From: an uncultured Opitutia bacterium
GTDB lineage: Bacteria > Verrucomicrobiota > Verrucomicrobiia > Opitutales > Opitutaceae
Assembly: GCA_903881475.1 (NCBI GenBank)
Contig: CAIRTK010000011.1
Location: 1 to 64,000, forward strand
Direction: 5' to 3'
Length of the DNA stretch: 64,000 bases
The position numbers and the translations under genes are program-made. Under the pieces are notes generated by a model. The model searched no databases and was not told the origin of the DNA. It saw only the letters and a list, made by a program, of their open reading frames with translations. This document shows, piece by piece, positions 1-64,000 of this stretch (position 1 is the first letter of the stretch; each line of letters starts with the position of its first letter).

Positions 1-13
1 CGCCTTCGCTCCA

Positions 14-37
14 GCGGGGTGAGGGCACCCCGCCCAC
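14..37 (+). repeat. REP palindrome, RAYT-associated family
   Basis: The stem GCGGGGTG / CACCCCGC closes an AGGG loop and is followed by the tail CCAC. The identical 24-mer occurs at 6064-6087, and inverted at 5572-5595 around the RAYT gene. It lies downstream of the minus-strand PIN/TRAM gene. Confidence 0.85.
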
Positions 38-72
38 ATGGACACCCAAACTGCGACAAAAACAGGGCCGCA

Positions 73-1080
73 TTACGGGGCCGCCGTCAGCAACTTGGCG
101 AAGATCATCTTCCCACCCGCGGTCGGCAGGATGCTGATGATCTCGGCACTGACCCGGCGGCCGAGATACGCCCGCGAAGAGTTGACGACGACCATCGAGC
201 CGTCCTCCAGGAAGCCCACCGCCTGGCCTTCGTCCTTGCCGGCCTTCACGAGCTCCACCTCGACCGTCTCGCCCAGCATGAATTCCGGCCGCAGCGAGCG
301 GGCCAGCTCGTTCAGGTTCAGCCAGGGCACCCCCTGAAACTCCGCCATCTTGGCCAGGTTGTAATCGGTCGTGAGCAGCTTTGCGCGCATCGTCTGCGCC
401 AGAAAGACAAGCTTGGCCTCCACGTCCTCCTGCTTGGTGACTTCGCTCTCCGAGATGCGGATGTCCAGCCGCTTGATCCGGCGCAGTTCGTTAAGTACTT
501 CCAGGCCGTGCCGGCCGCGCGCCTGCTTGTGGGGGTCGCCCGAGTCGGCCACCGCCTGGAGCTCGTTGAGCACGAACCGCGGGATGATCAGGGCCGCGTT
601 GAGGAACCCGGCCTCGCACACCCGCGCGATGCGCCCGTCGATCAGCACGCTGGTGTCCACGACGACCAGCGGCACGTCCACGTCGTGCGGCACGAACCGC
701 ACATAGGGAATCACGAGGTTGAACTCGTCCTTCCCGCGCAGCGCGATGACAGTGCAGAGGTAGGTGGAGACGATGAAGAGCCCGAGCTGCGACAGGTAGA
801 TGATCTGCGGCTCGCCAAACCGGAACAGGGGCGACGTGCTGATGAAGTAGGCGATGAGCGTGCCCATACCCAGGCCGAAGGTGATGGCGGAGAGCCCGCG
901 CAGCGAAAAGCCCTTCAGGAGGACATCCACCAGGATGACCAACGCACCGAGCAGCAGGCCGATCATCACGGCCAGGCGCCAGTGGGAATCCCACTCCTCG
1001 ATCGCGTAGCATACGAGCCAGCCGCACGCGCCGCACAGCACGAAAAAGACCGAGCGGATGGCAATGAGGGTCTTGTTCAT
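73..1080 (-). CDS. PIN/TRAM-domain membrane protein (YacL-like)
   Basis: 335 residues. The first ~130 residues hold about four hydrophobic segments. A PIN (PilT N-terminus) nuclease-like domain follows, beginning at the VVVDTSVLIDGRI motif with its acidic residues, and then a C-terminal TRAM-like beta domain (from ~270). This order matches the Bacillus YacL family of integral-membrane PIN/TRAM proteins, whose role is presumed to be RNA cleavage or RNA binding; the exact substrate is unknown. Both conserved acidic clusters of PIN (VDTS near 140, LTTDYNLAK near 235) are present, so the domain looks intact. A 38-residue membrane protein gene lies just upstream on the same strand. Confidence 0.85.
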   Translation of the reverse strand: MNKTLIAIRSVFFVLCGACGWLVCYAIEEWDSHWRLAVMIGLLLGALVILVDVLLKGFSLRGLSAITFGLGMGTLIAYFISTSPLFRFGEPQIIYLSQLGLFIVSTYLCTVIALRGKDEFNLVIPYVRFVPHDVDVPLVVVDTSVLIDGRIARVCEAGFLNAALIIPRFVLNELQAVADSGDPHKQARGRHGLEVLNELRRIKRLDIRISESEVTKQEDVEAKLVFLAQTMRAKLLTTDYNLAKMAEFQGVPWLNLNELARSLRPEFMLGETVEVELVKAGKDEGQAVGFLEDGSMVVVNSSRAYLGRRVSAEIISILPTAGGKMIFAKLLTAAP

Positions 1081-1092
1081 GGCGGGGGCGGT

Positions 1093-1209
1093 TTAACCGC
1101 GGAAAAGGTAGAAAAGCGCCAGCGGCATGAACGTGCCCACGGCCATCAGGACAAAAAGAATCCGGATGGTGCGCTCGGCTTTTGCCTTTTCAGGAGTGTC
1201 CTCGTCCAT
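1093..1209 (-). CDS. Small single-pass membrane protein, 38 aa
   Basis: A short frame starts with ATG at 1209 and stops with TAA at 1093, 12 bp upstream of the PIN/TRAM start on the same strand. The product begins with a charged stretch (MDEDTPEKAKAERTIR) and continues as one hydrophobic helix of about 20 residues ending in FRG. The charged-then-hydrophobic layout and tight spacing to the next gene support a real small gene. Its function is unknown; it could be a partner of the membrane PIN/TRAM protein, which is inference only. Confidence 0.55.
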   Translation of the reverse strand: MDEDTPEKAKAERTIRILFVLMAVGTFMPLALFYLFRG

Positions 1210-1240
1210 TTCAGTCCCAGCGCACCAAACCCCGCACCGC

Positions 1241-1651
1241 ATGACAACGCAATACTGGCTGGTTAAATCGGAACCCGAGGCCTACGCGTGGGCCGATCTC
1301 GTCCGCGACGGCCGCACCGCCTGGACCGGGGTCCGCAACTACCAGGCGCGCATCCATCTCAACGCCATGCAGCGCGGCGACCGCGTGATGTTCTACGAGA
1401 GCGTCACCACCAAGGCCGTGGTCGGTCTCGCCGAAATCACCAAGACCGCCTTTCCCGATACAACCGCCGACGAACCGGGCTGGGTCGCCGTCGAGCTGAA
1501 AGCCACCGCCCCGCTGGCCCGTCCGGTCACGCTCGCGGAAATCAAGGCCGACGCCCCGCTCGCGAAGGTCGCCCTCCTGCGCCAGAGCCGCCTGTCGGTC
1601 ATGCCGCTGACGCGCGCGGAGTTCGAGCGCATCGTAAAGCTCGGGAGCTGA
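1241..1651 (+). CDS. EVE domain-containing protein
   Basis: 136 residues from the ATG at 1241, opening with the diagnostic QYWLVKSEPEAYAWADL motif and followed by WTGVRNYQARIHLNAM, the modified-nucleotide pocket region of EVE (PUA-like) domains. EVE proteins are thought to recognise modified bases in RNA or DNA. The frame stays open further upstream, but that stretch overlaps the small minus-strand gene and lacks family similarity, so 1241 was chosen. The length fits single-domain family members such as the thymocyte nuclear protein 1 type. Confidence 0.88.
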   Translation: MTTQYWLVKSEPEAYAWADLVRDGRTAWTGVRNYQARIHLNAMQRGDRVMFYESVTTKAVVGLAEITKTAFPDTTADEPGWVAVELKATAPLARPVTLAEIKADAPLAKVALLRQSRLSVMPLTRAEFERIVKLGS

Positions 1652-1770
1652 GGTGCCGGCTTTGCCGGCTGGTGGGATACGCGGAGCGCGTGACTGCGGA
1701 TAAAGGATAGCTGGAAATGAACGCAGCCGGCGAATGAACGGCTCGGAAATTCCGCCCGCTTGAACGATCC

Positions 1771-1803
1771 GGTTTCCGGTATCCGCAATCCGAAATCCCA
1801 AAT
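1771..1803. repeat. ATCCGAAATCC-type dispersed repeat
   Basis: A short motif built of ATCCGCAATCC / CGAAATCCC units, between the EVE gene and tyrA. Related units occur in both orientations at 61771-61974 and around 11930-11975. The rest of 1652-1846 shows no gene. The repeat keeps the tyrA frame open upstream, which creates a spurious longer N-terminus. Confidence 0.55.
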
Positions 1804-1846
1804 CGCCGGGCTCGACACTCCCCGCCATTTGCCTTTCCAAGGAGCG

Positions 1847-2701
1847 GTGTCCGTCTCCCTCACCATCCTCGCCCCCGGCCTGCTCGGCGGCTCCGTGGCC
1901 AAGGCCGCGCGGACCCGCGGCATCGCGTCACGCATCGCGGTCTGGGCCCGCCGCGCGGAAACCCGGCTGAAACTCAGGGATCAGCCGTGGTGCGACGCCA
2001 TCCCGGACACCGCCGAGGAAGCCGTGCGCGGCGCCCAGCTCGTGGTGATCGCCGCGCCGGTTGACCGCATCATCCCGATGGTGCAGCAGATCGCCCCGCA
2101 CCTGGCGCCCGGCGCCATCGTCACCGATGTGGGCAGCGTCAAGGGTGAGATCGCCCGGCTCGGCCACGCCACGCTGGGGGAACGTGCGCATTTCGTCGGC
2201 TCGCATCCCATGGCCGGCTCCGAAAAGACCGGCTGGGAACACGGCAGCTCCGATCTTTTCCTTCACCGCACCTGCTTCGTCACTCCCCTGCCCGGCAGCC
2301 ACGAGCCCGCCGTCGAGGCCGTGGTGCGCTTCTGGCGCGACCTCGGCGGCGAACCCGTCACCGTCTCACCCGACCAGCACGACGAGATCGTCGCCCACAT
2401 CAGCCACCTGCCCCAGGTGCTCGCCTCGGCGCTCTGCGCGTTCCTGGCCAAGAAGGACCCGGCGTGGCGCAACTATGCCGGGGGCGGCCTCCGGGACACG
2501 ACGCGCATCGCCGCGAGCGATCCGCAGCTGTGGCGCACCATTCTCGAGCAAAACCGCGATGAAATCCTGCGCGCCCTGCGCCAGTACCAGGACGAACTGC
2601 AGACCCTGCATGCCGCGGTTTCCAACCGGGACTGGCTCGAGGTGGTCGCCCGCCTTGAGCGTGGCAAGGCCTACCGCGACCAGTTCCGGCCGCTGGCTTA
2701 A
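1847..2701 (+). CDS. tyrA: Prephenate dehydrogenase
   Basis: Converts prephenate to 4-hydroxyphenylpyruvate in tyrosine biosynthesis. An N-terminal Rossmann motif (LAPGLLGGSVAKA) binds NAD(P); the GSHPMAGSEKTGWEHG active-site signature and the HISHLPQVLASAL and GGGLRDTTRIAASDPQLW helical segments are typical of the family. The GTG at 1847 is preferred because AAGGAG lies at 1839-1844, although the spacing is short. The frame continues open to 1760, but that extension is encoded by a dispersed repeat. From 1847 the product is 284 residues, the usual length for a single-domain TyrA. aroA follows about 145 bp downstream. Confidence 0.9.
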   Translation: MSVSLTILAPGLLGGSVAKAARTRGIASRIAVWARRAETRLKLRDQPWCDAIPDTAEEAVRGAQLVVIAAPVDRIIPMVQQIAPHLAPGAIVTDVGSVKGEIARLGHATLGERAHFVGSHPMAGSEKTGWEHGSSDLFLHRTCFVTPLPGSHEPAVEAVVRFWRDLGGEPVTVSPDQHDEIVAHISHLPQVLASALCAFLAKKDPAWRNYAGGGLRDTTRIAASDPQLWRTILEQNRDEILRALRQYQDELQTLHAAVSNRDWLEVVARLERGKAYRDQFRPLA

Positions 2702-2756
2702 CCGTCGGTCAAGGTGGGCGCGGAGCGTCCGGTCCACCTCATGAGCGTTCGGAATG

Positions 2757-2781
2757 CAGGCACGGGACGTGCCTGCCCACC
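2757..2781. repeat. REP-like palindrome (GCAGGCAC / GTGCCTGC)
   Basis: The stem GCAGGCAC-GGGAC-GTGCCTGC is followed by CCAC, the same tail as the RAYT-associated REP. A close relative lies at 53270-53295. It occupies the tyrA-aroA gap and has no gene of its own. Confidence 0.65.
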
Positions 2782-2845
2782 CACCCATTTCCTTAAAAAT
2801 GCAGGCTGGAAGCCGGCGCACCTTTTCCCGACGCTAGTCCCCTCC

Positions 2846-4138
2846 ATGTCGCTGACCGACCCGCTGCCTATCACCCCCTTCACGCGCCCCGTGCGCGGCG
2901 AGGTGACGCTGCCCGGCTCGAAGAGCCTGACCAACCGTGCGCTGCTCCTCGCCGCGCTGGGCGACCGGCCGGTAACCCTGACCGGGGCGCTGTTCAGCGA
3001 GGACACGCAGCTGATGGCAGCGTCCCTCCGCAGCCTGGGGTTCACGGTGGAGGCCGATCCAGCCGCGCTCACCCTGCGCGTCTCCGGACAGGAGCGGGGC
3101 TTCACGGTGGGCCAGGCCGACCTGTTGGTCGGTCTGGCGGGCACCGCCGCGCGTTTTCTCACCGCGCTCTGCGCGGCGGCCCCGCGCGGCACCTACCGGC
3201 TCGACGGCGTGCCGCAGATGCGAAAACGGCCGATGAAGGGGCTGATTGAGGCGCTGCGCCATCTCGGTGCGGACATCCGCTGTCCGGGCGCGGAGGGGTT
3301 TTTCCCCCTGGAGATCCACGCGCGCGGGCTGCAGGGCGGCACGGTCAGCCTCGACGCCAGCGAAAGCAGCCAGCTGCTCTCCGCGCTGCTCATGGTCGCT
3401 CCGCTGGCCGCCGGTCCCGTCGAGGTGAACCTCACAGGCAACGTGCGCCGGACATATGTCGGGATGACGCTGCAGCTCATGGCCGAGTTCGGCCTGAAGA
3501 TGCCCGCCCAAGCCGCCCCGGGCCGGTTCAGCCTGATCCCGGCACGCTACGCCGTGCCGGACAGCTATGCGATCGAGCCGGACGCCTCCGCCGCGAGTTA
3601 TTTTCTGGCGCTGCCCCTGGTGACCGGCGGGACGCTGGCGCTACCCGGATGGCGGCCGCCGGGCGCGGGACTGCAGGGCGATTCGGCCTTCGCCGACGTG
3701 CTGGTTCGCGCACGGCAGCGCCCGGTCGGAACGCTGCTGGACGAGGATTTTCACGAGATTTCCGACACGTTCCTGACCCTCGCCGCCATTGCGCCGCTAC
3801 TCGCCGGGCCCACCCGCATCACCGGCATCGCCCATACGCGCAAGCAGGAGACCGACCGCGTCGCGGGCATGGCGCGCGAACTGCGCCGGCTGGGCCAGGA
3901 GGTCACCGAGGAGGAGGATTCGCTGGTGATCACGCCGCGCCCGCTGAAATCCGGCATCGAAATCGAGACCTATCACGACCACCGTTTCGCCATGAGCTTC
4001 GGCATCCTGGGCTGCCACGACCTCCACGGCACGGGGCGGCCGTGGCTCGCGATCCGGAATCCCGGCTGCTGCGCGAAAACCTTTCCCGATTTTTTTGAGT
4101 TGCTGGAGTCGCTGCGCCAAAAATCGTTGCCCGCCTGA
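2846..4138 (+). CDS. aroA: 3-phosphoshikimate 1-carboxyvinyltransferase (EPSP synthase)
   Basis: Sixth step of the shikimate pathway, joining PEP and shikimate-3-phosphate. From the ATG at 2846 the protein has 430 residues. It shows LPGSKSLTNRALLLAALG at the N-terminus (shikimate-phosphate binding), GLAGTAARFLTALC, the substrate loop PQMRKRPMKGLIEAL, and RKQETDRVAGMARELRRLG near the C-terminus, so all conserved EPSP synthase blocks are present. The frame is open further upstream, but that part is repeat-derived. The stop TGA overlaps the cmk start (TGATG), indicating translational coupling. Confidence 0.95.
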   Translation: MSLTDPLPITPFTRPVRGEVTLPGSKSLTNRALLLAALGDRPVTLTGALFSEDTQLMAASLRSLGFTVEADPAALTLRVSGQERGFTVGQADLLVGLAGTAARFLTALCAAAPRGTYRLDGVPQMRKRPMKGLIEALRHLGADIRCPGAEGFFPLEIHARGLQGGTVSLDASESSQLLSALLMVAPLAAGPVEVNLTGNVRRTYVGMTLQLMAEFGLKMPAQAAPGRFSLIPARYAVPDSYAIEPDASAASYFLALPLVTGGTLALPGWRPPGAGLQGDSAFADVLVRARQRPVGTLLDEDFHEISDTFLTLAAIAPLLAGPTRITGIAHTRKQETDRVAGMARELRRLGQEVTEEEDSLVITPRPLKSGIEIETYHDHRFAMSFGILGCHDLHGTGRPWLAIRNPGCCAKTFPDFFELLESLRQKSLPA

Positions 4139-4809
4139 TGGCCTCCACCCCCTTTATCATTGTCGCCATCGACGGCGGCGCGGCCTCGGGCAAGTCGTCC
4201 TCGTCGCGCACGCTCAGCGAGCGCTTTGACCTGCTGCACGTGGACACCGGCTCCTATTATCGCGCCCTCACGGCGGAGTTGCTGCGCCTCGGCCTGAAGC
4301 CGGACAACCTGCCCGCCATCCTGGCCGCCCTGCCCGGCCTGCGGTTCGGCACGCGGCTGAACGGCCGGTCCGCGGAGATGGAGATCGGCGGCCGCGTGGC
4401 CGGCGATGAAATCCGCAGCCGCGAGGTCAACGACCAGGTCTCGCACTTCGCCGCCATCCCCGAGCTGCGCGCCGCGCTGCTCACCTATCAGCGCGGCCTG
4501 GCCGACGTGGCGCGGGAGCATCACTACCGCGGACTCGTGATGGAGGGCCGGGACATCGGCTCGGTCATTTTCCCGCAGGCGGACCTGCGGTTTTTCCTGC
4601 ATGCCGATGCCGTGGAACGCGAGCGGCGCCGCGCCGGCCAGGGCCTGCAGGACCAGATCCGTGAGCGCGACCGCATCGATTCGTCGCGCAAGGCCTCGCC
4701 CCTGACCTGTCCGGCGGGGGCGATCTCGATTGACACCACCCACGCCTCGCTGGACCAGGTCGTCGAGCAGATGGCCGCCACGGTCGCCGCCAAACTCGGC
4801 GCGCCATGA
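4138..4809 (+). CDS. cmk: Cytidylate kinase
   Basis: Phosphorylates CMP/dCMP. The 223-residue protein opens with the P-loop DGGAASGKSSSSRTL. It has HVDTGSYYRALTAELLRLG for nucleotide binding and MEGRDIGSVIFPQADLRFFL, a strong Cmk signature, followed by the Arg-rich lid (ERERRRAGQG). The start overlaps the aroA stop and the stop overlaps the plsC start (ATGA), so aroA-cmk-plsC forms one translationally coupled unit. The lid region after residue 165 is slightly shorter than in E. coli Cmk. Confidence 0.94.
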   Translation: MASTPFIIVAIDGGAASGKSSSSRTLSERFDLLHVDTGSYYRALTAELLRLGLKPDNLPAILAALPGLRFGTRLNGRSAEMEIGGRVAGDEIRSREVNDQVSHFAAIPELRAALLTYQRGLADVAREHHYRGLVMEGRDIGSVIFPQADLRFFLHADAVERERRRAGQGLQDQIRERDRIDSSRKASPLTCPAGAISIDTTHASLDQVVEQMAATVAAKLGAP

Positions 4810-5465
4810 GCCGGCTCTATACCCAGGTGAAGATGGAGCCGGTCTACGGCTTTTTCCACTACCTCGCGATCGTCACCTACGACATTTTCTTCCGCGGTGA
4901 GGTCACCGGGCTGGAAAACCTGCCGACGGAGGGTTCGTTCCTGATCGCCGCCAACCACGCGAGCTTCCTCGATCCGCCGCTGATCGGCAGCCAGGTCCAG
5001 CGGCAGATCGCGTATTTCGCGCGCAAGACCCTGTGGAAACCCGGCGTCGCCGCCTGGTGGCTCGACACGGTCGGCACGATCCCGGTGGACCGCGACGGCG
5101 GCCAGGACGTGAGCGCCATCAAGCGCGTGCTGCGCGCACTGAAGGAGGACAAGGGCCTCATCCTTTTTCCCGAAGGCACGCGCTCGCCCGACGGCAGCCT
5201 GCAGGCCCCCAAGGCCGGCGTCGGCCTGATCTGCTGCCGCGCGCAGGTGCCGGTCGTGCCGGTGCGGATCTTCGGGTCGTTCGAGGCCTACGGCAAGGGC
5301 CGGGGTCTGCGGCTGGGAACGCCGGTGTCGATCGTCTTTGGCCGGCCGGTCCCCCCGTCCGTCTACGACGAGCCGGGAGCCGGCAAGGAACGCTACCAAA
5401 TCGCGAGCAACCGCATCATGGAGCGCATCGCGGCGCTGCAGAAGCCCGAGCCGGTGGTGATCTGA
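4806..5465 (+). CDS. plsC: 1-acyl-sn-glycerol-3-phosphate acyltransferase
   Basis: Makes phosphatidic acid from lysophosphatidic acid at the inner membrane. The 219-residue protein has the catalytic HX4D motif in ANHASFLDPPLIG and the glycerol-phosphate binding FPEGTRSPDG, in the expected order and spacing. A hydrophobic segment lies in the first 30 residues (FFHYLAIVTYDIFF). Its ATG overlaps the cmk stop by 4 bp. This cmk-plsC order is common in bacteria. Confidence 0.92.
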   Translation: MSRLYTQVKMEPVYGFFHYLAIVTYDIFFRGEVTGLENLPTEGSFLIAANHASFLDPPLIGSQVQRQIAYFARKTLWKPGVAAWWLDTVGTIPVDRDGGQDVSAIKRVLRALKEDKGLILFPEGTRSPDGSLQAPKAGVGLICCRAQVPVVPVRIFGSFEAYGKGRGLRLGTPVSIVFGRPVPPSVYDEPGAGKERYQIASNRIMERIAALQKPEPVVI

Positions 5466-5571
5466 GCCGGCTTTGCTAGATGAGTGCAGAGCAACATCTG
5501 CTCCGCACATTGCCACGCTGGTTCGAGCCATGGCGCAACTCCACAACAAGAACGCCCAGCAGAAGAAAAGT

Positions 5572-5595
5572 GTGGGCGGGGTGCCCTCACCCCGC
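5572..5595 (-). repeat. REP palindrome, left flank of RAYT
   Basis: Exact reverse complement of the 24-mer at 6064-6087 and 14-37. It sits 13 bp upstream of the RAYT start, so the transposase gene is bracketed by two opposed REPs, the classic REPtron/BIME-like arrangement. Confidence 0.85.
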
Positions 5596-5608
5596 TTGGA
5601 TTTCCATC

Positions 5609-6061
5609 ATGCGGTTACCGCATATCACACTGTTTGGCCGGGCACCCATTTATTTCTTTACGGCATGTACTGCAGGACGCCGGCCCGTGCTGGCAGGAGA
5701 AAAACAGATGACTTGCCTGCGTGAGATATGGGAGAGATCAGCTTCATGCGACGGCTGGTTTGTCGGACGTTTCGTGCTTATGCCCGACCATCTGCATTTT
5801 TTCGCCTCACCGGGCTTTGAGGCCAAAGCACGCGCCTTGTGGTTGAAGGTATGGAAATCGGTCTCAGCCCGCCGTCTGGCAACCGAACTGGAATTGGCTA
5901 CGCCGTTTTGGCAGCCGGACACTTTCGATCACATCCTGAGAAACGCCCAATCCTATTCTGAAAAATGGGACTACGTTCGCGAGAATCCAGTGCGTCTAGG
6001 CTTGGTCACTCGCACAGAGGATTGGCCGTGGCAGGGCGAAATTCACCCGCTATCGTTCTAA
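5609..6061 (+). mobile_element. rayT: REP-associated tyrosine transposase (RAYT, Y1 family)
   Basis: 150 residues from the ATG at 5609. The HUH motif MPDHLHFF (His61, His63) and the C-terminal SYSEKWDYVRENPVRLGLV block, with candidate nucleophilic tyrosines 116 and 122, are diagnostic of RAYT/TnpA-REP proteins. These are single-copy, IS200/IS605-related enzymes that act on REP palindromes by single-strand cleavage. The frame is open to 5480, but that part contains the left REP and is probably untranslated. Opposed REPs end 13 bp before the start and begin 2 bp after the stop. The gene appears intact. Confidence 0.88.
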
Positions 6062-6063
6062 AT

Positions 6064-6087
6064 GCGGGGTGAGGGCACCCCGCCCAC
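6064..6087 (+). repeat. REP palindrome, right flank of RAYT
   Basis: Identical to 14-37 and inverted relative to 5572-5595. It begins 2 bp after the RAYT stop and may also act as a transcription end hairpin. Confidence 0.85.
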
Positions 6088-6126
6088 ATTTCCCCAGAAG
6101 AGGCCTGACCAAGCCCACTCAGGAAA

Positions 6127-7092
6127 TTACTCGAGTCCCGAGGCCTTGCGGGCGCGCTTCAGGACCACGCTGGCCACGGCGCGGGCGCGCTGGGCGCCTT
6201 CCCGGAGGACGTTTTCCACGTAGTCGGGATTAGCCGCCAGCTCGGCGCGGCGCGCGCGGGCGATGGCAAAATAGGTCCAGTAGTGCTCGAACAGCGCCTT
6301 CTTCAGGTCGCCGTAGCCGAGACCGCCGGCCCGGAGGCGGTTTTCGTAGTCGAGCGCGACAGCGGCCGGGGCGAACAGCCGCAGCAGCTGGATGGCGAGG
6401 TTCTTGTCCGCATCGGGCTTCGGCTCGGCCGGCGTGCGGCTGTCCATCTTGATCCCCATGATCTTTTTCCGGAGCGCGGCCTCGTCGCCGAAGATCTCGA
6501 TGGTGTTACCGTAGCTCTTGCTCATTTTCTGGCCGTCGAGGCCGGGCACCACGGCGACCTCGTCGCGGATCTCCGACTCCGGCACGACGAACGTCTCGCC
6601 GTAGGCCTCGTTGAACTTGATGGCGATGTCGCGCGTCATCTCGACGTGCTGCTTCTGGTCGCGGCCGACCGGCACGCGCCGGGTGTCGAAGAGCAGGATG
6701 TCGGCGGCCATCAGCACCGGGTAGGCGAAGAGGCCGAAGTTGGCCGCGATGCCCTTGGCGGTCTTGTCCTTGAAGCTGTGGGCGCGTTCCAGGAGGCCCA
6801 TCGGCGTGAGGGAGCCGATCATCCAGGTGAGTTCGCAGACCTCGGGCACGTCGCTCTGGCGCCAGAAGATGCTGGTCTGCGGATCGAGCCCGCAGGCGAG
6901 CCAGTCAAGCGCGATGCCCCGGGTATGGGCGCGGCGTTCCGCCGGGTTCGTGACCGACGTCATCGAGTGGTAATCGGCGATGAAATAGAAGCAGTCGCCG
7001 CGCACCTGCGCCTCGATGGCCGGGCGCATGGCGCCAAAATAATTGCCGATATGGAGCGAGCCGGAAGGCGTGATGCCGGTGAGGGTGCGCAT
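6127..7092 (-). CDS. trpS: Tryptophan--tRNA ligase
   Basis: Charges tRNA-Trp. The 321-residue class Ic synthetase has the HIGH-like motif PSGSLHIGNYFGA at residues 10-22 and KMSKSYGNTIEIF around 190. It also has the substrate-binding segments YHSMTSVTNP and GLDPQTSIFWRQSDVPEV. The length and motif spacing match bacterial TrpS. The C-terminus (AQRARAVASVVLKRARKASGL) is the usual end helix. Confidence 0.95.
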   Translation of the reverse strand: MRTLTGITPSGSLHIGNYFGAMRPAIEAQVRGDCFYFIADYHSMTSVTNPAERRAHTRGIALDWLACGLDPQTSIFWRQSDVPEVCELTWMIGSLTPMGLLERAHSFKDKTAKGIAANFGLFAYPVLMAADILLFDTRRVPVGRDQKQHVEMTRDIAIKFNEAYGETFVVPESEIRDEVAVVPGLDGQKMSKSYGNTIEIFGDEAALRKKIMGIKMDSRTPAEPKPDADKNLAIQLLRLFAPAAVALDYENRLRAGGLGYGDLKKALFEHYWTYFAIARARRAELAANPDYVENVLREGAQRARAVASVVLKRARKASGLE

Positions 7093-7128
7093 GGGAACGG
7101 CAAGCTTCGCGGAAAGCGCGGGCGGGCG

Positions 7129-7827
7129 TCAATCCCGGCGCGGCAGGGTCGTGAGCTGCTGGCGGCTGTGGGCGATGGTCGCCGATGGCAGGTAGCCGCC
7201 GAAGGCGGTGAGCGGCATCACCAGCGCCCGCGGACCGAGCAGGGTCCCGGGCTGGAGCACGGCGTTGCAGCCGACCTCGGCGCGGTCGCCGACGATGGCG
7301 CCGAATTTTTTCAAGCCGGTGTCAGCCACGGCGCCGCCGGGCAGGTGGATCGTCACGTTCTTCTGGTCGAGCCGGACGTTCGAGCAGATCACGCCTGCGC
7401 CAAAATGCGCGCCGTTGCCGAGGATGGAATCGCCGACGTAGTTGAAGTGCGGCGCCTGCACCCGGTTCATGAGCAGGCAGTTCTTGAACTCGCACGCGTT
7501 GCCGAGGACGCCGTGCTCGCCGACGATCACGTTGCCCCGGATGAAGGCGCCCGGCCGGATCTCGGTGTGCGCCCCGATCCAGGCCGGCCCGATGATCGTG
7601 GCCGACGGCGGCAGCTTGACGGTCGGATGCAGGTAGACGAATCCCTCGACGTGCACGCCCGGCGGCAGCTCCGGCAGCGGCTGGTCGAACGCATGGGCGG
7701 CGAGCGCCGGGCCGATCCCCTTGAGCCATTCCCACGGCGCGGCCTGCGCGGGGAAAAACGCCGCGAACGGCGCCAGCGACGCAGGCAGGGCGAAGAAATC
7801 GGAGGCTTTCACGCGGCCAGCGTGCAC
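7129..7827 (-). CDS. Left-handed beta-helix nucleotidyltransferase-like protein
   Basis: 232 residues. From about residue 60 the sequence shows hexapeptide-repeat periodicity (VKLPPSATIIGPAWIGAHTEIRP, GNVIVGEHGVLGN) and a GlmU C-domain-like segment (NRVQAPHFNYVGDSILGNG, GAHFGAGVICSN). The N-terminal ~55 residues are short and hydrophobic and lack the GlmU pyrophosphorylase core, so this is a stand-alone acyltransferase/sugar-nucleotide-binding LbH protein. Substrate unknown. The start could be ATG 7827 or the downstream GTG at 7812. It lies 36 bp upstream of trpS on the same strand. Confidence 0.75.
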   Translation of the reverse strand: MHAGRVKASDFFALPASLAPFAAFFPAQAAPWEWLKGIGPALAAHAFDQPLPELPPGVHVEGFVYLHPTVKLPPSATIIGPAWIGAHTEIRPGAFIRGNVIVGEHGVLGNACEFKNCLLMNRVQAPHFNYVGDSILGNGAHFGAGVICSNVRLDQKNVTIHLPGGAVADTGLKKFGAIVGDRAEVGCNAVLQPGTLLGPRALVMPLTAFGGYLPSATIAHSRQQLTTLPRRD

Positions 7828-7872
7828 AAAAAAGCCGGCGAGGAACAGCGGCTTTTTGCGGGATTCCCGACT

Positions 7873-7961
7873 GTCATTCTGAGCGGAGCGACGAATCCAG
7901 TGCGATTCCGCCGGAGGCTTCGATACGATCCAACTGGATTCTTCGCTCCGCTCAGAATGAC
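7873..7961. repeat. TCATTCTGAGCG hairpin repeat (copy 1)
   Basis: The ends GTCATTCTGAGCGGAGCG and CGCTCCGCTCAGAATGAC are inverted repeats around about 50 bp of less conserved centre. The same family appears at 28614-28693 and 50340-50428. Non-coding; it could fold into a long transcript hairpin. Confidence 0.8.
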
Positions 7962-7974
7962 AAGCGAGAGAGCC

Positions 7975-9111
7975 CTACCCGCGGACAAAGCCCAGGTCGA
8001 GCGGCGTGACGACGATGCGGCCGCTGCGCGACGTGAGCTTCACCCCGCCTCCACACGGCACGATCGACACCACCTCGTTGAAATCACGCGGGATCGCGGC
8101 GACCGCGAGGATATGAGCGACGCGCAGGGGTTTGCCCGGCGACAGGGTCACTGCCGTCGGCGCGCCGGCCCGGTTCAGGGAGTTGGCCTTCGCCGATTCC
8201 GCGAGCCCGAGATGATAGAATGCCGTCACGTCCTCGACCCCGAGCACGTTCACGTGCCGGCCGTTCCAGGGCGGGTAATGGCGTCCCCCGTTGGAAAACC
8301 AAAGGATCGTCTCCCGGAGGACCCGGGGGTCCTTGATGACGAAGAATGCATAGCCGGACCCCGGCAGGGAAACCGCGCTCCACGCAAAGGGCAGACTCGC
8401 GTCACTGACCAGCTCCACCAATTCCTCATAACCGCGTCGCACCGGAAAGCGACTGATGTCCGCCGTGCTGCCATCGCGGGCGGGCACGCGCTTCAGCGAG
8501 GAGAAGGTCGCACCGGGTTTGAGATGGGAATACCCCCGGGCCTCGGGCTGCTCCCATGCCACCGGCACCACGTGGCCGCGCTTGAACGCACTCGTCGAAA
8601 TGTACCCGGCGCCCGGCTCGTCCGGAAAGCGCAGCATCGGGTGCGTGCCGACCGGCATCGGTCCGCGGAAGCCGGACAGCACATGCTCGCAGTAAACCGC
8701 CGTCTGCCCGTCGCGCAGGATCAGGCGCTTGTCCACCCGCCCGCGGCGCGCGCTCACCTGCATCGAGGCATGAAGGCACAGGGCATCGCCCGCGCGGTCC
8801 AGCGAGCGGAAGGTCCAGTCGCGGTTGGCCGTCTCGCCATGCGGCGGGTGGCGCTCGCCGCGGAAAGGCGCGGCGTTGCCGCCGAACGGCGCACAAAAGA
8901 AATCACCCCGCAGAACTTTCAGCATGGTGGGCGTGCCGGGCAACGGTTCCTTCGTCCAGGGGGCGATGGCGAAGGGCTGCACGACCCGCCGGCACAGCTG
9001 GAATTCCACGGGGCCCAGCTGGCCGCCGGTCCGGGTGAGGAAAGCCTTCACCCGGTTGCTCGCGAAGCTCCAGCCCGGCTGGCCGGCATTCGTTTTGAGG
9101 GAGGGTTTCAT
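7975..9111 (-). CDS. Galactose-mutarotase-like protein at the end of the BMC operon
   Basis: 378 residues. No catalytic signature is decisive, but the beta-rich layout and motifs such as PVGTHPMLRFPDEPGAG, PFAWSAVSLPGSGYAFFVIKDPR and WNGRHVNVLGVEDVTAFYHLG resemble aldose-1-epimerase/DUF4432-type sugar mutarotases. The gene is on the same strand as the microcompartment genes, 68 bp after the aldolase stop and separated from it by a palindromic repeat. A role in presenting the correct sugar anomer would fit the locus but is inference. It could equally be a structural sugar-binding protein. Confidence 0.55.
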   Translation of the reverse strand: MKPSLKTNAGQPGWSFASNRVKAFLTRTGGQLGPVEFQLCRRVVQPFAIAPWTKEPLPGTPTMLKVLRGDFFCAPFGGNAAPFRGERHPPHGETANRDWTFRSLDRAGDALCLHASMQVSARRGRVDKRLILRDGQTAVYCEHVLSGFRGPMPVGTHPMLRFPDEPGAGYISTSAFKRGHVVPVAWEQPEARGYSHLKPGATFSSLKRVPARDGSTADISRFPVRRGYEELVELVSDASLPFAWSAVSLPGSGYAFFVIKDPRVLRETILWFSNGGRHYPPWNGRHVNVLGVEDVTAFYHLGLAESAKANSLNRAGAPTAVTLSPGKPLRVAHILAVAAIPRDFNEVVSIVPCGGGVKLTSRSGRIVVTPLDLGFVRG

Positions 9112-9118
9112 GGGAAAA

Positions 9119-9175
9119 GTGGCGCAGGCATCCTGCCTGCATCCGGAGCGAAAGCAGGCAGAATGCCGGCGCTAC
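9119..9175. repeat. GCAGGCATCCTGCCTGC inverted repeat (copy 1)
   Basis: A left arm (9119-9140, GTGGCGCAGGCATCCTGCC...) and right arm (9154-9175, ...ATGCCGGCGCTAC) are inverted copies, each itself containing a smaller palindrome. Related copies are at 28549-28606 and 51323-51344, with a fragment near 53304. It lies between the class II aldolase and the mutarotase-like gene. Confidence 0.75.
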
Positions 9176-9179
9176 AAAG

Positions 9180-10136
9180 CTACGTTTTAGCCGGAGCGTT
9201 CACCGCGGCGGCGCGGAAGTCGCCGGGGGCGCACAGATCACAGTCCTTCGTGCCAAGCCGGGCGTCGTCCATGCCGAGCTTCTGGCGGATGGCGATCAGC
9301 TCCTTGAGCTTCGCCGGGCCGAACGAGTGCAGGCCGCTGCCGAGCTGCGACGCGATCCAGACGGTTTTGCAGTACGCGTCGATGTTCTCCATCTTCCAAT
9401 ACGCGTCCTCCGCATCGTTGCCCCACGTGATCACCCCGTGGTTCTGCATGAGGACGACCTGATGGTCCACGCCGACATGGCCGACTGCGTTGGCGTTCTC
9501 AGGCGTGCCCGGCGTCTGGTACTCGGCCAGGCCGATCTTCCCGATGAAGACCTCCGCCTCAGGAATCAGGCACGGCGGCGGGACGACCGAGGCCACGGCG
9601 AACGCGGTTGCATGCGGCGGGTGGGCGTGTACGCACGCGCGAGCCTTCGGCTGGCGCTTCATGATCCCGAGATGGGTCAGCGCCTCACTCGTCCGCTTCT
9701 TCGTGCCCGCGACTTGGCGGCCTTCCAGATCGATCAGGCACATATCGGACGGCTGCATGAAACCCTTCGAGATCAGCGTCGGCGTGCAGAGAACAAGTTC
9801 GTCGCTCACCCGCACGGTAATGTTGCCGCCATTGCCATCGACGTAGTCCTTCTCCCACATCCGCCGGCCGATGTCGCACATCTTGGCCTTGATCGCCTCA
9901 AGGGCGGGCGAATGGAAGAATTTCTCGATCGAAGCGGGATTATTCAGGTCCACCGCATGAGCACAGCCGCAGTCGGCCTTGGCCGCAGCGAGGGAGGCTG
10001 GGCGGGCGGGAAGGCGGCGGCTGCGCAGGAGGTCGCGCGCCGACGGCGTGAGGATCGCGTCGGCCGGAATCGAGTCGGGGCCGGCGCCCGAGCGCAGCAG
10101 CTGTTCGACATCCGCGGCAGTGATGACCTTTCGCAT
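9180..10136 (-). CDS. Class II aldolase/adducin-family protein, microcompartment-associated
   Basis: About 318 residues from the ATG at 10136 (the frame also allows a TTG at 10157). The C-terminal ~220 residues are a zinc class II aldolase: GNGGNITVRV phosphate loop, HAHPPHATAFA and NHGVITWG zinc-ligand histidines, and the candidate catalytic Glu in PEAEVFIGKIG. Such enzymes (FucA/RhaD type) cleave fuculose- or rhamnulose-1-phosphate to DHAP and lactaldehyde, the core reaction of PVM compartments. The ~90-residue N-terminal extension (ITAADVEQLLRSG... then LTPSARDLLRSR, then CGCAH) is absent from cytosolic FucA and could be a cargo-targeting or metal-binding module. The C-terminus also has a CDLC motif. 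It lies downstream of the three BMC-P genes. Confidence 0.85.
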   Translation of the reverse strand: MRKVITAADVEQLLRSGAGPDSIPADAILTPSARDLLRSRRLPARPASLAAAKADCGCAHAVDLNNPASIEKFFHSPALEAIKAKMCDIGRRMWEKDYVDGNGGNITVRVSDELVLCTPTLISKGFMQPSDMCLIDLEGRQVAGTKKRTSEALTHLGIMKRQPKARACVHAHPPHATAFAVASVVPPPCLIPEAEVFIGKIGLAEYQTPGTPENANAVGHVGVDHQVVLMQNHGVITWGNDAEDAYWKMENIDAYCKTVWIASQLGSGLHSFGPAKLKELIAIRQKLGMDDARLGTKDCDLCAPGDFRAAAVNAPAKT

Positions 10137-10179
10137 GGGGAGATGGGGTTGAATCAAACTTTGGCGCGGAAGCGCCGGT

Positions 10180-10257
10180 GGGGCGTGTTATCCTTAACGC
10201 GCCGGTTGGGGACCGTCGGAGTCAAATGCGGCGGATTAGGGATAATCCGCCCTACCT
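10180..10257. repeat. Palindromic repeat (GGGCG-TTATCC...GGATAATCCGCCC), copy 1
   Basis: A 78-bp element with inverted ends between the aldolase and the first BMC-P gene. It is related to 10851-10932 and 59815-59891. Confidence 0.7.
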
Positions 10258-10278
10258 CCAAGGCCGCGAACAAGGGAT

Positions 10279-10572
10279 TCATTTGGGCGGTTGGTGAAAG
10301 ACTTCGTCGATAATGGCGGCGCAGTAGGCGTCCACCGGCGTCGGGCCGGTGAAGGGCTTGGAGGCCTCCGAGCCCTCCGTGAAACCCACGATGCTCCCCA
10401 CCCCGGCACCGAGCGCATCGTAGACCACGAGTCCCGCGTCGGAAGGCTGAGGGGCCGCCGGCTTCGCGTACTTCGCCGTGTTCCAGGGCTGCACGAGCAG
10501 GAAGCGCCCGCCGAGGTAGGCAGGATCCTGGCGACTGAGGGTGACTTTGCCGATGACGTGACCGAGGCGCAT
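10279..10572 (-). CDS. BMC-P shell vertex protein (EutN/CcmL family) 1
   Basis: 97 residues with the pentamer signature GHVIGKVTLSRQDP...GGRFLLVQPW and a C-terminal VDAYCAAIIDEVFH. EutN/CcmL pentamers cap the twelve vertices of a microcompartment shell. The middle carries a short insert (NTAKYAKPAAPQPSD) and the GAGVGSIVGFTEGSEA loop lines the expected pentamer channel. The gene starts 3 bp after the stop of the next BMC-P gene. Three different pentamer genes in one locus is the pattern seen in PVM-type compartments. Confidence 0.88.
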   Translation of the reverse strand: MRLGHVIGKVTLSRQDPAYLGGRFLLVQPWNTAKYAKPAAPQPSDAGLVVYDALGAGVGSIVGFTEGSEASKPFTGPTPVDAYCAAIIDEVFHQPPK

Positions 10573-10575
10573 GGT

Positions 10576-10839
10576 TCAGGGAGCGGCGTCGAGGATGGCG
10601 ATGACGGAATTACGGAGCGGCGAATGTTCGTCGCCGACATGGGCGCGAACCGCAGCGCCATCCGTTGAGACCAGCACGCGCTGATGCTGGCCGGCCCCGT
10701 GCCGGTCGAGCGCGAGGACCGGGGCGCCCTCCGCCCCGCCATGCTCATTGAGCGGCTGGCAGATGACTGTGCGGCAGCCGTGCATGCTGGGGTGGCACAC
10801 GGTCGAGACGATCACTCCGTCAATGCGGGCAAGGAGCAT
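10576..10839 (-). CDS. BMC-P shell vertex protein (EutN/CcmL family) 2
   Basis: 87 residues, the most divergent of the three pentamer proteins. It keeps the MLLARIDGVIVSTVCHPSMHGCRTVICQPL N-terminal beta motif, the VLALDRHGAG turn and a C-terminal NSVIAILD. It has three cysteines or histidines near the N-terminus (CHPSMHGC) not seen in its paralogues. It is followed after 3 bp by BMC-P 1 and preceded by a palindromic repeat that separates it from BMC-P 3. Confidence 0.82.
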   Translation of the reverse strand: MLLARIDGVIVSTVCHPSMHGCRTVICQPLNEHGGAEGAPVLALDRHGAGQHQRVLVSTDGAAVRAHVGDEHSPLRNSVIAILDAAP

Positions 10840-10850
10840 GGGATCAGGCC

Positions 10851-10932
10851 AGGTAGGGCGCGTTATCCTTAGCGCGCCGGTTGGACCCCGCCGGAGCCGG
10901 GCGCGGCGGATTAAGGATAATCCGCCCTACCT
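10851..10932. repeat. AGGTAGGGC...GCCCTACCT palindromic repeat, copy 2
   Basis: The ends AGGTAGGGCGCGTTATCC and GGATAATCCGCCCTACCT are inverted around a GC-rich centre. It sits inside the shell operon between BMC-P 2 and BMC-P 3 and could attenuate or stabilise the transcript. The terminal AGGTAGGG/CCCTACCT is shared with the elements at 56801 and 57652. Confidence 0.8.
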
Positions 10933-10953
10933 CAGAACAGACGGATACGGCGT

Positions 10954-11277
10954 TCATTTCTTCGTGGCCTTGGTTTCGGGGAAGATCGTCCGGTTGAGCA
11001 CATCGACGGCATCGACGATGCCCACGACCACGGCGTCCACCGGCAGCGACTGCATACCCGCGGCCTGCCGCGCCGAGCTGCCCTGGCAGAACAGGACGGT
11101 CTCGCCCTGTCCCGCGCCCAGCGAGTCCACGGCGACCACCGTATTGGCGCCCGGGCGGAACTGGGCGGGATTGGCTTCGTCCACGAGCAGCGGACGCAGC
11201 AGCAGGAGCTTCCGCCCCTGCATCGCCTCGTCCTTCTTGGTCGAGACGACGTTGCCGATGACACGTGCGAGGAGCAT
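10954..11277 (-). CDS. BMC-P shell vertex protein (EutN/CcmL family) 3
   Basis: 107 residues, the most canonical pentamer protein here: MLLARVIGNVVSTKKDEAM, GRKLLLLRPL, VAVDSLGAGQGETVLFCQGSSAR and VDAVVVGIVDAVDV all match EutN/CcmL. The start at 11277 follows the BMC-H stop (11285) by 7 bp, so it is likely coupled to the hexamer genes. The frame is open upstream of 11277, but that stretch overlaps the preceding gene out of frame. Expected to form pentamers at shell vertices. Confidence 0.9.
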   Translation of the reverse strand: MLLARVIGNVVSTKKDEAMQGRKLLLLRPLLVDEANPAQFRPGANTVVAVDSLGAGQGETVLFCQGSSARQAAGMQSLPVDAVVVGIVDAVDVLNRTIFPETKATKK

Positions 11278-11284
11278 GGCGGGG

Positions 11285-11569
11285 TTATTTGGCGGACTTG
11301 GACAGGACGGCGGCGACGTCGTCGTGCGGGCGGGCGATGACCTGCACGCTGACGACCTCGCCGGCGAGGCGGGCGGCCTGGGCGCCGGCATCGGTGGCGG
11401 CCTTCACGGCGGCGACGTCACCAGTGACGACCGCGCTGACCAGCGCGTGGCCGACTTGGCGGATGGGGCCAGCGAGGACGACATTGGCTGACTTCAGCAT
11501 GGCGTCGGTGCCGGCGATGAGGGCTGCAAGGCCCCGGGTTTCGAGGAGACCAATGGCTTTCTGGGACAT
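11285..11569 (-). CDS. BMC-H shell hexamer protein 1
   Basis: 94 residues with one BMC domain: [47 protein letters not shown] and VVSVQVIARPHDDV. The strand that lines the hexamer pore reads QVGHALVSAVV instead of the usual GGG/GSG, placing a His at the predicted pore and suggesting a different permeability from its neighbours. The start is set at 11569 (MSQKAIGL); upstream codons are repeat-like. Confidence 0.9.
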   Translation of the reverse strand: MSQKAIGLLETRGLAALIAGTDAMLKSANVVLAGPIRQVGHALVSAVVTGDVAAVKAATDAGAQAARLAGEVVSVQVIARPHDDVAAVLSKSAK

Positions 11570-11607
11570 GGGAGAGGAAGTTGGGAGTTGGGAGACAGGA
11601 GCTGGGA

Positions 11608-11898
11608 TCAGCCCGTGGTGGCGCCGATCCATTTGCCGAGCTGACCGAGGTCCTCATGCGGGCGCGGGATGACCTGCACGCTGATGACCTCGCCGACCTT
11701 GGCTGCGGCCTCGGCGCCGGCGTCGAGGGCGGCCTTCACAGCGGCGACGTCGCCGCGAAAAAAAGCGGTGACATAGCCGGAGCCGATCTGCTCCCAGCCG
11801 GTCATCGTGACGCTGGCGGCCTTGAGGGCCGCGTCGGACGCTTCGAGAAGGGCGCAAAAGCCCTTCGTTTCAATCATGCCTAGTGCTGCTTGGCTCAT
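11608..11898 (-). CDS. BMC-H shell hexamer protein 2
   Basis: 96 residues, single BMC domain: [26 protein letters not shown], the pore strand [29 protein letters not shown] and [14 protein letters not shown]. The GSG pore is the canonical small-polar type of PduA-like hexamers. The C-terminus ([13 protein letters not shown]) is a short hydrophobic tail. The gap to BMC-H 1 is 38 bp and to BMC-H 3 is 72 bp. Confidence 0.92.
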
Positions 11899-11970
11899 GG
11901 TAGTGGGTGATTCGGACGTGGTGGATTTGAGTGGGGATTTTCGAGTTTCGGATTTTGAGCTTCGAATTTC

Positions 11971-12240
11971 TCATAATCCGACCTGCTTGAGCAGACCGGT
12001 GTGGGGCCGGGCGATGACGTGGGAGCAGACAAGCTCGCCGACGCGCTTGGCGGCGTCGGCGCCGGCATCGACGGCGGCCTTGACGCTGCCGACATCGCCC
12101 GTGACGACGACGGTGATGAAGCCGCCGCCGATCTGGATCGAGCGACCGAGGGTGACATTGGCCGCCTTGACCATGGCGTCGCTGGCTTCGACGCTGCCGA
12201 CATAGCCGCGGGTTTCTACCATTCCGATGGAATCATTCAT
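11971..12240 (-). CDS. BMC-H shell hexamer protein 3
   Basis: 89 residues, single BMC domain: SIGMVETRGYVGSVEASDAMVKAANV, pore strand QIGGGFITVVVTGDVGSVKAAVDAGADAA and LVCSHVIARPHTGL. The GGG pore is canonical. Together with BMC-H 1 and 2 it gives three different pores in one shell. The 72-bp gap after it (11899-11970) is AT-richer and contains GAATTT/CGGATTTT units of the dispersed repeat. Confidence 0.92.
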   Translation of the reverse strand: MNDSIGMVETRGYVGSVEASDAMVKAANVTLGRSIQIGGGFITVVVTGDVGSVKAAVDAGADAAKRVGELVCSHVIARPHTGLLKQVGL

Positions 12241-12288
12241 GTTTTTGGGTGTTGAGAGGGTTGAACGGGCAGGAAGTGGAGGGACCGG

Positions 12289-12930
12289 TCAGATCCTGGT
12301 CAGGATTTGGGCCACGCCCTCGCTGGGGCGGGCGATGACAAAGGCAGAAATGAGCTTGCCGACCGACTCGGCGGCGGCGCGGCCGGCGCCAACGGCGGCA
12401 GTAACGGCGGCGACATCACCCTCGAAGATCACGGTGATGTAGCCACCGCCGAGTTTTTCCTTGGCGATGACGCTGACGCCGGCGGCCTTGCAGGCGGCGT
12501 CGGTGGCCGCGGTGACGGCGGTGAAGCCCTGCGTCTCGATCAAGCCGAGCGCCTCGGGAGTGTTGTTTTTTTCAGTCATGGGATGGGCCCGGCGTCCGGG
12601 AATAAAGACAACGTTCTGTTCGAGCAAAGGCTGGTACTCCGGTGGGCTCTCGATCACGCCCCATGCGCCGGCATCGGGCGAATCGAGGACCTCCCCGGTG
12701 AAGGAGACCTTCATTTCCGCCGCGAGCCGCCGCGCGGATTCGAGCGCAATGGCCACGGAGGCCGAGTCGCCCGTCAGCTTGAGGAACAGCCCGTAGTAGT
12801 CGTTGAGTTCCGCCTGCAGCACCTGCACGAGCGCCGCCTTCTCCACGCGGTCGAGCACGACCAGAGCGGCGCCGAGCGAGTGGATCTCGAGCAGGGCGAC
12901 GGCGGGTTTCCTGAGGGTGGCGGCGGGCAT
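12289..12930 (-). CDS. Double-BMC-domain shell protein (BMC-T-like) with a divergent first domain
   Basis: 213 residues in one uninterrupted frame. Residues ~9-80 form a divergent BMC domain (AVALLEIHSLGAALVVLDRVEKAALV...LKLTGDSASVAIALE), where the usual GGG pore strand reads NDYYGLFLKL. A ~35-residue linker (ESPPEYQPLLEQNVVF) follows. Residues ~125-213 form a canonical BMC domain (ALGLIETQGFTAV, KLGGGYITVIFEGDVAAV, LISAFVIARPSEGV). Two BMC domains in one chain suggest a trimeric pseudohexamer. An internal ATG at 12579 could also make the second domain alone as a BMC-H; no strong Shine-Dalgarno is seen there. The start is 9 bp after the preceding gene's stop. Confidence 0.85.
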   Translation of the reverse strand: MPAATLRKPAVALLEIHSLGAALVVLDRVEKAALVQVLQAELNDYYGLFLKLTGDSASVAIALESARRLAAEMKVSFTGEVLDSPDAGAWGVIESPPEYQPLLEQNVVFIPGRRAHPMTEKNNTPEALGLIETQGFTAVTAATDAACKAAGVSVIAKEKLGGGYITVIFEGDVAAVTAAVGAGRAAAESVGKLISAFVIARPSEGVAQILTRI

Positions 12931-12939
12931 GGGGCATGG

Positions 12940-13785
12940 TCAAAGCTTCGCGGCGGTCGCGCGGAGAAAATCGCGGAGCACGAGTGTCTCGGAGACATTG
13001 TCGCTTTCGTTGCAGTGCTCCCAGTCGATCCAGATGTACTCGACGCCGATCCAGCCGCGGTAACCGGCCTTCGCCATGGCCGCCAGCATCCGGGGGTAAT
13101 CGATCGTGTTCTGCTGGAAGTTGCACTGCAGGCGCCCGCGGCAGGCCCCGCGCATGTGGACATGGCTCGCATGCCGGACCAGCGGCTCGATGCTGCGGTC
13201 GGCAATGCCGGCGCGCGTGAAATGCGTGTAATCGAGCGTCAGGGTCAGGCCCGGGACCCGCCGCACGAGGTCGGCGGTTTCCTCGGGCGTGGTGACGATC
13301 GAGCCCACGTGCGCCTCAGTGCCGAACACCAGTCCGGCCGCCCGGCTCTGCTCGACCCGCCAGGCGAGCTCGGTGGCGGAACGCGCGAGCGAGGCGTCGC
13401 GGCCCTCCTCGGCAAAGACGACGCCGGGGAGCGTGGTGACATGGCGGGAGCCAACGGCCGCGGCGTACTCCAGCGTCCGCAGGAACGAGTCGCGCGCCTG
13501 GCGGCGGCGGCGGGCGTCCGGCTGGTTGATGGCGAAGGGCGTGAAGTCGGGCGCCAGCTGCAGGAACACGTCGGCGGCCGCGAGGCCGCGGTCCGCGAGG
13601 ACGCGCTTCAGCTTGCGCGCGCTGGCTGCGGGACGCTTGAACTCGTTCGAGGGCCAGAGGTGCGAGCGCCCCTCAAACAGGCCGAGGTCGACCCCGGTGA
13701 AGCCGAGGATGGCGATGAGGTCCAGCGCGTGGGCGTGGCTCAGGAGCGGAAAGGTAAAATCGGCGCAGGCAAATTTTGCTTTCAT
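12940..13785 (-). CDS. Sugar phosphate isomerase/epimerase-like TIM-barrel protein
   Basis: 281 residues of the xylose-isomerase-like TIM-barrel (AP endonuclease 2) superfamily: FACADFTFPLLSHAHALDLIAILGFTGVDLGLFEG at the N-terminus, metal-ligand candidates in FGTEAHVGSI, TLDYTHFTRAGI, SHVHMRGACRGRLQ and GWIGVEYIWIDW. These proteins usually isomerise, epimerise or dehydrate keto-sugars or inositols. The ATG overlaps the SDR stop (ATGA) and the stop is 9 bp before the BMC-T-like gene, so it is tightly coupled to the shell genes. Substrate unknown. Confidence 0.8.
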   Translation of the reverse strand: MKAKFACADFTFPLLSHAHALDLIAILGFTGVDLGLFEGRSHLWPSNEFKRPAASARKLKRVLADRGLAAADVFLQLAPDFTPFAINQPDARRRRQARDSFLRTLEYAAAVGSRHVTTLPGVVFAEEGRDASLARSATELAWRVEQSRAAGLVFGTEAHVGSIVTTPEETADLVRRVPGLTLTLDYTHFTRAGIADRSIEPLVRHASHVHMRGACRGRLQCNFQQNTIDYPRMLAAMAKAGYRGWIGVEYIWIDWEHCNESDNVSETLVLRDFLRATAAKL

Positions 13786-14627
13786 GGGGTTGAGGATTTT
13801 TTCTGAAAGGCGGTCGGGCCGGTGCACTGCCACTCCGCCGCCGTGAGGTAACCGCAGTCGACCGTGAGCGAGGTGCCGGTCACGCCGGCGGAATCCTCGC
13901 AGCTGAAGTAGAGGATGGATTTGGCCACATCGAGGGGCGAGAGCGAGACGCCCATGGGCACGCGCCGCAGTCGCTCGGCCAGCGCGGCCGACGGATCGGG
14001 CCGGACGTTGAGGTGTTCCCAGAGCATCGGGGTCTCGGTGATGCCGGGGCAGACGCAGTTGCAGCGGATGCCGTGGGCCGCGTAGTCGAGCGCGATCGAG
14101 CGCGTGAGGCCCAGGATGGCGTGCTTGGTCGTGGTATAGACGGGGGTGCGGGCCTGGCCGACGAAGCTGCTGATGGAGCCGACATTGACGACGTAACCCC
14201 GGCGGGCCGCCTGCAGCAGCGGGAACGCGTGTTTGAAGGCGAAGAACATCGACTTCACATTGACGCCCATGACGCGGTCCCACTGCGCCTCGGAATAGGT
14301 GTGCAGGTCGCCGATCTCGACCATGCCGGCGTTGTTGACCAAGATATCGAGGCGGCCGAAGGCCTTCACGGTGGAGGCGATGGACTGAGCCACCTCCGCC
14401 TCGGAGCTGACGTCGCACGCCAGCGCGAGGGCAGCGCCGGGGTTCCGGCGATTGATGCGGGCCGCGATCTTGCGGCCGAGCTCGAGCCGGCGGCCCACGA
14501 CCGCAACCTGGGCGCCCTCCTGCGCGAAGAGTTCCGCCGCCGCCTCACCGATACCCGAAGTGGCGCCGCTGATCCAGGCGACACGGCCATCCAGCCGGCC
14601 GGGAGCTTTGGAAAGTTTGGTTTTCAT
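13782..14627 (-). CDS. SDR-family NAD(P)-dependent oxidoreductase
   Basis: 281 residues with a classical short-chain dehydrogenase signature: SGATSGIGEAAAEL cofactor loop, NNAG at about residue 100, catalytic Ser in VGSISS and YTTTK, and CPGITETPM. The long C-terminal tail (YLTAAEWQCTGPTAFQKK) is unusual. VVGRR after beta-2 is compatible with NADP preference, but this is not decisive. It overlaps the TIM-barrel gene and lies 12 bp after the hydroxyacid dehydrogenase. It probably oxidises or reduces a sugar or sugar-acid intermediate of the compartment pathway. Confidence 0.88.
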   Translation of the reverse strand: MKTKLSKAPGRLDGRVAWISGATSGIGEAAAELFAQEGAQVAVVGRRLELGRKIAARINRRNPGAALALACDVSSEAEVAQSIASTVKAFGRLDILVNNAGMVEIGDLHTYSEAQWDRVMGVNVKSMFFAFKHAFPLLQAARRGYVVNVGSISSFVGQARTPVYTTTKHAILGLTRSIALDYAAHGIRCNCVCPGITETPMLWEHLNVRPDPSAALAERLRRVPMGVSLSPLDVAKSILYFSCEDSAGVTGTSLTVDCGYLTAAEWQCTGPTAFQKKSSTP

Positions 14628-14639
14628 GTGGGCTGGGAT

Positions 14640-15680
14640 TTAAAGCCGGCAGACGCGCCGCCACTTTTCCTGAAAAGACGGTTTCTCAAACACGGCCGAG
14701 TTCACCACACCGCGCGGCTTTTTCCCGAGCGAAAGATCGACCATGCCCTGGCACGCGGCGCGGCCGATGTCGCGGAAGAGCTCGTTGGTCCACGCGATGC
14801 AGTGCGGGGCAAACAGCACGTTCTCCAACTCCGCCAGCCGCGGCGGCGCCGTCACCGGCTCCTGCGCAAAGCAGTCCAGCGCGGCGCCGGCCAGCTGGCC
14901 GGCCTTGAGGGCGTCGTAGAGCGCGGCCTCGTCCACGATCCCACCGCGCGCCGTGTTCAGCAGGTAGGCGGTGGGCCGCATGAGCGCCAGCTGCGCGGCG
15001 CCGATCAGCCCGCGCGTCTGCTCGGTCAGGGGACAGTGGATCGAAACGAAATCCGATCCGCGCATCAGTTCATCTAGCGAAACCTTTCGCGCGCCCGCCT
15101 TGGCGGCGGTCGCCTCGTCCACAAAGGGATCGAACACGAGCGGCGGGTTCATGCCCCAGTTGGCGAGGAGCTGAAGGACGGTCCGGGCGATGCCGCCGAG
15201 GCCGATCAGGCCCAGGGTGCGATCGCGGAGTTCGCTGCCCATGTAGCGCGAGCGGGCATCCCACTTTCCCGTGCGGACGAGCTGGTCCTTCGCGCGCACG
15301 TTATGGCTCAGCGCAATCATCCAGCCGACTGTCGCCTCGGCCACCGGGCGGTCCACCGCGCCCGTCGTGATGAAAACCGCCACATCCGCCGCCGTGCACG
15401 CCGGCACGTCCACCGAGTCGTAGCCCACCCCGAAACGCCCGACCGCGACGAGATCCCGGGCCTGCGACACGGTCTGCGCAGTGACCCGGGGCGTCAGGAC
15501 AATGACGCCGTTGGCACCCGTGACCTGGTCCGCGCCAATCTCGGGACGGTGCTCGTTGAACGCCGCCTGCCGGAGGTGCGGCGCCGCGCCGAGCACGGAC
15601 AGGCCGATATCCTCGTATTTCGTGCGCCCGGTGGCATCGAAGAAATCGGCCGTGAGCTTGACGTGGAAAGGTGCAGGCAT
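14640..15680 (-). CDS. D-isomer-specific 2-hydroxyacid dehydrogenase
   Basis: 346 residues from the ATG at 15680. Rossmann motif GLIGLGGIARTVL, catalytic Arg in NTARGGIVDE, Glu in CFAQEPV and His in FAPHCIAWT are in the family order (SerA/glycerate dehydrogenase type). The N-terminal catalytic half (LTPRVTAQTV, GRFGVGYDSVDV) is also intact. In this operon it could reduce or oxidise a 2-keto or 2-hydroxy acid made by the aldolase encoded 13 bp upstream, for example pyruvate/lactate or tartronate-semialdehyde-like acids; the substrate is inference. Confidence 0.87.
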   Translation of the reverse strand: MPAPFHVKLTADFFDATGRTKYEDIGLSVLGAAPHLRQAAFNEHRPEIGADQVTGANGVIVLTPRVTAQTVSQARDLVAVGRFGVGYDSVDVPACTAADVAVFITTGAVDRPVAEATVGWMIALSHNVRAKDQLVRTGKWDARSRYMGSELRDRTLGLIGLGGIARTVLQLLANWGMNPPLVFDPFVDEATAAKAGARKVSLDELMRGSDFVSIHCPLTEQTRGLIGAAQLALMRPTAYLLNTARGGIVDEAALYDALKAGQLAGAALDCFAQEPVTAPPRLAELENVLFAPHCIAWTNELFRDIGRAACQGMVDLSLGKKPRGVVNSAVFEKPSFQEKWRRVCRL

Positions 15681-15693
15681 GATGCGGAAAACT

Positions 15694-17361
15694 TCAGGCG
15701 CTCCACGCCATCGCGGGCTCCACCGCGCAGGCTTCCTCGACCACGATGCGCTCCGGTTTCGGGCCGGCATAGACCCAGATCATGCCCATCGGCGCGCCGC
15801 TCTCGTTGATGAAATAATGCACCCGGCCGCGGGGCTGCAACGCGGTGGCCTGCCCGTCCATCGTGTAGCGCCGGCCCTCGACCACACACGTGGCCTGGCC
15901 TTCGACGATGCAGATGGACTCGTCGAAGTCGTGCAGGTGCGCCGGCAGCCGTCCGCCCGGCTGAAACAGCCCGTACCCACCGCTCATCTCCAGGCCCGGC
16001 ACGAGGTCGGCATTGAAGTAGTCGATGAACGCGGCGTTGTTGCCCGGCGAGTAACGCTCCACCTTCCCCGCATAGGTGACGCGCTCGGCCCCGGGCTGCG
16101 TCCGGGTGGCCTCCGGCATGGTGCGGCGCGGGAAAAACCCGTTCACCAGCTCGCGCGCCGGATTTGACGAGGCCATCGCAATGTGAAAAACCGCCGGCTT
16201 CGCACGGGAGAGATTGGTGACGCGGTGGGCGAGGCCGCGCGGGACGGTGACATTGTCGAGCGGGCCGACCTCGTAGATCCGGCCCTCCACGTCGACGAGC
16301 GCCCGGCCCTGCAGCAGCGTGATGGACTCGGCGAAGGTGTGCCGGTGACAGGGCAGCTGGGCACCGGGCTGGAAGGTGACGAGGCCGGTGGTGAGGTTGC
16401 GCGCCTGGTTGTGCGCTCCCACCATGCAGTCGAATTGGATGCCGGGGGCGATGTCGAGCTGGGGGCCGCTGCCCCGGGCGTTCATCACCTCGGGGCGGTC
16501 CGGCCGGAATTCGGGCGGGGCGCATTTGACCGCCTGCTCCGCGGCGAGGGCGGACGGGCTGTTTTCCAGGGTGAAGCTCGCGCGGATCTGGCGGTCGCGG
16601 CCCTGGGAGCCGAGCATCTTGTGCAGGCTGCGCAGCATGAGGCTCGCATCGAGGCCGAGGCCCAGCATGGCGAAGCCCTGCTCGCGGCGTTGGGCGAGAT
16701 TGGCCTCATCGGTGGCGATGATGCCACAGTGCTTGCCGGCCTGGCGGAGGGCGTCCTTCGCCCGCCCGATCAGCTCGGCCACGCCCGGGCCCTCCCATTT
16801 TCCCGGGAAGCCGGCGGTGGAGGAGAGGTCGGCCGGGCCGAAAAAGAAAAGGTCCGAGCCCTTCACCTTCGCGAGCTCCGCGATGTTCTGCACGGCCCGC
16901 ACCGTCTCGATGATCGGCACCACGAGCACATGCGCATCCGCCTCGCCGGCGTGCTCGACGAAGCACTGGCCCCAGCACGTGGCGCGCTCGGCGCCGATGC
17001 CGCGGATGCCCGCCGGCGGATAGGTGGCCGCGGCAATGGCGGCTTCCAGCTGCAGCGGCGTCTCGATCCAGGGGATGACCACGCCGTCGGCCCCGATGTC
17101 GAGGGCGCGCTTGATGAGCGCGGGGGAATTCTCCGCCAGGCGCACCAGCACGACCGTGTCGCTGCGCACGGCGGCCCGGACGTGCTCGACGATTTCCTTC
17201 CAGTCGAGGTGGCCGTGCTCGGCGTCGACGGTCACCCAGTCGAGCCCGAGCGACACCGCCATCTCGCAGATGCTGGCCGACTCCAGCGTGATCCACAGCC
17301 CGTAGACGGGCTGCCGGGACGACAGTTTTGCGCGCAGGCGCTGGATGGCGGTGACTTTCAT
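15694..17361 (-). CDS. HpcH/HpaI-family aldolase fused to a double cupin
   Basis: 555 residues. Residues 1-265 are a class II pyruvate aldolase of the HpcH/HpaI/RhmA family: YGLWITLESASICEMAVSLGLDWVTVDAEHGHLD (catalytic His), GADGVVIPWIETP, VPIIETVRAVQNI (metal Glu) and FFFGPADLSST (metal Asp). Residues ~320-430 and ~450-550 are two cupin domains (QPGAQLPCHRHTFAES...; QPGGRLPAHLHDFDES...). Family enzymes cleave 2-keto-3-deoxy acids to pyruvate and an aldehyde. The cupins could bind the same sugar acid or isomerise it. The fusion is in frame with no repeat at the junction. First gene of the operon, divergent from the AraC regulator. Confidence 0.88.
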   Translation of the reverse strand: MKVTAIQRLRAKLSSRQPVYGLWITLESASICEMAVSLGLDWVTVDAEHGHLDWKEIVEHVRAAVRSDTVVLVRLAENSPALIKRALDIGADGVVIPWIETPLQLEAAIAAATYPPAGIRGIGAERATCWGQCFVEHAGEADAHVLVVPIIETVRAVQNIAELAKVKGSDLFFFGPADLSSTAGFPGKWEGPGVAELIGRAKDALRQAGKHCGIIATDEANLAQRREQGFAMLGLGLDASLMLRSLHKMLGSQGRDRQIRASFTLENSPSALAAEQAVKCAPPEFRPDRPEVMNARGSGPQLDIAPGIQFDCMVGAHNQARNLTTGLVTFQPGAQLPCHRHTFAESITLLQGRALVDVEGRIYEVGPLDNVTVPRGLAHRVTNLSRAKPAVFHIAMASSNPARELVNGFFPRRTMPEATRTQPGAERVTYAGKVERYSPGNNAAFIDYFNADLVPGLEMSGGYGLFQPGGRLPAHLHDFDESICIVEGQATCVVEGRRYTMDGQATALQPRGRVHYFINESGAPMGMIWVYAGPKPERIVVEEACAVEPAMAWSA

Positions 17362-17487
17362 GAAAGCAAAACGATACGGCGAGGGGACGCCGCGGGGGTT
17401 GGGGTGACGCCGACACTAGCGCATTGCCTCACCGGCGGACATGGACACTCTGAGCGTTTTACTGAGTTTTTTGAGCAACCCCACTCA
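17362..17487. promoter_or_regulatory. Divergent control region between BMC operon and AraC regulator
   Basis: A 126-bp gap between divergent starts. Three TGAG motifs recur at about 11-12 bp intervals just before the AraC ATG (CTGAGCG, ACTGAGT, TTGAGCA), compatible with helical-phase binding by an AraC-type activator. No unambiguous -35/-10 pair could be named by eye. Confidence 0.45.
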
Positions 17488-18396
17488 ATGAGCGAAGACC
17501 CCAAAAGCTTTCACCGTTACCTCCTCGCCGACTCGAAAGACCGTGACTGGGGCATCTATGCGACCTCCGCCGGCTACGTGGCCATCGACCCCGGCGCACC
17601 GTACCCGCCGCCGGGTCACCCGAAGAGCCATGCGTTCAGCTGGGAGGAGGGCCGCCAGCTCGATGAACTCCAGGTCCACTTCATCACCCGCGGCAGCGGC
17701 ATCTTCGAGTCGGCGGCCGAGGGTGACCGGCGCCGGCGGATCGGCGCCGGCGGGGCTTTCGTCCTGTTTCCCGGCGTCTGGCACCGCTATGCGCCGCTGC
17801 CGCAGACCGGCTGGCTCGAATATTGGATCGCGCTGAAGGGCGACTACGTCGACCAGCTGCTCCGGAGGAAATTATTCTCGCCGAGCCATCCGGTGTTCAC
17901 GCCGTCGGACAGCAGTCCCCTGCTCCGGCTCTTCACGGAAGCCGTGGCCTGCCTGCGCCATCACCCGGTGGGCACGTCGCGCGTGCTCGGTTCGCTCGCC
18001 GGGCTGATCCTGGCGGAATTGCAGACAGGCACGGTGGCCGTGCCCCCGGCAGAAAACCGCACGGAACACCTCGTGCATGAAGCCAAGCTGATGCTGGGCC
18101 AGCACCTCGAGGAGGAAGTCGACCTGGAGGTCATGGCGAAAAAACTGAGCGTGGGCTACCACTGGCTGCGGCGGGCGTTCAAGCAGGAGACGGGGCAGTC
18201 GCTGCACCAGTACCGGCTGCAGCTCCGGCTCAGCCGCGCGAAGGTGCTGCTCAAGAACTCCGACGCGACGGTGGAGCAGATCGCGCAACAGACCGGGTTC
18301 GCCGACCCGTATTACTTCTCGCAGATCTTCAAGCGGAAGGCCGGTCTTCCGCCCACGAGCTGGCGGAAGACGGAAACCGGCGCCATCCCGATCTGA
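17488..18396 (+). CDS. AraC-family transcriptional regulator
   Basis: 302 residues from the ATG at 17488. The N-terminal half is a cupin-like ligand domain (FITRGSGIFESA, GGAFVLFPGVWHRYAPLP). The C-terminal ~100 residues form the double HTH: VDLEVMAKKLSVGYHWLRRAFKQETG and ATVEQIAQQTGFADPYYFSQIFKRKAGLPPTSWR. It is divergent from the microcompartment operon, so it is the obvious candidate for its sugar-responsive activator. The same frame is open far upstream, across the minus-strand aldolase-cupin gene, but that is antisense sequence. Confidence 0.88.
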   Translation: MSEDPKSFHRYLLADSKDRDWGIYATSAGYVAIDPGAPYPPPGHPKSHAFSWEEGRQLDELQVHFITRGSGIFESAAEGDRRRRIGAGGAFVLFPGVWHRYAPLPQTGWLEYWIALKGDYVDQLLRRKLFSPSHPVFTPSDSSPLLRLFTEAVACLRHHPVGTSRVLGSLAGLILAELQTGTVAVPPAENRTEHLVHEAKLMLGQHLEEEVDLEVMAKKLSVGYHWLRRAFKQETGQSLHQYRLQLRLSRAKVLLKNSDATVEQIAQQTGFADPYYFSQIFKRKAGLPPTSWRKTETGAIPI

Positions 18397-18413
18397 GCCT
18401 GCGGCGGGGAAAC

Positions 18414-18635
18414 CTACAGCAACTGCGCCAGCATCTCGGGAGTGGCGAGTTCGTAACTGATCTTGCCCTCCATGATTTCGCGGAGCGCGGTGTCCTCGGC
18501 CGAGAGTTTTTCCAGCGATTCCACCAGCGGGCGGTGGCCGCGGCGCAGCTGTTTCACGCGGCGCGAGACCACGTTCACCAGGATGTTGGGATCATCGATC
18601 AGCTTGAGCGCCGCCTTCAGGTAGTCGTCTCTCAT
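18414..18635 (-). CDS. rpoZ: DNA-directed RNA polymerase subunit omega
   Basis: 73 residues: DDPNILVNVVSRRVKQLRRGHRPLVES matches the omega core (N-V-SRR-Q-...-P-V), followed by SAEDTALREIMEGKISYEL. Omega assists assembly of RNA polymerase beta-prime. The length is at the short end of the family. The gene is convergent with the AraC regulator, 17 bp away. Confidence 0.78.
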   Translation of the reverse strand: MRDDYLKAALKLIDDPNILVNVVSRRVKQLRRGHRPLVESLEKLSAEDTALREIMEGKISYELATPEMLAQLL

Positions 18636-18864
18636 GGCTGGGAGTCCGGCCGGACAGAGGCGCGGTTGGGGAATTTGATGATGTTCATGGCTGAGTTCGT
18701 CATTCTACAAACCGGCCGGCCTGAACACGACTCCTAACCCCGGGCGCGGGCGGCCCCCCGGTGAAATCATTCGGGGGCCATCCGCTTAGGATGTTTATAA
18801 GCGCACGACGAAGGGCGCGGCTTTCGCTGAAACCCGGATACCGGCCGCAGGGTGAAGCGCCGAC
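18636..18864. other. Intergenic region downstream of PEP-CTERM gene
   Basis: No convincing gene was seen in these 229 bp. GGCCCCC at 18750 and CGGGGGCC at 18770 can pair around a 12-nt loop, but no U-tract follows, so a terminator is uncertain. Confidence 0.4.
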
Positions 18865-19650
18865 TCAGCGCCGGCGGCGGCGCACCATGGCCCCCAGCGT
18901 CAGCAGGCCGGTGCCCAGAAGCGCCCAGGTCGAGGGCTCGGGCACCGGGGTGAAGTTCAGCATCAGGTCATTTCCGCTCTGGGAAACGGAGAACTGGCCG
19001 CTGGAATTGGTAAAATTGGACTGATCGATGATGAAGGCGCTGGAGCTGAAATTGCTGATGCCCGAGCCGGTCGAGACCAGCAGCCAGGAATAGCCCTGGC
19101 CCCCGTTGAAGTTTGCCGCATTGCCCGCCTGGTTGGTGGCCGGGTTGAACGAGTAGAGGTGGATGTAGAATTCGTTGCCCGCCGTCGCCGTGATCGTGAG
19201 GCTGCCGCTGATGCTGAGCAGGCTGTAGCCGGTGCCGGCCACCCCGGCGGCGTCGGAGATGGAGAAATTCAGGCCGCCGGTGCTGAGGGTGTGCCCAAAG
19301 GTGAGCGACGTGCCCCCGCCAAAGGTCAGCGTGCCGACCGCCGGCACGTTCGCTCCGACCGCGTCATCCGCGACGGTGGCGATGCCCGGGGCCAGCAAGG
19401 CGCCGCCCTGGACGGTGAGATTGCCACCCGGTGAAAACGTCCCGAAGCCGGCGAGCGTGCCGCCGGTCAAAGTGATGGGGTTGGTGAGCGTGACACCCGT
19501 GTTCGCGGCCAGGCCGCCGCTGACGGTCACCCCGCCAGACCCGAGGGCGGAGCTGTTGCTGGCGACAATGGAGCCCGTGCTCGTGATCGTGGTGCCCCCA
19601 CCATAAGTGTTCGCACCGCTGAGAACCAGGTTACGGTAAGCGCGTTTCAT
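18865..19650 (-). CDS. PEP-CTERM protein with autotransporter-type beta repeat, probably N-terminally truncated
   Basis: 261 residues. The C-terminus carries the sorting tag PVPEPSTWALLGTGLLTLGAMVRRRRR (PEP motif, hydrophobic helix, Arg cluster). This tag directs export and processing by exosortase-type systems in EPS-producing bacteria. The N-terminal part is Gly/Thr-rich beta-helix sequence; NLVLSGANTYGGGTTITS is an autotransporter-associated beta-strand repeat. No signal peptide is seen: MKRAYR leads straight into a repeat, as if an internal deletion joined a start to the C-terminal part of a larger surface protein. It may be non-functional. Confidence 0.75.
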   Translation of the reverse strand: MKRAYRNLVLSGANTYGGGTTITSTGSIVASNSSALGSGGVTVSGGLAANTGVTLTNPITLTGGTLAGFGTFSPGGNLTVQGGALLAPGIATVADDAVGANVPAVGTLTFGGGTSLTFGHTLSTGGLNFSISDAAGVAGTGYSLLSISGSLTITATAGNEFYIHLYSFNPATNQAGNAANFNGGQGYSWLLVSTGSGISNFSSSAFIIDQSNFTNSSGQFSVSQSGNDLMLNFTPVPEPSTWALLGTGLLTLGAMVRRRRR

Positions 19651-19757
19651 TGATGTCGAGACGCTTGGATCAGCTTGTTTATCTTATCGGGTAACACCCC
19701 ATATCCCGACTTCCGGCGCTAAGGTAGGATTCAACTACCTTATCTTAAGAGATAGCC
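19651..19757 (+). promoter_or_regulatory. Upstream region of the methyltransferase/PKS operon
   Basis: A short AT-richer stretch between divergent genes. AAGGTAG (19721) and CTACCTT (19735) are inverted repeats 16 bp before the ATG at 19758, a possible operator. TATCTTA occurs twice (19680s and 19741). AAGAGAT at 19747 could serve as a weak Shine-Dalgarno. Confidence 0.4.
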
Positions 19758-20552
19758 ATGTCTGAAAACGCTCAGGATCTATCGAAACAAGGAACCCCTG
19801 CCGCCGATCGTCAGATCGGGCAGACGGAAAACTACCGGACCACTGATCACAAGCGGGCGCATTTCACCCGGTCCGATCCACCGATCCCGGCCGCCCGTAA
19901 CAACCTCGAAGTGCGCTCGGTCCTGCCCGAGATCCTTGATCGACTCTCCCCGTTTTCTACTGCTGCGCAGGCCTCCCGGCGCGATCTAGGGATCATCAAC
20001 GGCCTTCTGGGTAGCCGGGCTTGGTTTGCTGACGTATTGCTCCATCAGCACCAGGCTGGCGAAGCGGTCATTGAGATCGGATCCGGCACCGGCGAACTCG
20101 GTCGTGCCCTGAGTCCCATCGCACCCGGACTGGCCGGCCTCGATCTAGTCTGCCGGCCAGTTGACTGGCCCCGGGGTTCGCGGTGGTTTGAAACCGACGT
20201 GCTCCGATTCACCGGCTGGAAGGACTATCCGGTGGTTGTAGCAAACCTCTTCTTTCATCATTTCGGACAGGCGGATCTGGCAAGCTTGGGCGCACAGCTT
20301 AGCGCGCACACACGCGTCATCATCGCCAGCGATCCGGTCCGGAGTCGTCGCTCGCAGGCGCTCTTCTCCATTCTTTGTCCGCTGATCCGCGCCCATCCGG
20401 TGACGCGGCACGATGGTCGCGTCAGCATCGCCGCCGGATTTCGTCACGAGGAGCTCGCCCGGCTGCTGCAACTTGATCCGGCAGTTTGGCGCTGGCGGGT
20501 GAAGGCATCATGGCTTGGCGCCGCTCGCTTCGTGGCAGTAAAGCGCAGATGA
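19758..20552 (+). CDS. SAM-dependent methyltransferase of a type III PKS operon
   Basis: 264 residues. The SAM-binding motif I is AVIEIGSGTGELGRALS near residue 105; ANLFFHHFGQADLASLGAQL is the post-motif helix. The segment RSVLPEILDRLSPFS...SRRDLGIINGLLGSRAWF matches methyltransferases encoded next to bacterial type III polyketide synthases. The stop overlaps the next gene (ATGA). The likely role is O- or C-methylation of an alkylresorcinol or pyrone product, but the PKS downstream is broken, so the pathway is probably dead. Confidence 0.8.
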   Translation: MSENAQDLSKQGTPAADRQIGQTENYRTTDHKRAHFTRSDPPIPAARNNLEVRSVLPEILDRLSPFSTAAQASRRDLGIINGLLGSRAWFADVLLHQHQAGEAVIEIGSGTGELGRALSPIAPGLAGLDLVCRPVDWPRGSRWFETDVLRFTGWKDYPVVVANLFFHHFGQADLASLGAQLSAHTRVIIASDPVRSRRSQALFSILCPLIRAHPVTRHDGRVSIAAGFRHEELARLLQLDPAVWRWRVKASWLGAARFVAVKRR

Positions 20553-21577
20553 ATGTCCCGCGACACATTACCATTGTTGGCGGCGGACTGGCCGGGCTTT
20601 CACTGGGCATTGCGTTGAGCCGGGCGGGAGTAGAGACCCGGCTCATCGAAGCAGGTCACTATCCGCGACATCGCGTCTGCGGCGAATTCATTACCGGGCT
20701 CGATGACGCGACCATTGATATGCTCGGGATTGGCTCCGCGTTCGCGGGTGCCGGTTCACCAAACAACGTGACGTTCTTCCTCCACGACCGGGCGATCGGT
20801 CGGTATGCGCTGCCCGCTCCCGCCCGGACAATCAGCCGCTATGCCTTGGATGCCCGGCTCGCCGGTCTATTCACCGCGGCGGGCGGCCAGCTTTCGACAG
20901 ACCGCCGTGTGCTGATGACAGGCCGTCAGCAAGGTTGGGTGCAGACGACTGGCCGCCAACGCACCGGTGCCTCGCGATGGATGGGATTGAAGCTCCACGC
21001 CCGCAATCTCGCCACCTCCGACGAGTTGGAGTTGCATCTCGGTGACCGTGCCTACGTCGGCCTGTCTTCCGTCGAGGATGGCTGGATCAATGTCTGCGGC
21101 CTGTTTCACCGTCGCCCGGGCCTGCGGTTTGAGCGGGAAGACGCGCTGTCATCCTGTCTGCGCGCCAGCGGCCTGGGCGAACTGGCCAAGCGACTCGAAG
21201 TGGCTGAGATCCGGCCGGGCTCGCGGAACGCGGTCGCGGGTTTCGGATTCGATCGCCACCTTTCCGAGCTAGAAGGCGTGCAACTCGGAGATGCGAATGC
21301 GATGATCCCGCCATTCACCGGCAACGGGATGGCCATGGCCTTCGTCGGCGCGGCCCTGGCGGTCGATCCCCTTGTGGCCTGGGCAAGGGGCGGACTTTCT
21401 TGGCGCGATACCACCTTCACGATCCATCGCTGTCTGAATCGCGCATTCAAGCGGCGGCTCGCCTGCGCCGCGGGCCTCCATCCGTTTCTGGTGAAACCTG
21501 TCTGGCAACGTTGTCTCGGTTTTGCCGCCTGCACCGGCCTGCTGCCCGTCGGTGTCATTTATAAACTCCTGCACTGA
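20549..21577 (+). CDS. FAD-dependent oxidoreductase (geranylgeranyl reductase/monooxygenase-like)
   Basis: 342 residues from the ATG at 20549. The N-terminal ITIVGGGLAGLSLGIALSRAGVETRLIEAG is the FAD dinucleotide fold, followed by YPRHRVCGEFITGL. The second FAD motif is LGDANAMIPPFTGNGMAMAFVGA. A partner of this type usually accompanies a methyltransferase and a type III PKS, and hydroxylates or oxidises the resorcinol ring. It is coupled to the methyltransferase by an ATGA overlap and precedes the PKS fragment by 8 bp. The frame appears complete. Confidence 0.82.
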   Translation: MNVPRHITIVGGGLAGLSLGIALSRAGVETRLIEAGHYPRHRVCGEFITGLDDATIDMLGIGSAFAGAGSPNNVTFFLHDRAIGRYALPAPARTISRYALDARLAGLFTAAGGQLSTDRRVLMTGRQQGWVQTTGRQRTGASRWMGLKLHARNLATSDELELHLGDRAYVGLSSVEDGWINVCGLFHRRPGLRFEREDALSSCLRASGLGELAKRLEVAEIRPGSRNAVAGFGFDRHLSELEGVQLGDANAMIPPFTGNGMAMAFVGAALAVDPLVAWARGGLSWRDTTFTIHRCLNRAFKRRLACAAGLHPFLVKPVWQRCLGFAACTGLLPVGVIYKLLH

Positions 21578-21585
21578 TTTCATCG

Positions 21586-21894
21586 ATGTATCTCCACGCC
21601 CTCGCGACTGCCCTTCCACCCGCCGCCTTCACGCAATCCGAGTGCTGGGATATTCTGCAGCGTTCCGAACTGTGCCGTCGCCTCAGCCGGCGATCGACCC
21701 TCACCCTCCGGGCCATTCTGCGGCACGACAGCGGTATCTCCACCCGGCATTTTGCGCTCCCCGACATCGCGCGGGTCTTCTCAATGAATGCGGATGAACT
21801 CAACGAGGCCTTCCGTAATGAAGCGCCCCGCCTCGCCGGACGCGCCTTGACCTCGGCGCTGGCGCAGGCCGGTGTTGCAGTCGGCGAGGTATGA
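21586..21894 (+). pseudogene. Type III polyketide synthase, truncated after ~102 residues
   Basis: The product starts like chalcone/stilbene-synthase-like enzymes (MYLHALATALPPAAFTQSECWDIL, LRAILRHDSGISTRHF, LAGRALTSALAQAGVAVGEV) but stops where the family continues toward the catalytic Cys at about residue 150-160. Full-length enzymes have about 350 residues. The break falls immediately before recombinase-derived sequence, so loss of the 3' two thirds is best explained by the mobile-element event next door. No catalytic Cys-His-Asn triad remains. Confidence 0.72.
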
Positions 21895-21920
21895 CCTGAC
21901 AGCCAGTCGTCGGGTGCTTC

Positions 21921-23020
<1,100 letters not shown>

Positions 23021-23293
23021 AAAAACAGGGTGTCAGAACTAGGCCGCACGCCAGCTTCGTCAACAGCTATTTTGCGCCGGACCGCGGCGCAAAATCGGGA
23101 GCAAGGCGCGGGAAGAAGGGAGATAGGAAGACGCGATCTGCAATGCCCAAACGCACGCCGCAACCGGGTGGTGCGACTTTGGCTGTCGTCTGCCTTCAGC
23201 GGAACATCGCAGCCTGCCTACCGGCCATTGAATGAAGCCGGGCGCATCCTCCCTTCTCCTTTCTCCATCATCCCCCGGCGGCCTGCCGCTCGC
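23021..23293. other. Intergenic region upstream of tRNA-Gly
   Basis: 273 bp between the tRNA and the end of the tyrosine-kinase gene. No open frame with family resemblance was seen. It must hold the tRNA promoter (minus strand), but no clear -35/-10 pair could be recognised. Confidence 0.4.
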
Positions 23294-25444
23294 TCAGCCG
23301 AGATCCAGCTTGTCCCCGGCGTAGTCCGGGGACTTGGGCGCGCCCTTGGCCGAGGAACGCCGGCGGCGTTGTCCGCCGCCTTCGTGGTAATAGGAATAAT
23401 TGTTCGTGTAGTAGCCGTAGTCCTCGCCGGAATTGTGCGGCACCTGGTTGAGGACAACCCCAAGCAGCGGGGTCTTCAGGCCCTCGACGATCTGCTGTGC
23501 CCGGATCACCATGCTCTGCGGGTTGCGGCGGTGCTGGATCAGCAGAACCGCGCCGTCCACCGCACTCGCGAGCACGCTGGCGTCGCTGACCCCGATAATC
23601 GGCGGTGAGTCGAACACGATCTTGTCATAGCGGCCGCGCAGCGTGGCGATGAGGTCCTTGAGCCGGTTCAGGTGCAGCAGGCCGAGGGTGAAGCCCGGGG
23701 CGCCTCCGCTCGGGATGAAATCGAGGTTGGGCGCGATGCCTTTCTGGATGACGGCGTCCAGCGGCTGCTGGTTCAGGAGGTACTCTGAAAGACCCGGCTC
23801 GCGCGGCCGGCCCGCCAGATGATGCTGCGTCGGGCGGCGCACGTCAGAGTCGATCAGGATGACGCGCTCACCGGCCGCGGCCATGAGCCGGACCAGATGG
23901 TGGAGCGTGGTGGACTTGCCTTCGCCGGGGCCGGCGGAAAACAGCACCAGGCTCGCCGGCTGACCGGGCTTGAGCGCAAGGTTCAGGTTGGTGTGCAGCA
24001 CGCGATACGGCTCGGCCTCGGCCGGATCGGCATCCTCGTCCAGCGGATCGCGGTGAAACGGGATGACCCCCAGCACGCCGAGTTTCAGACGCGTCTCGAC
24101 ATCGGCGACGTTGCGGAAGCTGGTGTCGAAATACTCGAGCAGCACGGCCACGCCGATGCCCAGCAGCGCCCCGAACAGGAATGCGAAAGCGATGTTGAGC
24201 GGCCAGCTCGGGCGGCTCGGGCGGCGGGCCGCCTCCGCGGTGTTGAGGATCTCGATGGTGTGCTTCGGCACCTGGAAATCGATCTCCCGCTGGCGGAGCG
24301 TAAGCTTGAGCGTGGTCATCAGCCTCGTCTCGTCATCGAGCTTCTGCGCGGCCTCCTCGAACGGCCGCATGCGGTCGCGGGCGGAGAGGATCTGGTCGAT
24401 CTTGGCCTGGCCGAGCTGCTGCTTGAGCTCGGTGACCCGCGACTCCGCCTCCTTGTAGGCGATCTCGAGCGCACTCTCGTAGCCGCGCAGCTGGCCGTCG
24501 AGTTGCTCCTTGATCTTCGCCCGGTTCTCGACCGCGGACACCAGGTCGGGATGCGCCTCGCCGAGGCGGGCCTTGAGTTTCGTGACGTTCTGGTCCGCGA
24601 GCAGGTAGGCCTGCAGCAGGTTCTGGATGTTCGGGTCCTGGATCAGCTCGGAATTGACGAGGCTCAGGCGGTCCTCAAACGGGATGCTGCGGAACCGCTC
24701 CCAGCGGGTCTTGCGGCCGATGGCGTCGACGCTGAGCGCGATCAGCGAGTTCTGCATCTGGCGCAGCGTCTCGATCTCCATGTCGGAATAGCGGGCGTTG
24801 AGGTCGACGCCGGAGATGTTCAGGTCCTTGCGGAGCTTTTCCACGCTGTCGCGCTGCGCGGAGACAATGCGCTCCTGGGCGGCGAGCTCGTCGCTCAGCT
24901 TCGCGAGGCCCTCGCGCTGTTCGGACGTGGCGAGGTAAATGCGGTCATCCGAATAGACCCGCGCGATCTCGTTGGCGATGGCGGCCCCGAGGTCCGCGTC
25001 CTGGGCATAGACGTTGATCTCGATCAGCGACGAGCTGCGCTGCGATTCCACGCGGAGCATCTTGTCGAGGAGGTAGTGATAGGTGACGGCGGACGGGAGC
25101 GCCCCGGTCGCGCCCAGGGTGGCGGCAAGGCGGGTGTTGAGCCCGAGGTTCGTGATCACCGGGTAGAGGATCTTCTCGGACTGCAGGATCTTGAACTGAT
25201 CCTGCAGGAAATACGGGTCATAGCTGCCGCTGCTCTGGGCCTGAAACAGCCTCACCTCGCCCTCGGGCTTCTCGACGCGGATCTTCGTCGTGGCCAGATA
25301 CCAGCGCGGCAGGAAGGCGGTGACGACCACCGTGGTCAGGACCACCAGCGCCAGGATCAGGAAAATCAGCGACTGGCGCAACCGCAGCAGGCGCAGGAAA
25401 TCGGCGAGCGTCGCGCTGTCCTTGCTGACGGGGGAATGGGCCAT
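23294..25444 (-). CDS. Polysaccharide co-polymerase/tyrosine autokinase (Wzc/CapAB type)
   Basis: 716 residues. N-terminal Wzz domain with a first membrane helix (LIFLILALVVLTTVVVTAF), a long coiled-coil periplasmic part (residues ~180-400), a second helix (IAFAFLFGALLGIGVAVLLEYF at ~430), then a cytoplasmic BY-kinase: Walker A GPGEGKSTTLHHL (Lys510), Walker A' ILIDSDVRRP and Walker B KIVFDSPPIIG. The C-terminus holds a tyrosine cluster (EDYGYYTNNYSYY) for autophosphorylation, then a basic tail. Such proteins set chain length and control export of capsule or exopolysaccharide. An outer-membrane barrel gene lies immediately upstream. Confidence 0.93.
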   Translation of the reverse strand: MAHSPVSKDSATLADFLRLLRLRQSLIFLILALVVLTTVVVTAFLPRWYLATTKIRVEKPEGEVRLFQAQSSGSYDPYFLQDQFKILQSEKILYPVITNLGLNTRLAATLGATGALPSAVTYHYLLDKMLRVESQRSSSLIEINVYAQDADLGAAIANEIARVYSDDRIYLATSEQREGLAKLSDELAAQERIVSAQRDSVEKLRKDLNISGVDLNARYSDMEIETLRQMQNSLIALSVDAIGRKTRWERFRSIPFEDRLSLVNSELIQDPNIQNLLQAYLLADQNVTKLKARLGEAHPDLVSAVENRAKIKEQLDGQLRGYESALEIAYKEAESRVTELKQQLGQAKIDQILSARDRMRPFEEAAQKLDDETRLMTTLKLTLRQREIDFQVPKHTIEILNTAEAARRPSRPSWPLNIAFAFLFGALLGIGVAVLLEYFDTSFRNVADVETRLKLGVLGVIPFHRDPLDEDADPAEAEPYRVLHTNLNLALKPGQPASLVLFSAGPGEGKSTTLHHLVRLMAAAGERVILIDSDVRRPTQHHLAGRPREPGLSEYLLNQQPLDAVIQKGIAPNLDFIPSGGAPGFTLGLLHLNRLKDLIATLRGRYDKIVFDSPPIIGVSDASVLASAVDGAVLLIQHRRNPQSMVIRAQQIVEGLKTPLLGVVLNQVPHNSGEDYGYYTNNYSYYHEGGGQRRRRSSAKGAPKSPDYAGDKLDLG

Positions 25445-25524
25445 GAAGTGGTGGGGAACGAACGATCCGGCAGAAAGTCCGGCAAGCTCATTGTGCCGGG
25501 GCGCCGCGCGACCGCGGCCTCCGG

Positions 25525-26700
25525 TCAGAAGGCATAGCTCGCACCCAGTCCCACCCGGTCCCGGTTCTGGCCGCGCGAGGGATCATCCGAATCGACATGG
25601 TCGTAGTCGAAATGGGCGGTCACCGTCCAGTTCTTGGTCGGGATGTAAGACAGGGCCACGCCCAGGCGGGTCGTGGTTTCATTGCGATCCGGCGAGCCGA
25701 TGACACCCTGCAGTTGCGAGGGTTCGAAATCGATGGAGCCGGAGGCGACAAAGAGCGCGCTCAACGCATGCTGCACGTTGACGAAGAAACGGTTTACCTT
25801 GGTGTCGGTGTAGAGGACGACATTCGAGGTTTCCTCGAGCGTATGGACATAGCCGGCGCTGATGAACGAGCCTTGGGCGTAATCGTATTTGAGGGACATC
25901 TCGGCATAGGGCGCCGTGACGTTTTGCTGGTCGTCGCGCTGGCGCCACTCGGCGCCCACGCGGACCGTGGCGGTGACCTTCTTGGCGACGGAGTAGTCAA
26001 AGCCGCCCAGGAGGAAGTCGGAATGCTTGTCCTTGTTGCCGCCGGAAACGCGATAGAGCACGTCCTCGTGGCGGTATTCGGCCGAGAGCTTCATCTCCGG
26101 GACCAGGTCGTAATTTCCGGCGAGACCGTAGAGATTCTCCGTGCGGTCGATGCTCGCGCCGAGCACCGCGTTGTCATAGCTGTAATTCATGCTCCGGAAC
26201 TTTACAGTCACGCCCGTTTGCGGAGCCAGGCTCGTGGTGAAACGGCCGTTGAACTCGTTGCTGTTGTAGGACTGGTCGGTATTGATGGTGACCCCGGAGA
26301 GCAGTGACTGCGGGTTCCGGGTGATCGAGTATTCGTCGCTCAGGTCAAGTGTGGTCTCGGTCGAGAAGGCATGGGCCAGCCGGGCGGCGAGGTCATGGCT
26401 GTCGAGATTCTTGCTGCCGGGACGGTTCTCGAAATAATCGTTGGTCAGCTCATACGACGCCGAGGCAAAGGTCTGGTCGGTCAGCGAGGCATTGAACGCG
26501 ATTTTTGGCGCAACTTCATACACCATGCTGCTGATCGCACCGGTCTGCGCGCCAAAGATGTTGCTGTCATGCGAGACGTCCGCCCGCACGGTGACAGTCC
26601 ACTCCTTGCCCTGGTCCTGCTCGGGAATAGGCGCGTAAACGGCCCACGCCGGCACAGCCGCAGCCAATCCACCGATCATAAGTATGCGCACAAAGTTCAT
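25525..26700 (-). CDS. Outer-membrane beta-barrel protein of an exopolysaccharide locus
   Basis: 391 residues from the ATG at 26700 with a signal peptide (RILMIGGLAAAVPAWA). The mature part has alternating amphipathic strands with aromatic ends (SASYELTNDYFENRPG, VKFRSMNYSYDNA, LGGFDYSVAKKVTATVRVGAEWRQR) and ends in YAF, the Phe-terminal signature recognised by BamA. The sequence resembles putative EPS-secretion porins/BBP2-type barrels next to Wzc homologues. It could be the outer-membrane exit for the polymer or a surface barrel; no export (Wza) motif was seen. Confidence 0.78.
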   Translation of the reverse strand: MNFVRILMIGGLAAAVPAWAVYAPIPEQDQGKEWTVTVRADVSHDSNIFGAQTGAISSMVYEVAPKIAFNASLTDQTFASASYELTNDYFENRPGSKNLDSHDLAARLAHAFSTETTLDLSDEYSITRNPQSLLSGVTINTDQSYNSNEFNGRFTTSLAPQTGVTVKFRSMNYSYDNAVLGASIDRTENLYGLAGNYDLVPEMKLSAEYRHEDVLYRVSGGNKDKHSDFLLGGFDYSVAKKVTATVRVGAEWRQRDDQQNVTAPYAEMSLKYDYAQGSFISAGYVHTLEETSNVVLYTDTKVNRFFVNVQHALSALFVASGSIDFEPSQLQGVIGSPDRNETTTRLGVALSYIPTKNWTVTAHFDYDHVDSDDPSRGQNRDRVGLGASYAF

Positions 26701-26756
26701 AGGTATAACCGCCAAGGTATAGCGATAAGTTAGGTATGACACACTACGTGAAGCAA
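26701..26756 (-). promoter_or_regulatory. Upstream region with three AGGTAT repeats
   Basis: AGGTAT appears three times (26700s, 26715s, 26732s) at roughly 15-bp spacing immediately upstream of the barrel gene. On its sense strand this reads ATACCT. Possible operator or promoter elements; no factor can be assigned. Confidence 0.35.
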
Positions 26757-28544
26757 TTACTTTCCCCGGGCCGGGGGCAAGGCCGGGTTTAGCATCACGT
26801 AGAGGTTTTCGGCGAGGCGCTGGGGAGCACTCAGCGGGAATTCCGGAGGCAATTTTCCCGTGTACAAGCCGCCATAGACCAGCCCCCAGTCGCCAAAGCG
26901 GTTGGCTGCTGGTTGCAGCGACCCGGGCGGAGCCGGCCGCGAAGCCAATTCGGTGAAAAACGGCCGGTCCAGCGTGCGGGGCGTCAGGAGCAGCTCGGCC
27001 AGCGGCTGTTCCAGCGTCACGGCGTAGAAATCCCGCATTTTCACCGGCTGCGCCCAGACCCGCTGGCGCCCATACCACGCCATGCCTGCCGGAACATCCG
27101 CCATGAGGCCGAAACGGCCGCTGTCATCCCGGCGCTCGAGCTCATGCCGCATGCCGATGAACAACCCGGGGAAATAAGGCGGGTAGTTGAAATGGAGCCG
27201 GCGCGGCTCGAGCGCATCATGGGCCAGCGGCAAGGCCTGCATGGCCAGCAGCACCGCGGCGGAGGCGCGCGGCCACCCGCCGAGCACGGCATTGCTGCCC
27301 AGCAGCACGAAGAAAAAGCCCGCCCCGAAAACCATGACCAGCGGCGCCAGCCAGTAAGGCACCAGCCGCTCGCTCTCACCGGAATTGAAGGCCGCCTGCG
27401 AGACCAGCAGCACGCCGAGCGCCGCGGTAAAGGTCCAGCGGAGACGGTTCGCCACCGTCGAACGGAAGGAGTACAGCCATCCCGCCACAAAGAAGGCCGT
27501 CAGCCACATGCCGCCGCCCGACCACAGGCGCGTCTTCAGGTTTTCCTGCAGGGTGGTGAGCACCTTGTTGCCCAGCTTGTTCAGGTCCACCTCCGGCGCG
27601 GTGGCGGTGAGCAGCGCCCGTTGGTTCGCCGGTTCCGCCGTGGAGTCGCCAAACTTCAGCGCCACGTTCTGGGCCGCGAACGCCACCGGGTTCCCGGTGA
27701 GTGCCACGTTGCGCGCGATCCAGGGCGCCGTCACGAGCGCGAAGCCCGCGGTCACGAGGGCCACCGTCTTCCAGCGGATACGGCCCTCCCTGCGCCATGC
27801 CACATGGCCCAGCATCACTAGCACCAGCGCGCCCGCCGAATACTCGGCCAGGAAGAGCAGCCCGCACATCGCCCCGAGGGCCACGGGCCAGCCGCTGGCC
27901 ACCGGCCCGTCCCCCGCCCCCTCGATCCGTGCCAGGATCCCGAACGCGGCCAACGCGAGCACCATCAGCAGTGGCGTGCCGTCGAGTGAAACCGTCTGCT
28001 GCCAGGCCGCGACCGACACCAGCAATGCCAGCGCCGCCACCCAGCCCGTGCGGGCGTCAAAGAGCCTCCGGGCGAGCCCGTAGGTCAGTCCCGCCGCCAG
28101 CCAAAACAGGACCAGGTTGATCCCCAGCAGAAAATAATCCGCCGCAAAACCGTCCGGCGGCACCGGCGCGACGGCAAACAGGGATTCCCGCGCCCCCGCC
28201 GGCAGGAGCCGCAACGCCCCCGCAATGACCAGGGAGTAAAGCGGTGCCTGGTGCAGCTCGGGGTAAGGCCGGCCCGGATCGAACGGCACGCCGCGTTTCT
28301 GGAAAAACGCCACGGTCTGCGGATAGTTGACCAGCGTCGTGAAGCCTTCGCCCCGGGCCAGCTGGCGCCCGGTATCGGCCTGGAGCAGCGTCATCTCGCT
28401 CGCCGGACCGTGAAACTGCACCCAGGCCACGCGCAGCGACAGCGCCAGCGTCACCGCCAGCACGGCTGCGAGCGCAACCCCGCGCGCGCCGGCTCCCACC
28501 TCGAGCCAGTGGATCAGCTCCTGGATGGTCTTCGGGCGGCTCAT
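26757..28544 (-). CDS. Polytopic GT-C-like glycosyltransferase-family membrane protein
   Basis: 595 residues with about ten hydrophobic helices. An early periplasmic-loop-like stretch follows helix 1 (DTGRQLARGEGFTTLVNYPQ...PDPGRPYPELHQAPLYSL), with an acidic residue soon after the first helix, as in ArnT/PMT-type GT-C enzymes that use lipid-linked sugars. The C-terminal ~130 residues are soluble. Substrate unknown. The gene is on the same strand as, and just upstream of, the barrel and tyrosine-kinase genes, so a role in the same envelope polysaccharide is plausible. Confidence 0.68.
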   Translation of the reverse strand: MSRPKTIQELIHWLEVGAGARGVALAAVLAVTLALSLRVAWVQFHGPASEMTLLQADTGRQLARGEGFTTLVNYPQTVAFFQKRGVPFDPGRPYPELHQAPLYSLVIAGALRLLPAGARESLFAVAPVPPDGFAADYFLLGINLVLFWLAAGLTYGLARRLFDARTGWVAALALLVSVAAWQQTVSLDGTPLLMVLALAAFGILARIEGAGDGPVASGWPVALGAMCGLLFLAEYSAGALVLVMLGHVAWRREGRIRWKTVALVTAGFALVTAPWIARNVALTGNPVAFAAQNVALKFGDSTAEPANQRALLTATAPEVDLNKLGNKVLTTLQENLKTRLWSGGGMWLTAFFVAGWLYSFRSTVANRLRWTFTAALGVLLVSQAAFNSGESERLVPYWLAPLVMVFGAGFFFVLLGSNAVLGGWPRASAAVLLAMQALPLAHDALEPRRLHFNYPPYFPGLFIGMRHELERRDDSGRFGLMADVPAGMAWYGRQRVWAQPVKMRDFYAVTLEQPLAELLLTPRTLDRPFFTELASRPAPPGSLQPAANRFGDWGLVYGGLYTGKLPPEFPLSAPQRLAENLYVMLNPALPPARGK

Positions 28545-28548
28545 TTAG

Positions 28549-28606
28549 GTAGCGCAGGCATTCTGCCTGCAGTCGCGTTCGGGTGCAGGCAGGATGCCTG
28601 CGCTAC
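28549..28606. repeat. GTAGCGCAGGCA...TGCCTGCGCTAC inverted repeat (copy 2)
   Basis: Arms at 28549-28570 and 28585-28606, each with an internal palindrome. Same family as 9119-9175 and 51323-51344. Non-coding, just upstream of the glycosyltransferase-like gene. Confidence 0.78.
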
Positions 28607-28613
28607 CCTCTTT

Positions 28614-28693
28614 GTCATTCTGAGCGCAGCGAAGAATCCAGTACGACTCTGTTGGCCGGGTCCCATTGGATTCTTCGCTGCGCTCAGAATGAC
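28614..28693. repeat. TCATTCTGAGCG hairpin repeat (copy 2)
   Basis: GTCATTCTGAGCGCAGCGAA and its inverted partner flank a ~40-bp centre. It lies back to back with the preceding repeat, which shows that different families nest at the same sites. Confidence 0.82.
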
Positions 28694-28702
28694 AAACCCG
28701 CC

Positions 28703-30082
28703 TCATTTGTCCGTCACATCCAGCTCGGGCCACTGGGCCAGCTTGCGGTGCAGCGTGCGGCGGCTGATGCCCATCAGCTCGGCGGCCTTGGTGCGGTTGC
28801 CGCGGGCCTTGATCAGGGCCTCGCGCAGGAGGCGCTTCTCGTTTTCCTCGACGGAGAGCGGATTCGCGGGCGCGGCGCCCGGCGAACCGGCCGCCCCCGC
28901 CGCCGGCGTGGCTCCGCCGCGGTACTTCGCATCGAGGTCATACTCGCTCAGCGAGCCCCCGTGGTGGAGCACGACGGCGTTCTCGCAGAAATTGCGCAGC
29001 TCGCGGATGTTGCCCGGCCACGCATACGCCTGCAGCGTCAGCAGCGCCCCCGTCTCCAGCGTCAGCGGCGGCAGCCGGTTTTCCTCGCTGAACTGCTTCA
29101 GGTAATGGGTCAGCAGCAGCGGCACATCCTCGGCCCGCTCGCGCAGGGGCGGCAGCAGGATGCGCACGACATTCAGCCGGAAGAAGAGGTCCTCGCGGAA
29201 TTTCCCGTCCTTCACCATCTGCTCGAGGTTGCGGTTGGTCGCGGCGACGAGCCGGACATCGAGGTCGATCGGCTTCGAGCCGCCGACCCGCTCGATGCTC
29301 TTGGTCTCGAGGAAGCGCAGCAGCTTCACCTGCGTGGACGGCGAGATCTCGCCGATTTCATCCAGAAACAGCGTGCCGCCATCCGCCGCCTCGAACCGGC
29401 CGATCCGGCGCTCCGTGGCGCCGGTGAACGAGCCGCGCTCGTGGCCGAAGATTTCGCTCTCGAGCAGGCTCTCCGACAGCGAGGCGCAATGGACCGCGAT
29501 GAACGGCGCGCGCGCGCGCGGACTGGCCTGGTGGATCGCCTGCGCGATCAGCTCCTTGCCCGTGCCCGACTCGCCCTCGATCAGGATCGTGGCGCGCGAC
29601 GGTGCGACGAGTTTCACGCGGTCGATGACCTCCTTGAGCCTCGCCGAGGTGCCGATGATGCCCTCAAAGCTGAATTTCTCGTCGAGGCGCTCGTGCAGCT
29701 GCTTCACCTCGACCTCGAGGGTCTTGGTCTTCAGCGCCCGCTGGATCAGGACCCCCAGCCGCTCGATGTTGACCGGCTTCGTGAGAAAATCGACCGCGCC
29801 GCGCTTCATCGCCTCGACCGCCGTCTCGATGTTGCCGTAGGCAGTCATCATCAGGACCGCCGGTTGGTTCGGCAGCGCCAGGGCCTTGTCGATGACCTTG
29901 AGGCCGGATTTGCCGGGCATGCGCAGGTCGGTCAGGACGACGTCGAACGGCTGCGCGTCCATGAGGTTGAAGGCCTCGTCGGCGTTGGCTGCGAGCGAGA
30001 CGTCGTAATTTTCGGCCAAAGCCTGCTGCAAACCCTCGCGGGTGTGCTTCTCGTCGTCGACGATCAATACGCTCGGCACCAT
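28703..30082 (-). CDS. Sigma-54-dependent response regulator (NtrC family)
   Basis: 459 residues. Receiver domain with acidic pocket VDDE and phosphoacceptor Asp52 (TDLRMPG). AAA+ domain with Walker A GESGTGKE, the sigma-54 contact loop GSFTGA (a GAFTGA variant) and Walker B GGTLFLDEIGE. C-terminal Fis-type HTH (NRTKAAELMGISRRTLHRKLAQW). It activates RpoN-dependent promoters when phosphorylated. The likely partner is the histidine kinase at 32522-33703 on the same strand, separated by a GH2 gene. Confidence 0.94.
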   Translation of the reverse strand: MVPSVLIVDDEKHTREGLQQALAENYDVSLAANADEAFNLMDAQPFDVVLTDLRMPGKSGLKVIDKALALPNQPAVLMMTAYGNIETAVEAMKRGAVDFLTKPVNIERLGVLIQRALKTKTLEVEVKQLHERLDEKFSFEGIIGTSARLKEVIDRVKLVAPSRATILIEGESGTGKELIAQAIHQASPRARAPFIAVHCASLSESLLESEIFGHERGSFTGATERRIGRFEAADGGTLFLDEIGEISPSTQVKLLRFLETKSIERVGGSKPIDLDVRLVAATNRNLEQMVKDGKFREDLFFRLNVVRILLPPLRERAEDVPLLLTHYLKQFSEENRLPPLTLETGALLTLQAYAWPGNIRELRNFCENAVVLHHGGSLSEYDLDAKYRGGATPAAGAAGSPGAAPANPLSVEENEKRLLREALIKARGNRTKAAELMGISRRTLHRKLAQWPELDVTDK

Positions 30083-30334
30083 GCAGCTAGCAATCAGGCC
30101 CAGCCGGCAGGCGGGTCAATAGGGAAAAATTGGCACAGTGCCCCGAGCGAAGCTTGGGGCGGGAGAAAGGAGAAGGGATTTCGGGCGACGTACAATAAAC
30201 AGGGGCTCCCGTCTGGTAAGATTCGAATTTGCCTTTTCCTTTCCTCCGGACTCTGCGGCGCCGCTTGCGGCGCTGCCGGGTCATCCCGCTCCTTTCTCCT
30301 TGCTCCCTGCTCCCGAGCGATGACGCGCCGCGCG
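30083..30334. other. Intergenic region between GH2 gene and response regulator
   Basis: 252 bp with no gene. GGCGCCGCTTGCGGCGCC and GATGACGCGCCGCGCGTCATC are strong local palindromes near the GH2 stop; the latter may act as its terminator. Runs such as GAGAAAGGAGAAGGG and its partner CTCCTTTCTCCTTG are imperfect inverted repeats. Confidence 0.45.
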
Positions 30335-32290
30335 TCATCGCTTCAGCGCCGCGTACCCTTCCTTCACGTCCTGCAAGCTCTGCTTGGGGTGATAGGGATA
30401 GGCGATGTAAGCGTCCGACATCTGCGGCCAGCTGTCGGCCAGGTTCCAGAGGAAGATGCCCCAGCAATTCGGCTGGTTGCCGTAGAACTCGATCCAGAAC
30501 TTCGACGCCTCGCCCTGCAGCTTCTGCGTTTTTTCGATCAGGTCGGCCAGATCCTTCGGCGCCTCCCAGCCGCGCGCGGCGATGCTCTCGAAGTTCAGCC
30601 GGTAGCGCGCCACGCGGTCGAGCCGGATGCAATCCGCGCCGTGCGTGAGATATTCCTCATTGTAGACGGGCCAGAGGTTCGGCGGGCTGACGAAGGTCCG
30701 GATAACCTCCTCCGAGGGCAGGCTGAGATGGCCGATTTCCGTCACCATGCGCGGCTTCTGCTTCACGTAAAAGTCGGCCTTGTACGACATGCCGTGGCCC
30801 CAGATATGGCAGTCGCCCTCGGTCGGCGCGTTCTGGTCGTAGGTCAGCGGCGAGTACGGCGAGGTCGGCACGTAGGGCGTCAGCGGCGCGTGCGTGTGCA
30901 CGACCGCCTTCAGCACTTCCTTGCTCAGGCGGTTGTGGCGGTAGGCCGGGTAGTTGAAACTGTTGTCGGCCAGCACGTCGTTCTCGTTGTCGCCAAACCA
31001 CGCCACCACGCACGCATAGTGCCGCAGGCGCCGGACCTGGTACTCCGCCTCGCGCCTCGCCTCGTCGAGGAACGCCAGGTCCTGCGGATAGCAGCCGCAG
31101 GCAAACATGAAGTCGTGCGTGATGACGATGCCGAGCTCGTCGCACTTCGCATAAAACGAATCCAGCTCGTACACGCCGCCGCCCCAGACGCGCATGGCGT
31201 TGATGTTGGCATCCTTCGCCGCGGCGAGCAGCGGGTCGTAGCGGGCGTCGTTCACCCGCGCGAAAATCGCGTCGGCCGGCGTCCAGTTCATGCCCTTCAG
31301 GAAGATTTTCCGGCCGTTGATCGCGATGACGAATGAGATGCCGCCGTCGTCATCCGGCTCCTGGATCAGGGCGACCGTGCGGATGCCGAAGCGGCCGCGG
31401 CGCTGGTCCATGACCTTGCCGCCGCGCCGTAGCGTCGCGCTCCAGTCGTAGAGCGGCCGCGCGCCGTGATTGTGCGGCCACCAGAGCTTCGCCTGCGGGA
31501 CGGTGAAGCGCTCGATGTGGCGGCCGCCGCTGGGATCGCAGGCGATGGACAGAGTGCGCTTCTGCCCGGCCACAGTGAGCTCGACCTCGACCGCGCCCGG
31601 TGCGCCGTGGTTGGGACGGAGCTCGACGAGGGCCTCGAGCTCGGCCGTGCCGTCCTTCAGCGCGACGGTGCTCACGAACACGTCGGCAAGCTCCACCTCG
31701 TCCACGAGCAGAAACGAAACGGGCTTCCAGATGCCGATCGTGACCATGCGCGGCGAGATGTTCCAGCCGTAGCACGACTGGGATTTCCGGACCTGCAGGC
31801 GGGTGATCTGCCCGTAACCGCGCACGTCGGACTGGCGGGCCGGCCGGTCGGGCGGGAACAGCGGCGCGCCGAGGCAGACCTCGAGTTTGTTGACGCCGGG
31901 CTTCACCTGATCAGTCACGTCAATCCGCAACGGCGTGAACATGTTGCTGTGTTTGCCGACTTCCTTGTCGTTCAGGTAAATCGTCGCGAAGACGTCGAGG
32001 CCCTCGAACAGCAGGTGCAGCCGCTGGCCCGGACCCGGCACCGGCGGCGTGAGCTCGGTGCGGTACCACCAGTCCATTTCCTCCATCCAGCGCAGCTTGT
32101 CGTGGTTGATGCCGAAAAAGGGATCGGCGATCAATCCGGCGCGCCGGTAGTCGAGGTGCACATCGCCGGGCACCTGCGCCGGCACCCAGCGCTCGTCCAG
32201 CGGCAGGGCCGAGCACGCCAGCGTCGGGCCCAGATTGGGCTCGGCATGCATGAGTTTCCAGGTCGCGATCAGGGGTACGGAGGTTTTCAT
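30335..32290 (-). CDS. Glycoside hydrolase family 2, beta-mannosidase-like
   Basis: 651 residues, somewhat shorter than typical family members. N-terminal jelly-roll (WVPAQVPGDVHLDYRRAGLI, WMEEMDWWYRTEL, EGLDVFATIYLNDKEVG) matches beta-mannosidases. The TIM-barrel has NAMRVWGGGVYELDSFYAKCDELGI, the acid/base Glu436 in FGDNEND, and the nucleophile Glu518 in MVTEIGHLSLPS. No signal peptide is visible, so it is probably cytoplasmic, acting on imported oligosaccharides. It splits a histidine kinase and response regulator pair. Specificity for mannosides is inferred from the N-terminal motifs. Confidence 0.87.
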   Translation of the reverse strand: MKTSVPLIATWKLMHAEPNLGPTLACSALPLDERWVPAQVPGDVHLDYRRAGLIADPFFGINHDKLRWMEEMDWWYRTELTPPVPGPGQRLHLLFEGLDVFATIYLNDKEVGKHSNMFTPLRIDVTDQVKPGVNKLEVCLGAPLFPPDRPARQSDVRGYGQITRLQVRKSQSCYGWNISPRMVTIGIWKPVSFLLVDEVELADVFVSTVALKDGTAELEALVELRPNHGAPGAVEVELTVAGQKRTLSIACDPSGGRHIERFTVPQAKLWWPHNHGARPLYDWSATLRRGGKVMDQRRGRFGIRTVALIQEPDDDGGISFVIAINGRKIFLKGMNWTPADAIFARVNDARYDPLLAAAKDANINAMRVWGGGVYELDSFYAKCDELGIVITHDFMFACGCYPQDLAFLDEARREAEYQVRRLRHYACVVAWFGDNENDVLADNSFNYPAYRHNRLSKEVLKAVVHTHAPLTPYVPTSPYSPLTYDQNAPTEGDCHIWGHGMSYKADFYVKQKPRMVTEIGHLSLPSEEVIRTFVSPPNLWPVYNEEYLTHGADCIRLDRVARYRLNFESIAARGWEAPKDLADLIEKTQKLQGEASKFWIEFYGNQPNCWGIFLWNLADSWPQMSDAYIAYPYHPKQSLQDVKEGYAALKR

Positions 32291-32521
32291 CGGGGAAAAG
32301 CGGGGAGCCCGTTAAGAAGAGCGAATGGAGTGGCGCAACAAGGACGAAATGGGAATAAAAGCTCGAAGGTAGAAGTTCGAAATCCGAAACCCGATCCGTT
32401 CCCTGCCTGGATTGATTCCGTCCGCAGCCGGTCGAGCCCGGGGATTTCAAATTTAAGATGCGGGCCTCCTTCGAATTTCGAACTTCCACCTTCGGGCTTC
32501 CGCGCACCCGCGGCGCTCGGC
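32291..32521. repeat. Repeat-bearing gap with CGAAGGTAGAAGTTCGAAAT inverted arms
   Basis: Arms at 32364-32383 and 32475-32494 differ by one base and enclose about 90 bp. No gene was seen. The element sits exactly between the histidine kinase and the GH2 gene. Confidence 0.65.
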
Positions 32522-33703
32522 TCAGTTTCCCAGCATCCGCACGCGGCGGTCCTTGCGCGGAAACTGGAGCGTCACGACCGTGCCGAGGCCTTCCTTGCTT
32601 TCGACCCCGATCTGGCCGCCATGCTCGCGCATGATGCGCTGCACGATCATCAGCCCGAGCCCGTGGCCGCCGGCCTTCGTCGTGTGATACGGCTGGAAGA
32701 GCCGGCCGAGATCCTCCGCCTTGATGCCCGCACCGGTGTCGCCAAACAGCAGGAACACGCTGTCGTCGTCCGCGCGCGACCGGATCTTGAGCTTGCCGCC
32801 GGGCGACATCGCCTCGACGGCGTTCTTCGTGATGTTGAAGAACACCTGCTTCAGCTGGTTCCGGTCGGCCATCACGACCGGGAGATCCGCGGGGGTCTCG
32901 GCCTCGACCTTGATGCCCCGGTCGGCAAGTTCGTTGTGCTGGAAACGGAGCACCTCGGCCAGCACGTCGGCCAGGTTGGTCTCGGCCAGGTCGGGCGGAT
33001 GCGGCCGGATCGCCTCGAGGAAATTGCTGATGATGCCATCGAGCCGGCGGACTTCCTCCTGGCAGACCTGGATCGAGTCGGCCAGCGACGCGGATTCCTT
33101 GGGCGAAGCGGCCTGGAGCTTCTTCAGCTTCCGCTCGATGAGCTGCAGGTGGATCGTGAGCGAATTGAGCGGGTTGCCGAGTTCATGCGCCACGCCGGCC
33201 GCGAGCAGGAGGATGGAGGAGGTGCGCTCGCTTTCGATCCGCGCCTCGGTGGTCTGCTTGTCCTTCGTGATGTCGGACAGGATGACCGCGAAACGGTGCT
33301 GGGCGGACTTCCCCTCCCCGCGGAACGGCACCATGTAGAGGCGCACGCTGCGCGGCTCGGGGTAGGTCAGCTCGAATTCCCGCGCGACGACCGGCGACAC
33401 CGCGCGGTCCGCATCGAGCGCCGCCTCCAGCGAGGTGCGCAGGCCCGGGACGATCCGCCAGAGGGTTTCGCCCGTGATGGCCTCCGCGCCCAGGCCGACC
33501 AGCCGCTGGGCGGCGGAGTTGGCGTACTCAATGCGGCCGTCGGCGGTGATGACGAGCACGCCCTCCTGCAGTGTGTTGAAGATGTCCTCGAACAACCCGC
33601 GCTCGCGCGCGAGGCGCTGCACGAGGTTCGCCAGGTTGACCGAGTCGAGCGCATCGAGCCGCCCGAGCACACGGTCGAGCGAGGAATGTTTCTTGCCAGG
33701 CAT
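32522..33703 (-). CDS. PAS-domain sensor histidine kinase (NtrB-like)
   Basis: 393 residues, no transmembrane helix, so a cytoplasmic sensor. PAS domain at ~35-150 (TLQEGVLVITADGRIEYANSAAQRLVGL). HisKA with phosphoacceptor His173 in VAHELGNPLNSL. HATPase with N box FNITKNAVEAM, G1 FGDTGAGI and G2 GGHGLGLMIVQRIM. It would phosphorylate the NtrC-type regulator encoded 2.4 kb downstream on the same strand. The input signal is not evident. Confidence 0.92.
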   Translation of the reverse strand: MPGKKHSSLDRVLGRLDALDSVNLANLVQRLARERGLFEDIFNTLQEGVLVITADGRIEYANSAAQRLVGLGAEAITGETLWRIVPGLRTSLEAALDADRAVSPVVAREFELTYPEPRSVRLYMVPFRGEGKSAQHRFAVILSDITKDKQTTEARIESERTSSILLLAAGVAHELGNPLNSLTIHLQLIERKLKKLQAASPKESASLADSIQVCQEEVRRLDGIISNFLEAIRPHPPDLAETNLADVLAEVLRFQHNELADRGIKVEAETPADLPVVMADRNQLKQVFFNITKNAVEAMSPGGKLKIRSRADDDSVFLLFGDTGAGIKAEDLGRLFQPYHTTKAGGHGLGLMIVQRIMREHGGQIGVESKEGLGTVVTLQFPRKDRRVRMLGN

Positions 33704-33736
33704 CGGGCGTCGTTGTGCACGAGCCCGCCGGGCCGG

Positions 33737-36700
33737 TCAATGTCCGGCCGGCAGCACGAATCCTCCGGACAAGCCGTCCGATTGCCTGGCGGGCTCAGCG
33801 AGCCTGCCCTGCCCTGCCTTCCACTCGCCCAAGGCCGGCGCAAAGAACGGCTCGCCGGGTCCAAAATCCCCGATCCATATATCCTCGTCCGCCTTGACCG
33901 CGCCGGCCGCCGGCGCCGCCACCAGGTCGATCCCGTCACTGTCCGCCTGCCTGATCCGGCCGGCCCACCGGCCGGCGGCGTTGTACACGCTCGCGCCGGC
34001 ATAGGCGTTCGCAAGGATAAGGTGCGTCTTGGTCGTAAGCCGGGTTCCGCGCACCGCCGACACCCGCGCCAGCCCGACGGCCGCATCATCACGCAGCGTC
34101 AGCACCAGTTCGTCCCCGTCGATCCGGGCCGCGGTCATGGTGTTCGCCGTGCGGCAGTCCCGGCCAAAATTCACCACCCGGCCCACGAGCGCGGCAGCCT
34201 CCTCGGCCGTGGCCGGCACGGCCAGCCGCACGCCGACCGTCGAGCCCGGCAAATCCACGCGGCTGATTTCACCCGCCCAGGTTTTCACCTCGGTCGCGAG
34301 CCGGCCATCGAGCCGGACCCCCGGCCCGTCCGCGGTCCATGCCCGCTCCCAAGCCCCGTCGGCGCCAAGCGACGCCACGGTCACGCGCGCCGCGGTATCG
34401 AGCCGGTGGCCGCGAACCTCCACCCGATGCTCCGCGCCCGGCGCACCCACAACGATCACATCGGCCCCGCCATCGGGCCGACTGGCCACCACGGCCACGC
34501 CGCCGGGAAGCTCGATGCGCTCCACCGCCGTCAGGAGTCCCTCGCCGTCGTTCGGCTCCAGCACGCTCACAAAGCGGCTCTCCAGGGTTTCGCCCGCCCG
34601 GGCCGCATGGCGGGCGATCATGTAGTGCACCGCCTGCGGAAACTTCACCGGTGAAACGCGGGCCTCGGCCACGATGATCTCCTGCCCGGCCTGGGGCAGC
34701 AGCCGCACGCGCAGCTTCGCCTTCGCGTCCTTCTCGTGCGTGTAGTCGCCCAGGACGTCGCCCCGCACCAGCCGGCGGACGCCTGCCAGATGCTGGAAGC
34801 CCGAGCCACGGTAGGCCATGTACCCGCCCTGGTAGTTTTTCGCGCCCAGCTTGGGATCGTCGTAGATTTCCCCGACCTGGATGTTTTCGCCGGCGAGCGT
34901 GCCGGTCTCCTGCACACGCCAGTCGCCCCCGGCCAGCGTGAATTTCCCAGGCGGGCCGTGCAGGCTGTAGTCATGCTGCCGGCCGCCCCGCACGTCGAAG
35001 ACATCCACCACGTAGCTCCGGCCCCCGCCGGAATCGACCATCACCTGGGTGCGCCGGTACACGTCGCATTGCGGGTAGGTCCCGGGAGCATCCACCGCCA
35101 TCGCCCGCGACCAGGTGCCGACGGCGAAGAGTTCGACCGTGCCGGCGACATTGCCCGGCTGCGTGCCCGCATCGACGGTCACCGTGTTGTGGGAAATCGT
35201 GTTGAGCGACCACGTGAAGACGCCGGGCACGAGTTCGTTCATCGCGTCGGGGTAACCAAGCTCGGGCATCATCGGCTGGCCATGCGCGTAGAGATCGAAG
35301 GCCAGGCGGTCGTAATGGGAATGCGTCACATGCAGCCCGTAATACAATGAAAGCGCGGTCGTGTCCGCCGGGTCGTTCAGGAGGCCGAGCCCGAAGCCCG
35401 ACAGCAGCCGCGACGGCTGCGGCGGGAGATAGCGGCCCGGGGCGTCCGGCGCCTGCACCTCGACCGGCGGGTTCAGCAGGGCGTTGAAGTCCCGGAACCC
35501 CGTGGCGCCCGCCGCCCCGAACCCCGCCAGCACCTGCGCATAGCGCGGGTCGTGGTACAGCTGGTAGGCGATCTGGTAGGCCGTCAGGTTTTCCTCGATG
35601 GCCGTGCCGCCGTAGACGGTGAAACTGTCGCCGATCGCAGGGGTGTATTTCCCGATGGCGACCGCCTCCAGCGGCGCATTGAACAGCCGGCGCAGCCGCG
35701 GCAGCGTCGCCACGTCGCGGCCGAGCCGGGGCAGCAGGGTCGCCAGCTGGCTGAGGTTCGCCACCCAGTGGGCGTTGTACTCGGGCGACTCGTAGGGCTC
35801 GCCGTCGCGCCAGAGCAGGCTGGTGAGGGCGTAGCGCAGGCCCATGAACATCGTGCCGCCGGGTTCGTCGATGATCGAGGCGAGGTAGCGCGCGTTGTCG
35901 CCGTGCTGGCGCACGATCGCGAGCACGAGCAGCGAGCGCTGGTGCATGCCGTAGTTGCCGCGCGTCTTCCACTCGTAGTACGCGTCGATGCCGTCCTCCA
36001 GCAGGTTGGCCTCGATGGATGCCCGCAGCGCCGGCCCGTCCTGGCCGTAGAGCCGCTGCAGCGCCGCGTCGCCGTCGAGCGACGGCCAGATCGCGTCGTA
36101 GGCCTCGGCGAACCCGGCGATAAGGTAGCTCTCCCAGATGGCGTTGACGACCTTCCCGGTGTAGCGCTCGCCCTTCGCCGCCAGGATCTCCCCGAAGCGC
36201 GACTGGCTCTCGTGGTCCATGTTGGGGTAAACCTCGGCGATGCGGCGCAAAAGGACCGCAGCCTTGTGCGCATAGCGGGCGTCGCCGGTCAGCAGATACG
36301 CCCGCGCAAGCGAGGCGAGGCCGGTCGCGAGGTTCGGGTGCGGCGCGGTGCCGTGCATCATCCAGAGCCAGTGGTTCCAGTACGCGACAAACCAGTAGCG
36401 CTGGCCGTCGGGCGCCACCCAGCCGCGGCCGTCGTCCACGTACGGGCCGTTGAAATCGCTGCGGTCCTTGAAGCCGCTATGGTAGAACTTGCCATAGTCG
36501 TTGCTCGGATAGGTCTCGCCGCCGATCGGGCACTTTACCTTGAAGGGCTCCTTTGGGTCGATGATCCACGGGTAGCTGTTGCCAGTGACCTCGAAGATCT
36601 TCCGGCCATGGATGGGGCAGCCCGCCGGACAGCAGTCGAACGCCCGCGGCACTTCCGCGCCCGTGACCACGTCGCGCAGCGCCTCGTCGGTCCATGCGAC

Positions 36701-36982
36701 CCAGTAGTCGGCGTCCTTGATGTAACCCTCCGCCAGCGCCCGGGCCGCGGGATACCGGGCGACGTTGGCGCGCGCCCGGGCCACTTCGGCGTCGGTGAAC
36801 AGCGTGCGCGCATCCTTCAGCGGAAACCGCGGCGTGCGCGGCCGGACCGGCAGGATCTCCCCGACCTTCAGCGCCGGATGCGGCGTGCCCGGGGCCGCCC
36901 AGTCGCTGGCGGAATGGGCCGGCAGCAGCGGGCACGTGCCCAGGCCCAGGAGGGTCATCAGGTATTTCCGGAGGTTCTTCAT
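33737..36982 (-). CDS. Heparinase II/III-like polysaccharide lyase
   Basis: 1081 residues from the ATG at 36982, with a signal peptide (KYLMTLLGLGTCPLLPAHS). The alpha/alpha barrel (residues ~50-520) includes YGMHQRSLLVLAIV and NAHWVANLSQLA. The beta-sandwich begins near HVTHSHYDRLAFDLYAHGQPMMPELGYPD and SHNTVTVDAG, the classic heparinase II/III block with candidate catalytic His/Tyr. It is about 400 residues longer than minimal family members because of a C-terminal beta domain. It likely degrades an acidic polysaccharide outside the cytoplasm. The stop of the ABC permease is 2 bp upstream, so it is co-transcribed with the sugar importer. Confidence 0.87.
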   Translation of the reverse strand: MKNLRKYLMTLLGLGTCPLLPAHSASDWAAPGTPHPALKVGEILPVRPRTPRFPLKDARTLFTDAEVARARANVARYPAARALAEGYIKDADYWVAWTDEALRDVVTGAEVPRAFDCCPAGCPIHGRKIFEVTGNSYPWIIDPKEPFKVKCPIGGETYPSNDYGKFYHSGFKDRSDFNGPYVDDGRGWVAPDGQRYWFVAYWNHWLWMMHGTAPHPNLATGLASLARAYLLTGDARYAHKAAVLLRRIAEVYPNMDHESQSRFGEILAAKGERYTGKVVNAIWESYLIAGFAEAYDAIWPSLDGDAALQRLYGQDGPALRASIEANLLEDGIDAYYEWKTRGNYGMHQRSLLVLAIVRQHGDNARYLASIIDEPGGTMFMGLRYALTSLLWRDGEPYESPEYNAHWVANLSQLATLLPRLGRDVATLPRLRRLFNAPLEAVAIGKYTPAIGDSFTVYGGTAIEENLTAYQIAYQLYHDPRYAQVLAGFGAAGATGFRDFNALLNPPVEVQAPDAPGRYLPPQPSRLLSGFGLGLLNDPADTTALSLYYGLHVTHSHYDRLAFDLYAHGQPMMPELGYPDAMNELVPGVFTWSLNTISHNTVTVDAGTQPGNVAGTVELFAVGTWSRAMAVDAPGTYPQCDVYRRTQVMVDSGGGRSYVVDVFDVRGGRQHDYSLHGPPGKFTLAGGDWRVQETGTLAGENIQVGEIYDDPKLGAKNYQGGYMAYRGSGFQHLAGVRRLVRGDVLGDYTHEKDAKAKLRVRLLPQAGQEIIVAEARVSPVKFPQAVHYMIARHAARAGETLESRFVSVLEPNDGEGLLTAVERIELPGGVAVVASRPDGGADVIVVGAPGAEHRVEVRGHRLDTAARVTVASLGADGAWERAWTADGPGVRLDGRLATEVKTWAGEISRVDLPGSTVGVRLAVPATAEEAAALVGRVVNFGRDCRTANTMTAARIDGDELVLTLRDDAAVGLARVSAVRGTRLTTKTHLILANAYAGASVYNAAGRWAGRIRQADSDGIDLVAAPAAGAVKADEDIWIGDFGPGEPFFAPALGEWKAGQGRLAEPARQSDGLSGGFVLPAGH

Positions 36983-36984
36983 GG

Positions 36985-37908
36985 TTAGCCTTTGACCGCG
37001 CCCACCAGCATGCCACTGACGAAATAACGCTGGCCCGCGAGAAAAATTCCGAGCACCGGCAGCAGCATGAGCAGCGAACCCGCCATCACGTACTGCCACT
37101 GGGCGCCGCTCGCCTGCTGGAATTGCTGGAGGCCGATCGGCAGGACGCGCAGCTGCTCCAGGTTCGTCACGACCAGCGGCCAGAGGAGGTTGCTCCACGC
37201 CCCCATGAACGTGAAGATCGCCAGCGTGGCGAGGCCGGGCTTCGCCAGCGGCAGGATGATCCGGGAGAAAATCTGCCAGTGCGTCGCCCCGTCGATCCGC
37301 GCCGCCTCGTCCAGTTCCCGCGGGATGCTGAGCAGGAACTGCCGCAGCAAAAACGTCCCGTACGCCGAGAACATCCCTGGCACGATGAGGGCGAAATAGG
37401 AATCGACCCCCACGAACCGCCCGACCGCCGTCGCGTCCGGTCCCGTCCCGAGGTAACGCAGGCCCATCCAGTCCACGAACGGGCACATCGCCTGGAGCCA
37501 GGCGGGGATCAGCCGGATCACCGCAAAGTTGGGGATGAGCGTTGTCGTCGCCGGCACCATCATCGTCGCAAGGTAGAGGAGAAACAGTCGGTCCCGCCCC
37601 GGCCAGCGCAGCCGGGCGAAGGCGTAGGCGGCGCAGGCGCTCGTCAGCACCTGCCCCGTCGTCGTGAAAAACGCCACGATCAGGCTGTTCAGGTAGTACC
37701 GCAGGAAGGTGACCCGGGTCCACACTTCGGCAAAGTTGCCCCAGTTCCAATCGCGCGGGATGAAGATATGCCAGAGCGAGTCCCCCGGCTGCAGCGCCAT
37801 CCGCGCGGACCCGAGCGCCGTCGTGAACATGAGCCCGAGCGGCAGCGCCATCGTCAGCCCGAACAGGATGAGCGGCAGGTGCAGGAGCGTGCGCAGGGTG
37901 GGTTTCAT
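36985..37908 (-). CDS. Carbohydrate ABC transporter permease (MalG type)
   Basis: 307 residues with six hydrophobic helices and the EAA loop LDEAARIDGATHWQIFSRIILPLAKPGLATL, which docks the ATPase. It starts 2 bp after the stop of the MalF-type permease (37911). The C-terminus (AGQRYFVSGMLVGAVKG) is the usual MalG ending. No ATPase gene is in this operon, so it probably shares a promiscuous MsmX/UgpC-type ATPase encoded elsewhere. Confidence 0.93.
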   Translation of the reverse strand: MKPTLRTLLHLPLILFGLTMALPLGLMFTTALGSARMALQPGDSLWHIFIPRDWNWGNFAEVWTRVTFLRYYLNSLIVAFFTTTGQVLTSACAAYAFARLRWPGRDRLFLLYLATMMVPATTTLIPNFAVIRLIPAWLQAMCPFVDWMGLRYLGTGPDATAVGRFVGVDSYFALIVPGMFSAYGTFLLRQFLLSIPRELDEAARIDGATHWQIFSRIILPLAKPGLATLAIFTFMGAWSNLLWPLVVTNLEQLRVLPIGLQQFQQASGAQWQYVMAGSLLMLLPVLGIFLAGQRYFVSGMLVGAVKG

Positions 37909-37910
37909 GG

Positions 37911-38822
37911 TCAGGCGCCCTCCGATCCGCCGCGGCGCCAGTTGACGAGCGTCACCGCGAGCGTGATGAAGAAGATGACCCACGCGATGGCGGACGCGTA
38001 GCCCAGCTCGAAGAACCGGAAGGCCTTCAGGTAAACGTAATAGCCCAGCGTCGTGGTCGACCCGTACGGCCCGCCGTCCGTCATGATGTACGCCGTGTCG
38101 AAGCCCGACTGCAGCCCGTAGATCAATTCGATCGTGACGATGAAAAACGTGGCTGGCCGCAGCGCCGGCCAGGTCACGTGCCAGAACTGCTGCCAGCGGT
38201 TCGCCCCGTCGATGCGCGCCGCCTCGTGCAGTTCCTCGGACACGCCCTGCAGCGCCGCGAGATAGACGACCATGCTGAGGCCGCCCACCTTCATCCACAG
38301 GGTCATGAAAATCAGCGAAGGCTTTGCCAGGGCGGGATTCTGCAGCCAGCTGGGGCCGGGCAGATCCATCCGGGCCAGCAGTGCGTTGAACAGCCCGTAG
38401 TTCGGCTCGAACATGTATTTCCAGAGGTAAAAGATGGCCGCCCCGTAGAGGATCGAGGGCAGGAAGTACACCAGCCGGTACGCCGCCGTGAACCGCAGTT
38501 TCCGGTTCAGCGCCAGGGCGAGCACCAGCGAGCCCGCGATGTTCAGGGGCAGCGCCAGCAGCATGAAGAGCGTGTTGCCGAGGTACTGCCAGAACTCCGG
38601 GTCGTTGGCCTGCCAGCCCTGCGGCGTGCCGTGAAACCCGAACAGGCCCGTGAAATTGGCGAGCCCGATCCAGTGCGGCCGCGACAGCGCGTCCCAGCTC
38701 GTGAACGAGAGGTACAGGGACACCGCCACCGGACCCGCCGTGAACACCAGGAAGCCGAGCAGGTTCGGCAGCAGGAACGCCACGGCCGGGCGCACGTCGC
38801 GGTTCGCGTCGTTCAACTTCAT
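37911..38822 (-). CDS. Carbohydrate ABC transporter permease (MalF type)
   Basis: 303 residues, six helices, EAA loop LHEAARIDGANRWQQFWHVTWPALRPATFFIV. The N-terminal helix (FLLPNLLGFLVFTAGPVAVSLYLSFTSWD) is typical of CUT1 permeases. The start overlaps the solute-binding protein's stop (ATGA). It forms the heterodimeric channel with the MalG-type protein encoded immediately downstream. Confidence 0.93.
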   Translation of the reverse strand: MKLNDANRDVRPAVAFLLPNLLGFLVFTAGPVAVSLYLSFTSWDALSRPHWIGLANFTGLFGFHGTPQGWQANDPEFWQYLGNTLFMLLALPLNIAGSLVLALALNRKLRFTAAYRLVYFLPSILYGAAIFYLWKYMFEPNYGLFNALLARMDLPGPSWLQNPALAKPSLIFMTLWMKVGGLSMVVYLAALQGVSEELHEAARIDGANRWQQFWHVTWPALRPATFFIVTIELIYGLQSGFDTAYIMTDGGPYGSTTTLGYYVYLKAFRFFELGYASAIAWVIFFITLAVTLVNWRRGGSEGA

Positions 38823-40150
38823 CGGTAGAATCCCTTCTGCTTCTCCCGCGCCAGCCAGCGGTAGATCTCGTCTTCCAGGGTCTGCAGGATGACCGGGATC
38901 GGGACATCCGGCTCCGCCGTCAGCTGCCCGAGCCGGCTGTCGATGATGCGGCGCAGTTCGCCGAGCCCCGGGCCGTTGACCGGCAGCCGGCTCCGGCCCG
39001 CCTCCAGCGTGTCGAAAAAATACTGGACCGAGCGCGGATAACCCGGGGCCGCGCGGACCGCGGGATCGTCCATCATCTCGCGGTAGACCGGCATGTAATT
39101 CCCGGTGCGGACATGGAGCATGATGTTCTCGCGCGAGAGATAAAACCGCAGGAACCGCCGGGCCGCCTCCGCATGCTTCGTCCGGGCGGAGATGGCCAGC
39201 AGCTGCGCCCCCGCCGCCGTCACCCGGTCGCCGCGCGGTCCCGCCGGGAACGGGATCACGTCCCAGGCAAACGTCGCCGGCTCCTGGCTGCCCGGATGGC
39301 CCCAGATCCCCATGATGTACATCACCGCCTGCCCGGTGCTGAACATGCCGTAGGGCGTGCCTTCGTCGGAGGCCTTCGTCGTTTCCGCCCGCGACAACAG
39401 TCCCCGCGCGCCCACGACCCGCCGCACATAACGGCACATTTCCTCCGCCTCCGGCGAGTTCACCAGCACCTTCGCCGGGTGCCGGCTGTCATCGAACACC
39501 CGGCCCCCGAATGTGAACAGCATGCTCGTCATGTCGGGCATCGCCCCGAAAAATTCCGCCGGCGCCTCCGGATGGCCCGACAGCCGGGACAGCCGCGGCG
39601 CCCATTGCTCCACCCACGCCCAGGTGACGCCAGCCGGCGGCGGGATCGTCACGTGGCCCCGCGCCAGCAGCTCCAGGTTCACCTGCGGGATCACCCCGGA
39701 CACCCCGTAGGGCACGACATAATAGCGGCCGTTGTAGAGCAGGTCCTGCGGCACGATCGGCATGAAAGTCAGGTGCTGCTCGCGCTGCGCCGCCGCCATC
39801 AGGTCGGTGACATCCATCAGCAGGCCCCGGTCCGCCCATTCGTAGTAGGCATTGACGTCGACCGTCATGATGTCGGGCATCACGCCGCCCACGATCAGGG
39901 TCTGCATCTTTTCGTTGTAGGCACCGGAAACCGGGGTCAGCTCGACCCGGATCCCGGGGTTTTCGCTCTCGAAGCGGGCGATCGCCCGCTGTTCCAGGTC
40001 GGCCACCGGGCCGCCGCCCCAGAGATAAAACTGCAGCACCGTCACCCCGGGGTCCGGCGAACGCGTGCAGCCCGCCCCCAGGGCGCAGAGCATCGCAACG
40101 GACAGAAACCGGGAGCAGAGTGACACGGGGCGTAACAAAGCGCGAACCAT
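38819..40150 (-). CDS. ABC sugar-binding lipoprotein
   Basis: 443 residues. Signal peptide with lipobox ALGAGC (Cys around residue 28). The mature domain shows the extracellular solute-binding family 1 fold: TVLQFYLWGGGPVADLEQRAIARFESENPGIRVELTPV, GGVMPDIMTVD and FSTGQAVMYIMGIWG. It is first in the order binding protein, MalF, MalG, heparinase-like lyase; these four genes are packed with 2-4 bp junctions and so form one catabolic operon. The ligand is unknown, probably an oligosaccharide released by the lyase. Confidence 0.92.
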   Translation of the reverse strand: MVRALLRPVSLCSRFLSVAMLCALGAGCTRSPDPGVTVLQFYLWGGGPVADLEQRAIARFESENPGIRVELTPVSGAYNEKMQTLIVGGVMPDIMTVDVNAYYEWADRGLLMDVTDLMAAAQREQHLTFMPIVPQDLLYNGRYYVVPYGVSGVIPQVNLELLARGHVTIPPPAGVTWAWVEQWAPRLSRLSGHPEAPAEFFGAMPDMTSMLFTFGGRVFDDSRHPAKVLVNSPEAEEMCRYVRRVVGARGLLSRAETTKASDEGTPYGMFSTGQAVMYIMGIWGHPGSQEPATFAWDVIPFPAGPRGDRVTAAGAQLLAISARTKHAEAARRFLRFYLSRENIMLHVRTGNYMPVYREMMDDPAVRAAPGYPRSVQYFFDTLEAGRSRLPVNGPGLGELRRIIDSRLGQLTAEPDVPIPVILQTLEDEIYRWLAREKQKGFYR

Positions 40151-40293
40151 GCCGCCGGCGCCGCGACCAACAAGAAAAAAAACCCTCAGGTTGGGGCCAG
40201 TAGCCGCGAGCAGGGCGCCACTCGGCGCAGGGTCGGCCGCCCGGTCGCACCGCCGCCCGGTGCGCGGGCGGATGGCCGCGTCTTTCGCGTCCC

Positions 40294-41046
40294 TCAGAGA
40301 AAATCCATCTGCGCCGGGTCCGAGTGCTGCGCGAGGAGTTTCCGCAGAAACAGATCGCGGTGCTGCACGCAGCGCCCGCGCCGCAGCACCGCCTCGCGGT
40401 GCTCCTCCGTGCCGTAGCCCTTGTGCTGGCTGAAACCATAGCCGGGGAACCGGGTGTCCAGGTCGTTCATCAGCCGGTCCCGCGTGACCTTCGCGATGAT
40501 GCTCGCCATCGCGATGCTCAGCGACCGGGCGTCCCCGCTGACGATCCCGGTGTGCGGATACGGGAAATTGCGCAGCGCCAGGCCGTCGATCAGGATGCGC
40601 GCCGACACCGTCGGCTGGAACGCCGCGATCTCCTCGGCCGAGGCGAACAGGTCCGGCTCGCGCTTCCGCTCGAACGCCTCCGGCGGATAAATGCCCGCGA
40701 TGGCGCGCCGCATCGCGAGCTTCGTCGCACCCAGGATGTTGAACTGCTCGATCTCCGCCACGTCGGCCACGCCGTAGTGCGCGTGGATCTGCCCCTGGGC
40801 GGCCAGGGTTTCAAACTCCAGCCAGAGTTCTTCGCGCTCGGCCGGCGTGAGCTGCTTGGAGTCGTTGACGCGGACCGCTTTCGTCGTCGCCCAGCGCCCC
40901 TCGAGAAACTGTCGCGTCACCAGCACCGCCCCGGCCACCACCGGCCCCGCCAGCGCGCCACGCCCGGCCTCGTCGACCCCGATCAGGCCGGCTACCCCCT
41001 CGATCTGCTTCAGGTCAAACCCACGGAGCTGGCGCCGCTTGGCCAT
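40294..41046 (-). CDS. rnhB: Ribonuclease HII
   Basis: 250 residues. Active-site opening LIGVDEAGRGALAGPVVAGAVL (Asp25, Glu26), NDSKQLTPAERE, and the third acidic region in ILIDGLALRN with ASIIAKVTRDRLM match RNase HII. The enzyme removes single ribonucleotides and RNA:DNA hybrids. The central segment (PEAFERKREPDLFASAEEIAAF) is a modest insertion. The gene lies 19 bp downstream of rnhC on the same strand. Confidence 0.93.
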   Translation of the reverse strand: MAKRRQLRGFDLKQIEGVAGLIGVDEAGRGALAGPVVAGAVLVTRQFLEGRWATTKAVRVNDSKQLTPAEREELWLEFETLAAQGQIHAHYGVADVAEIEQFNILGATKLAMRRAIAGIYPPEAFERKREPDLFASAEEIAAFQPTVSARILIDGLALRNFPYPHTGIVSGDARSLSIAMASIIAKVTRDRLMNDLDTRFPGYGFSQHKGYGTEEHREAVLRRGRCVQHRDLFLRKLLAQHSDPAQMDFL

Positions 41047-41065
41047 GGTGTCGGATCAGACGGCC

Positions 41066-42073
41066 TCACCACTCCATCTTCGGCGGCGGCGGCTTGAGCG
41101 GGAGCTCGTCGAGCTTGCCGGCCGCGGAAACCACTTCGTACGCCGTGCGGAAATGGAGTTTTGCGAACTCGCCGAGGGCGCGCACGCCGAACTTCGCCAT
41201 GATTTCGTTCGCCTGTTCTTTCACGAGGGGACCCGCCCCTTTCTGCAGCTTCGCGCCGAACTTCTTGGAGAGCGCGTGCATCTGCCGGACGAACTCGGCG
41301 CGCGCGACGACCGACGCCGCGGCCACCACCGGGTCCTCCTCCGCCTTCGTGCGCATGCGCAGCTCAAAGCCCTCGACCTTCTTCTTCGCGAGCTCGCGCT
41401 GGACCAACGGCTGCTCGGTGAACTGGTCCAGCAGGCCCCACGGCACGCGCTTCGCCAGGAGGGCCTGCTCCAGCGCCGTGGCATGCTGCCAGGCGAGCAG
41501 GCTGTTCAGGTTGGCCCGCGGCCGCGCCATCAGCTCGTTGTACTTCGGCATCCCGCAAAAGCAGGTCCGCACGACGGCGCCGTTCGTCTCCCGGATCAGC
41601 TTGTCGAGCTTGATGATCTGGCTCTCGGCGATCTTCTTCGAGTCCTTCACGCCCGCTTGGATCCACGCGTCGATGGCCGGCCGGTCCGCAATGACCGTGG
41701 CCGCGATGACCGGGCCGAAAAAATCGCCCTTCCCGCTCTCGTCGAGTCCGGCGTGCGACTCGAACCAGTCGGGATGCAGCACCTCGTCATAGCCGAGCTT
41801 CGCCGCACCCGTGACCTCGGGCTCGAGCGTGTTCGTGACGAAGTCCTCCGTGCCCTTGCCGGCGATGACCACCTTGCCGCTGGTGTAGGCGGCAAGGTTG
41901 ATCTTCAAGTGGTCAGCCTTGTAGGCAAAGCGCGTGTAGGCGACCTCGAACGGCATGAAACTCCGCGCCTCGCAGATCGCGCGCAACTTCTCCATCTGGG
42001 CGTCATCCAGCTTGGCCGTGTAGGAGGCGAGCTTCTTGGGGGCCTCTTCATCGGAGGTCGGCTTCTTGGGCAT
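41066..42073 (-). CDS. rnhC: Ribonuclease HIII
   Basis: 335 residues. The N-terminal TBP-like substrate-binding domain (~90 residues, SFMPFEVAYTRFAYKADHLKINLAAYTSGKVVIAGKGTEDFV) distinguishes HIII from HII. The catalytic domain follows with HAGLDESGKGDFFGPVIAA, GVKDSKKIAESQI and VVAAASVVARAEFV. It hydrolyses RNA:DNA hybrids such as R-loops and Okazaki primers. ATG at 42073. It is divergent from mutY; a long imperfect inverted repeat fills the gap. Confidence 0.93.
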   Translation of the reverse strand: MPKKPTSDEEAPKKLASYTAKLDDAQMEKLRAICEARSFMPFEVAYTRFAYKADHLKINLAAYTSGKVVIAGKGTEDFVTNTLEPEVTGAAKLGYDEVLHPDWFESHAGLDESGKGDFFGPVIAATVIADRPAIDAWIQAGVKDSKKIAESQIIKLDKLIRETNGAVVRTCFCGMPKYNELMARPRANLNSLLAWQHATALEQALLAKRVPWGLLDQFTEQPLVQRELAKKKVEGFELRMRTKAEEDPVVAAASVVARAEFVRQMHALSKKFGAKLQKGAGPLVKEQANEIMAKFGVRALGEFAKLHFRTAYEVVSAAGKLDELPLKPPPPKMEW

Positions 42074-42082
42074 GGAGGTAGC

Positions 42083-42174
42083 TGGCCACAAAAAGGCACA
42101 AAAACACACAATAAATAAAGTCCTGTTCTTTCGTTTGCCCAAATTCTGTGCCTTTTCGTGCCTCGTCGTGGCCA
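42083..42174. repeat. Imperfect inverted repeat between rnhC and mutY
   Basis: TGGCCACAAAAAGGCACA on the left is mirrored by TGTGCC...CGTGGCCA on the right around an A/T-rich centre. The mutY GTG start lies inside the right arm, so the element supplies the mutY translation start context. Confidence 0.65.
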
Positions 42175-43208
42175 ACTCCCCCACAGCCTCCCTTTTGGCG
42201 GCCAAGCCCGCCTTCCAGCGCGCCCTGGCCGACTGGTACCGCGCTCATGCCCGCGTGCTGCCCTGGCGCGAGTCTCCGTCGCTCTACAAGACCGTCGTGA
42301 GCGAGTTGATGCTGCAGCAGACGCAGGTGAAGACCGTCCTCCCCTACTTCGCCCGCTGGCTCGCCGAGTTCCCGGATTTCGCCGCGCTGTCCGCCGCGCC
42401 CGAGGCGCGCGTCCTGAAGCTTTGGGAAGGCCTCGGCTACTACTCGCGCGCCCGCAACCTCCACCGGCTCGCCCGGAACCTCGCCGCCCTGCCCGCCCCG
42501 CCCCGCACCGCGGCCGAGTGGCAGGAGCTTCCCGGCGTGGGGCCGTACACCGCCGCCGCAATCACGAGCATCTCCTTCGGCGCGCCGGCGGCATGCGTGG
42601 ACGGCAATGTGGTCCGCATCCTCGCACGCCTGACCGCCGACGCCACGCCCTACCGCGATTCCGCCAGCGCCTCAAAAGCCTTCACGCCCCTCGCCAACGC
42701 GCTGCTGCCCGCAGTCCATCCCGGCGATCACAACCAGGCCATGATGGAGCTCGGCGCCACGGTCTGCTTCCGCCAGAGCCCGCTCTGCCTGACGTGCCCG
42801 GTGCGCGAATTCTGCGCCGCCGGCCGGCAGGGCGACCCCGGGGCCTATCCGCGCCTCGCGCCCAAAAAAATGGAGCAGCTGTCCGTCACGCGCGTTTGGT
42901 CGGAGCGCCAGGGCGCGCTGCTGCTGCACCTAACCGCCGCCGACGCGCGACGTTTTGCCAGCATGCATGAACTCCCCACCGCGGAGCAGGCCGGCCTCGA
43001 CAAGACCTTGGTCACGCGCGGCAAACTCCTCGCCAAAAAACGCCGCGGCATCACGCGTTATCAGGTCACCGAGTCGATCTACGCTGCCGCCGCCCCCCGC
43101 GGAAAACTGCAGCCCGGTCTGGTCTGGGTCCCGTTCGCTACGCTCGACACCCTCACCCTCACCGGCCCCCACCGCCGCTGGATCAACGAGCTCCTCGCCG
43201 CCCGCTGA
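42168..43208 (+). CDS. mutY: A/G-specific adenine glycosylase
   Basis: Removes adenine mispaired with 8-oxoguanine. 346 residues from the GTG at 42168. Catalytic Glu46 in VVSELMLQQTQV, helix-hairpin-helix LPGVGPYTAAAI, Asp145 in VDGNVVRI and the [4Fe-4S] ligands Cys200, 207, 210 and 216 (C-x6-C-x2-C-x5-C) are all present. The C-terminal NUDIX-like 8-oxoG-recognition domain follows. The frame is open upstream, but that part is repeat sequence, and 346 residues fits the family. Confidence 0.93.
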   Translation: MANSPTASLLAAKPAFQRALADWYRAHARVLPWRESPSLYKTVVSELMLQQTQVKTVLPYFARWLAEFPDFAALSAAPEARVLKLWEGLGYYSRARNLHRLARNLAALPAPPRTAAEWQELPGVGPYTAAAITSISFGAPAACVDGNVVRILARLTADATPYRDSASASKAFTPLANALLPAVHPGDHNQAMMELGATVCFRQSPLCLTCPVREFCAAGRQGDPGAYPRLAPKKMEQLSVTRVWSERQGALLLHLTAADARRFASMHELPTAEQAGLDKTLVTRGKLLAKKRRGITRYQVTESIYAAAAPRGKLQPGLVWVPFATLDTLTLTGPHRRWINELLAAR

Positions 43209-43232
43209 CCTTCTCATTCTCCCAACCCCAAC

Positions 43233-43261
43233 GCCAGTGTCACGTAATACGTGACACTGGC
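43233..43261. repeat. GTCACGTA-A-TACGTGAC palindrome, copy A
   Basis: A perfect 29-bp palindrome with 14-bp arms (GCCAGTGTCACGTA) and a single central A, 25 bp after the mutY stop and 18 bp before the small HTH gene. Copies B, C and D lie at 43668, 50848 and 58851. The left-hand flank (CCCAACCCCAA) is shared with copy B. Confidence 0.9.
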
Positions 43262-43279
43262 AAAAACCCAGAAATCACC

Positions 43280-43681
43280 ATGAACAGCTACATTCATCCC
43301 CGTTTGCGGCCTTTTTTCGAACTCGCCGAGATGCTTGAACAGGCCGCGCGCGCGACGAGCAGGTCATTGCGGCAAAAGCATCATGCGTGGACTCGGCCGC
43401 GCGCCGGCGCCACGCTCCGACCCGGCCCCGGGACGCCTTTGTGGAACGAACTGGCCCGGATCGCCGCCGCGCATACGGTGCGCTATGGGGAGAAGGCCAA
43501 ACTGGGCCGCCATCTCGGCGTGCCGCGCCAGCGGGTGCATGAGTATCTCATCGCCCAAACGGCCTGCCCCGACACGGAGCGGGCGCTCCTCCTGATCACC
43601 TGGCTGCTCACCCGGCATGAGTCCGTCGGCACCGACCAGCCTCGGATCCCCTCGCCGAACCCCAAACCCAGTGTCACGTAA
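43280..43681 (+). CDS. Small helix-turn-helix protein framed by palindromes
   Basis: 133 residues. The middle is Arg/Pro-rich. Residues ~55-112 look like an HTH DNA-binding fold: WNELARIAAAHTVRYGEKAKLGRHLGVPRQRVHEYLIAQTACPDTERALLLITWLL, where KLGRHLGVPRQRVHEYL is the turn. The stop codon TAA is inside palindrome copy B, and copy A lies 18 bp before the ATG, so gene plus palindromes make a compact 462-bp unit. No known family name is claimed. An autoregulator or repeat-binding protein are both possible. Confidence 0.6.
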   Translation: MNSYIHPRLRPFFELAEMLEQAARATSRSLRQKHHAWTRPRAGATLRPGPGTPLWNELARIAAAHTVRYGEKAKLGRHLGVPRQRVHEYLIAQTACPDTERALLLITWLLTRHESVGTDQPRIPSPNPKPSVT

Positions 43682-43694
43682 TACGTGACACTGG
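43668..43694. repeat. GTCACGTA-A-TACGTGAC palindrome, copy B
   Basis: 27-bp perfect palindrome in the same orientation as copy A (it is nearly symmetric). It supplies the TAA stop of the HTH gene. Flanking CCGAACCCCAAA resembles the left flank of copy A. Confidence 0.9.
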
Positions 43695-43817
43695 CATCGG
43701 GGGGGAGCCCCGGGCGGTTGCTGGCACGGTTGAATGCAACGATCCAAGAGGGCCGAGGCCTGCGCAAGGCCGGGGACTTGCTTGGCGGATCGATCTCCGC
43801 GCCCTCACATCTCGCAC

Positions 43818-44771
43818 TTAGCTGGACGCCATCAGTGCCTCGATCCGCTCCTTCGAGCTGCGCACGTCCTCTACGGCGATGCGCGGGCTGAGCTCAAGCA
43901 CAAGCAGGTGCTCGGGCCGCCAGAAGCTGCTGACCATCTTGAAATCGATCCGGCCCGTCCCGACGCCCTGATGGTCGTAGCCTTCCGCATCCACATCGTG
44001 CAGGTGGAATCCGATCAGCCGCGGCGCCATTTTTTCCAGGAACGCCCGCTGGTCCAGCACCCCCATCGTCTGCTTGATGTCCGCGTGTCCCGTGTCGTGC
44101 CAGTACCCCACCGGCGCCTCCGCGGGCAGCCCGGCCAGGAACCCGGCGTAATCGTCATCCAGCGGCAGCTCGTCGAATTTCTCGCGGTTCTCAAACCCGA
44201 GCTTGATTCCCTTCCCGGCCGCATAGCCAAGGATTTCGGCCACGCTGGCCTGCGTCTGCAGCCAGAAGGGACCCATCTGCTTCCTCAGCCGCACAAAGGC
44301 CTTGGCCAGCAGCGCCTGGTAGGCCTTGTCGTCGGCCAGGCGGACGCCCGGGTGTCGTTCGGCATAGTCGCTGAGCTTGATTGCGGGATTGAACCAGAAG
44401 AATCCCACGCTCCCGAGATGACAGACCAGGACGCGCGCCCCGACCTGGGCGGCGAAGTCGATCGAGCGCTTGGTGTACCTCAGCCACTGGTCGTGCTCCT
44501 GCTGCGCGCTGGAGGAAGGCTGGAACAGGTTCGGCGCCGCATGGACAACCCCCGTCGGCAGCGGGCAGAAATTGTGGGTGGAGCCGATTTTGACCACGCC
44601 TTCGTCCACTGCCTTGAGGAGGCCGGGGACGAGGGTGATCCGGATCCCGTGGCTCAATTCGATGAACTCGAAGCCCAGGCCGGCCATTTCCTGAGCCATG
44701 GCGTAGCCGTCGGTATGCCGGGACGAGCACCAGCTGGTGGAAAGGGACAGGGTCGGTTGCGCGCAGGCCAC
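43818..44771 (-). CDS. Sugar phosphate isomerase/epimerase, TIM-barrel
   Basis: 317 residues of the AP2Ec-like TIM-barrel superfamily: EMAGLGFEFIELSHGIRITLVPGLLKAV, VGARVLVCHLGSVG, KLGFENREKFDELP (metal Glu), GYWHDTGHADIKQTMG (metal Asp/His) and IGFHLHDVDAEGYDHQGVGTGRIDF. All metal-ligand motifs are present. Substrate unknown; a cytoplasmic sugar, myo-inositol or hydroxypyruvate isomerase is possible. It is unrelated in sequence to the TIM protein of the microcompartment operon. Confidence 0.8.
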   Translation of the reverse strand: MACAQPTLSLSTSWCSSRHTDGYAMAQEMAGLGFEFIELSHGIRITLVPGLLKAVDEGVVKIGSTHNFCPLPTGVVHAAPNLFQPSSSAQQEHDQWLRYTKRSIDFAAQVGARVLVCHLGSVGFFWFNPAIKLSDYAERHPGVRLADDKAYQALLAKAFVRLRKQMGPFWLQTQASVAEILGYAAGKGIKLGFENREKFDELPLDDDYAGFLAGLPAEAPVGYWHDTGHADIKQTMGVLDQRAFLEKMAPRLIGFHLHDVDAEGYDHQGVGTGRIDFKMVSSFWRPEHLLVLELSPRIAVEDVRSSKERIEALMASS

Positions 44772-44810
44772 AGGCCCTCACGAAGTCAGCGCCCGGCCGG
44801 ATTGCACCAT

Positions 44811-44844
44811 AAAAAAGCCGCGCCCCCGGAAAAGGAGGCGCGGC
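44811..44844 (-). terminator. Intrinsic terminator of rpsU
   Basis: On the minus strand, GCCGCGCC pairs with GGCGCGGC around a 12-nt loop and is followed by TTTTTT. It lies about 31 bp past the S21 stop. Confidence 0.88.
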
Positions 44845-44875
44845 GAAAGTTGGCTAACTCGCTCCGGGCGAGGGC

Positions 44876-45073
44876 TTACTCGGCGTAGCGACGGCGCAGC
44901 ATCTGGGTGAAGGCCTGGACCTTCTCCTTGCGGCGGCGCTTCTCGCAGGGCTTCTCGTAGTAGCGCTTGGCGCGGGTGCCCTTGATGATGTTCTCGCGAT
45001 CGAGCTTCTTCTTCATGCGGCGCAGCGCACGGTCAACCGGCTCGTTCTTGCGGATCTTGATTTCGATGGACAT
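44876..45073 (-). CDS. rpsU: 30S ribosomal protein S21
   Basis: 65 residues: SIEIKIRKNEPVDRALRRMKKKLDRENIIKGTRAKRYYEKPCEKRRRKEKVQA is the S21 core with its basic C-terminal tail. S21 joins the small subunit near the anti-Shine-Dalgarno end. ATG at 45073 is supported by the conserved N-terminus. It is monocistronic, with a strong intrinsic terminator. Confidence 0.95.
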   Translation of the reverse strand: MSIEIKIRKNEPVDRALRRMKKKLDRENIIKGTRAKRYYEKPCEKRRRKEKVQAFTQMLRRRYAE

Positions 45074-45176
45074 GTGGTCGGACGTGTTTGTGAAAGGAAA
45101 AGCCGACAAATAGGCCAAGCCTCGCGTCGCGCGTCAATGGCTTTTTTGGGCTGGTTTCGGGGCAGATTTTGAATGT

Positions 45177-45266
45177 GGAACTCAGAAACTCAGGAACCGG
45201 CCAGCCCAGCCAGCTGGCGAAGCCATCGAGAAAATCTCCGGCTCCCTTCCTGATTTCCTGAGTTCC
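45177..45266. repeat. Inverted repeat upstream of dnaE
   Basis: GGAACTCAGAAACTCAGGAA (45177-45196) and TTCCTGATTTCCTGAGTTCC (45247-45266) are near-perfect inverted copies enclosing 50 bp. The gap between rpsU and dnaE holds no gene. Confidence 0.65.
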
Positions 45267-45328
45267 CCATCACTCTCCATTTCCCGCCTTGCGCATGCCC
45301 ACCGACTGGCTTGCTTAGGCCTCTCTCC

Positions 45329-48300
45329 GTGCCGTCCGTCGATAAAAACTTCGTCCATCTCCATGTCCACTCGGACTACAGCCTCCTGGACGGCGCCTGC
45401 CGGATCGACCGTCTGATGGACCGGGCCGTCGAGCTTGGCATGGGCGCCCTCGCTCTCACTGATCACGGCAACCTCTACGGCGCAGTCGAGTTCTACAACA
45501 CAGCCAAGTCCAAGGGCATCAAACCCCTCATCGGCTGCGAGCTCTACCTCGTCGAGACCTCCCGCCTCGAGAAGCACGGCCGCTCCGACGATGAGGGCAA
45601 GAGCATCTTCCATCTCGGCCTGCTGGCCAAAAATCTCACCGGCTACCAGAACCTGCTCAAGCTGGTCTCCGACGCCCACCTCAAGGGGTTTTACTACAAG
45701 CCCCGCACCGACCTCGAGACCCTCGCCAAATATTCCAACGGCCTCATCGGTTTCACTGGCTGCCTCGCCTCGCTCGTCCCACAACACCTGCTCCACGACC
45801 GTTACGAGGACGCCCAAAAGGCCTGCGCCCGCTTCGTCGACCTCTTCGGCCGTGAGAATTACTTCGTCGAGATCCAGGACCACGGCATCCCTGAGCAACG
45901 CAAGATCATCCCCGGTCTCCTCAAGCTCGCGGAGGAATTCAACCTCAAGGTCATCTGTACGAATGACGTTCACTACGTCCGCAACGCCGACGCCGGCCCG
46001 CACGACGCCATGCTCTGCATCCAGACCGGCGCAAAGATCGAGGACGAGAAGCGCATGCGTTTCGACGGCACGCAGTTTTACCTGAAATCACGCGACGAGA
46101 TGGCGAAGCTGTTCCTCGAGGTGCCCGAGTCGGTGCTGAACACCCAACTCGTCGCCGAGATGTGCGACCTGACCATCCCGTTCCCCAAGGGCAGCGAGCG
46201 CTATCCGAAATACCCGCTGCCCGCCGAACTCAGGACCGACCGCTCCGGATATCTTCTTGATCTCTGCATCGCCGGCCTGAAGCGCCGCTACGGCGTGGAT
46301 TACCATAGCCCGGGCAAAGCCGCCGATCCCGCGCTCGCGCAAGTCCTCGTCGATCGCCTCGATTTCGAACTCAGCATCATCGGCAAGACCGGCTTCATCG
46401 ATTACTTCCTCGTCGTCTGGGATTTCATCGACTGGGCCAGGCGGCAGGGCATCCCCGTCGGCCCCGGCCGCGGCTCCGGCGCCGGCTGCATCGTCGCCTA
46501 CGTCCTCGGCATCACTAACCTCGACCCGCTCCGCTTCAAGCTGCTCTTCGAGCGCTTCCTCAACCCCGAGCGTGTCTCGCCGCCGGACTTCGACATCGAC
46601 TTCTGCATGCGCCGCCGCGGCGAGGTCATCGACTACGTCCGCCAGAAATACGGCAACGACTGCGTCGCCAACATCATCACCTACGGCACGCTCGGCGCGA
46701 AGATGGTCATCCGCGACGTCTCCCGCGTCCACAACCTGCCCTACGCCGAGGCCGACCGCCTCGCCAAGATGATCCCCGACGAGCTCAACATCTCGCTCGA
46801 GGACGCCCAGAAGAAATCCGCCGAGCTCCGCGACGAGGTCGCGCGGAATCCCGTTGCGAAAAAGATCTTCGACCAGGCGCTCGTCCTTGAGGGCATGGTC
46901 CGCAACACCGGCAAGCACGCCGCCGGCATCATCATTACCGACCGGCCCCTCGAGGAGTTCGTCCCGCTCACCCTGCAGGAAGGCGATGTCACCGTGCAGT
47001 ACGACATGAACGCGGTGTCGAAGCTCGGCCTACTGAAGATGGATTTCCTCGGCCTCAAGACGCTCACCGTCATCGCCGACGCCGTGGACCACATCCGCCG
47101 CACCGCCGACCCGAAATTCGACCTCGAGGCCGTCGGCTTCGAGGACCCGAAGACCTACGCCCTCCTCAACACCGGTCGCACCACCGGCGTATTCCAGCTG
47201 GAATCCACCGGCATGCAGGCGCTCTGCCGCCAGATCAGCCTGTCGTCGATCGACGAGATCGTCGCCCTCATCGCGCTCTACCGCCCGGGCCCGATGGAAT
47301 GGATTCCCGACTACGTGCGCGGCAAGAAAGACCCGAGCACCGTCAAGTTTCCGCACAAGCTCCTCGAGGAGGTCTGCCGCGAGACCTACGGAGTGATGGT
47401 CTACCAGGAGCAGGTCATGGAGGCCGCCAAGATCATCGCCGGCTACACGCTCGGCGGCGCCGACATGCTGCGCCGCGCCATGGGCAAGAAGGACCCTGTG
47501 GGCATGGCACAGGAGCGCGACAAGTTCGTCGCGGGCGCCAAGCAGGTGAACAACATCGACGAGAAGACCGCCAACTCGATCTTCGACATCCTGAACAAGT
47601 TCGCCGGCTATGGCTTCAACAAGTCCCACTCCGCCGCCTACGCCGTCCTCAGCTACCAGACCGGCTACCTCAAGGCGAACTACCCCGCCCAGTTCATGGC
47701 CGCCATGCTGTCGAGCGAGCTCGGCAACTCGGAGAAGGTCTCCCACTTCGTGGCCGAGTGCGAGTCGATGGGCCTGCGCGTCCTTGGGCCGGACGTGAAT
47801 GAATCACGCGAAATGTTCACCCCGGTATTTCACAAGTCAGCCGGCGATCCGACGCCGGCCGCCGGCCGTGCAGAAGCCGAAAGCGCGCGCGGCGAAGCCG
47901 CGATTCGGTTCGGCCTCGCCGGCATCAAGGGCGTCGGCGAGCAGGCCGCGTTGAAGATCATCGAGGAGCGCGACAAGAACGGCCCTTTCCACGACTTCGC
48001 GGACTTCATCTCCCGCGTCGACGCCCGCGCGCTCAACAAGCGCGTGCTCGAGCACCTGGTGAAGACCGGCGCCTTCGACTTCAGCGGCGCCCCGCGCAAG
48101 CCGCTCTTCGACGGCATCGACGCCGCCCTGTCCACCGTCGCCTCCACCGCCCGCGACAAGGCCGCCGGCCAGAACACCTTCCTCGACATGCTCGCCGAGG
48201 AGGCGCCGGCCAAGGTTGTGGGCGGGGTGCCCACGCCCCGCGTGGTAACCCAGCACGGCACCGCCGGCGACTTCAGTTCGGCCGAGCGCCTGCAGTTCGA

Positions 48301-48964
48301 GAAGGAGCTGCTCGGCTTCTATGTGTCGGGCCACCCGATGAACGTCTACACGGGGCTTGCCGAGGCCATCAACACGTTCACCGAGGACGAACTCCTCCGG
48401 CTCGGCGACCGCACCGAGTTCCGGCTCTGCGGCATCGCCTCGAACATCACGAAGAAACTCTCGAAGAAGGACAACCGCCCGTGGGCCGCCTTCACGCTCT
48501 CGAGCAAGCGCGCCGCCCTCCAGCTCAACATGTTTGCCGACGCCTATGCGGCGTACGCGCAGAACCTGCTGCCCGACACGCCCGTGCTCGTGCAGGGCAA
48601 CATCATCGGCGGCAACGACGGCACCCGCATCAACATCAAGGAGTGCTACCCGCTCGAGAACTTCGTCACCGGCATCGTCCGCAAGGTCACCTGGCTCCTG
48701 CATCCCGCCCACCCGGAGCTGCCCGCCTTCTTCCGCCTGCTCCGCGACACCATCAACGGGCAGTCGGGCGACACGCGTATGGAATTCGCCTTCGTGTTTG
48801 ACGACCGCGCCGCACCCGTCGCCGAGGCCAGCGGCGCGCTCGGCTGGAAACTCACCGCGCCGGTCTTCCAGCAGCTCCGCGCCCATCCCGCCGTCGCCGG
48901 CGTCCAGCTCGAGACCAAGCGCCTCGAGCTGAAGCAGGACCGCCGCTGGGCCAAGCGCGGGTAG
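45329..48964 (+). CDS. dnaE: DNA polymerase III subunit alpha
   Basis: 1211 residues from the GTG at 45329, the replicative polymerase. N-terminal PHP domain (FVHLHVHSDYSLLDGAC; TDHGNLYG), polymerase core with PVGPGRGSGAGCIVAYVLGITNLDPL and the catalytic aspartates in SPPDFDIDFCMRRRGEVIDYV, then the GYGFNKSHSAAYA helix-hairpin region, and a C-terminal OB fold (FRLCGIASNITKKLSKKDNRPWA). Two short stretches look inserted: HKSAGDPTPAAGRAEAESARGEA near residue 840 and VVGGVPTPRVVTQH near 970. The second is encoded by a REP palindrome. The reading frame is preserved, so the protein should be functional. Confidence 0.96.
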   Translation: MPSVDKNFVHLHVHSDYSLLDGACRIDRLMDRAVELGMGALALTDHGNLYGAVEFYNTAKSKGIKPLIGCELYLVETSRLEKHGRSDDEGKSIFHLGLLAKNLTGYQNLLKLVSDAHLKGFYYKPRTDLETLAKYSNGLIGFTGCLASLVPQHLLHDRYEDAQKACARFVDLFGRENYFVEIQDHGIPEQRKIIPGLLKLAEEFNLKVICTNDVHYVRNADAGPHDAMLCIQTGAKIEDEKRMRFDGTQFYLKSRDEMAKLFLEVPESVLNTQLVAEMCDLTIPFPKGSERYPKYPLPAELRTDRSGYLLDLCIAGLKRRYGVDYHSPGKAADPALAQVLVDRLDFELSIIGKTGFIDYFLVVWDFIDWARRQGIPVGPGRGSGAGCIVAYVLGITNLDPLRFKLLFERFLNPERVSPPDFDIDFCMRRRGEVIDYVRQKYGNDCVANIITYGTLGAKMVIRDVSRVHNLPYAEADRLAKMIPDELNISLEDAQKKSAELRDEVARNPVAKKIFDQALVLEGMVRNTGKHAAGIIITDRPLEEFVPLTLQEGDVTVQYDMNAVSKLGLLKMDFLGLKTLTVIADAVDHIRRTADPKFDLEAVGFEDPKTYALLNTGRTTGVFQLESTGMQALCRQISLSSIDEIVALIALYRPGPMEWIPDYVRGKKDPSTVKFPHKLLEEVCRETYGVMVYQEQVMEAAKIIAGYTLGGADMLRRAMGKKDPVGMAQERDKFVAGAKQVNNIDEKTANSIFDILNKFAGYGFNKSHSAAYAVLSYQTGYLKANYPAQFMAAMLSSELGNSEKVSHFVAECESMGLRVLGPDVNESREMFTPVFHKSAGDPTPAAGRAEAESARGEAAIRFGLAGIKGVGEQAALKIIEERDKNGPFHDFADFISRVDARALNKRVLEHLVKTGAFDFSGAPRKPLFDGIDAALSTVASTARDKAAGQNTFLDMLAEEAPAKVVGGVPTPRVVTQHGTAGDFSSAERLQFEKELLGFYVSGHPMNVYTGLAEAINTFTEDELLRLGDRTEFRLCGIASNITKKLSKKDNRPWAAFTLSSKRAALQLNMFADAYAAYAQNLLPDTPVLVQGNIIGGNDGTRINIKECYPLENFVTGIVRKVTWLLHPAHPELPAFFRLLRDTINGQSGDTRMEFAFVFDDRAAPVAEASGALGWKLTAPVFQQLRAHPAVAGVQLETKRLELKQDRRWAKRG
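48218..48241. repeat. REP-family palindrome inside dnaE
   Basis: GTGGGCGGGGTGCCCACGCCCCGC differs from the RAYT-associated REP at only three positions in the loop region. It is read in frame as VGGVPTPR, in a variable linker before the OB fold. Confidence 0.75.
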
Positions 48965-49154
48965 GATCAGGGTGGAGCGCATTGCCCCAATGCGCTGGGT
49001 AGCTCTGCCCACAGTTGACCCTCGACCGAGCCAAACAACGCGTTGAGGCCAACGCCTTCCCCCCGCGATTCCCGAACAGGGCAGGTCAAAGACCCGCCCG
49101 ACCCCATTTCAGGGTTTGTGCTTCGCGCCCTTCGCGTGCTTCGTGGTGAAACAC

Positions 49155-50315
49155 ATGCCCGATCAAGCCACGCTCAACCACGCCGCCCAGGTCCTTGCCG
49201 GCATCTCCGCCGACCAGCGCGCCGACACCGCGCTGCGCTTCTACCTCGAGGGTCGCCGCTATCTCCAGCCGCCGGTGAAGCGCGTCATCAGCCACACGGT
49301 CTTCGTCTATTTCCGCTGGCTGTCCTGGCTCGATCCCAAGGCCTCACCGCAGAAACGCCTCGAACAGGCCGTCGCGCTTCACGAGCGCTTCCTGGCCGAC
49401 CCGAAATCCGTCAAGGCCGAGACCCTTGCCGTCCGTGCCGTGCCCGCCTGGCTCTGGACCGAGCTGGATTTTCCCGCCGACACCACCGGCGAAACCACGG
49501 CGAAGGCTGGTTATCTTCGCCAGCTGCAACGCGATCCCGCCCTCTGGCTGCGCGCCCGCCCCGGCCAGGGCGCCGCGCTCGCAAAATCCCTCTTCGCCTG
49601 CGAGCCGACCGACCGCGCCCCCGATGCCCTCCGCTTCACCGGCACGCAGGATCTCTTCAAGACCGAGCAGTTCAAGACCGGCGAGTTCGAGATCCAGGAC
49701 CTCGCCTCGCAGCTTGTCGGCCACGCCGCCGCGCCCAAGCCCGGTGAAACCTGGTGGGACGCCTGCGCCGGCGAGGGCGGCAAGACCCTCCATCTTGCGG
49801 ACCTCATGCAGAACAAGGGCGTGGTCTGGGCCACCGACCGCAACGAAAAGCGCATCGACACCCTGAAGCGCCGCGCCGCCCGCGCGAAGCTCTTCAACTT
49901 CCGGACCGAGTTTTGGGACGGCGGTTCGCGCCTGCCGACCAAGGTCAAGTTCGACGGCATCCTGCTCGACGCCCCCTGCAGCGGCGTCGGCACGTGGCAG
50001 CGCAACCCCCATGCCCGCTGGACCACCACCCCGGACGACGTCCGCGAGCTTGCCGCCACCCAGCTCGCGCTCCTCAACAATGTCGCCGGCTCGCTCAAAC
50101 CCAAGGGCCGACTCATCTACGCCGTCTGCACGCTCACCCGCAGCGAAACCACCGCCGTCGCCGACGCCTTCGCTGCCGCCCATCCGGAACTGGAGCCCCT
50201 GCCGCTCTCCATCGCCGCGGCCGGCTCGCCCGACACTTCGCGCGTCACGCTCTGGCCGCAGGAGATCAATGCCAATGGCATGTTCATCGCCGGCTGGCGG
50301 AGAAAGACAGTCTAA
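49155..50315 (+). CDS. RsmB/NOP2-type rRNA (cytosine-5) methyltransferase
   Basis: 386 residues from the ATG at 49155. The catalytic half has the SAM motif DACAGEGGKTLHLADLM, ATDRNEKRI, and the two conserved cysteines: LLDAPCSGVGTWQRNP (motif IV) and AVCTLTRSE (motif VI). The N-terminal ~170 residues form an RsmB-like RNA-binding region. It probably methylates 16S rRNA C967 or a related site. The PUA domain of RsmF is not seen. The gap 48965-49154 has no gene. Confidence 0.87.
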   Translation: MPDQATLNHAAQVLAGISADQRADTALRFYLEGRRYLQPPVKRVISHTVFVYFRWLSWLDPKASPQKRLEQAVALHERFLADPKSVKAETLAVRAVPAWLWTELDFPADTTGETTAKAGYLRQLQRDPALWLRARPGQGAALAKSLFACEPTDRAPDALRFTGTQDLFKTEQFKTGEFEIQDLASQLVGHAAAPKPGETWWDACAGEGGKTLHLADLMQNKGVVWATDRNEKRIDTLKRRAARAKLFNFRTEFWDGGSRLPTKVKFDGILLDAPCSGVGTWQRNPHARWTTTPDDVRELAATQLALLNNVAGSLKPKGRLIYAVCTLTRSETTAVADAFAAAHPELEPLPLSIAAAGSPDTSRVTLWPQEINANGMFIAGWRRKTV

Positions 50316-50339
50316 AGAGCACCCCTTCCTGGCCACCTT

Positions 50340-50428
50340 GTCATTCTGAATGAAGTGAAGAATCCAGTTGGATCAGGTCGAAACCCGCAGCGAAGTCCCA
50401 CTGGATACTTCGGTACGCTCAGCATGAC
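50340..50428. repeat. TCATTCTGA hairpin repeat (copy 3, degenerate)
   Basis: GTCATTCTGAATGAAGTGAAGAATCCAGT is matched by an inverted ACTGGATACTTCGGTACGCTCAGCATGAC. The arms have more mismatches than copies 1 and 2, so this copy is older. It lies between two methyltransferase genes. Confidence 0.75.
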
Positions 50429-50526
50429 AAACCTTGGCCTCGCGGTTCCGTGGATATTCCTCGGCCTGCAGCGCACCTGAGCGCCTTCCTTCCCATCCGT
50501 CCTTTGCGCCCTTCGCGATCTCCGCA

Positions 50527-51291
50527 GTGAAAAGAGTATCCGCCAACGTCGTCCGCTCCGACTTCAACGACCTGCTGGCCGTGATGCACTACACCCGCGC
50601 CGCGCATAAGCTCGGCCTCTGGGCCTCGGAGCGAATCCTGATCGAGCGTTTTTTCCCCGACAAAGGCGCGCGTCTCCTCGAGGCCGGCTGCGGCGCCGGC
50701 CGCGTATCGGTCGCCCTCTGGGAGCTGGGCTACCGTCACCTACACGCCTTCGACTTCGCCGAGGAACTCCTCGTCCAGGCCGAGAGCCTCGCCCTGGAGC
50801 GCCAGGCCGGCATCACCCTCTTCCCCGCCGACGCCACCGCCCTGGGCCAGTGTCACGTAATACGTGACACTGTGTTCGACGGCGCGCTCTTCATGTTCAA
50901 CGGGCTGATGCAGATTCCGCTGCGGCGGAACCGGCGGCGGGCGCTGCGTGGGCTGGCCGCGAAGTGCCGGCCGGGTGGCACGCTCCTCTTCACGACCCAC
51001 GACCGCGACAGCTCCCCGGCAGAGCAGGCGATGTGGCGGCTCGAGGCCCTGCGCTGGGCCCGGGGCGCGCAGGACACCCGGCTGCGCGAGTTTGGGGACC
51101 GTTATTTTTCCGAGGAAGGCACCGGCCGGACCTTCATGCACCTACCCGACCGGGAGGAAATCCTCGCCGATCTCGCCGCCACTGGCTGGACCCACACCTA
51201 CGACGCGATGCGCCGGGACATCGCGCAGGAGTCCCGCGCCGTGCGGGAGTTTTCCGACGACTGCCGGTTCTGGGTCGCTCAGCGGGCTTAG
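50527..51291 (+). CDS. Class I SAM-dependent methyltransferase carrying a palindrome in its coding sequence
   Basis: 254 residues from the GTG at 50527. Motif I LLEAGCGAGRVSVALWELG, motif II HAFDFAEELL and the C-terminal lid (RREEILADLAATGW...) are typical. After ADATALG the sequence reads QCHVIRDT, encoded by palindrome copy C, then FDGALFMFNGLMQIPL, which is the usual post-motif IV. Family members normally have about six residues here (e.g. PF-x-x-x-S), so roughly four residues were added in frame in a loop. Substrate unknown. The stretch upstream of 50527 is repeat-derived. Confidence 0.82.
   Translation: MKRVSANVVRSDFNDLLAVMHYTRAAHKLGLWASERILIERFFPDKGARLLEAGCGAGRVSVALWELGYRHLHAFDFAEELLVQAESLALERQAGITLFPADATALGQCHVIRDTVFDGALFMFNGLMQIPLRRNRRRALRGLAAKCRPGGTLLFTTHDRDSSPAEQAMWRLEALRWARGAQDTRLREFGDRYFSEEGTGRTFMHLPDREEILADLAATGWTHTYDAMRRDIAQESRAVREFSDDCRFWVAQRA
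50848..50872. repeat. GTCACGTA-A-TACGTGAC palindrome, copy C, within a gene
   Basis: 25-bp perfect palindrome (arms CAGTGTCACGTA) in frame inside the methyltransferase, read as QCHVIRDT. It is the only copy of the family that lies inside a conserved protein-coding gene in this window. Confidence 0.9.
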
Positions 51292-51322
51292 CGCCGGGTT
51301 CCACCCTGGACCTCAACCGAGT

Positions 51323-51344
51323 GCAGGCAGGATGCCTGCGCTAC
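51323..51344. repeat. GCAGGCAGGATGCCTGCGCTAC half element
   Basis: One arm of the 9119/28549 inverted repeat family, between the methyltransferase and the PhyH gene. Its partner arm is missing. Confidence 0.6.
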
Positions 51345-51348
51345 TCCC

Positions 51349-52140
51349 TTAGTTCCGGCCCCAGACGAGGGGGAAGTGCTTCCCCTGGAGGAGTTCGCCG
51401 TCGGCGACTTCCACGAAGGGCTTCATGCAATGCGCACCGGACGCCACGTAGCGCGTCTCGTTCGTCATGTAGTGCAGCGCGATCGCCCGGCGCGGGCGGC
51501 CGCTGGTGTTGGCGTGCGAGCCGTGCCAGGTGAGCGAGTGATGGTAATGCACCTCGCCCTTCCTGACCGGGCAGGTGCGCACGGTCACCGGGTGGCCCTC
51601 GAAGGTCTTCGGCACGTCGGTCACGTAGTCCTTCCACGTCGCGAGGTACTTCATGTGGTCGCCCCAAAGGTGCGAGCCGGGCACCATGCTCATGCAGCCG
51701 TTGTCCACGTCGACGTCGTCGAGCGCCACCCAGGCCGTGACTTCCGTCATCGGCGCAATGATCGGCCAGAGCGGCGCGTCCTGGTGCCACATGTTCACGC
51801 CGCCGGTCGTCGCGGGCTTGTACTGGATCTGGTCGTGCCAGATGCGCAGCGCCGTCGCGCCGGTGAGCTGGGCGATTTCCTCGCCGATCACGGGCTGGCG
51901 GATGAGGCGCGCATACGCGGGGCTGGCCTCCCAGATGTTCACGATCTGCCAGACGGGCGCGGCCTCGTTGTAGGTGAAGTTGTGGCAAAGCACGGGCTGC
52001 GGGATGTCCTTGCGCTCGCGCTGGTCGATCACGCGCTGGATCTCGGCGCGAAGCTCATCGACTTCCGTGTCGCTGAGCACCTTCGCGCCGCGAAGGTAGC
52101 CTTGGGTCTTGAATTCGGCGATCTGGGCGGGAGTAAGCAT
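51349..52140 (-). CDS. Phytanoyl-CoA dioxygenase-family protein 1
   Basis: 263 residues of the PhyH family of Fe(II)/2-oxoglutarate oxygenases. The facial-triad candidates are His and Asp in NMWHQDAPLWP (H-x-D) and a distal His in HHSLTWHGSHANTS, followed by the Arg in RPRRAIALHYM that binds 2-oxoglutarate. The substrate cannot be assigned; such enzymes hydroxylate lipids, sugars or small metabolites. It lies downstream of an AraC-type gene on the same strand, which may regulate it. Confidence 0.85.
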   Translation of the reverse strand: MLTPAQIAEFKTQGYLRGAKVLSDTEVDELRAEIQRVIDQRERKDIPQPVLCHNFTYNEAAPVWQIVNIWEASPAYARLIRQPVIGEEIAQLTGATALRIWHDQIQYKPATTGGVNMWHQDAPLWPIIAPMTEVTAWVALDDVDVDNGCMSMVPGSHLWGDHMKYLATWKDYVTDVPKTFEGHPVTVRTCPVRKGEVHYHHSLTWHGSHANTSGRPRRAIALHYMTNETRYVASGAHCMKPFVEVADGELLQGKHFPLVWGRN

Positions 52141-52211
52141 GTTGCTCTACTATGCGACCCGGCAGGGCGGCTGTCATCCCGGGACCCTTGGCCGCAGCGC
52201 GCAGGTGATGG

Positions 52212-53162
52212 CTATTTTTCCTGCCGGCCCGCCAGCAGCGCATCCCGGTAATGCGCGGGCGCCAGGCCGTCGATGCGGCGGAACACCTTGCTGAAATGGC
52301 TCGTGTCCCGGAAGCCCGTGCGCGCTGCGACTTCCTTCACCGACAGGCGGCTGTCCGCCAGCAGCCGGCGCGCCTCCTCCACGCGCAACCGCCGGAGGTA
52401 GTCCAGCGGCGGATGGCCCGTGACCTCGCGAAACAACGCCTGCAGCCGGCTCGGGCTCAGCCCCGAGGCCCGTTCCAGCGCCACGTGGTCGACCCGGCGC
52501 GCCAGGTTCTCCGTCATGAACCGGACCATTGCCTGCACGCGCGTCTGGTCGCGCAGCGCGGTGTCCCCCGGTCGCGCCTTCCCCGGCTCCGCCAGCAGCG
52601 CCAGCAGCACGCCGGCCAGGTGCACCGCCGCGAGGGCGGGCCCGAGCGGCTGCGCCGACGCCTGCGCCGCCACAACCTCATTGAGCGCCCGCGCCAGGCG
52701 GTGCCCGGGAAAGAGCCGGCGCTGCGTGGCGATGCTCATCCCATGCGTGAACCGCACGCGGTAGGGCCGCCGGCGGTCCAGGTCCCGCGTGGCCGGCGGC
52801 ACGTCCGGCGCGAAGTCAAAATGCACCGCCACGTGCTCGGACGGCATGGCTTCATCCGCGTGGATCGAATGCGGCAGAAAGGGCGGGATGAAAAGCAGGT
52901 CGTGCGTCGCGTAGAGCCGGCGCACGCCCTCGAGCACCCATTCCCCGCGGCCCTTCAGGATCAGCACGAGCTCGTGGTCGAAGATGATGCGCTCGGGGAT
53001 CTGGAGGTTGCCCGGCAGCCGGTGGGCAATGCGGACGACGGGATGCAACTCGCCCGGCTGCAGCTGGTGGGCACGCGGAGGGCCGAGCGGCCCAAAGGGG
53101 GCCTGCCGCTCGACCCTGATCACGCGGGGAATGCGGGCTGCCGCCCGCGTCGCTGCACACAT
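52212..53162 (-). CDS. AraC-family transcriptional regulator
   Basis: 316 residues. An N-terminal cupin-like ligand domain (DHELVLILKGRGEWVLEGVRRLYATHDLLFIPPFLPHSIHAD) is followed by the C-terminal double HTH: DHVALERASGLSPSRLQALFREVTGHPPLDYLRRLRVEEARRLL and LSVKEVAARTGFRDTSHFSKVFRRIDGLAPAHYR. Both HTH blocks are intact. It is on the same strand as the PhyH gene 71 bp downstream, suggesting one sugar- or lipid-related module; the inducer is unknown. Confidence 0.9.
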   Translation of the reverse strand: MCAATRAAARIPRVIRVERQAPFGPLGPPRAHQLQPGELHPVVRIAHRLPGNLQIPERIIFDHELVLILKGRGEWVLEGVRRLYATHDLLFIPPFLPHSIHADEAMPSEHVAVHFDFAPDVPPATRDLDRRRPYRVRFTHGMSIATQRRLFPGHRLARALNEVVAAQASAQPLGPALAAVHLAGVLLALLAEPGKARPGDTALRDQTRVQAMVRFMTENLARRVDHVALERASGLSPSRLQALFREVTGHPPLDYLRRLRVEEARRLLADSRLSVKEVAARTGFRDTSHFSKVFRRIDGLAPAHYRDALLAGRQEK

Positions 53163-53269
53163 GCCGGCAGGTTGGGCGGTTCGGCGCGCGTTTCAAGCCG
53201 GCGCGACGGCCGTCAAAGTGGCGCTGGCATGGTGCCTCGTCTCCTTTACCTCCGTTTCGGCAGCCCCAT

Positions 53270-53295
53270 GCGGGCACAGGGACGTGCCCGCCCAC
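53270..53295. repeat. REP-like palindrome (GCGGGCAC / GTGCCCGC)
   Basis: Stem GCGGGCAC-AGGGAC-GTGCCCGC with the CCAC tail. A relative of 2757-2781 and of the RAYT-associated REPs. The adjoining 53300-53330 contains a fragment of the GCAGGCATCC family. The gap 53163-53374 holds no gene. Confidence 0.65.
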
Positions 53296-53374
53296 CACCC
53301 AGATGTAGGCATCCTGCCTTGCGCTACCGCCCCGGACTTGCTCCGGCCGGACAAAGCCCTACGCTCTTCCCTCC

Positions 53375-54226
53375 ATGTTTGCGGGTCTCACGGATCGTTC
53401 CTGGTTGTGGCTGGCTGCCGAGTGCTACCTCGTCGGCTTGCTGCTGGGCACTTTCTCCCTGCTGCGCGGCCGGCGCCAGTCGGGCGCATGGATCAACTCT
53501 TTCATCGCCGCCGGCTACCTGTGCCAGGTCCTCGGGCTGTATGCCCGCGGCCGCGCCGTCGGCGGCTGCCCGCTGGGCAACTCCTTTGAAATCCTCCAGT
53601 TCACCGCCTGGTCGGCCATCACGCTGTACTTCTTCGTCGGCGTGACCTTCCGGCTCAGCCTCCTGGGATTCTTCACCTCCAGCCTCGCGGCCACCCTGAC
53701 CCTCGTGTCGCTCGCGATCCCGGCCTGGGACGCCACGCGGCGCGAGCACATCTTCGGCGGCAACCCCTGGATCGAGCTCCATGCCGCGCTCGCCCTCTTC
53801 AGTTACGGGGTGTTTGCCCTGCTGGCGCTCACCTCGGGCATGTTCTTGCTGCGCCACTATTCGCTCAAGTCCAAGCAGCCCGGCGGCGCCTTCTCGTTCC
53901 TGCCCTCCATCTTCGACCTCGACCACATCAGCGTGCGGCTGCTCGGCGCGGGTCTGGTCCTGATGACCGCCTCCCTCGCCGTCGGCGCCGTCTACTGGCT
54001 CCGCGACACCGCCAGCGTCAACCCGACCAAGCTGCTGTTCACCGTGGCCATCTGGGCCGCCTATGCGACCGCCCTCGGCCTGCGCCTGCGCGGCGTGCTC
54101 CTCGCCCGGCGCTTTGGCTGGGCCGGGGTGGCCCTCTTTGCCGCCGCCCTGCTCTCGCTCTGGCCGGTGGACGCCAGCCGCCATTCACCGGTCGCGGCTC
54201 CCGCCGGCCGCACGGTGCCACGATGA
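53375..54226 (+). CDS. Cytochrome c assembly/HemX-like membrane protein
   Basis: 283 residues with about eight hydrophobic helices. It belongs to the CcsA/HemX-type family: WLAAECYLVGLLLGTFSLLRG, NSFEILQFTAWSAITLYFFVGVTFR, ELHAALALFSYGVFALLALTSGMFLLRH. It lacks the WWD motif typical of true heme-handling CcsA, and its length is closer to HemX (YpjD). Placed directly before hemA with a 4-bp overlap, it is probably a membrane partner that influences tetrapyrrole synthesis, as HemX does in Bacillus. Confidence 0.8.
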   Translation: MFAGLTDRSWLWLAAECYLVGLLLGTFSLLRGRRQSGAWINSFIAAGYLCQVLGLYARGRAVGGCPLGNSFEILQFTAWSAITLYFFVGVTFRLSLLGFFTSSLAATLTLVSLAIPAWDATRREHIFGGNPWIELHAALALFSYGVFALLALTSGMFLLRHYSLKSKQPGGAFSFLPSIFDLDHISVRLLGAGLVLMTASLAVGAVYWLRDTASVNPTKLLFTVAIWAAYATALGLRLRGVLLARRFGWAGVALFAAALLSLWPVDASRHSPVAAPAGRTVPR

Positions 54227-55302
54227 ACGGGGAGTGCCTTTTTGTCCTCGGGGCCACCCACCACACCGCGCCGCTGGCGGTGCGCGAGCGCCTGTCACTC
54301 GACGCCGGCGCCGCAGACGCCCTGCGGGCCGAGCTGGCCGGCCTCGCCGGGTTGCGCGAATTCACCCTCGTCAGCACCTGCAACCGCATCGAATTCTACG
54401 GCGTGGCCGCCGACGCCAGCGTGGCCGCCGCGGTGCAGCGGGCGTTCTGCGTCCGCCAGAATTTTTCCGCGGCGGAGTTCGAGCAGTTCCGCCTCAGCCT
54501 GAGCGGGCCCGGCGTGCTGCAGCACCTGCTTGAGGTGACGTCCGGCCTGGATTCGCAGATGCTGGGGGAGACGGAAATCTTCGGCCAGGTCAAGGAGGCC
54601 TACGGCTTGGCCCAGGCAAACGGCCACACCGGCGCGGTGCTGAACCGCGTGTTCCAAAAGGCCTTCCAAGCGGCAAAGCACGTGCGCACCACCACCGCCA
54701 TCACCGAGGGCCAGGTCAGCGTGGCCAACGTCGCGGTGGAGCTCGCCGGAAATATTTTCGGCAGCCTGGCGGACGCGCGCATCCTGCTACTCGGGGCCGG
54801 CGAGATCGGCGAGAAGACCGCCAAGGCCTTCCAGAGCCGCGGGGCCGCAACCCTCTCCGTTGCCAGCCGGCGGCTGGAGCGCGCGATGGAGCTCGCGGAA
54901 ACCCTGGGCGCGTTCGCCATGCCATTCTGGCTGATGCCGGTGAAACTGGCCGAGTTCGACATCGTGGTCTGCGCCACGTCGGCCCCCGACACCGTCGTGT
55001 CGCGGCCGGTGGTCGAAACCGCCATGCGCCGGCGGCCCGCCCGGCCGCTGTTCTTCATCGATCTCGCCCTGCCCCGCGATGTGGACGCCTCCGTCGCCGA
55101 GCGCGAGAACGTGTTCCTCTACAACCTCGACGACCTCGCGCGCATCGCCGACGAGAACCGGGCCGCCCGGGAGGCCGAGCTGGGCAAATGCCGCGCCTTG
55201 CTCGCGGAGCGCACCGCGGCCCTGTGGCGGCAGATCGAACCGCGGCTGCAGGCCGGGCCGGCTGTCAGCCACGCCACCGACCACCGCACCGAACCCGCCT
55301 AA
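54223..55302 (+). CDS. hemA: Glutamyl-tRNA reductase
   Basis: First committed step of tetrapyrrole synthesis by the C5 pathway. 359 residues, slightly shorter than E. coli HemA. Catalytic Cys53 in LVSTCNRIEFYG, tRNA-recognition ASGLDSQMLGETEIFGQVKEAY (here TSGLDSQ), NADPH-binding ILLLGAGEIGEKTAKAF and the conserved FIDLALPRDVDASV are all present. The C-terminal dimerisation domain is truncated relative to enterobacterial HemA. Start overlaps the HemX-like gene. Confidence 0.94.
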   Translation: MNGECLFVLGATHHTAPLAVRERLSLDAGAADALRAELAGLAGLREFTLVSTCNRIEFYGVAADASVAAAVQRAFCVRQNFSAAEFEQFRLSLSGPGVLQHLLEVTSGLDSQMLGETEIFGQVKEAYGLAQANGHTGAVLNRVFQKAFQAAKHVRTTTAITEGQVSVANVAVELAGNIFGSLADARILLLGAGEIGEKTAKAFQSRGAATLSVASRRLERAMELAETLGAFAMPFWLMPVKLAEFDIVVCATSAPDTVVSRPVVETAMRRRPARPLFFIDLALPRDVDASVAERENVFLYNLDDLARIADENRAAREAELGKCRALLAERTAALWRQIEPRLQAGPAVSHATDHRTEPA

Positions 55303-55327
55303 ATAAGCAGCCGCCGAACGGGAAAGA

Positions 55328-56428
55328 TCAGAACACCGTCCGCAATCCCGGCAGGCGACGCAGGCCCCGGCCCGCCAGGAAGCACAGCGGCACCGCCAGC
55401 AGGCCGACGATGGCAAACTTCGCCAGCGGCGGCAGCGCCACGTGGACAAACGGCATCTGCAACGCGATCACCAGGTAGATGTGAAGGGTGTAAACCGCGT
55501 AGGTATCCGGGGCGTAGGCGCTGATGGCGGAGGCCCAGTCGCCACGTTCCCGGAGCCACGTCAGGAGTCCCACGCACAATCCGGTACAGATCAGCGCTTC
55601 CAGCACCGCCCAGCACGCCGCCGCCGGATTGAGTCCGCCCCCGGATAACGGAATCGGCAGGCCGAACTGGCAGGCGTAACGCACCGCCACCGCGCCGAGA
55701 CCGACGCCGAGCCAGATCCGGCCGACCCGCGCATCCACCTTCGCCAGCCAGTCGCCGCGATGGGCGACATGACCGAGCCAGAACAGGCTTACGTATTGGA
55801 GAAGGTGTGCCGGCTCGAAGCGGAAGAACGGAATCTCGAACCAGAAGTCCACCGGATAGAAGATCCGGATCACGAACGAGCCCGCCGCCAGCGCCAGCGC
55901 GTAAACCGCCAGCGCACCGTGGCCGGGCGGCGCGGGCGCCGGGCCGTCCCCCGTCGTTCGCCACTGCCGCCACGCGGCATAGATCGCGGCGTAAATCAGC
56001 AGCTGCCCGACAAACCACATGTGTCCGGCAAAAAAGAAATGCCAATAAACGCGGTGGAAAAAATCGCCCCAGGACAGCTCCGGGAACTTGAGCCCCTTGG
56101 CGATCACCGGCATGATCACCGCCGACGTGACCAGAAGCGGCCAGCCGAGCCGCCAGAACCGTTCCCGGAGAAAGCCCGCCGCACCCTTGCGCGCATAGGC
56201 CCCCGGCTCGAAGTAGCCCGCCAGAAAAAAGAAGAGCCCCATGAAAAAGGCCGCGTTCGAACTGAAAAAAGCGCCAAGGATGGGGGCGCGCTCGGCATTG
56301 AAGATCGGCCAGATCCCACCCGTGGGGCCATAGGGCTGGCCGACATGATGCAGGATGACGAGGGCGGTCAGCCCGACGCGCAGCACATCCACATAGCCGA
56401 GGCGGGAGGATGCGGCCGGGGCAGCCAT
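55328..56428 (-). CDS. Acyltransferase family 3 membrane protein
   Basis: 366 residues from the ATG at 56428 with about ten hydrophobic segments. The N-terminal RLGYVDVLRVGLTALVILHHVGQPYG carries the conserved Arg and the catalytic His of AT3 proteins. AT3 proteins O-acylate sugars in LPS, capsule or membrane oligosaccharides. It lies directly downstream of lpxB on the same strand (12 bp), hinting at envelope decoration. Substrate unknown. A TTG at 56440 is an alternative start. Confidence 0.85.
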   Translation of the reverse strand: MAAPAASSRLGYVDVLRVGLTALVILHHVGQPYGPTGGIWPIFNAERAPILGAFFSSNAAFFMGLFFFLAGYFEPGAYARKGAAGFLRERFWRLGWPLLVTSAVIMPVIAKGLKFPELSWGDFFHRVYWHFFFAGHMWFVGQLLIYAAIYAAWRQWRTTGDGPAPAPPGHGALAVYALALAAGSFVIRIFYPVDFWFEIPFFRFEPAHLLQYVSLFWLGHVAHRGDWLAKVDARVGRIWLGVGLGAVAVRYACQFGLPIPLSGGGLNPAAACWAVLEALICTGLCVGLLTWLRERGDWASAISAYAPDTYAVYTLHIYLVIALQMPFVHVALPPLAKFAIVGLLAVPLCFLAGRGLRRLPGLRTVF

Positions 56429-56440
56429 GGATCGGATCAA

Positions 56441-57643
56441 TCAGAGTCTGAGCTGACGGGCAAGCCAGTCCGCGGCCGTGCCGCCGGCAGGTTGGCTGAG
56501 CAACGCGCGCAGGCGCTCCGCCTGCGCGGCCGTGCGCGCCCGCCGCGCCGGGTCATCCCGGCACGCGCGCAGTTCGGCCGCGAGCGCCGAAGACGTGGCG
56601 GCACCCTGGATAAATTCGGGATACATCGGCTCCTTGAGGAGCAGGTTCGCGATGCCGATGTAGTCCACCTTCACGAGCATCCGGCCGAGGACGTAGGTCA
56701 GCGGATTCGTCCGGTAGGCAATCGCCCCGGGAATCGCGGCCAGTGCGCAGTGCATCGACATCGTGCCCGAACTGGTCAGCACCGCGGACGCCCCAAGTGA
56801 AGGTAGGGACGGACCGCTGGACAATCCGGAGTCGCCCGGCGCACCCAGCGGCCGTGCCTCACCTTCGGAAATCCGCTGGAGCCGGACCTTCGCCGGGGGA
56901 TTCGCCCCCCGCAGTACGGTGAGAATCTCTTCGCTCGGATATAGCACGACCGCCTCGCGGCCGCCAAACGCCCGGAATCCCTCCAGCAACGCCGGAAAAA
57001 TCCGCGCGACCGCCTGCTTGCGGCTGCCCGGCAGCAGCAGCACCGGTCCCGCCGGGTCATGCCGCACCGGCGCGATATGGCCCGGAGCCACGAAAGGATG
57101 TCCGACAAATTCCACCGGCAGCGTCGTATCCGCGTAACAGCCGACCTCGAACGGGAAGATGACCGCCATCGCATCGAGGTCGCGTGCCATCGTGAAACGC
57201 CGTTTCGCCTTCCATGCCCAGATCTGGGGGCTGATGTAGTACAGCGTCCTGATCGGGCCGCCGCCCTTCACCGACAGGCCGCGCTCGCGCAGGGCCGCGG
57301 CCAGCCGCAGATTGAGCCCGGGGTAATCCACGAAGCACACCGCCTTCGGCCGGTGCTCGCCGATCCAGCGCAGCGTCTCGTTGAACAGCTGGCGGAAAAA
57401 CGGATAATTCTTCAGCACCTCCACGAACCCGACCACGGACGTCGCCGTCATGTCATGCAGCAGCTGGACCCCGGCCGCCGCCAGCCCGGGGCCGCCGAGC
57501 GCGGCGATCACGAGCCCGGGCTGTTTCGCGCGCAGCTCGCGCACCATCCGGGCCCCGTGCTCGTCCCCCGAGTGCTCGCCCGCGACGATGAGCAGGTCGA
57601 CGCGACCCTCAGCCGGTGGCGACAATTGGAAAGGCATACTCAT
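56441..57643 (-). CDS. lpxB: Lipid-A-disaccharide synthase
   Basis: 400 residues; joins UDP-diacyl-GlcN to lipid X. N-terminal LLIVAGEHSGDEHGARMVREL, the segment CFVDYPGLNLRLA, the KRRFTMARDLDAMAVIFPFE region, the nucleotide-binding LLLPGSRKQAVARIFPALLEGF and the late ASAVLTSSGTMSMHCALAAIPGAIAYRTNPLTYVLGR motif identify LpxB. Between VRLQRISEG and ASAVLTSSGT a stretch of ~20 residues (EARPLGAPGDSGLSSGPS) is encoded by a palindromic repeat. Because SSGT is preserved, the protein is probably active. Confidence 0.92.
   Translation of the reverse strand: MSMPFQLSPPAEGRVDLLIVAGEHSGDEHGARMVRELRAKQPGLVIAALGGPGLAAAGVQLLHDMTATSVVGFVEVLKNYPFFRQLFNETLRWIGEHRPKAVCFVDYPGLNLRLAAALRERGLSVKGGGPIRTLYYISPQIWAWKAKRRFTMARDLDAMAVIFPFEVGCYADTTLPVEFVGHPFVAPGHIAPVRHDPAGPVLLLPGSRKQAVARIFPALLEGFRAFGGREAVVLYPSEEILTVLRGANPPAKVRLQRISEGEARPLGAPGDSGLSSGPSLPSLGASAVLTSSGTMSMHCALAAIPGAIAYRTNPLTYVLGRMLVKVDYIGIANLLLKEPMYPEFIQGAATSSALAAELRACRDDPARRARTAAQAERLRALLSQPAGGTAADWLARQLRL
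56801..56864. repeat. AGGTAGGGAC 64-bp palindromic element inside lpxB
   Basis: 64 bp, the same length as the intergenic copy at 57652-57715 and matching it at about 50 of 64 positions. The ends AGGTAGGG / (C)ACCT and internal ACCGCTGG/CCCAGCGG pair. It is translated in the LpxB frame. Confidence 0.8.
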
Positions 57644-57651
57644 CGGAATTC

Positions 57652-57715
57652 AGGTAGGGACGGACCGCTGGGCCGTCCGGAACGGCTCGGCGGGCCCAGC
57701 GGTCCCGCCCTACCT
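57652..57715. repeat. AGGTAGGGAC 64-bp palindromic element, intergenic copy
   Basis: Perfect terminal inverted repeats AGGTAGGG/CCCTACCT and inner ACCGCTGGG/CCCAGCGGT, 8 bp upstream of the lpxB start. It is the homologue of the copy inside lpxB. The terminal octamer is also that of the BMC-operon repeat at 10851. Confidence 0.85.
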
Positions 57716-57737
57716 CCGGACCTGTGAATCATCCCGG

Positions 57738-58721
57738 TCATTTTTGACCGGCGCGGATCTGCTCCGTGATCGTGATCGCCACCTCGAGTGCGCTCTTGCC
57801 CAGCGCCCCGCCGACCTTGGGCTGCTGCGCCTTCGCCACGCTGTCCACGAAGTGCGCCAGCTCGAGCGCCAGCGGCTCGCCCTTCTCGATCGGGATCTCC
57901 TTCACCGGGATCGCGCTCAGGTCGCCGGCCTTCACCAGGCCGATCTTCATCTTCAGCCCGTAGGCGATGATGTCGTTCTTCCTCACGAGATGGCCGGCCT
58001 GGTTCATGAAGTCGAGCGAGAGGTAGGCATCCGACTGGAAGATGCGGATCTCGCGCGCCTTCTTCGTGCTCATGCGGCTGGCGCTCAGGTTCGCCACGCA
58101 GCCGTTCTGGAACTGGATCCGGGCGTTGGCGATATCCTCGCTCTTCGACAGGACGGTCACGCCGACGCTGTCGATCTTCGCGATGGGCGACTTCACCAGC
58201 TCGAGGACGATGCCGATGTCGTGGATCATCAGGTCGAGCACCACGCCCACCTCCGTGCCGCGCGGCTGGTACGGCGCGAGGCGCTCGGCGGTGATGTAAC
58301 GGGGCTCGTCGATTTCCTTCTCCAGGAAACTCATGACCGGGTTGAAATGTTCGATGTGCCCGACCTGCACCAGGCAACCATGCTGCCGGGCGGCGGCCAG
58401 CACGCGCTCCGCCTCGGCCAGGCTCGCGCAGAGCGGTTTCTCGATCAGCAGGTGGGTGTGCTTTGCCAGCAGCGGCAGGGCGACCCGCTCGTGCTGGTCC
58501 GTCGGCACGACCACCGAGGCCGCATCGCAGGCCTCGCCGAGCTCCTCCAGCGTGGCAAAGCGGCGGCACTTGAACTTTTCGCAGATCTCCTTCGCCCGGG
58601 CATCGCTGGTCTCGAAGATCCCGGCCAGCTCCGCGCCGGGCAGCGTGGAATAGATGCGGGCGTGATGCTGGCCGAGCGAGCCGACGCCGGCGACGCCGCA
58701 GCGGATTTTGGAAGATGCCAT
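57738..58721 (-). CDS. Gfo/Idh/MocA oxidoreductase next to lpxB (GnnA-like)
   Basis: 327 residues from the ATG at 58721. N-terminal Rossmann motif IRCGVAGVGSLGQHHARIY, catalytic EKPLCASL, and VGHIEHFNPVMSF, with LDLMIHDIGIVLELV and IANARIQFQNGCVANLSASRMS in the C-terminal sheet. This pattern resembles the UDP-GlcNAc 3-oxidase GnnA, which with aminotransferase GnnB makes the diamino sugar of some lipid A. Its place upstream of lpxB on the same strand supports a lipid A role, but no gnnB is in the window. Other UDP-sugar dehydrogenases are possible. Confidence 0.78.
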   Translation of the reverse strand: MASSKIRCGVAGVGSLGQHHARIYSTLPGAELAGIFETSDARAKEICEKFKCRRFATLEELGEACDAASVVVPTDQHERVALPLLAKHTHLLIEKPLCASLAEAERVLAAARQHGCLVQVGHIEHFNPVMSFLEKEIDEPRYITAERLAPYQPRGTEVGVVLDLMIHDIGIVLELVKSPIAKIDSVGVTVLSKSEDIANARIQFQNGCVANLSASRMSTKKAREIRIFQSDAYLSLDFMNQAGHLVRKNDIIAYGLKMKIGLVKAGDLSAIPVKEIPIEKGEPLALELAHFVDSVAKAQQPKVGGALGKSALEVAITITEQIRAGQK

Positions 58722-58850
58722 GGCGCAAACGTACCGGTGCCCTCTTTGACCGCCATACGAAAAGCACCCGCGCCTCCTTCCACCCAAATCCATGAACCGC
58801 GCCGCCATCGGAAGCCTGATTCAGCACGTTCCCGCGCCTTCGGCCGCTTG

Positions 58851-58879
58851 GTCAATGTCACGTAATACGTGACATTGAC
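58851..58879. repeat. GTCACGTA-A-TACGTGAC palindrome, copy D
   Basis: 29-bp perfect palindrome with arm GTCAATGTCACGTA. Compared with copy A (GCCAGTGTCACGTA) it has two changes in the left arm, each matched by the complementary change in the right arm. It lies in the divergent gap between the Gfo/Idh and PhyH genes. Confidence 0.9.
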
Positions 58880-59017
58880 GGGCCGGTGGACACCAGGGGT
58901 CGCGAGCCAAATTTTCGCACTAACGGCCGGAGCCAAAAATATATTCATCGAAAGCTCGTCTCCGCGGTTTTTTCTACCAAGGGATGCAGCCCGAAAGTTC
59001 CTCCCCATCCCTGACCT

Positions 59018-59809
59018 GTGCTTTCCGAATCACCCATGACCTCGACCGCCGGGCTGACCGCCCCCCTCTCCGCTGCTGAAACCAAGGACATCCTCGACCG
59101 GTTTTACCGCGACGGGTGTGTCGTCGTGCCCGGCGTGTTCAGCGCCGGGGAGTGCGCGGCGCTGCGGGAGCTCACCGACGAGATCGCGAAGAACAACCCC
59201 TCGTTCATCATCCGCAACCCCGAGGAACAGAGCATCGCCTTCGTCAGGCTCTTTATCCGCGAGCCCATTCTCTCGCTGGTGCAGGCCATCCTGGGACCCG
59301 AGGCGCGCTTCTGCGGCCAGAACGTCATCCGCAACCAGCCCGGCCAGTCCATCTCGCACTGGCACGTCGACGACAAGCTCGAGTACCCGCTGCCGCCCGA
59401 CGTGCCGCGCTGGGACGGCCGCGCACGCCTGCCGCTCACCTGGCTGAGCGTCCAGGTCCCGCTCAGCGACATCCTCGCGCCGGAGGACGGCCCGACGGAG
59501 ATCGTGCCCGGAAGCCATTACTCCGGCCGGCTCTCGCCCAAGGAGAACCCGGTGTTCGAAGGCCGGGGCGCCGAACCCGTCCTCTGCCACGCCGGCGACA
59601 TCTACCTCTTCAACCACCAGCTCTGGCATCGCGGCAGCCCCAACACCGGCACGCGCACGCGCTACCTCATGCAGCTGCAGTACGCCCGCGGTGACAGCCT
59701 GGCGTGGCGGTGCCAGGGAGCGGCCCGGACCCCGGCCCTGGAAAAGGTGCTCGCGGGCGCCGATCCGAAGCTCGTCGAGCTGATGGTCGGCCCGCCGAAA
59801 TACGTTTGA
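59018..59809 (+). CDS. Phytanoyl-CoA dioxygenase-family protein 2
   Basis: 263 residues from GTG 59018, or 257 from ATG 59036. Fe(II)/2-oxoglutarate oxygenase of the PhyH type: SHWHVDDKLEYPLP (H-x-D triad), the distal His in NHQLWHRGSPNTGTRTRY with the 2-oxoglutarate Arg, and PTEIVPGSHYSGR. It differs in sequence from the copy at 51349. Substrate unknown. The 296-bp divergent gap before it (58722-59017) has an A/T-rich segment (AAAAATATATTC near 58935) that may be a promoter. Confidence 0.85.
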   Translation: MLSESPMTSTAGLTAPLSAAETKDILDRFYRDGCVVVPGVFSAGECAALRELTDEIAKNNPSFIIRNPEEQSIAFVRLFIREPILSLVQAILGPEARFCGQNVIRNQPGQSISHWHVDDKLEYPLPPDVPRWDGRARLPLTWLSVQVPLSDILAPEDGPTEIVPGSHYSGRLSPKENPVFEGRGAEPVLCHAGDIYLFNHQLWHRGSPNTGTRTRYLMQLQYARGDSLAWRCQGAARTPALEKVLAGADPKLVELMVGPPKYV

Positions 59810-59814
59810 GTAAA

Positions 59815-59891
59815 GGCAGGTACCTTATCCTTAACTAGCCGTCGTCCGCTGACCGGCGTTGCGGCGGATTGAGGATCATCCGCCCTGCCCT
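59815..59891. repeat. TTATCC...GGATCATCCGCCC palindromic repeat, copy 3
   Basis: GGCAGGTACCTTATCCTTAA at the left and GGATTGAGGATCATCCGCCCTGCC at the right; degenerate relative of 10180-10257 and 10851-10932. It lies between the convergent PhyH and lolD genes and could serve as a bidirectional hairpin. Confidence 0.65.
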
Positions 59892-60547
59892 CACCCAAAC
59901 CGCCCCGCGTGCAGCATGAGTTGGCGCGAGCAGTTCGCCGCGTGGGCGGCGTTGTGCGTGACCAGCACGAGCGTCGTCTGCGTCTCCGCGCTGAGCCCGA
60001 GCAGCAGCTCAATGATCGCGCCGCCCGTCTGTTCGTCTAGATTCCCGGTGGGCTCGTCGGCCAGGATCAGCCGCGGGGCATTCATCAGCGCCCGCGCCAC
60101 GGCCACGCGCTGGCGTTCGCCGCCGGAAAGCTGCGCCGGCAGATGGCGCGCCCGCTCGGCCAGCCCGACCCGGGCCAGCAGTTCCTTCGCCCGGGCGAGC
60201 TCGGTGGCGCCCGGGCCTTTCAAGATTCGCGCCGCCATCAGCACGTTCTGCAGCGCGTCGAGTTCGGGGATCAGGTAGAACGACTGGAACACGATGCCGA
60301 GGTACGTCGCGCGGCGCTTCGCCCCGGTGTCCGCCGATCCCGCCCACGTGAGCGTGCCGGCATCGGGCGTGTCGAGCCCGGCGAGCAAGTTGAGCAGCGT
60401 GGACTTGCCCGAGCCGGACTCGCCGCGGATCGCGACCGTCTCGCCGGCCCCGACCTCGAGGTCGACGCCGCGCAGCACCTCGATGCGGCGGTCGCCGCTG
60501 AGAAAGGTTTTCGTCAGGCCGCGGGCGCTGATGATCGCGTCACTCAC
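59891..60547 (-). CDS. lolD: Lipoprotein-releasing ABC transporter ATPase
   Basis: 218 residues. Walker A GESGSGKSTLLNLLAG, Q-loop GIVFQSFYLIPELDALQNVLMAAR (a LolD/MacB hallmark), signature LSGGERQRVAVARALMNAP, Walker B LILADEPTGNLD and the H-switch VTHN are all intact. With the permease encoded 8 bp overlapping upstream it forms the LolCDE-type machine that releases lipoproteins from the inner membrane. Confidence 0.92.
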   Translation of the reverse strand: MSDAIISARGLTKTFLSGDRRIEVLRGVDLEVGAGETVAIRGESGSGKSTLLNLLAGLDTPDAGTLTWAGSADTGAKRRATYLGIVFQSFYLIPELDALQNVLMAARILKGPGATELARAKELLARVGLAERARHLPAQLSGGERQRVAVARALMNAPRLILADEPTGNLDEQTGGAIIELLLGLSAETQTTLVLVTHNAAHAANCSRQLMLHAGRFG

Positions 60548-61766
60548 TGCGGAGCGCCTCCACGGGTTTGAGCCGCGCGGCGATGACCGCGGGGATGATG
60601 CCGGCGAGCGTGGAAAGGAGCAGCGCCGCGGTCACGATCACCACCAGGTCGCGCACCTCGATGTGCTCGGGCAGTTCGCTGAATTGGTAGAACCGGGCCA
60701 GCAGCTCCTGTCCGCCCGTGACGCGCGTGATGGCCCGCACGATGTCGTTGCGGATATGCAGCACCGTCAGACCCAGGCCCAGCCCGGCGGCGGTGCCCAC
60801 CACGCCCACCCCGACGCCCTGCAGGCAGAAGCAAAGGGCGATCTGGCGCCGGCTCGCGCCGAGCGCGCCGAGCAGGCCGATTTCGCGGGTCTTCTTCAGC
60901 ACCAGCACCAGCAGCAGGCTCATCGTGAGAAAGGCCGCCACCAGCACGACGAAGAGCAGCACGAACGTCATCATGTTCTTCTCCAGCTTGAGCACGGTCA
61001 GGAAGTCCGCGAAACTGTCCATCCAGGAAAAGGCGCGCGCGTCCGGCGGCAGCACCGTGTTGATGCGCTCGGCCACCTCGTCCTCCTTCATCCCGGGCTG
61101 GATGCGGACGTTGATGCCATGTACGTCCCCGACGAGCCCATAGAGCTCCTGCGCCAGTCGGAGCGTGCAGTAGATCGTGGACTTATCGAGTTCCTGGTGG
61201 CCGAAGCGCAGGACCCCGACCACCTTGACCGTGTGGGGCAGGATGACCTCGGAATCGCGCCGGGCCAGCATCAGCGGCGTGTAGACTTCGATATTCGCGC
61301 CGATGGGCACGCCGAGCGAATCGGCCAGGCCCTCGCTGAGGATCACGGCGTCGTCATCGAGCGCGTCAAGCGAGCCGGCGGTCACAAATTTTTCCAAGGA
61401 CACGACATGACCGATGCTCGCCATGTCCAACCCGCGCATCAGGGGGAAGGAAGGCTTGTTTTGATACACCACCATCAGCATGCCCGACGCATACGGGGAG
61501 GCGCCCGCCACGCCCGGGACCGCCTCGATCCGCCGCACGACGTCGTGGTAATTGCCGATCGAACCCCGGGCCTTGATCTGGATCTCGCCCTCGGTCTGGA
61601 TGATGGTCTGGCGGATCTGGTGGGCGAAACCGCCCATGACCCCGAGGACCACGATCAGCAGCGCCACTCCGAGCGCGACGCTCACGACCGAGATCACCGT
61701 GAAGAACGGAAACCGCCGCCCGGTCGGGAAAAGCTGCTTCAGGGCGAGGTAGAAGTACCAGGGCAT
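60540..61766 (-). CDS. Lipoprotein-releasing system permease (LolC/LolE type)
   Basis: 408 residues from the ATG at 61766. One N-terminal helix (FFTVISVVSVALGVALLIVVLGVMGGF), a periplasmic MacB-like domain (residues ~50-260), and three C-terminal helices (MTFVLLFVVLVAAFLTMSLLLVLVLKKTREIGLLGALGAS) match LolC/LolE/FtsX. Only one such permease is present, so a homodimeric LolF-like transporter is likely. The frame extends upstream through repeat sequence; 61766 is preferred because the family begins with W-FYLALK. Overlaps lolD by 8 bp. Confidence 0.9.
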   Translation of the reverse strand: MPWYFYLALKQLFPTGRRFPFFTVISVVSVALGVALLIVVLGVMGGFAHQIRQTIIQTEGEIQIKARGSIGNYHDVVRRIEAVPGVAGASPYASGMLMVVYQNKPSFPLMRGLDMASIGHVVSLEKFVTAGSLDALDDDAVILSEGLADSLGVPIGANIEVYTPLMLARRDSEVILPHTVKVVGVLRFGHQELDKSTIYCTLRLAQELYGLVGDVHGINVRIQPGMKEDEVAERINTVLPPDARAFSWMDSFADFLTVLKLEKNMMTFVLLFVVLVAAFLTMSLLLVLVLKKTREIGLLGALGASRRQIALCFCLQGVGVGVVGTAAGLGLGLTVLHIRNDIVRAITRVTGGQELLARFYQFSELPEHIEVRDLVVIVTAALLLSTLAGIIPAVIAARLKPVEALRSE

Positions 61767-61770
61767 TGCT

Positions 61771-61974
61771 AGATTCCGGATTCCGGACTTCGGATTTCGG
61801 ATTGAAAACCCGGCGATCCCAAACCCGGCGCCAGGCTCGAAATCCCTGGGCCGAAGGAGCAAATCGGTTCCAGCTCCGGGCGAAGCCTTGAAACGATAGG
61901 GTAAGTCACGGTCACGCGGGGAACTCAGCAGGCCGATTCCAAATCCGCAATCCGCAATCCGAATTCCGCAATTA
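61771..61974. repeat. Paired ATTCCGGATT / AATCCGCAATCC repeats upstream of lolE
   Basis: ATTCCGGACTTCGGATTTCGGATT at the left and AATCCGCAATCCGCAATCCGAATTCCG at the right form an imperfect inverted pair around ~130 bp; the same units occur at 1771. No gene in between. The gap is between lysS (downstream) and the lol operon. Confidence 0.6.
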
Positions 61975-63450
61975 CGCAGCCCCGCCGGGCCGCAGCTGCG
62001 GGAAGAGGATCACGTCGCGAATGCTCTCGGCGCCGGTCAGCAGGATGCAGAGGCGGTCGATGCCCACGCCCATGCCGCCCGCGGGCGGCATGCCGTACTC
62101 CAGCGCGAGCAGGAAATCCTGGTCGATGTTCTGCTTCTCCTCGCCGGCCTGCGCCTCGAACATCGCGCGCTGCACGTCGGGATCGTTCTGCTCCGAGTAG
62201 GCGGGCGCGATCTCCATGCCGCCGATGCACAGCTCGAACACGTCGAGCGTCGTCGGGTCGCCGGGCGTGATCTTCGCCAGCGGGCAAAGCTCCTTTGGCA
62301 GGTGCGTGACAAACGTCGGCTGGATGAGGTTCGGCTCGATCCGCTTGGAAAAGATTTCGTTGGTGATCTCGAACTCCTCCCACTTCGGGTCCACCGCCAG
62401 CCCGAGCTTCTCGGCCCCGGCGAGCTTCTCAGCCTTCGGGCGCTCGAACCACTGCGGGTCGCCCGTCTCGGTGCGGATGAGGTCCTTGTACTTCACCTCG
62501 CGCCACGGGCCGCCGAAATTGATTACTTGGCCGCTCGCCGCGTGCTTGATCTCGCTCGTGCCGAGCACGTCGAGGCACAGCGTCGTGAGGAGGTCCTTGA
62601 TCAGGGTCATCATCCCGCGGTAGTCGCTGTAGGCTTGGTAGACCTCGAGCATGGTGAACTCGGGGTTGTGCCGGCGCGACACGCCCTCGTTGCGGAAGTT
62701 GCGGCCGATCTCGAACACGCGGTCATAGCCGCCGACCAGCAGGCGCTTGAGGTAGAGCTCGAGCGAGATGCGCAGCACGAAGTCCACGCCGAGCGTATTG
62801 TGGTGCGTCGTGAAGGGCCGCGCGGCGGCCCCGCCGGCGATGTTCTGGAGGACGGGGGTCTCGACCTCGATGAACTTCTGGTCTTCTAGAAACCGGCGGA
62901 TGTGCGAGACGATCCGCGAGCGCAGCATCAGCCGCTTCCGCGACTCCTCGTTCACGATCAGGTCGAGGTAGCGCTGGCGGTAAACCTGCTCCGGGTCGCT
63001 CAGGCCATGCCATTTTTCCGGGAGCGGGCGCAGGGCCTTGGCCAGGAGCGTGAAAGTGTCCACCCGCACCGTGATCTCGCCGGTCTTCGTCTTGAAGAGC
63101 GAGCCGCTCACGCCGATAATATCGCCGAGGTCGAGGGACTTCTTGAACACCCCGTACCGCTCCTCCCCGAGCACATCCTTGCGGAAATAAAGCTGAATCT
63201 GCCCCTGCTGGTCCTGAATCTTCACGAACGAGCTGCCGCCCTGCACCCGGAAGGTCACCAGCCGGCCCGCCACTGTAACGTTCACCGTGTTGTCCTGCCC
63301 CTCGACGTAGAGCGCCTTCGCGTCCGCGGAGAAATGGGTGGTCGCGACATTCGCCTGGAACGGATCGAACCCCGCCGCGCGCATCTCGGCGAGCTTCTGC
63401 CGCCGCACGGCATGCTGGTCGTGGCTGATATCGGGGGGAGTTTCGCTCAT
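61972..63450 (-). CDS. lysS: Lysine--tRNA ligase (class II)
   Basis: 492 residues from the ATG at 63450. N-terminal OB anticodon-binding domain ([34 protein letters not shown]), then class II core: motif 1 [21 protein letters not shown], motif 2 [26 protein letters not shown] and motif 3 [36 protein letters not shown]. All are intact; charges tRNA-Lys. The frame stays open upstream to 63981, across the divergent MgtC-like gene, but this is antisense. Confidence 0.96.
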
Positions 63451-63585
63451 GGAAAGGAAGGAAATAGCCACGCCCGGCCGCGCGGGGCAAATGGAAATTA
63501 CGGGCGAGCATCCGGCGGATTCGGCGGGAGATGGCGCGCTCACCGCGCTTGCGCGGCCCGCTGATCCCGCCCACTTTGTCTCATC

Positions 63586-64000
63586 GTGCCGCCCTTGCTC
63601 GTCCCCATCGTCGTCAGCGCGTGCCTTGGCGCCCTGGTCGGGCTGATCCGCCAATGGAGCGACCAGACGGCGCCCGAGGGCGCCGTCGATCTCGGCGGGG
63701 TGCGCACCTATTCCCTCTGGGCCATGCTGGGTTGCGTCGGCGCCATGCTGACCCCGCAGGCCACGCCCGCCCTGCTGGTCGCGATCGTCGTCATCGTCGG
63801 CGTGCACCAGGTGGTCGCGATGGCCAAGATGCCCGCGCCGTACCGGCCCGGCGGCACGACCTTTGCCTCCGCCCTGCTCACGGTCCTGGCCGGCGCGCTG
63901 GTCTACTGGGGCCAGCGCCAGGCCGCGGCGCTGATCGCCGCGACCGTGATGGTGCTGCTCGGGCTGAAGCAGCCGCTCCATGCGTGGACACGCAAGTTCA
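63586..64000 (+). CDS. MgtC/SapB-family (DUF4010-like) membrane protein, partial
   Basis: Starts at GTG 63586 and runs off the window end. The 138 visible residues include VSACLGALVGLIRQWSDQ, GVRTYSLWAMLGCVGAMLTPQ and ALLVAIVVIVGVHQVVAMAK, which match the first helices of the MgtC family (conserved ALxGLEREW and GLRTxALVxLxGA motifs). MgtC-like proteins are inner-membrane and linked to Mg2+ or acid stress; longer DUF4010 relatives exist. Divergent from lysS. Confidence 0.72.
   Translation, partial: MPPLLVPIVVSACLGALVGLIRQWSDQTAPEGAVDLGGVRTYSLWAMLGCVGAMLTPQATPALLVAIVVIVGVHQVVAMAKMPAPYRPGGTTFASALLTVLAGALVYWGQRQAAALIAATVMVLLGLKQPLHAWTRKF

Follow-up and report, generated by a model that had tools for sequence, protein, structure and literature searches.

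The operon and its first gene

The window, by which we mean the whole stretch of 64,000 nucleotides analysed here, carries on its minus strand at 15694..17361 a gene of 555 codons with an ATG start and an open frame, which joins an HpcH/HpaI aldolase (residues ~1-255) to a double cupin (~290-545). A preliminary description of this DNA had reported the single 555-residue frame and the fusion, both of which stand, but had overlooked that the gene lies on the minus strand, that it belongs to an operon with a microcompartment shell and that a glycoside hydrolase is co-inherited with it. The plus strand of 15694-17361 is interrupted by an in-frame stop and the 555-codon frame is open on the minus strand only. 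This is also the conserved strand, and the plus-strand frames over the interval were set aside as shadows.

The fusion is the first gene of an operon that lies entirely on the minus strand. It is followed by genes for a D-isomer-specific 2-hydroxyacid dehydrogenase (HADH, 347 amino acids, 14640..15683; PF02826, E 1.3e-55), a short-chain dehydrogenase (SDR, 281 amino acids, 13782..14627; PF13561, E 1.3e-58) and a xylose-isomerase-like TIM barrel (279 amino acids, 12940..13779; PF01261, E 4.6e-27). Homologues of these three genes were counted in 38, 19 and 18 of 52 related loci, respectively, on gene calls from a codon-usage caller made for this analysis; the counts are raw and include loci cut by contig ends. 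Compared to the PDB, all three proteins have generic relatives only. Behind the TIM barrel a tandem BMC-domain shell protein with two PF00936 stretches (BMC1, 213 amino acids, 12289..12930) opens the shell genes, which continue with the BMC-H proteins BMC2 (11971..12240), BMC3 (11608..11898) and BMC4 (11285..11569) and with three BMC-P (EutN/CcmL) proteins (10954..11277, 10576..10839 and 10279..10572). For BMC4 and for the first BMC-P protein (PF03319, E 1.9e-29) we used an internal start common to the relatives, which is an ATG in BMC4, and the second and third BMC-P proteins were recognised by alignment with relatives and canonical loci, not by Pfam. The operon closes with a class II (PF00596) aldolase at 9180..10136 (Pfam E 1.5e-46, and alignment), whose conserved N-terminal extension is, judged from its sequence, probably an encapsulation peptide.

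Further along the minus strand, at 7975..9111, a conserved protein of 378 amino acids without Pfam match is encoded; in eight Opitutaceae loci its gene follows either the shell genes or BMC1. An AraC-family regulator (17488..18396, plus strand; HTH_18 E 7.6e-21, AraC_binding E 1.3e-14) is divergent from the operon. Beyond it a repeat-rich frame on the minus strand (18865-19650) ends in what reads as a PEP-CTERM-like tail, VPEPSTWALLGTGLLTLGAMVRRRRR.

Within the fusion, residues 20-243 match HpcH_HpaI (PF03328) at E 9e-32, with 110.6 bits against a cut-off of 25. The residues H49, R74, E152 and D178, which we take to be the catalytic Arg and His and the metal Glu and Asp of HpaI, are invariant in all 53 aligned full-length rows, some of which are probably the same genome twice, as loci from the genome_contigs scan were aligned together with genomes carrying G handles. 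The C-terminal half contains two Cupin_2 stretches above the cut-off, the best at 327-392, and an AraC_binding-type cupin match at 472-534. All 53 rows have the site of cupin 1 (H339, H341, E345, H379) unchanged, and 50 of them also have an intact cupin 2 site (H475, H477, E481, H515). The aldolase motifs and the two HxH-type cupins that had been read from the sequence are thus borne out. In the three remaining rows, the Gemmatimonadota/Latescibacterota fusions L045, L046 and L047, the ligands of cupin 2 are gone and the site of cupin 1 is kept. The separate alignment of the double cupin (A2) comprised 47 rows, a subset of those available.

A structure model, which had been named as a check on the fusion, gave a two-barrel metal bicupin fold for the C-terminal half. 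Modelled alone, the double cupin reached a mean pLDDT of 94.8 and a pTM of 0.92, and each of its two barrels presents a His-x-His, a Glu and a distal His, as expected of double-domain cupins. For the whole fusion the mean pLDDT was 85, and because the pTM was 0.54 the relative placing of the two halves is uncertain in the model; the linker (~255-290) has low confidence (pLDDT 45-55).

The fusion is a real protein and widely conserved. Among the 52 related loci of the genome_contigs scan, 48 encode it at full length, with 54-93% identity over the best segment, three the aldolase half alone (L049, L050, L051) and one the double cupin alone (L053). By record title the hosts include Opitutae, many Planctomycetota and Gemmatimonadetes/Latescibacterota, and the aldolase-only L051 is from Alphaproteobacteria. 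Of 57 relatives of the window's genome (G000), 12 possess the fusion (G000-G005, G007-G011, G031), as does the closed one-contig genome G072 from a different genus. The preliminary description had named two things that would speak against the fusion, namely halves that always occur as separate genes and a misassembly or sequencing error. Given full-length copies in 48 loci from independent assemblies and in a closed genome, the former does not apply and we attach practically no probability to the latter. The separate occurrence of the halves in four loci agrees with the earlier view that each is about the size of a stand-alone family member.

Some of these records deserve a remark. In the single-cell alphaproteobacterial record L051 (6934-12974) the aldolase half adjoins a GFO/IDH/MocA oxidoreductase (Pfam) and frames that read as ABC sugar transporters, and in L053 (8926-10647, Bryobacterales) the free-standing double cupin adjoins a GntR/FCD-like regulator frame. 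L013, L015, L033 and L038 are possibly mislabelled bins: those titled Kuenenia stuttgartiensis cluster with Planctomycetaceae on the fusion tree, and the one labelled Akkermansia muciniphila has a long branch there.

Relatives of the two halves and the role of the cupins

The N-terminal half resembles the HpcH/HpaI class II pyruvate aldolases (HpaI, GarL, RhmA/YfaU). Its best PDB sequence match has an E value of 4.9e-41, and Foldseek aligns it to this family with a TM score of ~0.83-0.88 at ~24-34% identity. The listed PDB members of the family are mostly ~250-290 amino acids long and none has a double cupin, compared to 555 amino acids for the fusion. All 21 matching PDB sequences cover the N-terminal half only, so that no PDB chain spans both halves, and no description of an aldolase-double-cupin fusion was found in the literature outside subscription papers; the earlier impression of an uncharacterised architecture is confirmed to that extent. 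Family and active site suggest that this half would act as a metal-dependent class II pyruvate aldolase, releasing pyruvate and a short aldehyde from a 2-oxo-3-deoxy sugar acid. Assignments to HpaI, GarL or RhmA were rejected, as the NCBIfam equivalog cut-offs were missed (176 vs 369, 139 vs 407 and 123 vs 441 bits). Since every NCBIfam aldolase equivalog stays far below its cut-off, any substrate named here is a candidate.

The double cupin shares its two-barrel fold and its two His/His/Glu/His sites with metal bicupins such as the quercetin dioxygenase YxaG/QdoI, the oxalate decarboxylase OxdC and the ureidoglycine aminohydrolase YlbA, but it has only ~9-19% identity to them and is fused to an aldolase. 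The earlier proposal that the cupins act first on the substrate, preparing or isomerising it for the aldolase, is plausible. The fusion would then be a bifunctional catabolic enzyme with a two-metal bicupin that, tentatively, would most likely isomerise or ring-open a sugar acid for its partner. A strict coupling of aldolase and cupins is argued against by L049 and L050, in which the aldolase adjoins HADH and no cupin half was found in the locus.

The nearest folds, the quercetin dioxygenases and oxalate decarboxylases, would instead point to a quercetinase-like oxygenase or an oxidative decarboxylase that converts either what the aldolase takes up or what it releases. They superpose with Z scores of 26.5 to 23 (rmsd 2.3-3.7 over 237-251 residues), Foldseek gives E 1.1e-17, and a profile match to YxaG has E 5.2e-11. 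Unrelated bicupins score nearly as high, however, including the ureidoglycine aminohydrolase family (YlbA-type chains at Z 22-25 with 9-14% identity) and seed storage proteins, and a fold does not give an activity. Among the matches listed, quercetinases, oxalate decarboxylases, YlbA-type enzymes and seed globulins all fall within Z 22-26.5, so the bicupin fold cannot decide the chemistry, and we regard the oxygenase or decarboxylase as unlikely. KduI matched in the profile search at E 0.0013, and neither YlbA nor KduI is among the NCBIfam matches of the fusion listed within E 0.001.

The cupin half could also sense a sugar or play a structural part, regulating or oligomerising the aldolase without catalysis of its own. 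The loss of the second metal site in three of 53 rows and the three aldolases that do without cupins would fit such a role, whereas the invariance of the first metal site, the near-complete conservation of the second and the free-standing double cupin of L053, with its GntR/FCD-type neighbour, do not. We consider it decidedly improbable.

A shell without its aldehyde core

The shell genes of the window resemble the PVM (Planctomycetes-Verrucomicrobia) microcompartment for L-fucose and L-rhamnose, as its features are described in the part of PMC4207490 considered here, in possessing three BMC-H and three BMC-P proteins together with a PF00596 aldolase. In the canonical Opitutaceae locus L080 the order is PduL, BMC-H, BMC-H, AckA, BMC-H, BMC-P, AldDh, BMC-P, BMC-P, class II aldolase, LDH, and its AldDh passes the NCBIfam cut-off with 588 vs 403 bits. 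One-to-one alignments with such canonical loci were obtained for the window's shell proteins and its class II aldolase; the exception is L078, where the row used for BMC4 holds another tandem protein. AckA and a lactate/malate dehydrogenase are present in the canonical loci L078 and L080, and AckA also in L081. None of PduL, AckA, AldDh and LDH occurs within the merged loci, by which we denote those where the cassette (fusion, HADH, SDR, TIM barrel and BMC1) runs on into the rest of the shell, as in the window, L003, L005, L007, L012, L044 and L113; the closed genome G072 is merged as well.

The loss of the core extends to whole genomes. Neither a BMC-type AldDh (E up to 1e-30) nor a PTAC of the PduL type (PF06130) was found genome-wide in any of the five merged-type genomes (G000, G002, G004, G005, G008; completeness 92-100%). 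Fusion and shell lie on one contig in four of them; in G004 they lie on two, and its merged state is inferred across a contig break. The window, which belongs to G000, differs from PVM in its core, as well as in the absence of AckA and LDH from the locus and in the addition of the tandem BMC protein, the aldolase-bicupin fusion, HADH, SDR, TIM barrel and AraC regulator. As the two core features tested, AldDh and PTAC, are absent, we call the shell PVM-derived, not PVM. A DeoR-family regulator also counts among the features of PVM; the regulator divergent from the present operon is of the AraC type.

G000 contains seven other aldehyde-dehydrogenase (PF00171) matches, so aldehydes could be handled outside the shell. 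A PduP-type enzyme elsewhere in this genome was considered and rejected, as none of the seven matches the canonical BMC AldDh at E 1e-30. The match on contig C1 adjoins frames that read as proline-racemase-like, oxidoreductase-like and DHDPS-like.

A second arrangement has the cassette alone. In L006, L008, L011 and L022, four of the 12 Opitutae loci, fusion-HADH-SDR-TIM-BMC1 is followed directly by the gene for the 378-residue protein, so that a shell gene and enzymes stand away from a main locus in the manner of a satellite. Five of the 12 (L003, L005, L007, L012, L044) are merged through the class II aldolase and L009 is merged up to its contig end; the contigs of L004 and L010 end too early for either label. 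BMC1 lies directly behind the TIM barrel in every Opitutaceae locus that is not cut there. All six satellite genomes (G001, G007, G009, G010, G011, G031), where BMC1 adjoins the fusion and a canonical PVM shell lies on another contig, possess both the BMC-type AldDh and PTAC. Among the 34 BMC-positive genomes, AldDh is missing outside the merged type only in G025 (81% complete, one BMC match). A shell is present somewhere in 11 of the 12 fusion-bearing genomes; the twelfth, G003, which by identity we take to be the source of L004, has no BMC match, and the contig with its cassette breaks off behind the TIM barrel.

Satellite loci, or 'EUT modules', which extend a host compartment, are discussed in passages of PMC8217296, where the integration of a satellite into the main locus with replacement of signature enzymes is proposed for SPU6/EUT3. 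The present cassette agrees with these modules in combining a shell protein with putatively substrate-specific enzymes away from the main locus; it differs from those described there in carrying an aldolase-bicupin, in serving a PVM shell and, in its merged form, in lacking the AldDh core. The metabolosome core is given in the same source as signature enzyme, AldDh, PTAC and alcohol dehydrogenase. Of the types found in these passages, ACI, reported from Acidobacteria, pairs a class II aldolase with a hydroxyacid dehydrogenase (PF00389/02826) and keeps AldDh in a satellite, and BUF comprises loci without AldDh. The window shares the former pair of enzymes with ACI and the absence of AldDh from the locus with BUF, but the HpcH/HpaI-bicupin is in neither description, and the word cupin does not appear in the main text of PMC8217296. 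PVM-type loci in Verrucomicrobiota are reported in PMC5615132, PMC8857213, PMC12388122 and PMC8636102, the passages of which seen here do not contain the fusion.

In a quick tree of 52 fusion rows, from which L057 and L060 were left out as repeats of one genome, merged and satellite states are interleaved and require at least four changes, three of them forced by well-supported branches; rows in the trees and alignments partly repeat one genome. The class II aldolases of the seven merged rows form one clade against three canonical rows, sampled from many such loci, with a support of 100/100. This indicates a distinct lineage with conserved shell proteins. The simplest account, with its direction presumed, would be one merged core-less shell lineage that was lost several times while a canonical PVM shell served the remaining cassette.

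A protein like BMC1 was also observed beside a different aldolase. In L074 (7149-8833), L075 (5841-7557) and L076 (8253-10230), from G027, G049 and G056, it adjoins a DHDPS-type aldolase, identified by Pfam for L074 only, whose C-terminal tails resemble encapsulation peptides. These loci may represent a second pyruvate-aldolase satellite module, and pyruvate-type aldolases from two superfamilies without relation to each other thus have this type of shell protein as a neighbour. Another kind of tandem BMC protein, of 183 amino acids, adjoins a PduS-like frame, apparently of the RnfC type, in L077 (5060-6979) and L078 (6307-8343), in or near the satellite-type genomes G031 and G009.

Substrate, co-inherited hydrolase and a possible function

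The genes around the planctomycete fusions give hints towards a substrate. In L027, L030, L032 and L041 the fusion and HADH are followed by SDR and TIM barrel; L049 has these three genes with its aldolase-only copy, and L042 and L054 lack HADH. Other planctomycete loci continue after fusion and HADH with SGL/gluconolactonase-like, MR/MLE enolase-superfamily and MFS genes, and the best models for the MR/MLE and MFS proteins are galactonate dehydratase and galactonate transporter, below cut-off. A 2-oxo-3-deoxy acid is the usual substrate of the HpcH/HpaI aldolase family, and these neighbours fit a sugar-acid pathway that ends in such a compound. The cassette core, common to Planctomycetota, would then be a sugar-acid cassette led by the fusion, with HADH, SDR and TIM-barrel isomerase, and the Opitutaceae version with its own tandem BMC protein would work together with a microcompartment.

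We give an even chance to the reading that a sugar-acid aldolase-bicupin has been recruited to a core-less, PVM-derived compartment or to a satellite of the canonical PVM compartment. The window would represent the former, with a resident shell and class II aldolase but no AldDh/PduL core, and in the satellite arrangement the cassette would serve a canonical compartment elsewhere in the genome. The shell might confine the aldehyde, or the exchange of NAD(H) between HADH and SDR. Several observations count against this reading: the aldolase equivalog cut-offs are missed by far, the ends of the fusion are like those of the shell-less copies, G003 has no BMC match, L049, L050 and L051 do without cupins, the enolase-type dehydratase and the gluconolactonase were found only in loci without shell, and G004 is interrupted by a contig break.

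Some of this would also be expected if the cassette shared no more than a transcript with the shell, with the fusion and its dehydrogenases acting on a sugar acid in the cytosol and only the class II aldolase residing inside. No targeting or encapsulation-peptide-like extension is apparent on the fusion, whose ends match the planctomycete copies, no shell genes were found beside the cassette core in the Planctomycetota loci, and the class II aldolase has retained its N-terminal extension. This alternative appears somewhat unlikely, as the four satellite loci keep BMC1 behind the TIM barrel even though they have none of the other shell genes; together with the shell found in all but one of the fusion-bearing genomes, this suggests that the cassette itself needs a shell. 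In the preferred reading the fusion would lie inside the shell.

Among possible sugars, an L-rhamnose route was rejected, as L-rhamnose isomerase is absent from 11 of 12 members of the genus, G000 included. Matches to the fucose isomerase C-domain occur in all 12 members but are weak, the best in each genome reaching 30-37 bits, and gave no lead. A GH78 rhamnosidase beside the cassette is a single case (L054) and too little for a claim on rhamnose.

A hydrolase of the apiosidase family (PF13204) is associated with the cassette in two of the 52 loci, directly behind the TIM barrel in L041 and a few genes upstream of the fusion in L030. At full length it is confined among the 57 relatives to the 12 genomes with the fusion, all of which have it (E below 1e-230); in the 45 others the best match is that of G036, with 41% identity over ~470 residues. 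G006, from the same genus as the window's genome, has neither fusion nor full-length hydrolase. Among 387 Verrucomicrobiota genomes the full-length hydrolase is present in six of six with the fusion and in none of 381 without, and eight others match its catalytic part only. The co-occurrence has a Fisher p of 1.4e-12 for the 57 relatives and 2.2e-13 for the 387 genomes, values that ignore kinship and the overlap of the two sets and involve at most three genera of one family. In G000 the hydrolase (C49:18435-20519) matches PF13204 with 221 bits against a cut-off of 26.5. It can be aligned to the GH140 structures 3kzs/5msy and 8t9w, the GEPxYE stretch included, and differs from the GH140 apiosidases in being ~260 residues longer, with a C-terminal lectin/rhamnosidase-N-like part. 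By sequence it belongs to the GH140 apiosidase family and is a putative apiosidase.

Taken one step further, the locus could encode a microcompartment type absent from the passages of PMC8217296 considered: a PVM-derived shell from which the aldehyde-to-acyl-CoA core has been lost and which contains a pyruvate-aldolase/bicupin pathway in its place. Two dehydrogenases would recycle NAD(H) between them, and the apiosidase-family hydrolase would feed the pathway. The substrate would be a branched or unusual plant sugar, possibly D-apiose, in which case a dehydrated apiose acid could yield pyruvate and formaldehyde via retro-aldol steps. A search of the literature on D-apiose and apiosidases returned nothing usable, and we regard this proposal as tentative and rather unlikely as a whole.

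A lineage that keeps shell proteins and class II aldolase without AldDh and PTAC and is inherited together with another aldolase module would make the role of a shell without acyl-CoA testable, and one family offers a natural contrast between a satellite on a normal PVM compartment and the merged core-less form. Since one of the merged copies comes from a closed genome, there may be an isolate to work with. For enzymology the fusion provides a ready-made aldolase-bicupin, and it ties an orphan hydrolase subfamily to a catabolic cassette.

Two minor observations concern the surroundings of the hydrolase and of the cassette. In L104 (572-10751, G031) the hydrolase is clustered with frames that read as a PhyH-type oxygenase, heparinase/alginate-lyase-like and alpha-galactosidase-like proteins, and L030, from planctomycetes, likewise includes a PhyH gene (Pfam).

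Follow-up and report, generated by a model that had tools for sequence, protein, structure and literature searches.

Dispersed palindromes and a Cro-like helix-turn-helix gene that they flank: a probable REPIN-like system in Opitutaceae

In genomes of the Opitutaceae, a small gene for a Cro-like helix-turn-helix (HTH) protein is bounded by palindromes, and further copies of the same palindromes are scattered elsewhere in the genome. The favoured reading, to which we give a probability of about 0.7, is that these palindromes are a REPIN-like element population, kept by a DNA-binding protein that is dedicated to it, non-catalytic and encoded by a single-copy gene. Comparison of genome sequences shows that palindromes flank the gene, that the half-sites on its two sides match, and that the half-site covaries with the recognition helix. 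It also shows palindromes dispersed to sites that are empty in other genomes, doublets whose spacer is conserved, and more than one system, orthogonal to each other, within a genome. The HTH protein, presumably as a dimer, would recognise a 17-bp palindrome at its own gene and at 11 further places. The palindromes would be copied to new sites, kept in step with the specificity of the protein, and left to decay where the HTH gene is missing; the protein may have a role in their spread or upkeep. If true, this is a REPIN-like system whose partner lacks a transposase, and it raises the question of how short palindromes can multiply and remain matched to a protein.

The locus lies in a stretch of 64,000 nucleotides, called the window here, from genome G000. 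Palindrome copy A (43233..43261, unstranded; GCCAGTGTCACGTA-A-TACGTGACACTGGC, with 14-bp arms and a 1-nt centre) ends 18 bp upstream of the start codon of the HTH gene, which runs on the plus strand from ATG to TAA (43280..43681) and encodes a Cro/CI-like HTH protein of 133 aa. Copy B (43668..43694, unstranded, 13-bp arms) holds the stop codon of the gene, TAA at 43679-43681. Re-inspection of the window confirmed the positions given for this frame in a preliminary description of the DNA, its claim that copy B supplies the stop codon, and the exact cores of two lone copies. Copy C (50848..50872, unstranded, core at 50852) is in frame (CHVIRD) in a methyltransferase-domain gene (50584-51291), and copy D (58851..58879, unstranded, core at 58857) is intergenic. 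The 17-bp core, GTCACGTA-A-TACGTGAC (17-mer GTCACGTANTACGTGAC), consists of the half-site GTCACG and the centre TAATA. When up to three mismatches are allowed, the 17-mer matches the window four times where 0.05 matches are expected, and none of 100 shuffles reached four. Pattern search located the palindrome copies of G000 genome-wide, with the exact core at 13 places, 11 of them outside the two flanks of the gene. The four window copies are predicted to form stable hairpins as ssDNA, with energies of -12 to -15.5 kcal/mol and z about -7 to -8; no match to a known RNA family was found. Self-regulation of the gene through copy A is plausible. The left flanks of copies A and B, said earlier to be similar, are indeed alike at 14 of 17 positions by eye; both, however, consist of low-complexity C/A sequence. 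The proposal of a mobile module stands in part: the palindromes disperse, but the gene gives no clear sign of moving as a 462-bp cassette. Since the HTH gene has one copy per specificity in the genomes examined and shows no clear jumping, a dedicated gene plus dispersed palindromic elements describes the locus better than a mobile cassette.

Searches recovered about 90 distinct homologues of the 133-aa protein, almost all of them from Opitutaceae-type genomes. In a genome sample made up mostly of MAGs, homologues occur in 30 of the 95 relatives searched, all 30 belonging to the same family, and in none of 34 genomes of the order's other families; the profile search of genome contigs used a tighter alignment subset, A2. 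When about 85,000 species genomes were scanned, 75 loci were recovered. By record label nearly all are Opitutaceae, Opitutus or Opitutia, the exceptions being a few labelled just Verrucomicrobia and one Akkermansiaceae. No homologues were found in viral contigs, phages or plasmids. Flanking palindromes were searched up to 270 bp from the gene. At a score of at least 10 they are present upstream of 47 of 88 and downstream of 46 of 90 homologues, against 5 of 337 control windows. Lowering the threshold to 8 gives 65 of 88 and 61 of 90, against 16 of 337, so that most homologues are bounded, contrary to the outcome that the preliminary description had named as refuting its proposal. The half-site is common to both flanks in 51 of 55 two-sided loci (shuffled mean 6.1, maximum 15), and it varies by lineage: GTCACG, GTCACC, GTCACT, GTCATC, GTCAAC, GTAACG, GTAACC, TTCACT, TTCATC, GTTCG, TGCCG and others. 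Many loci that lack a perfect palindrome still have an identical inverted repeat on both sides.

The variation of the half-site follows that of the protein. Mutual information was calculated between all protein columns and the half-site bases for 60 representatives under 70% identity. The strongest columns are residues 84, 82, 83, 88, 95, 85, 87 and 72, with the peak at residues 82-88 and mainly in the predicted recognition helix (PRQRVHEYL region, about residues 83-92). Where residue 84 is Gln, Arg83 occurs with G1 in 52 of 52 cases and Pro83 with T1 in 7 of 7; Arg85 pairs with C5 or T5, Gln, Thr or Ala85 mostly with A5, and an acidic residue 88 with C5. Loci that were added later and not used to derive the rule obey it, Arg or Lys83 going with G and Ala83 with T or C. 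In G011, Pro83 is found with ATAACC flanks. On the best tree, which was built without the helix, residue 83 has three changes, and so has base 1. Relatedness may contribute to the covariation, because the tree is poorly resolved and the tree-corrected sign tests, with one supported independent pair each, lacked power. Covariation between helix and half-site is strong, if indirect, evidence that the protein binds the palindrome. Thus the binding proposed in the preliminary description is strongly supported, and physical binding of the palindrome by the HTH protein can be strongly inferred from these sequence comparisons. The about 70 pairs of recognition helix and half-site are also a natural data set for a recognition code between Cro-like proteins and DNA.

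Several such systems can be present in one genome. For example, G020 has three HTH genes, with flanks GTCACC, GTCAAC and GTCATC/T; G053 has genes with GTCATC and GTAACG flanks, and G004 has genes with TTCACT and GTAACC flanks. G050 also has three HTH genes. Dispersed copies follow the gene of the genome in which they are found. Copies of GTAACCTATTGGGTTAC number 17 in G002, 13 in G004, 17 in G005 and 4 in G011, and none occur in the other eight genus mates; the carriers are exactly the four genus genomes with GTAACC- or ATAACC-flanked HTH genes. Within the genus, cores of TTCACTTA (TTCACTTAATAAGTGAA) are present in 21 copies in G004 and one in G002, and both tests of dispersed copies against own genes were devised after the rule had been noticed. 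At least seven copies of the GTMACSTA-type core, counted with relatedness uncorrected, occur in 14 family genomes with the gene and in none without it. Gene-less genomes have at most five; 1-5 copies, perhaps remnants, occur in ten genomes in which no gene was detected.

The palindromes are gained at some sites and lost at others. In the nearest relative, G008 (about 85-90% identical), sites 1, 2, 9, 10 and D are empty, as is the gene locus, and sites 11 and 12 are common to the two genomes. Most sites are absent even from G008, and copy D is missing from the matching spacer in every genus mate compared. Thus the empty sites that the preliminary description had asked about do exist, and dispersal of the palindrome is shown by these genome comparisons. 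The palindromes resemble MITEs of classical insertion sequences, which are likewise small, non-autonomous-like repeats with inverted ends. Here, in contrast, target-site duplications give no consistent signal: in five of six genomes they do not clearly exceed those in shuffled flanks, and in the window genome direct repeats of 8-10 bp are seen at 2 of the 13 copies. Nor was an insertion sequence found that could be the parent.

Two sites are located inside genes. Besides copy C, site S7 (G000 contig 18, 15515-15531) lies in frame in a 3-beta-HSD/epimerase-type gene. In other genus mates, the same codon positions hold palindromes with the genome's own core or decayed ones, and S7 is also found empty. 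S7 is perfect in G000, G005 and G011 and imperfect in G008, G009 and G003, which have no gene; G001 has an HTH gene, yet its S7 copy has decayed. Even in G050, which belongs to another genus, both genes (C and S7) contain in-frame doublets of the G050 core at the same position. These shared coding sites could be either old sites with the core altered in step or the result of repeated insertion at preferred targets. The first option would suit a global regulator or chromosome-organising protein, whose palindromes would be operator-like or structural sites under selection in a co-evolving network. Such a protein would also agree with the tendency of sites to decay in gene-less genomes and with the place of copy A just upstream of the start codon, like an autoregulatory operator. 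We regard this explanation as rather unlikely, since the sites shared even with a relative as close as G008 are a minority and the copies spread as doublets with a conserved spacer, as described below. The second option can be extended to mobile palindromes that repeatedly insert at preferred targets, with the HTH protein as a limiting repressor or immunity protein. Same-site insertions in different lineages fit a target preference, and Cro-like folds are typically repressors. A limiting protein should, however, leave many copies where its gene is missing; the copies are many with the gene and few without it, the opposite of this expectation unless gene loss follows copy loss, which makes such a role quite improbable.

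The arms outside the core bear on how the elements are copied. Beyond the fixed core, the arm sequence is peculiar to each copy, yet the two arms of one copy are mutually complementary over several bases (for example, CGTCTTT..AAAGACG, GCGAAAGT..ACTTTCGC and GTCAAT..ATTGAC). At positions 2, 4 and 5 of the arm, counted from the core, pairing is seen in 11, 10 and 10 of 13 copies, where shuffled pairing expects 4.4, 5.8 and 4.5. Among the 13 copies the complementarity dies away beyond about six to eight bases; complementary arms extend up to 25 bp. At the gene locus, the arms of G001 differ from those of G000 and are again complementary, and at S7 in G005 the right arm is a mirror of the coding sequence found beside this site in empty genomes. 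An HTH dimer should need the 17-bp duplex only, so that complementary arms of up to 25 bp also speak against purely operator-like sites. Such arms are expected either from hairpin-templated copying or from selection for the hairpin. We guess that copying would be done by host replication or repair on an extruded or single-stranded hairpin, which could account for arms that are complementary yet locus-specific. This leads to a bolder and only tentative proposal, which we hold at well under even odds: a class of elements that spreads and persists via a sequence-specific binding protein alone, in which a non-catalytic HTH protein lets its cognate hairpins be copied by host replication or repair, with a readable and evolvable recognition code and several orthogonal systems per genome. 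Nothing in the HTH protein points to a catalytic domain, and no partner gene recurs beside it, the commonest neighbour being present at 8 of 91 loci when ORFs of at least 120 codons were considered; a copying mechanism is thus missing, which speaks against the favoured reading.

The favoured reading of a palindrome population with a dedicated binding protein invites comparison with REPINs, which have been described as inverted palindrome pairs with a spacer (PMC3116915). In G037, the palindromes are mostly paired about 48 bp apart, usually inverted and with a common spacer (CTCTGAAA..TCC), and the HTH gene has a palindrome pair on either side. Many pairs in G050 are spaced at 54 bp, and those in G017 at about 45-55 bp. 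The copies of the window genome are solitary, with no doublets. REPIN-RAYT systems (REPtrons) share with the present one dispersed short palindromes, inverted doublets with a spacer, a dedicated single-copy gene between its own palindromes, several independent systems per genome, and co-evolution of protein and palindrome (PMC3116915, PMC8266576). They differ in that the partner here is a Cro-like HTH protein rather than an HUH Y1 transposase, in that the GTAG tag is missing, and in that the palindrome here is long and perfect, has locus-specific arms around a fixed 17-bp core, and is solitary in the window genome. The system works like REPIN-RAYT but does not belong to it: the transposase that defines the group was looked for, and the gene between the palindromes is a different one.

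Ordinary REPs might nevertheless be moved by a RAYT (Y1 transposase) encoded elsewhere, with the HTH gene as a hitch-hiker caught between two copies. The REP/REPIN-like architecture, the GTAG-type REPs known in Opitutus terrae (PMC3733652), and Y1_Tnp proteins in most family genomes would agree with this. But Y1_Tnp was undetected in five palindrome-bearing genomes, G001 (24 copies), G007, G011, G027 (10 copies) and G033, and flanks inspected by eye have neither a GTAG nor a CGTC tag beside the 13 copies. Moreover, covariation with the recognition helix of the HTH protein would not be expected from hitch-hiking. RAYT as the mover is largely refuted by the five Y1-negative genomes, and we consider this explanation most improbable. 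CGTC-tagged REPs (PMC3733652) are likewise palindromic repeats, some of them intragenic, without a dedicated transposase; unlike them, the repeats here lack the CGTC tag and flank a dedicated protein gene. No earlier description of an HTH-palindrome system was found in the open literature, with subscription journals and preprints outside the scope of the search.

The protein that would serve these palindromes may share its predicted fold with a familiar group of regulators. A structure model from 55 sequences (pLDDT 85.5) has a long N-terminal helix followed by the four helices of a Cro/CI-like domain. The nearest solved folds are P22 c2 repressor, YdaS, HigA and HipB, all weak matches with a best E of about 0.4. 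HTH_3 matches 11 of 55 family members. Against the YdaS toxin family (PF15943), the window protein scores 13 bits, below the Pfam gathering cut-off of 30, and E values of 0.01 or better are reached by 24 of 55 homologues. The HTH protein matched no NCBIfam family, and PADLOC gave two weak matches only, among the homologues. In predicted fold and position of the HTH, as far as these weak matches go, the protein is like Cro/CI (lambda-repressor-like) and YdaS regulators. It differs from them in a conserved Arg-rich linker, a TLRPGxxTPLWN motif and the long N-terminal helix, and in that no prophage or toxin-antitoxin context was found. Around the 91 loci, there is no recurrent adjacent toxin gene, as for toxin-antitoxin HTH antitoxins, among ORFs of at least 120 codons. 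GTAACC/GTCAC-type genes of several lineages (L037, L040-L042, L208, L213, L220 and L248) have the same neighbour, by eye a dihydrouridine-synthase-like ORF, which suggests inheritance in place.

Several other repeats were seen in the course of the analysis. About 70 bp from the palindrome at L011 lies a decaying palindrome with another core, GAGTTTGTCACC-TAAGG-GGTGACAAACTC, present in an altered form in G008 and apparently a relic of an older family. In G001 (C13 and C50; L132-L136), the palindrome is located within an array of tandem repeats, each unit about 200 bp long. In the window, a dispersed repeat of about 95 bp (about 50338-50432) has many copies at 81-87% identity in G000 and its genus mates, and a second inverted-repeat family with GCAGGCATTCTGCCTGC-like arms is found at 9122-9172 and 28548-28607, as well as in the left flank of L008. 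A long imperfect inverted repeat (GGTAGGGACGGACCGCTGGGC...) is present at 57652-57715, and a similar one occurs in the site-1 spacer of G008.
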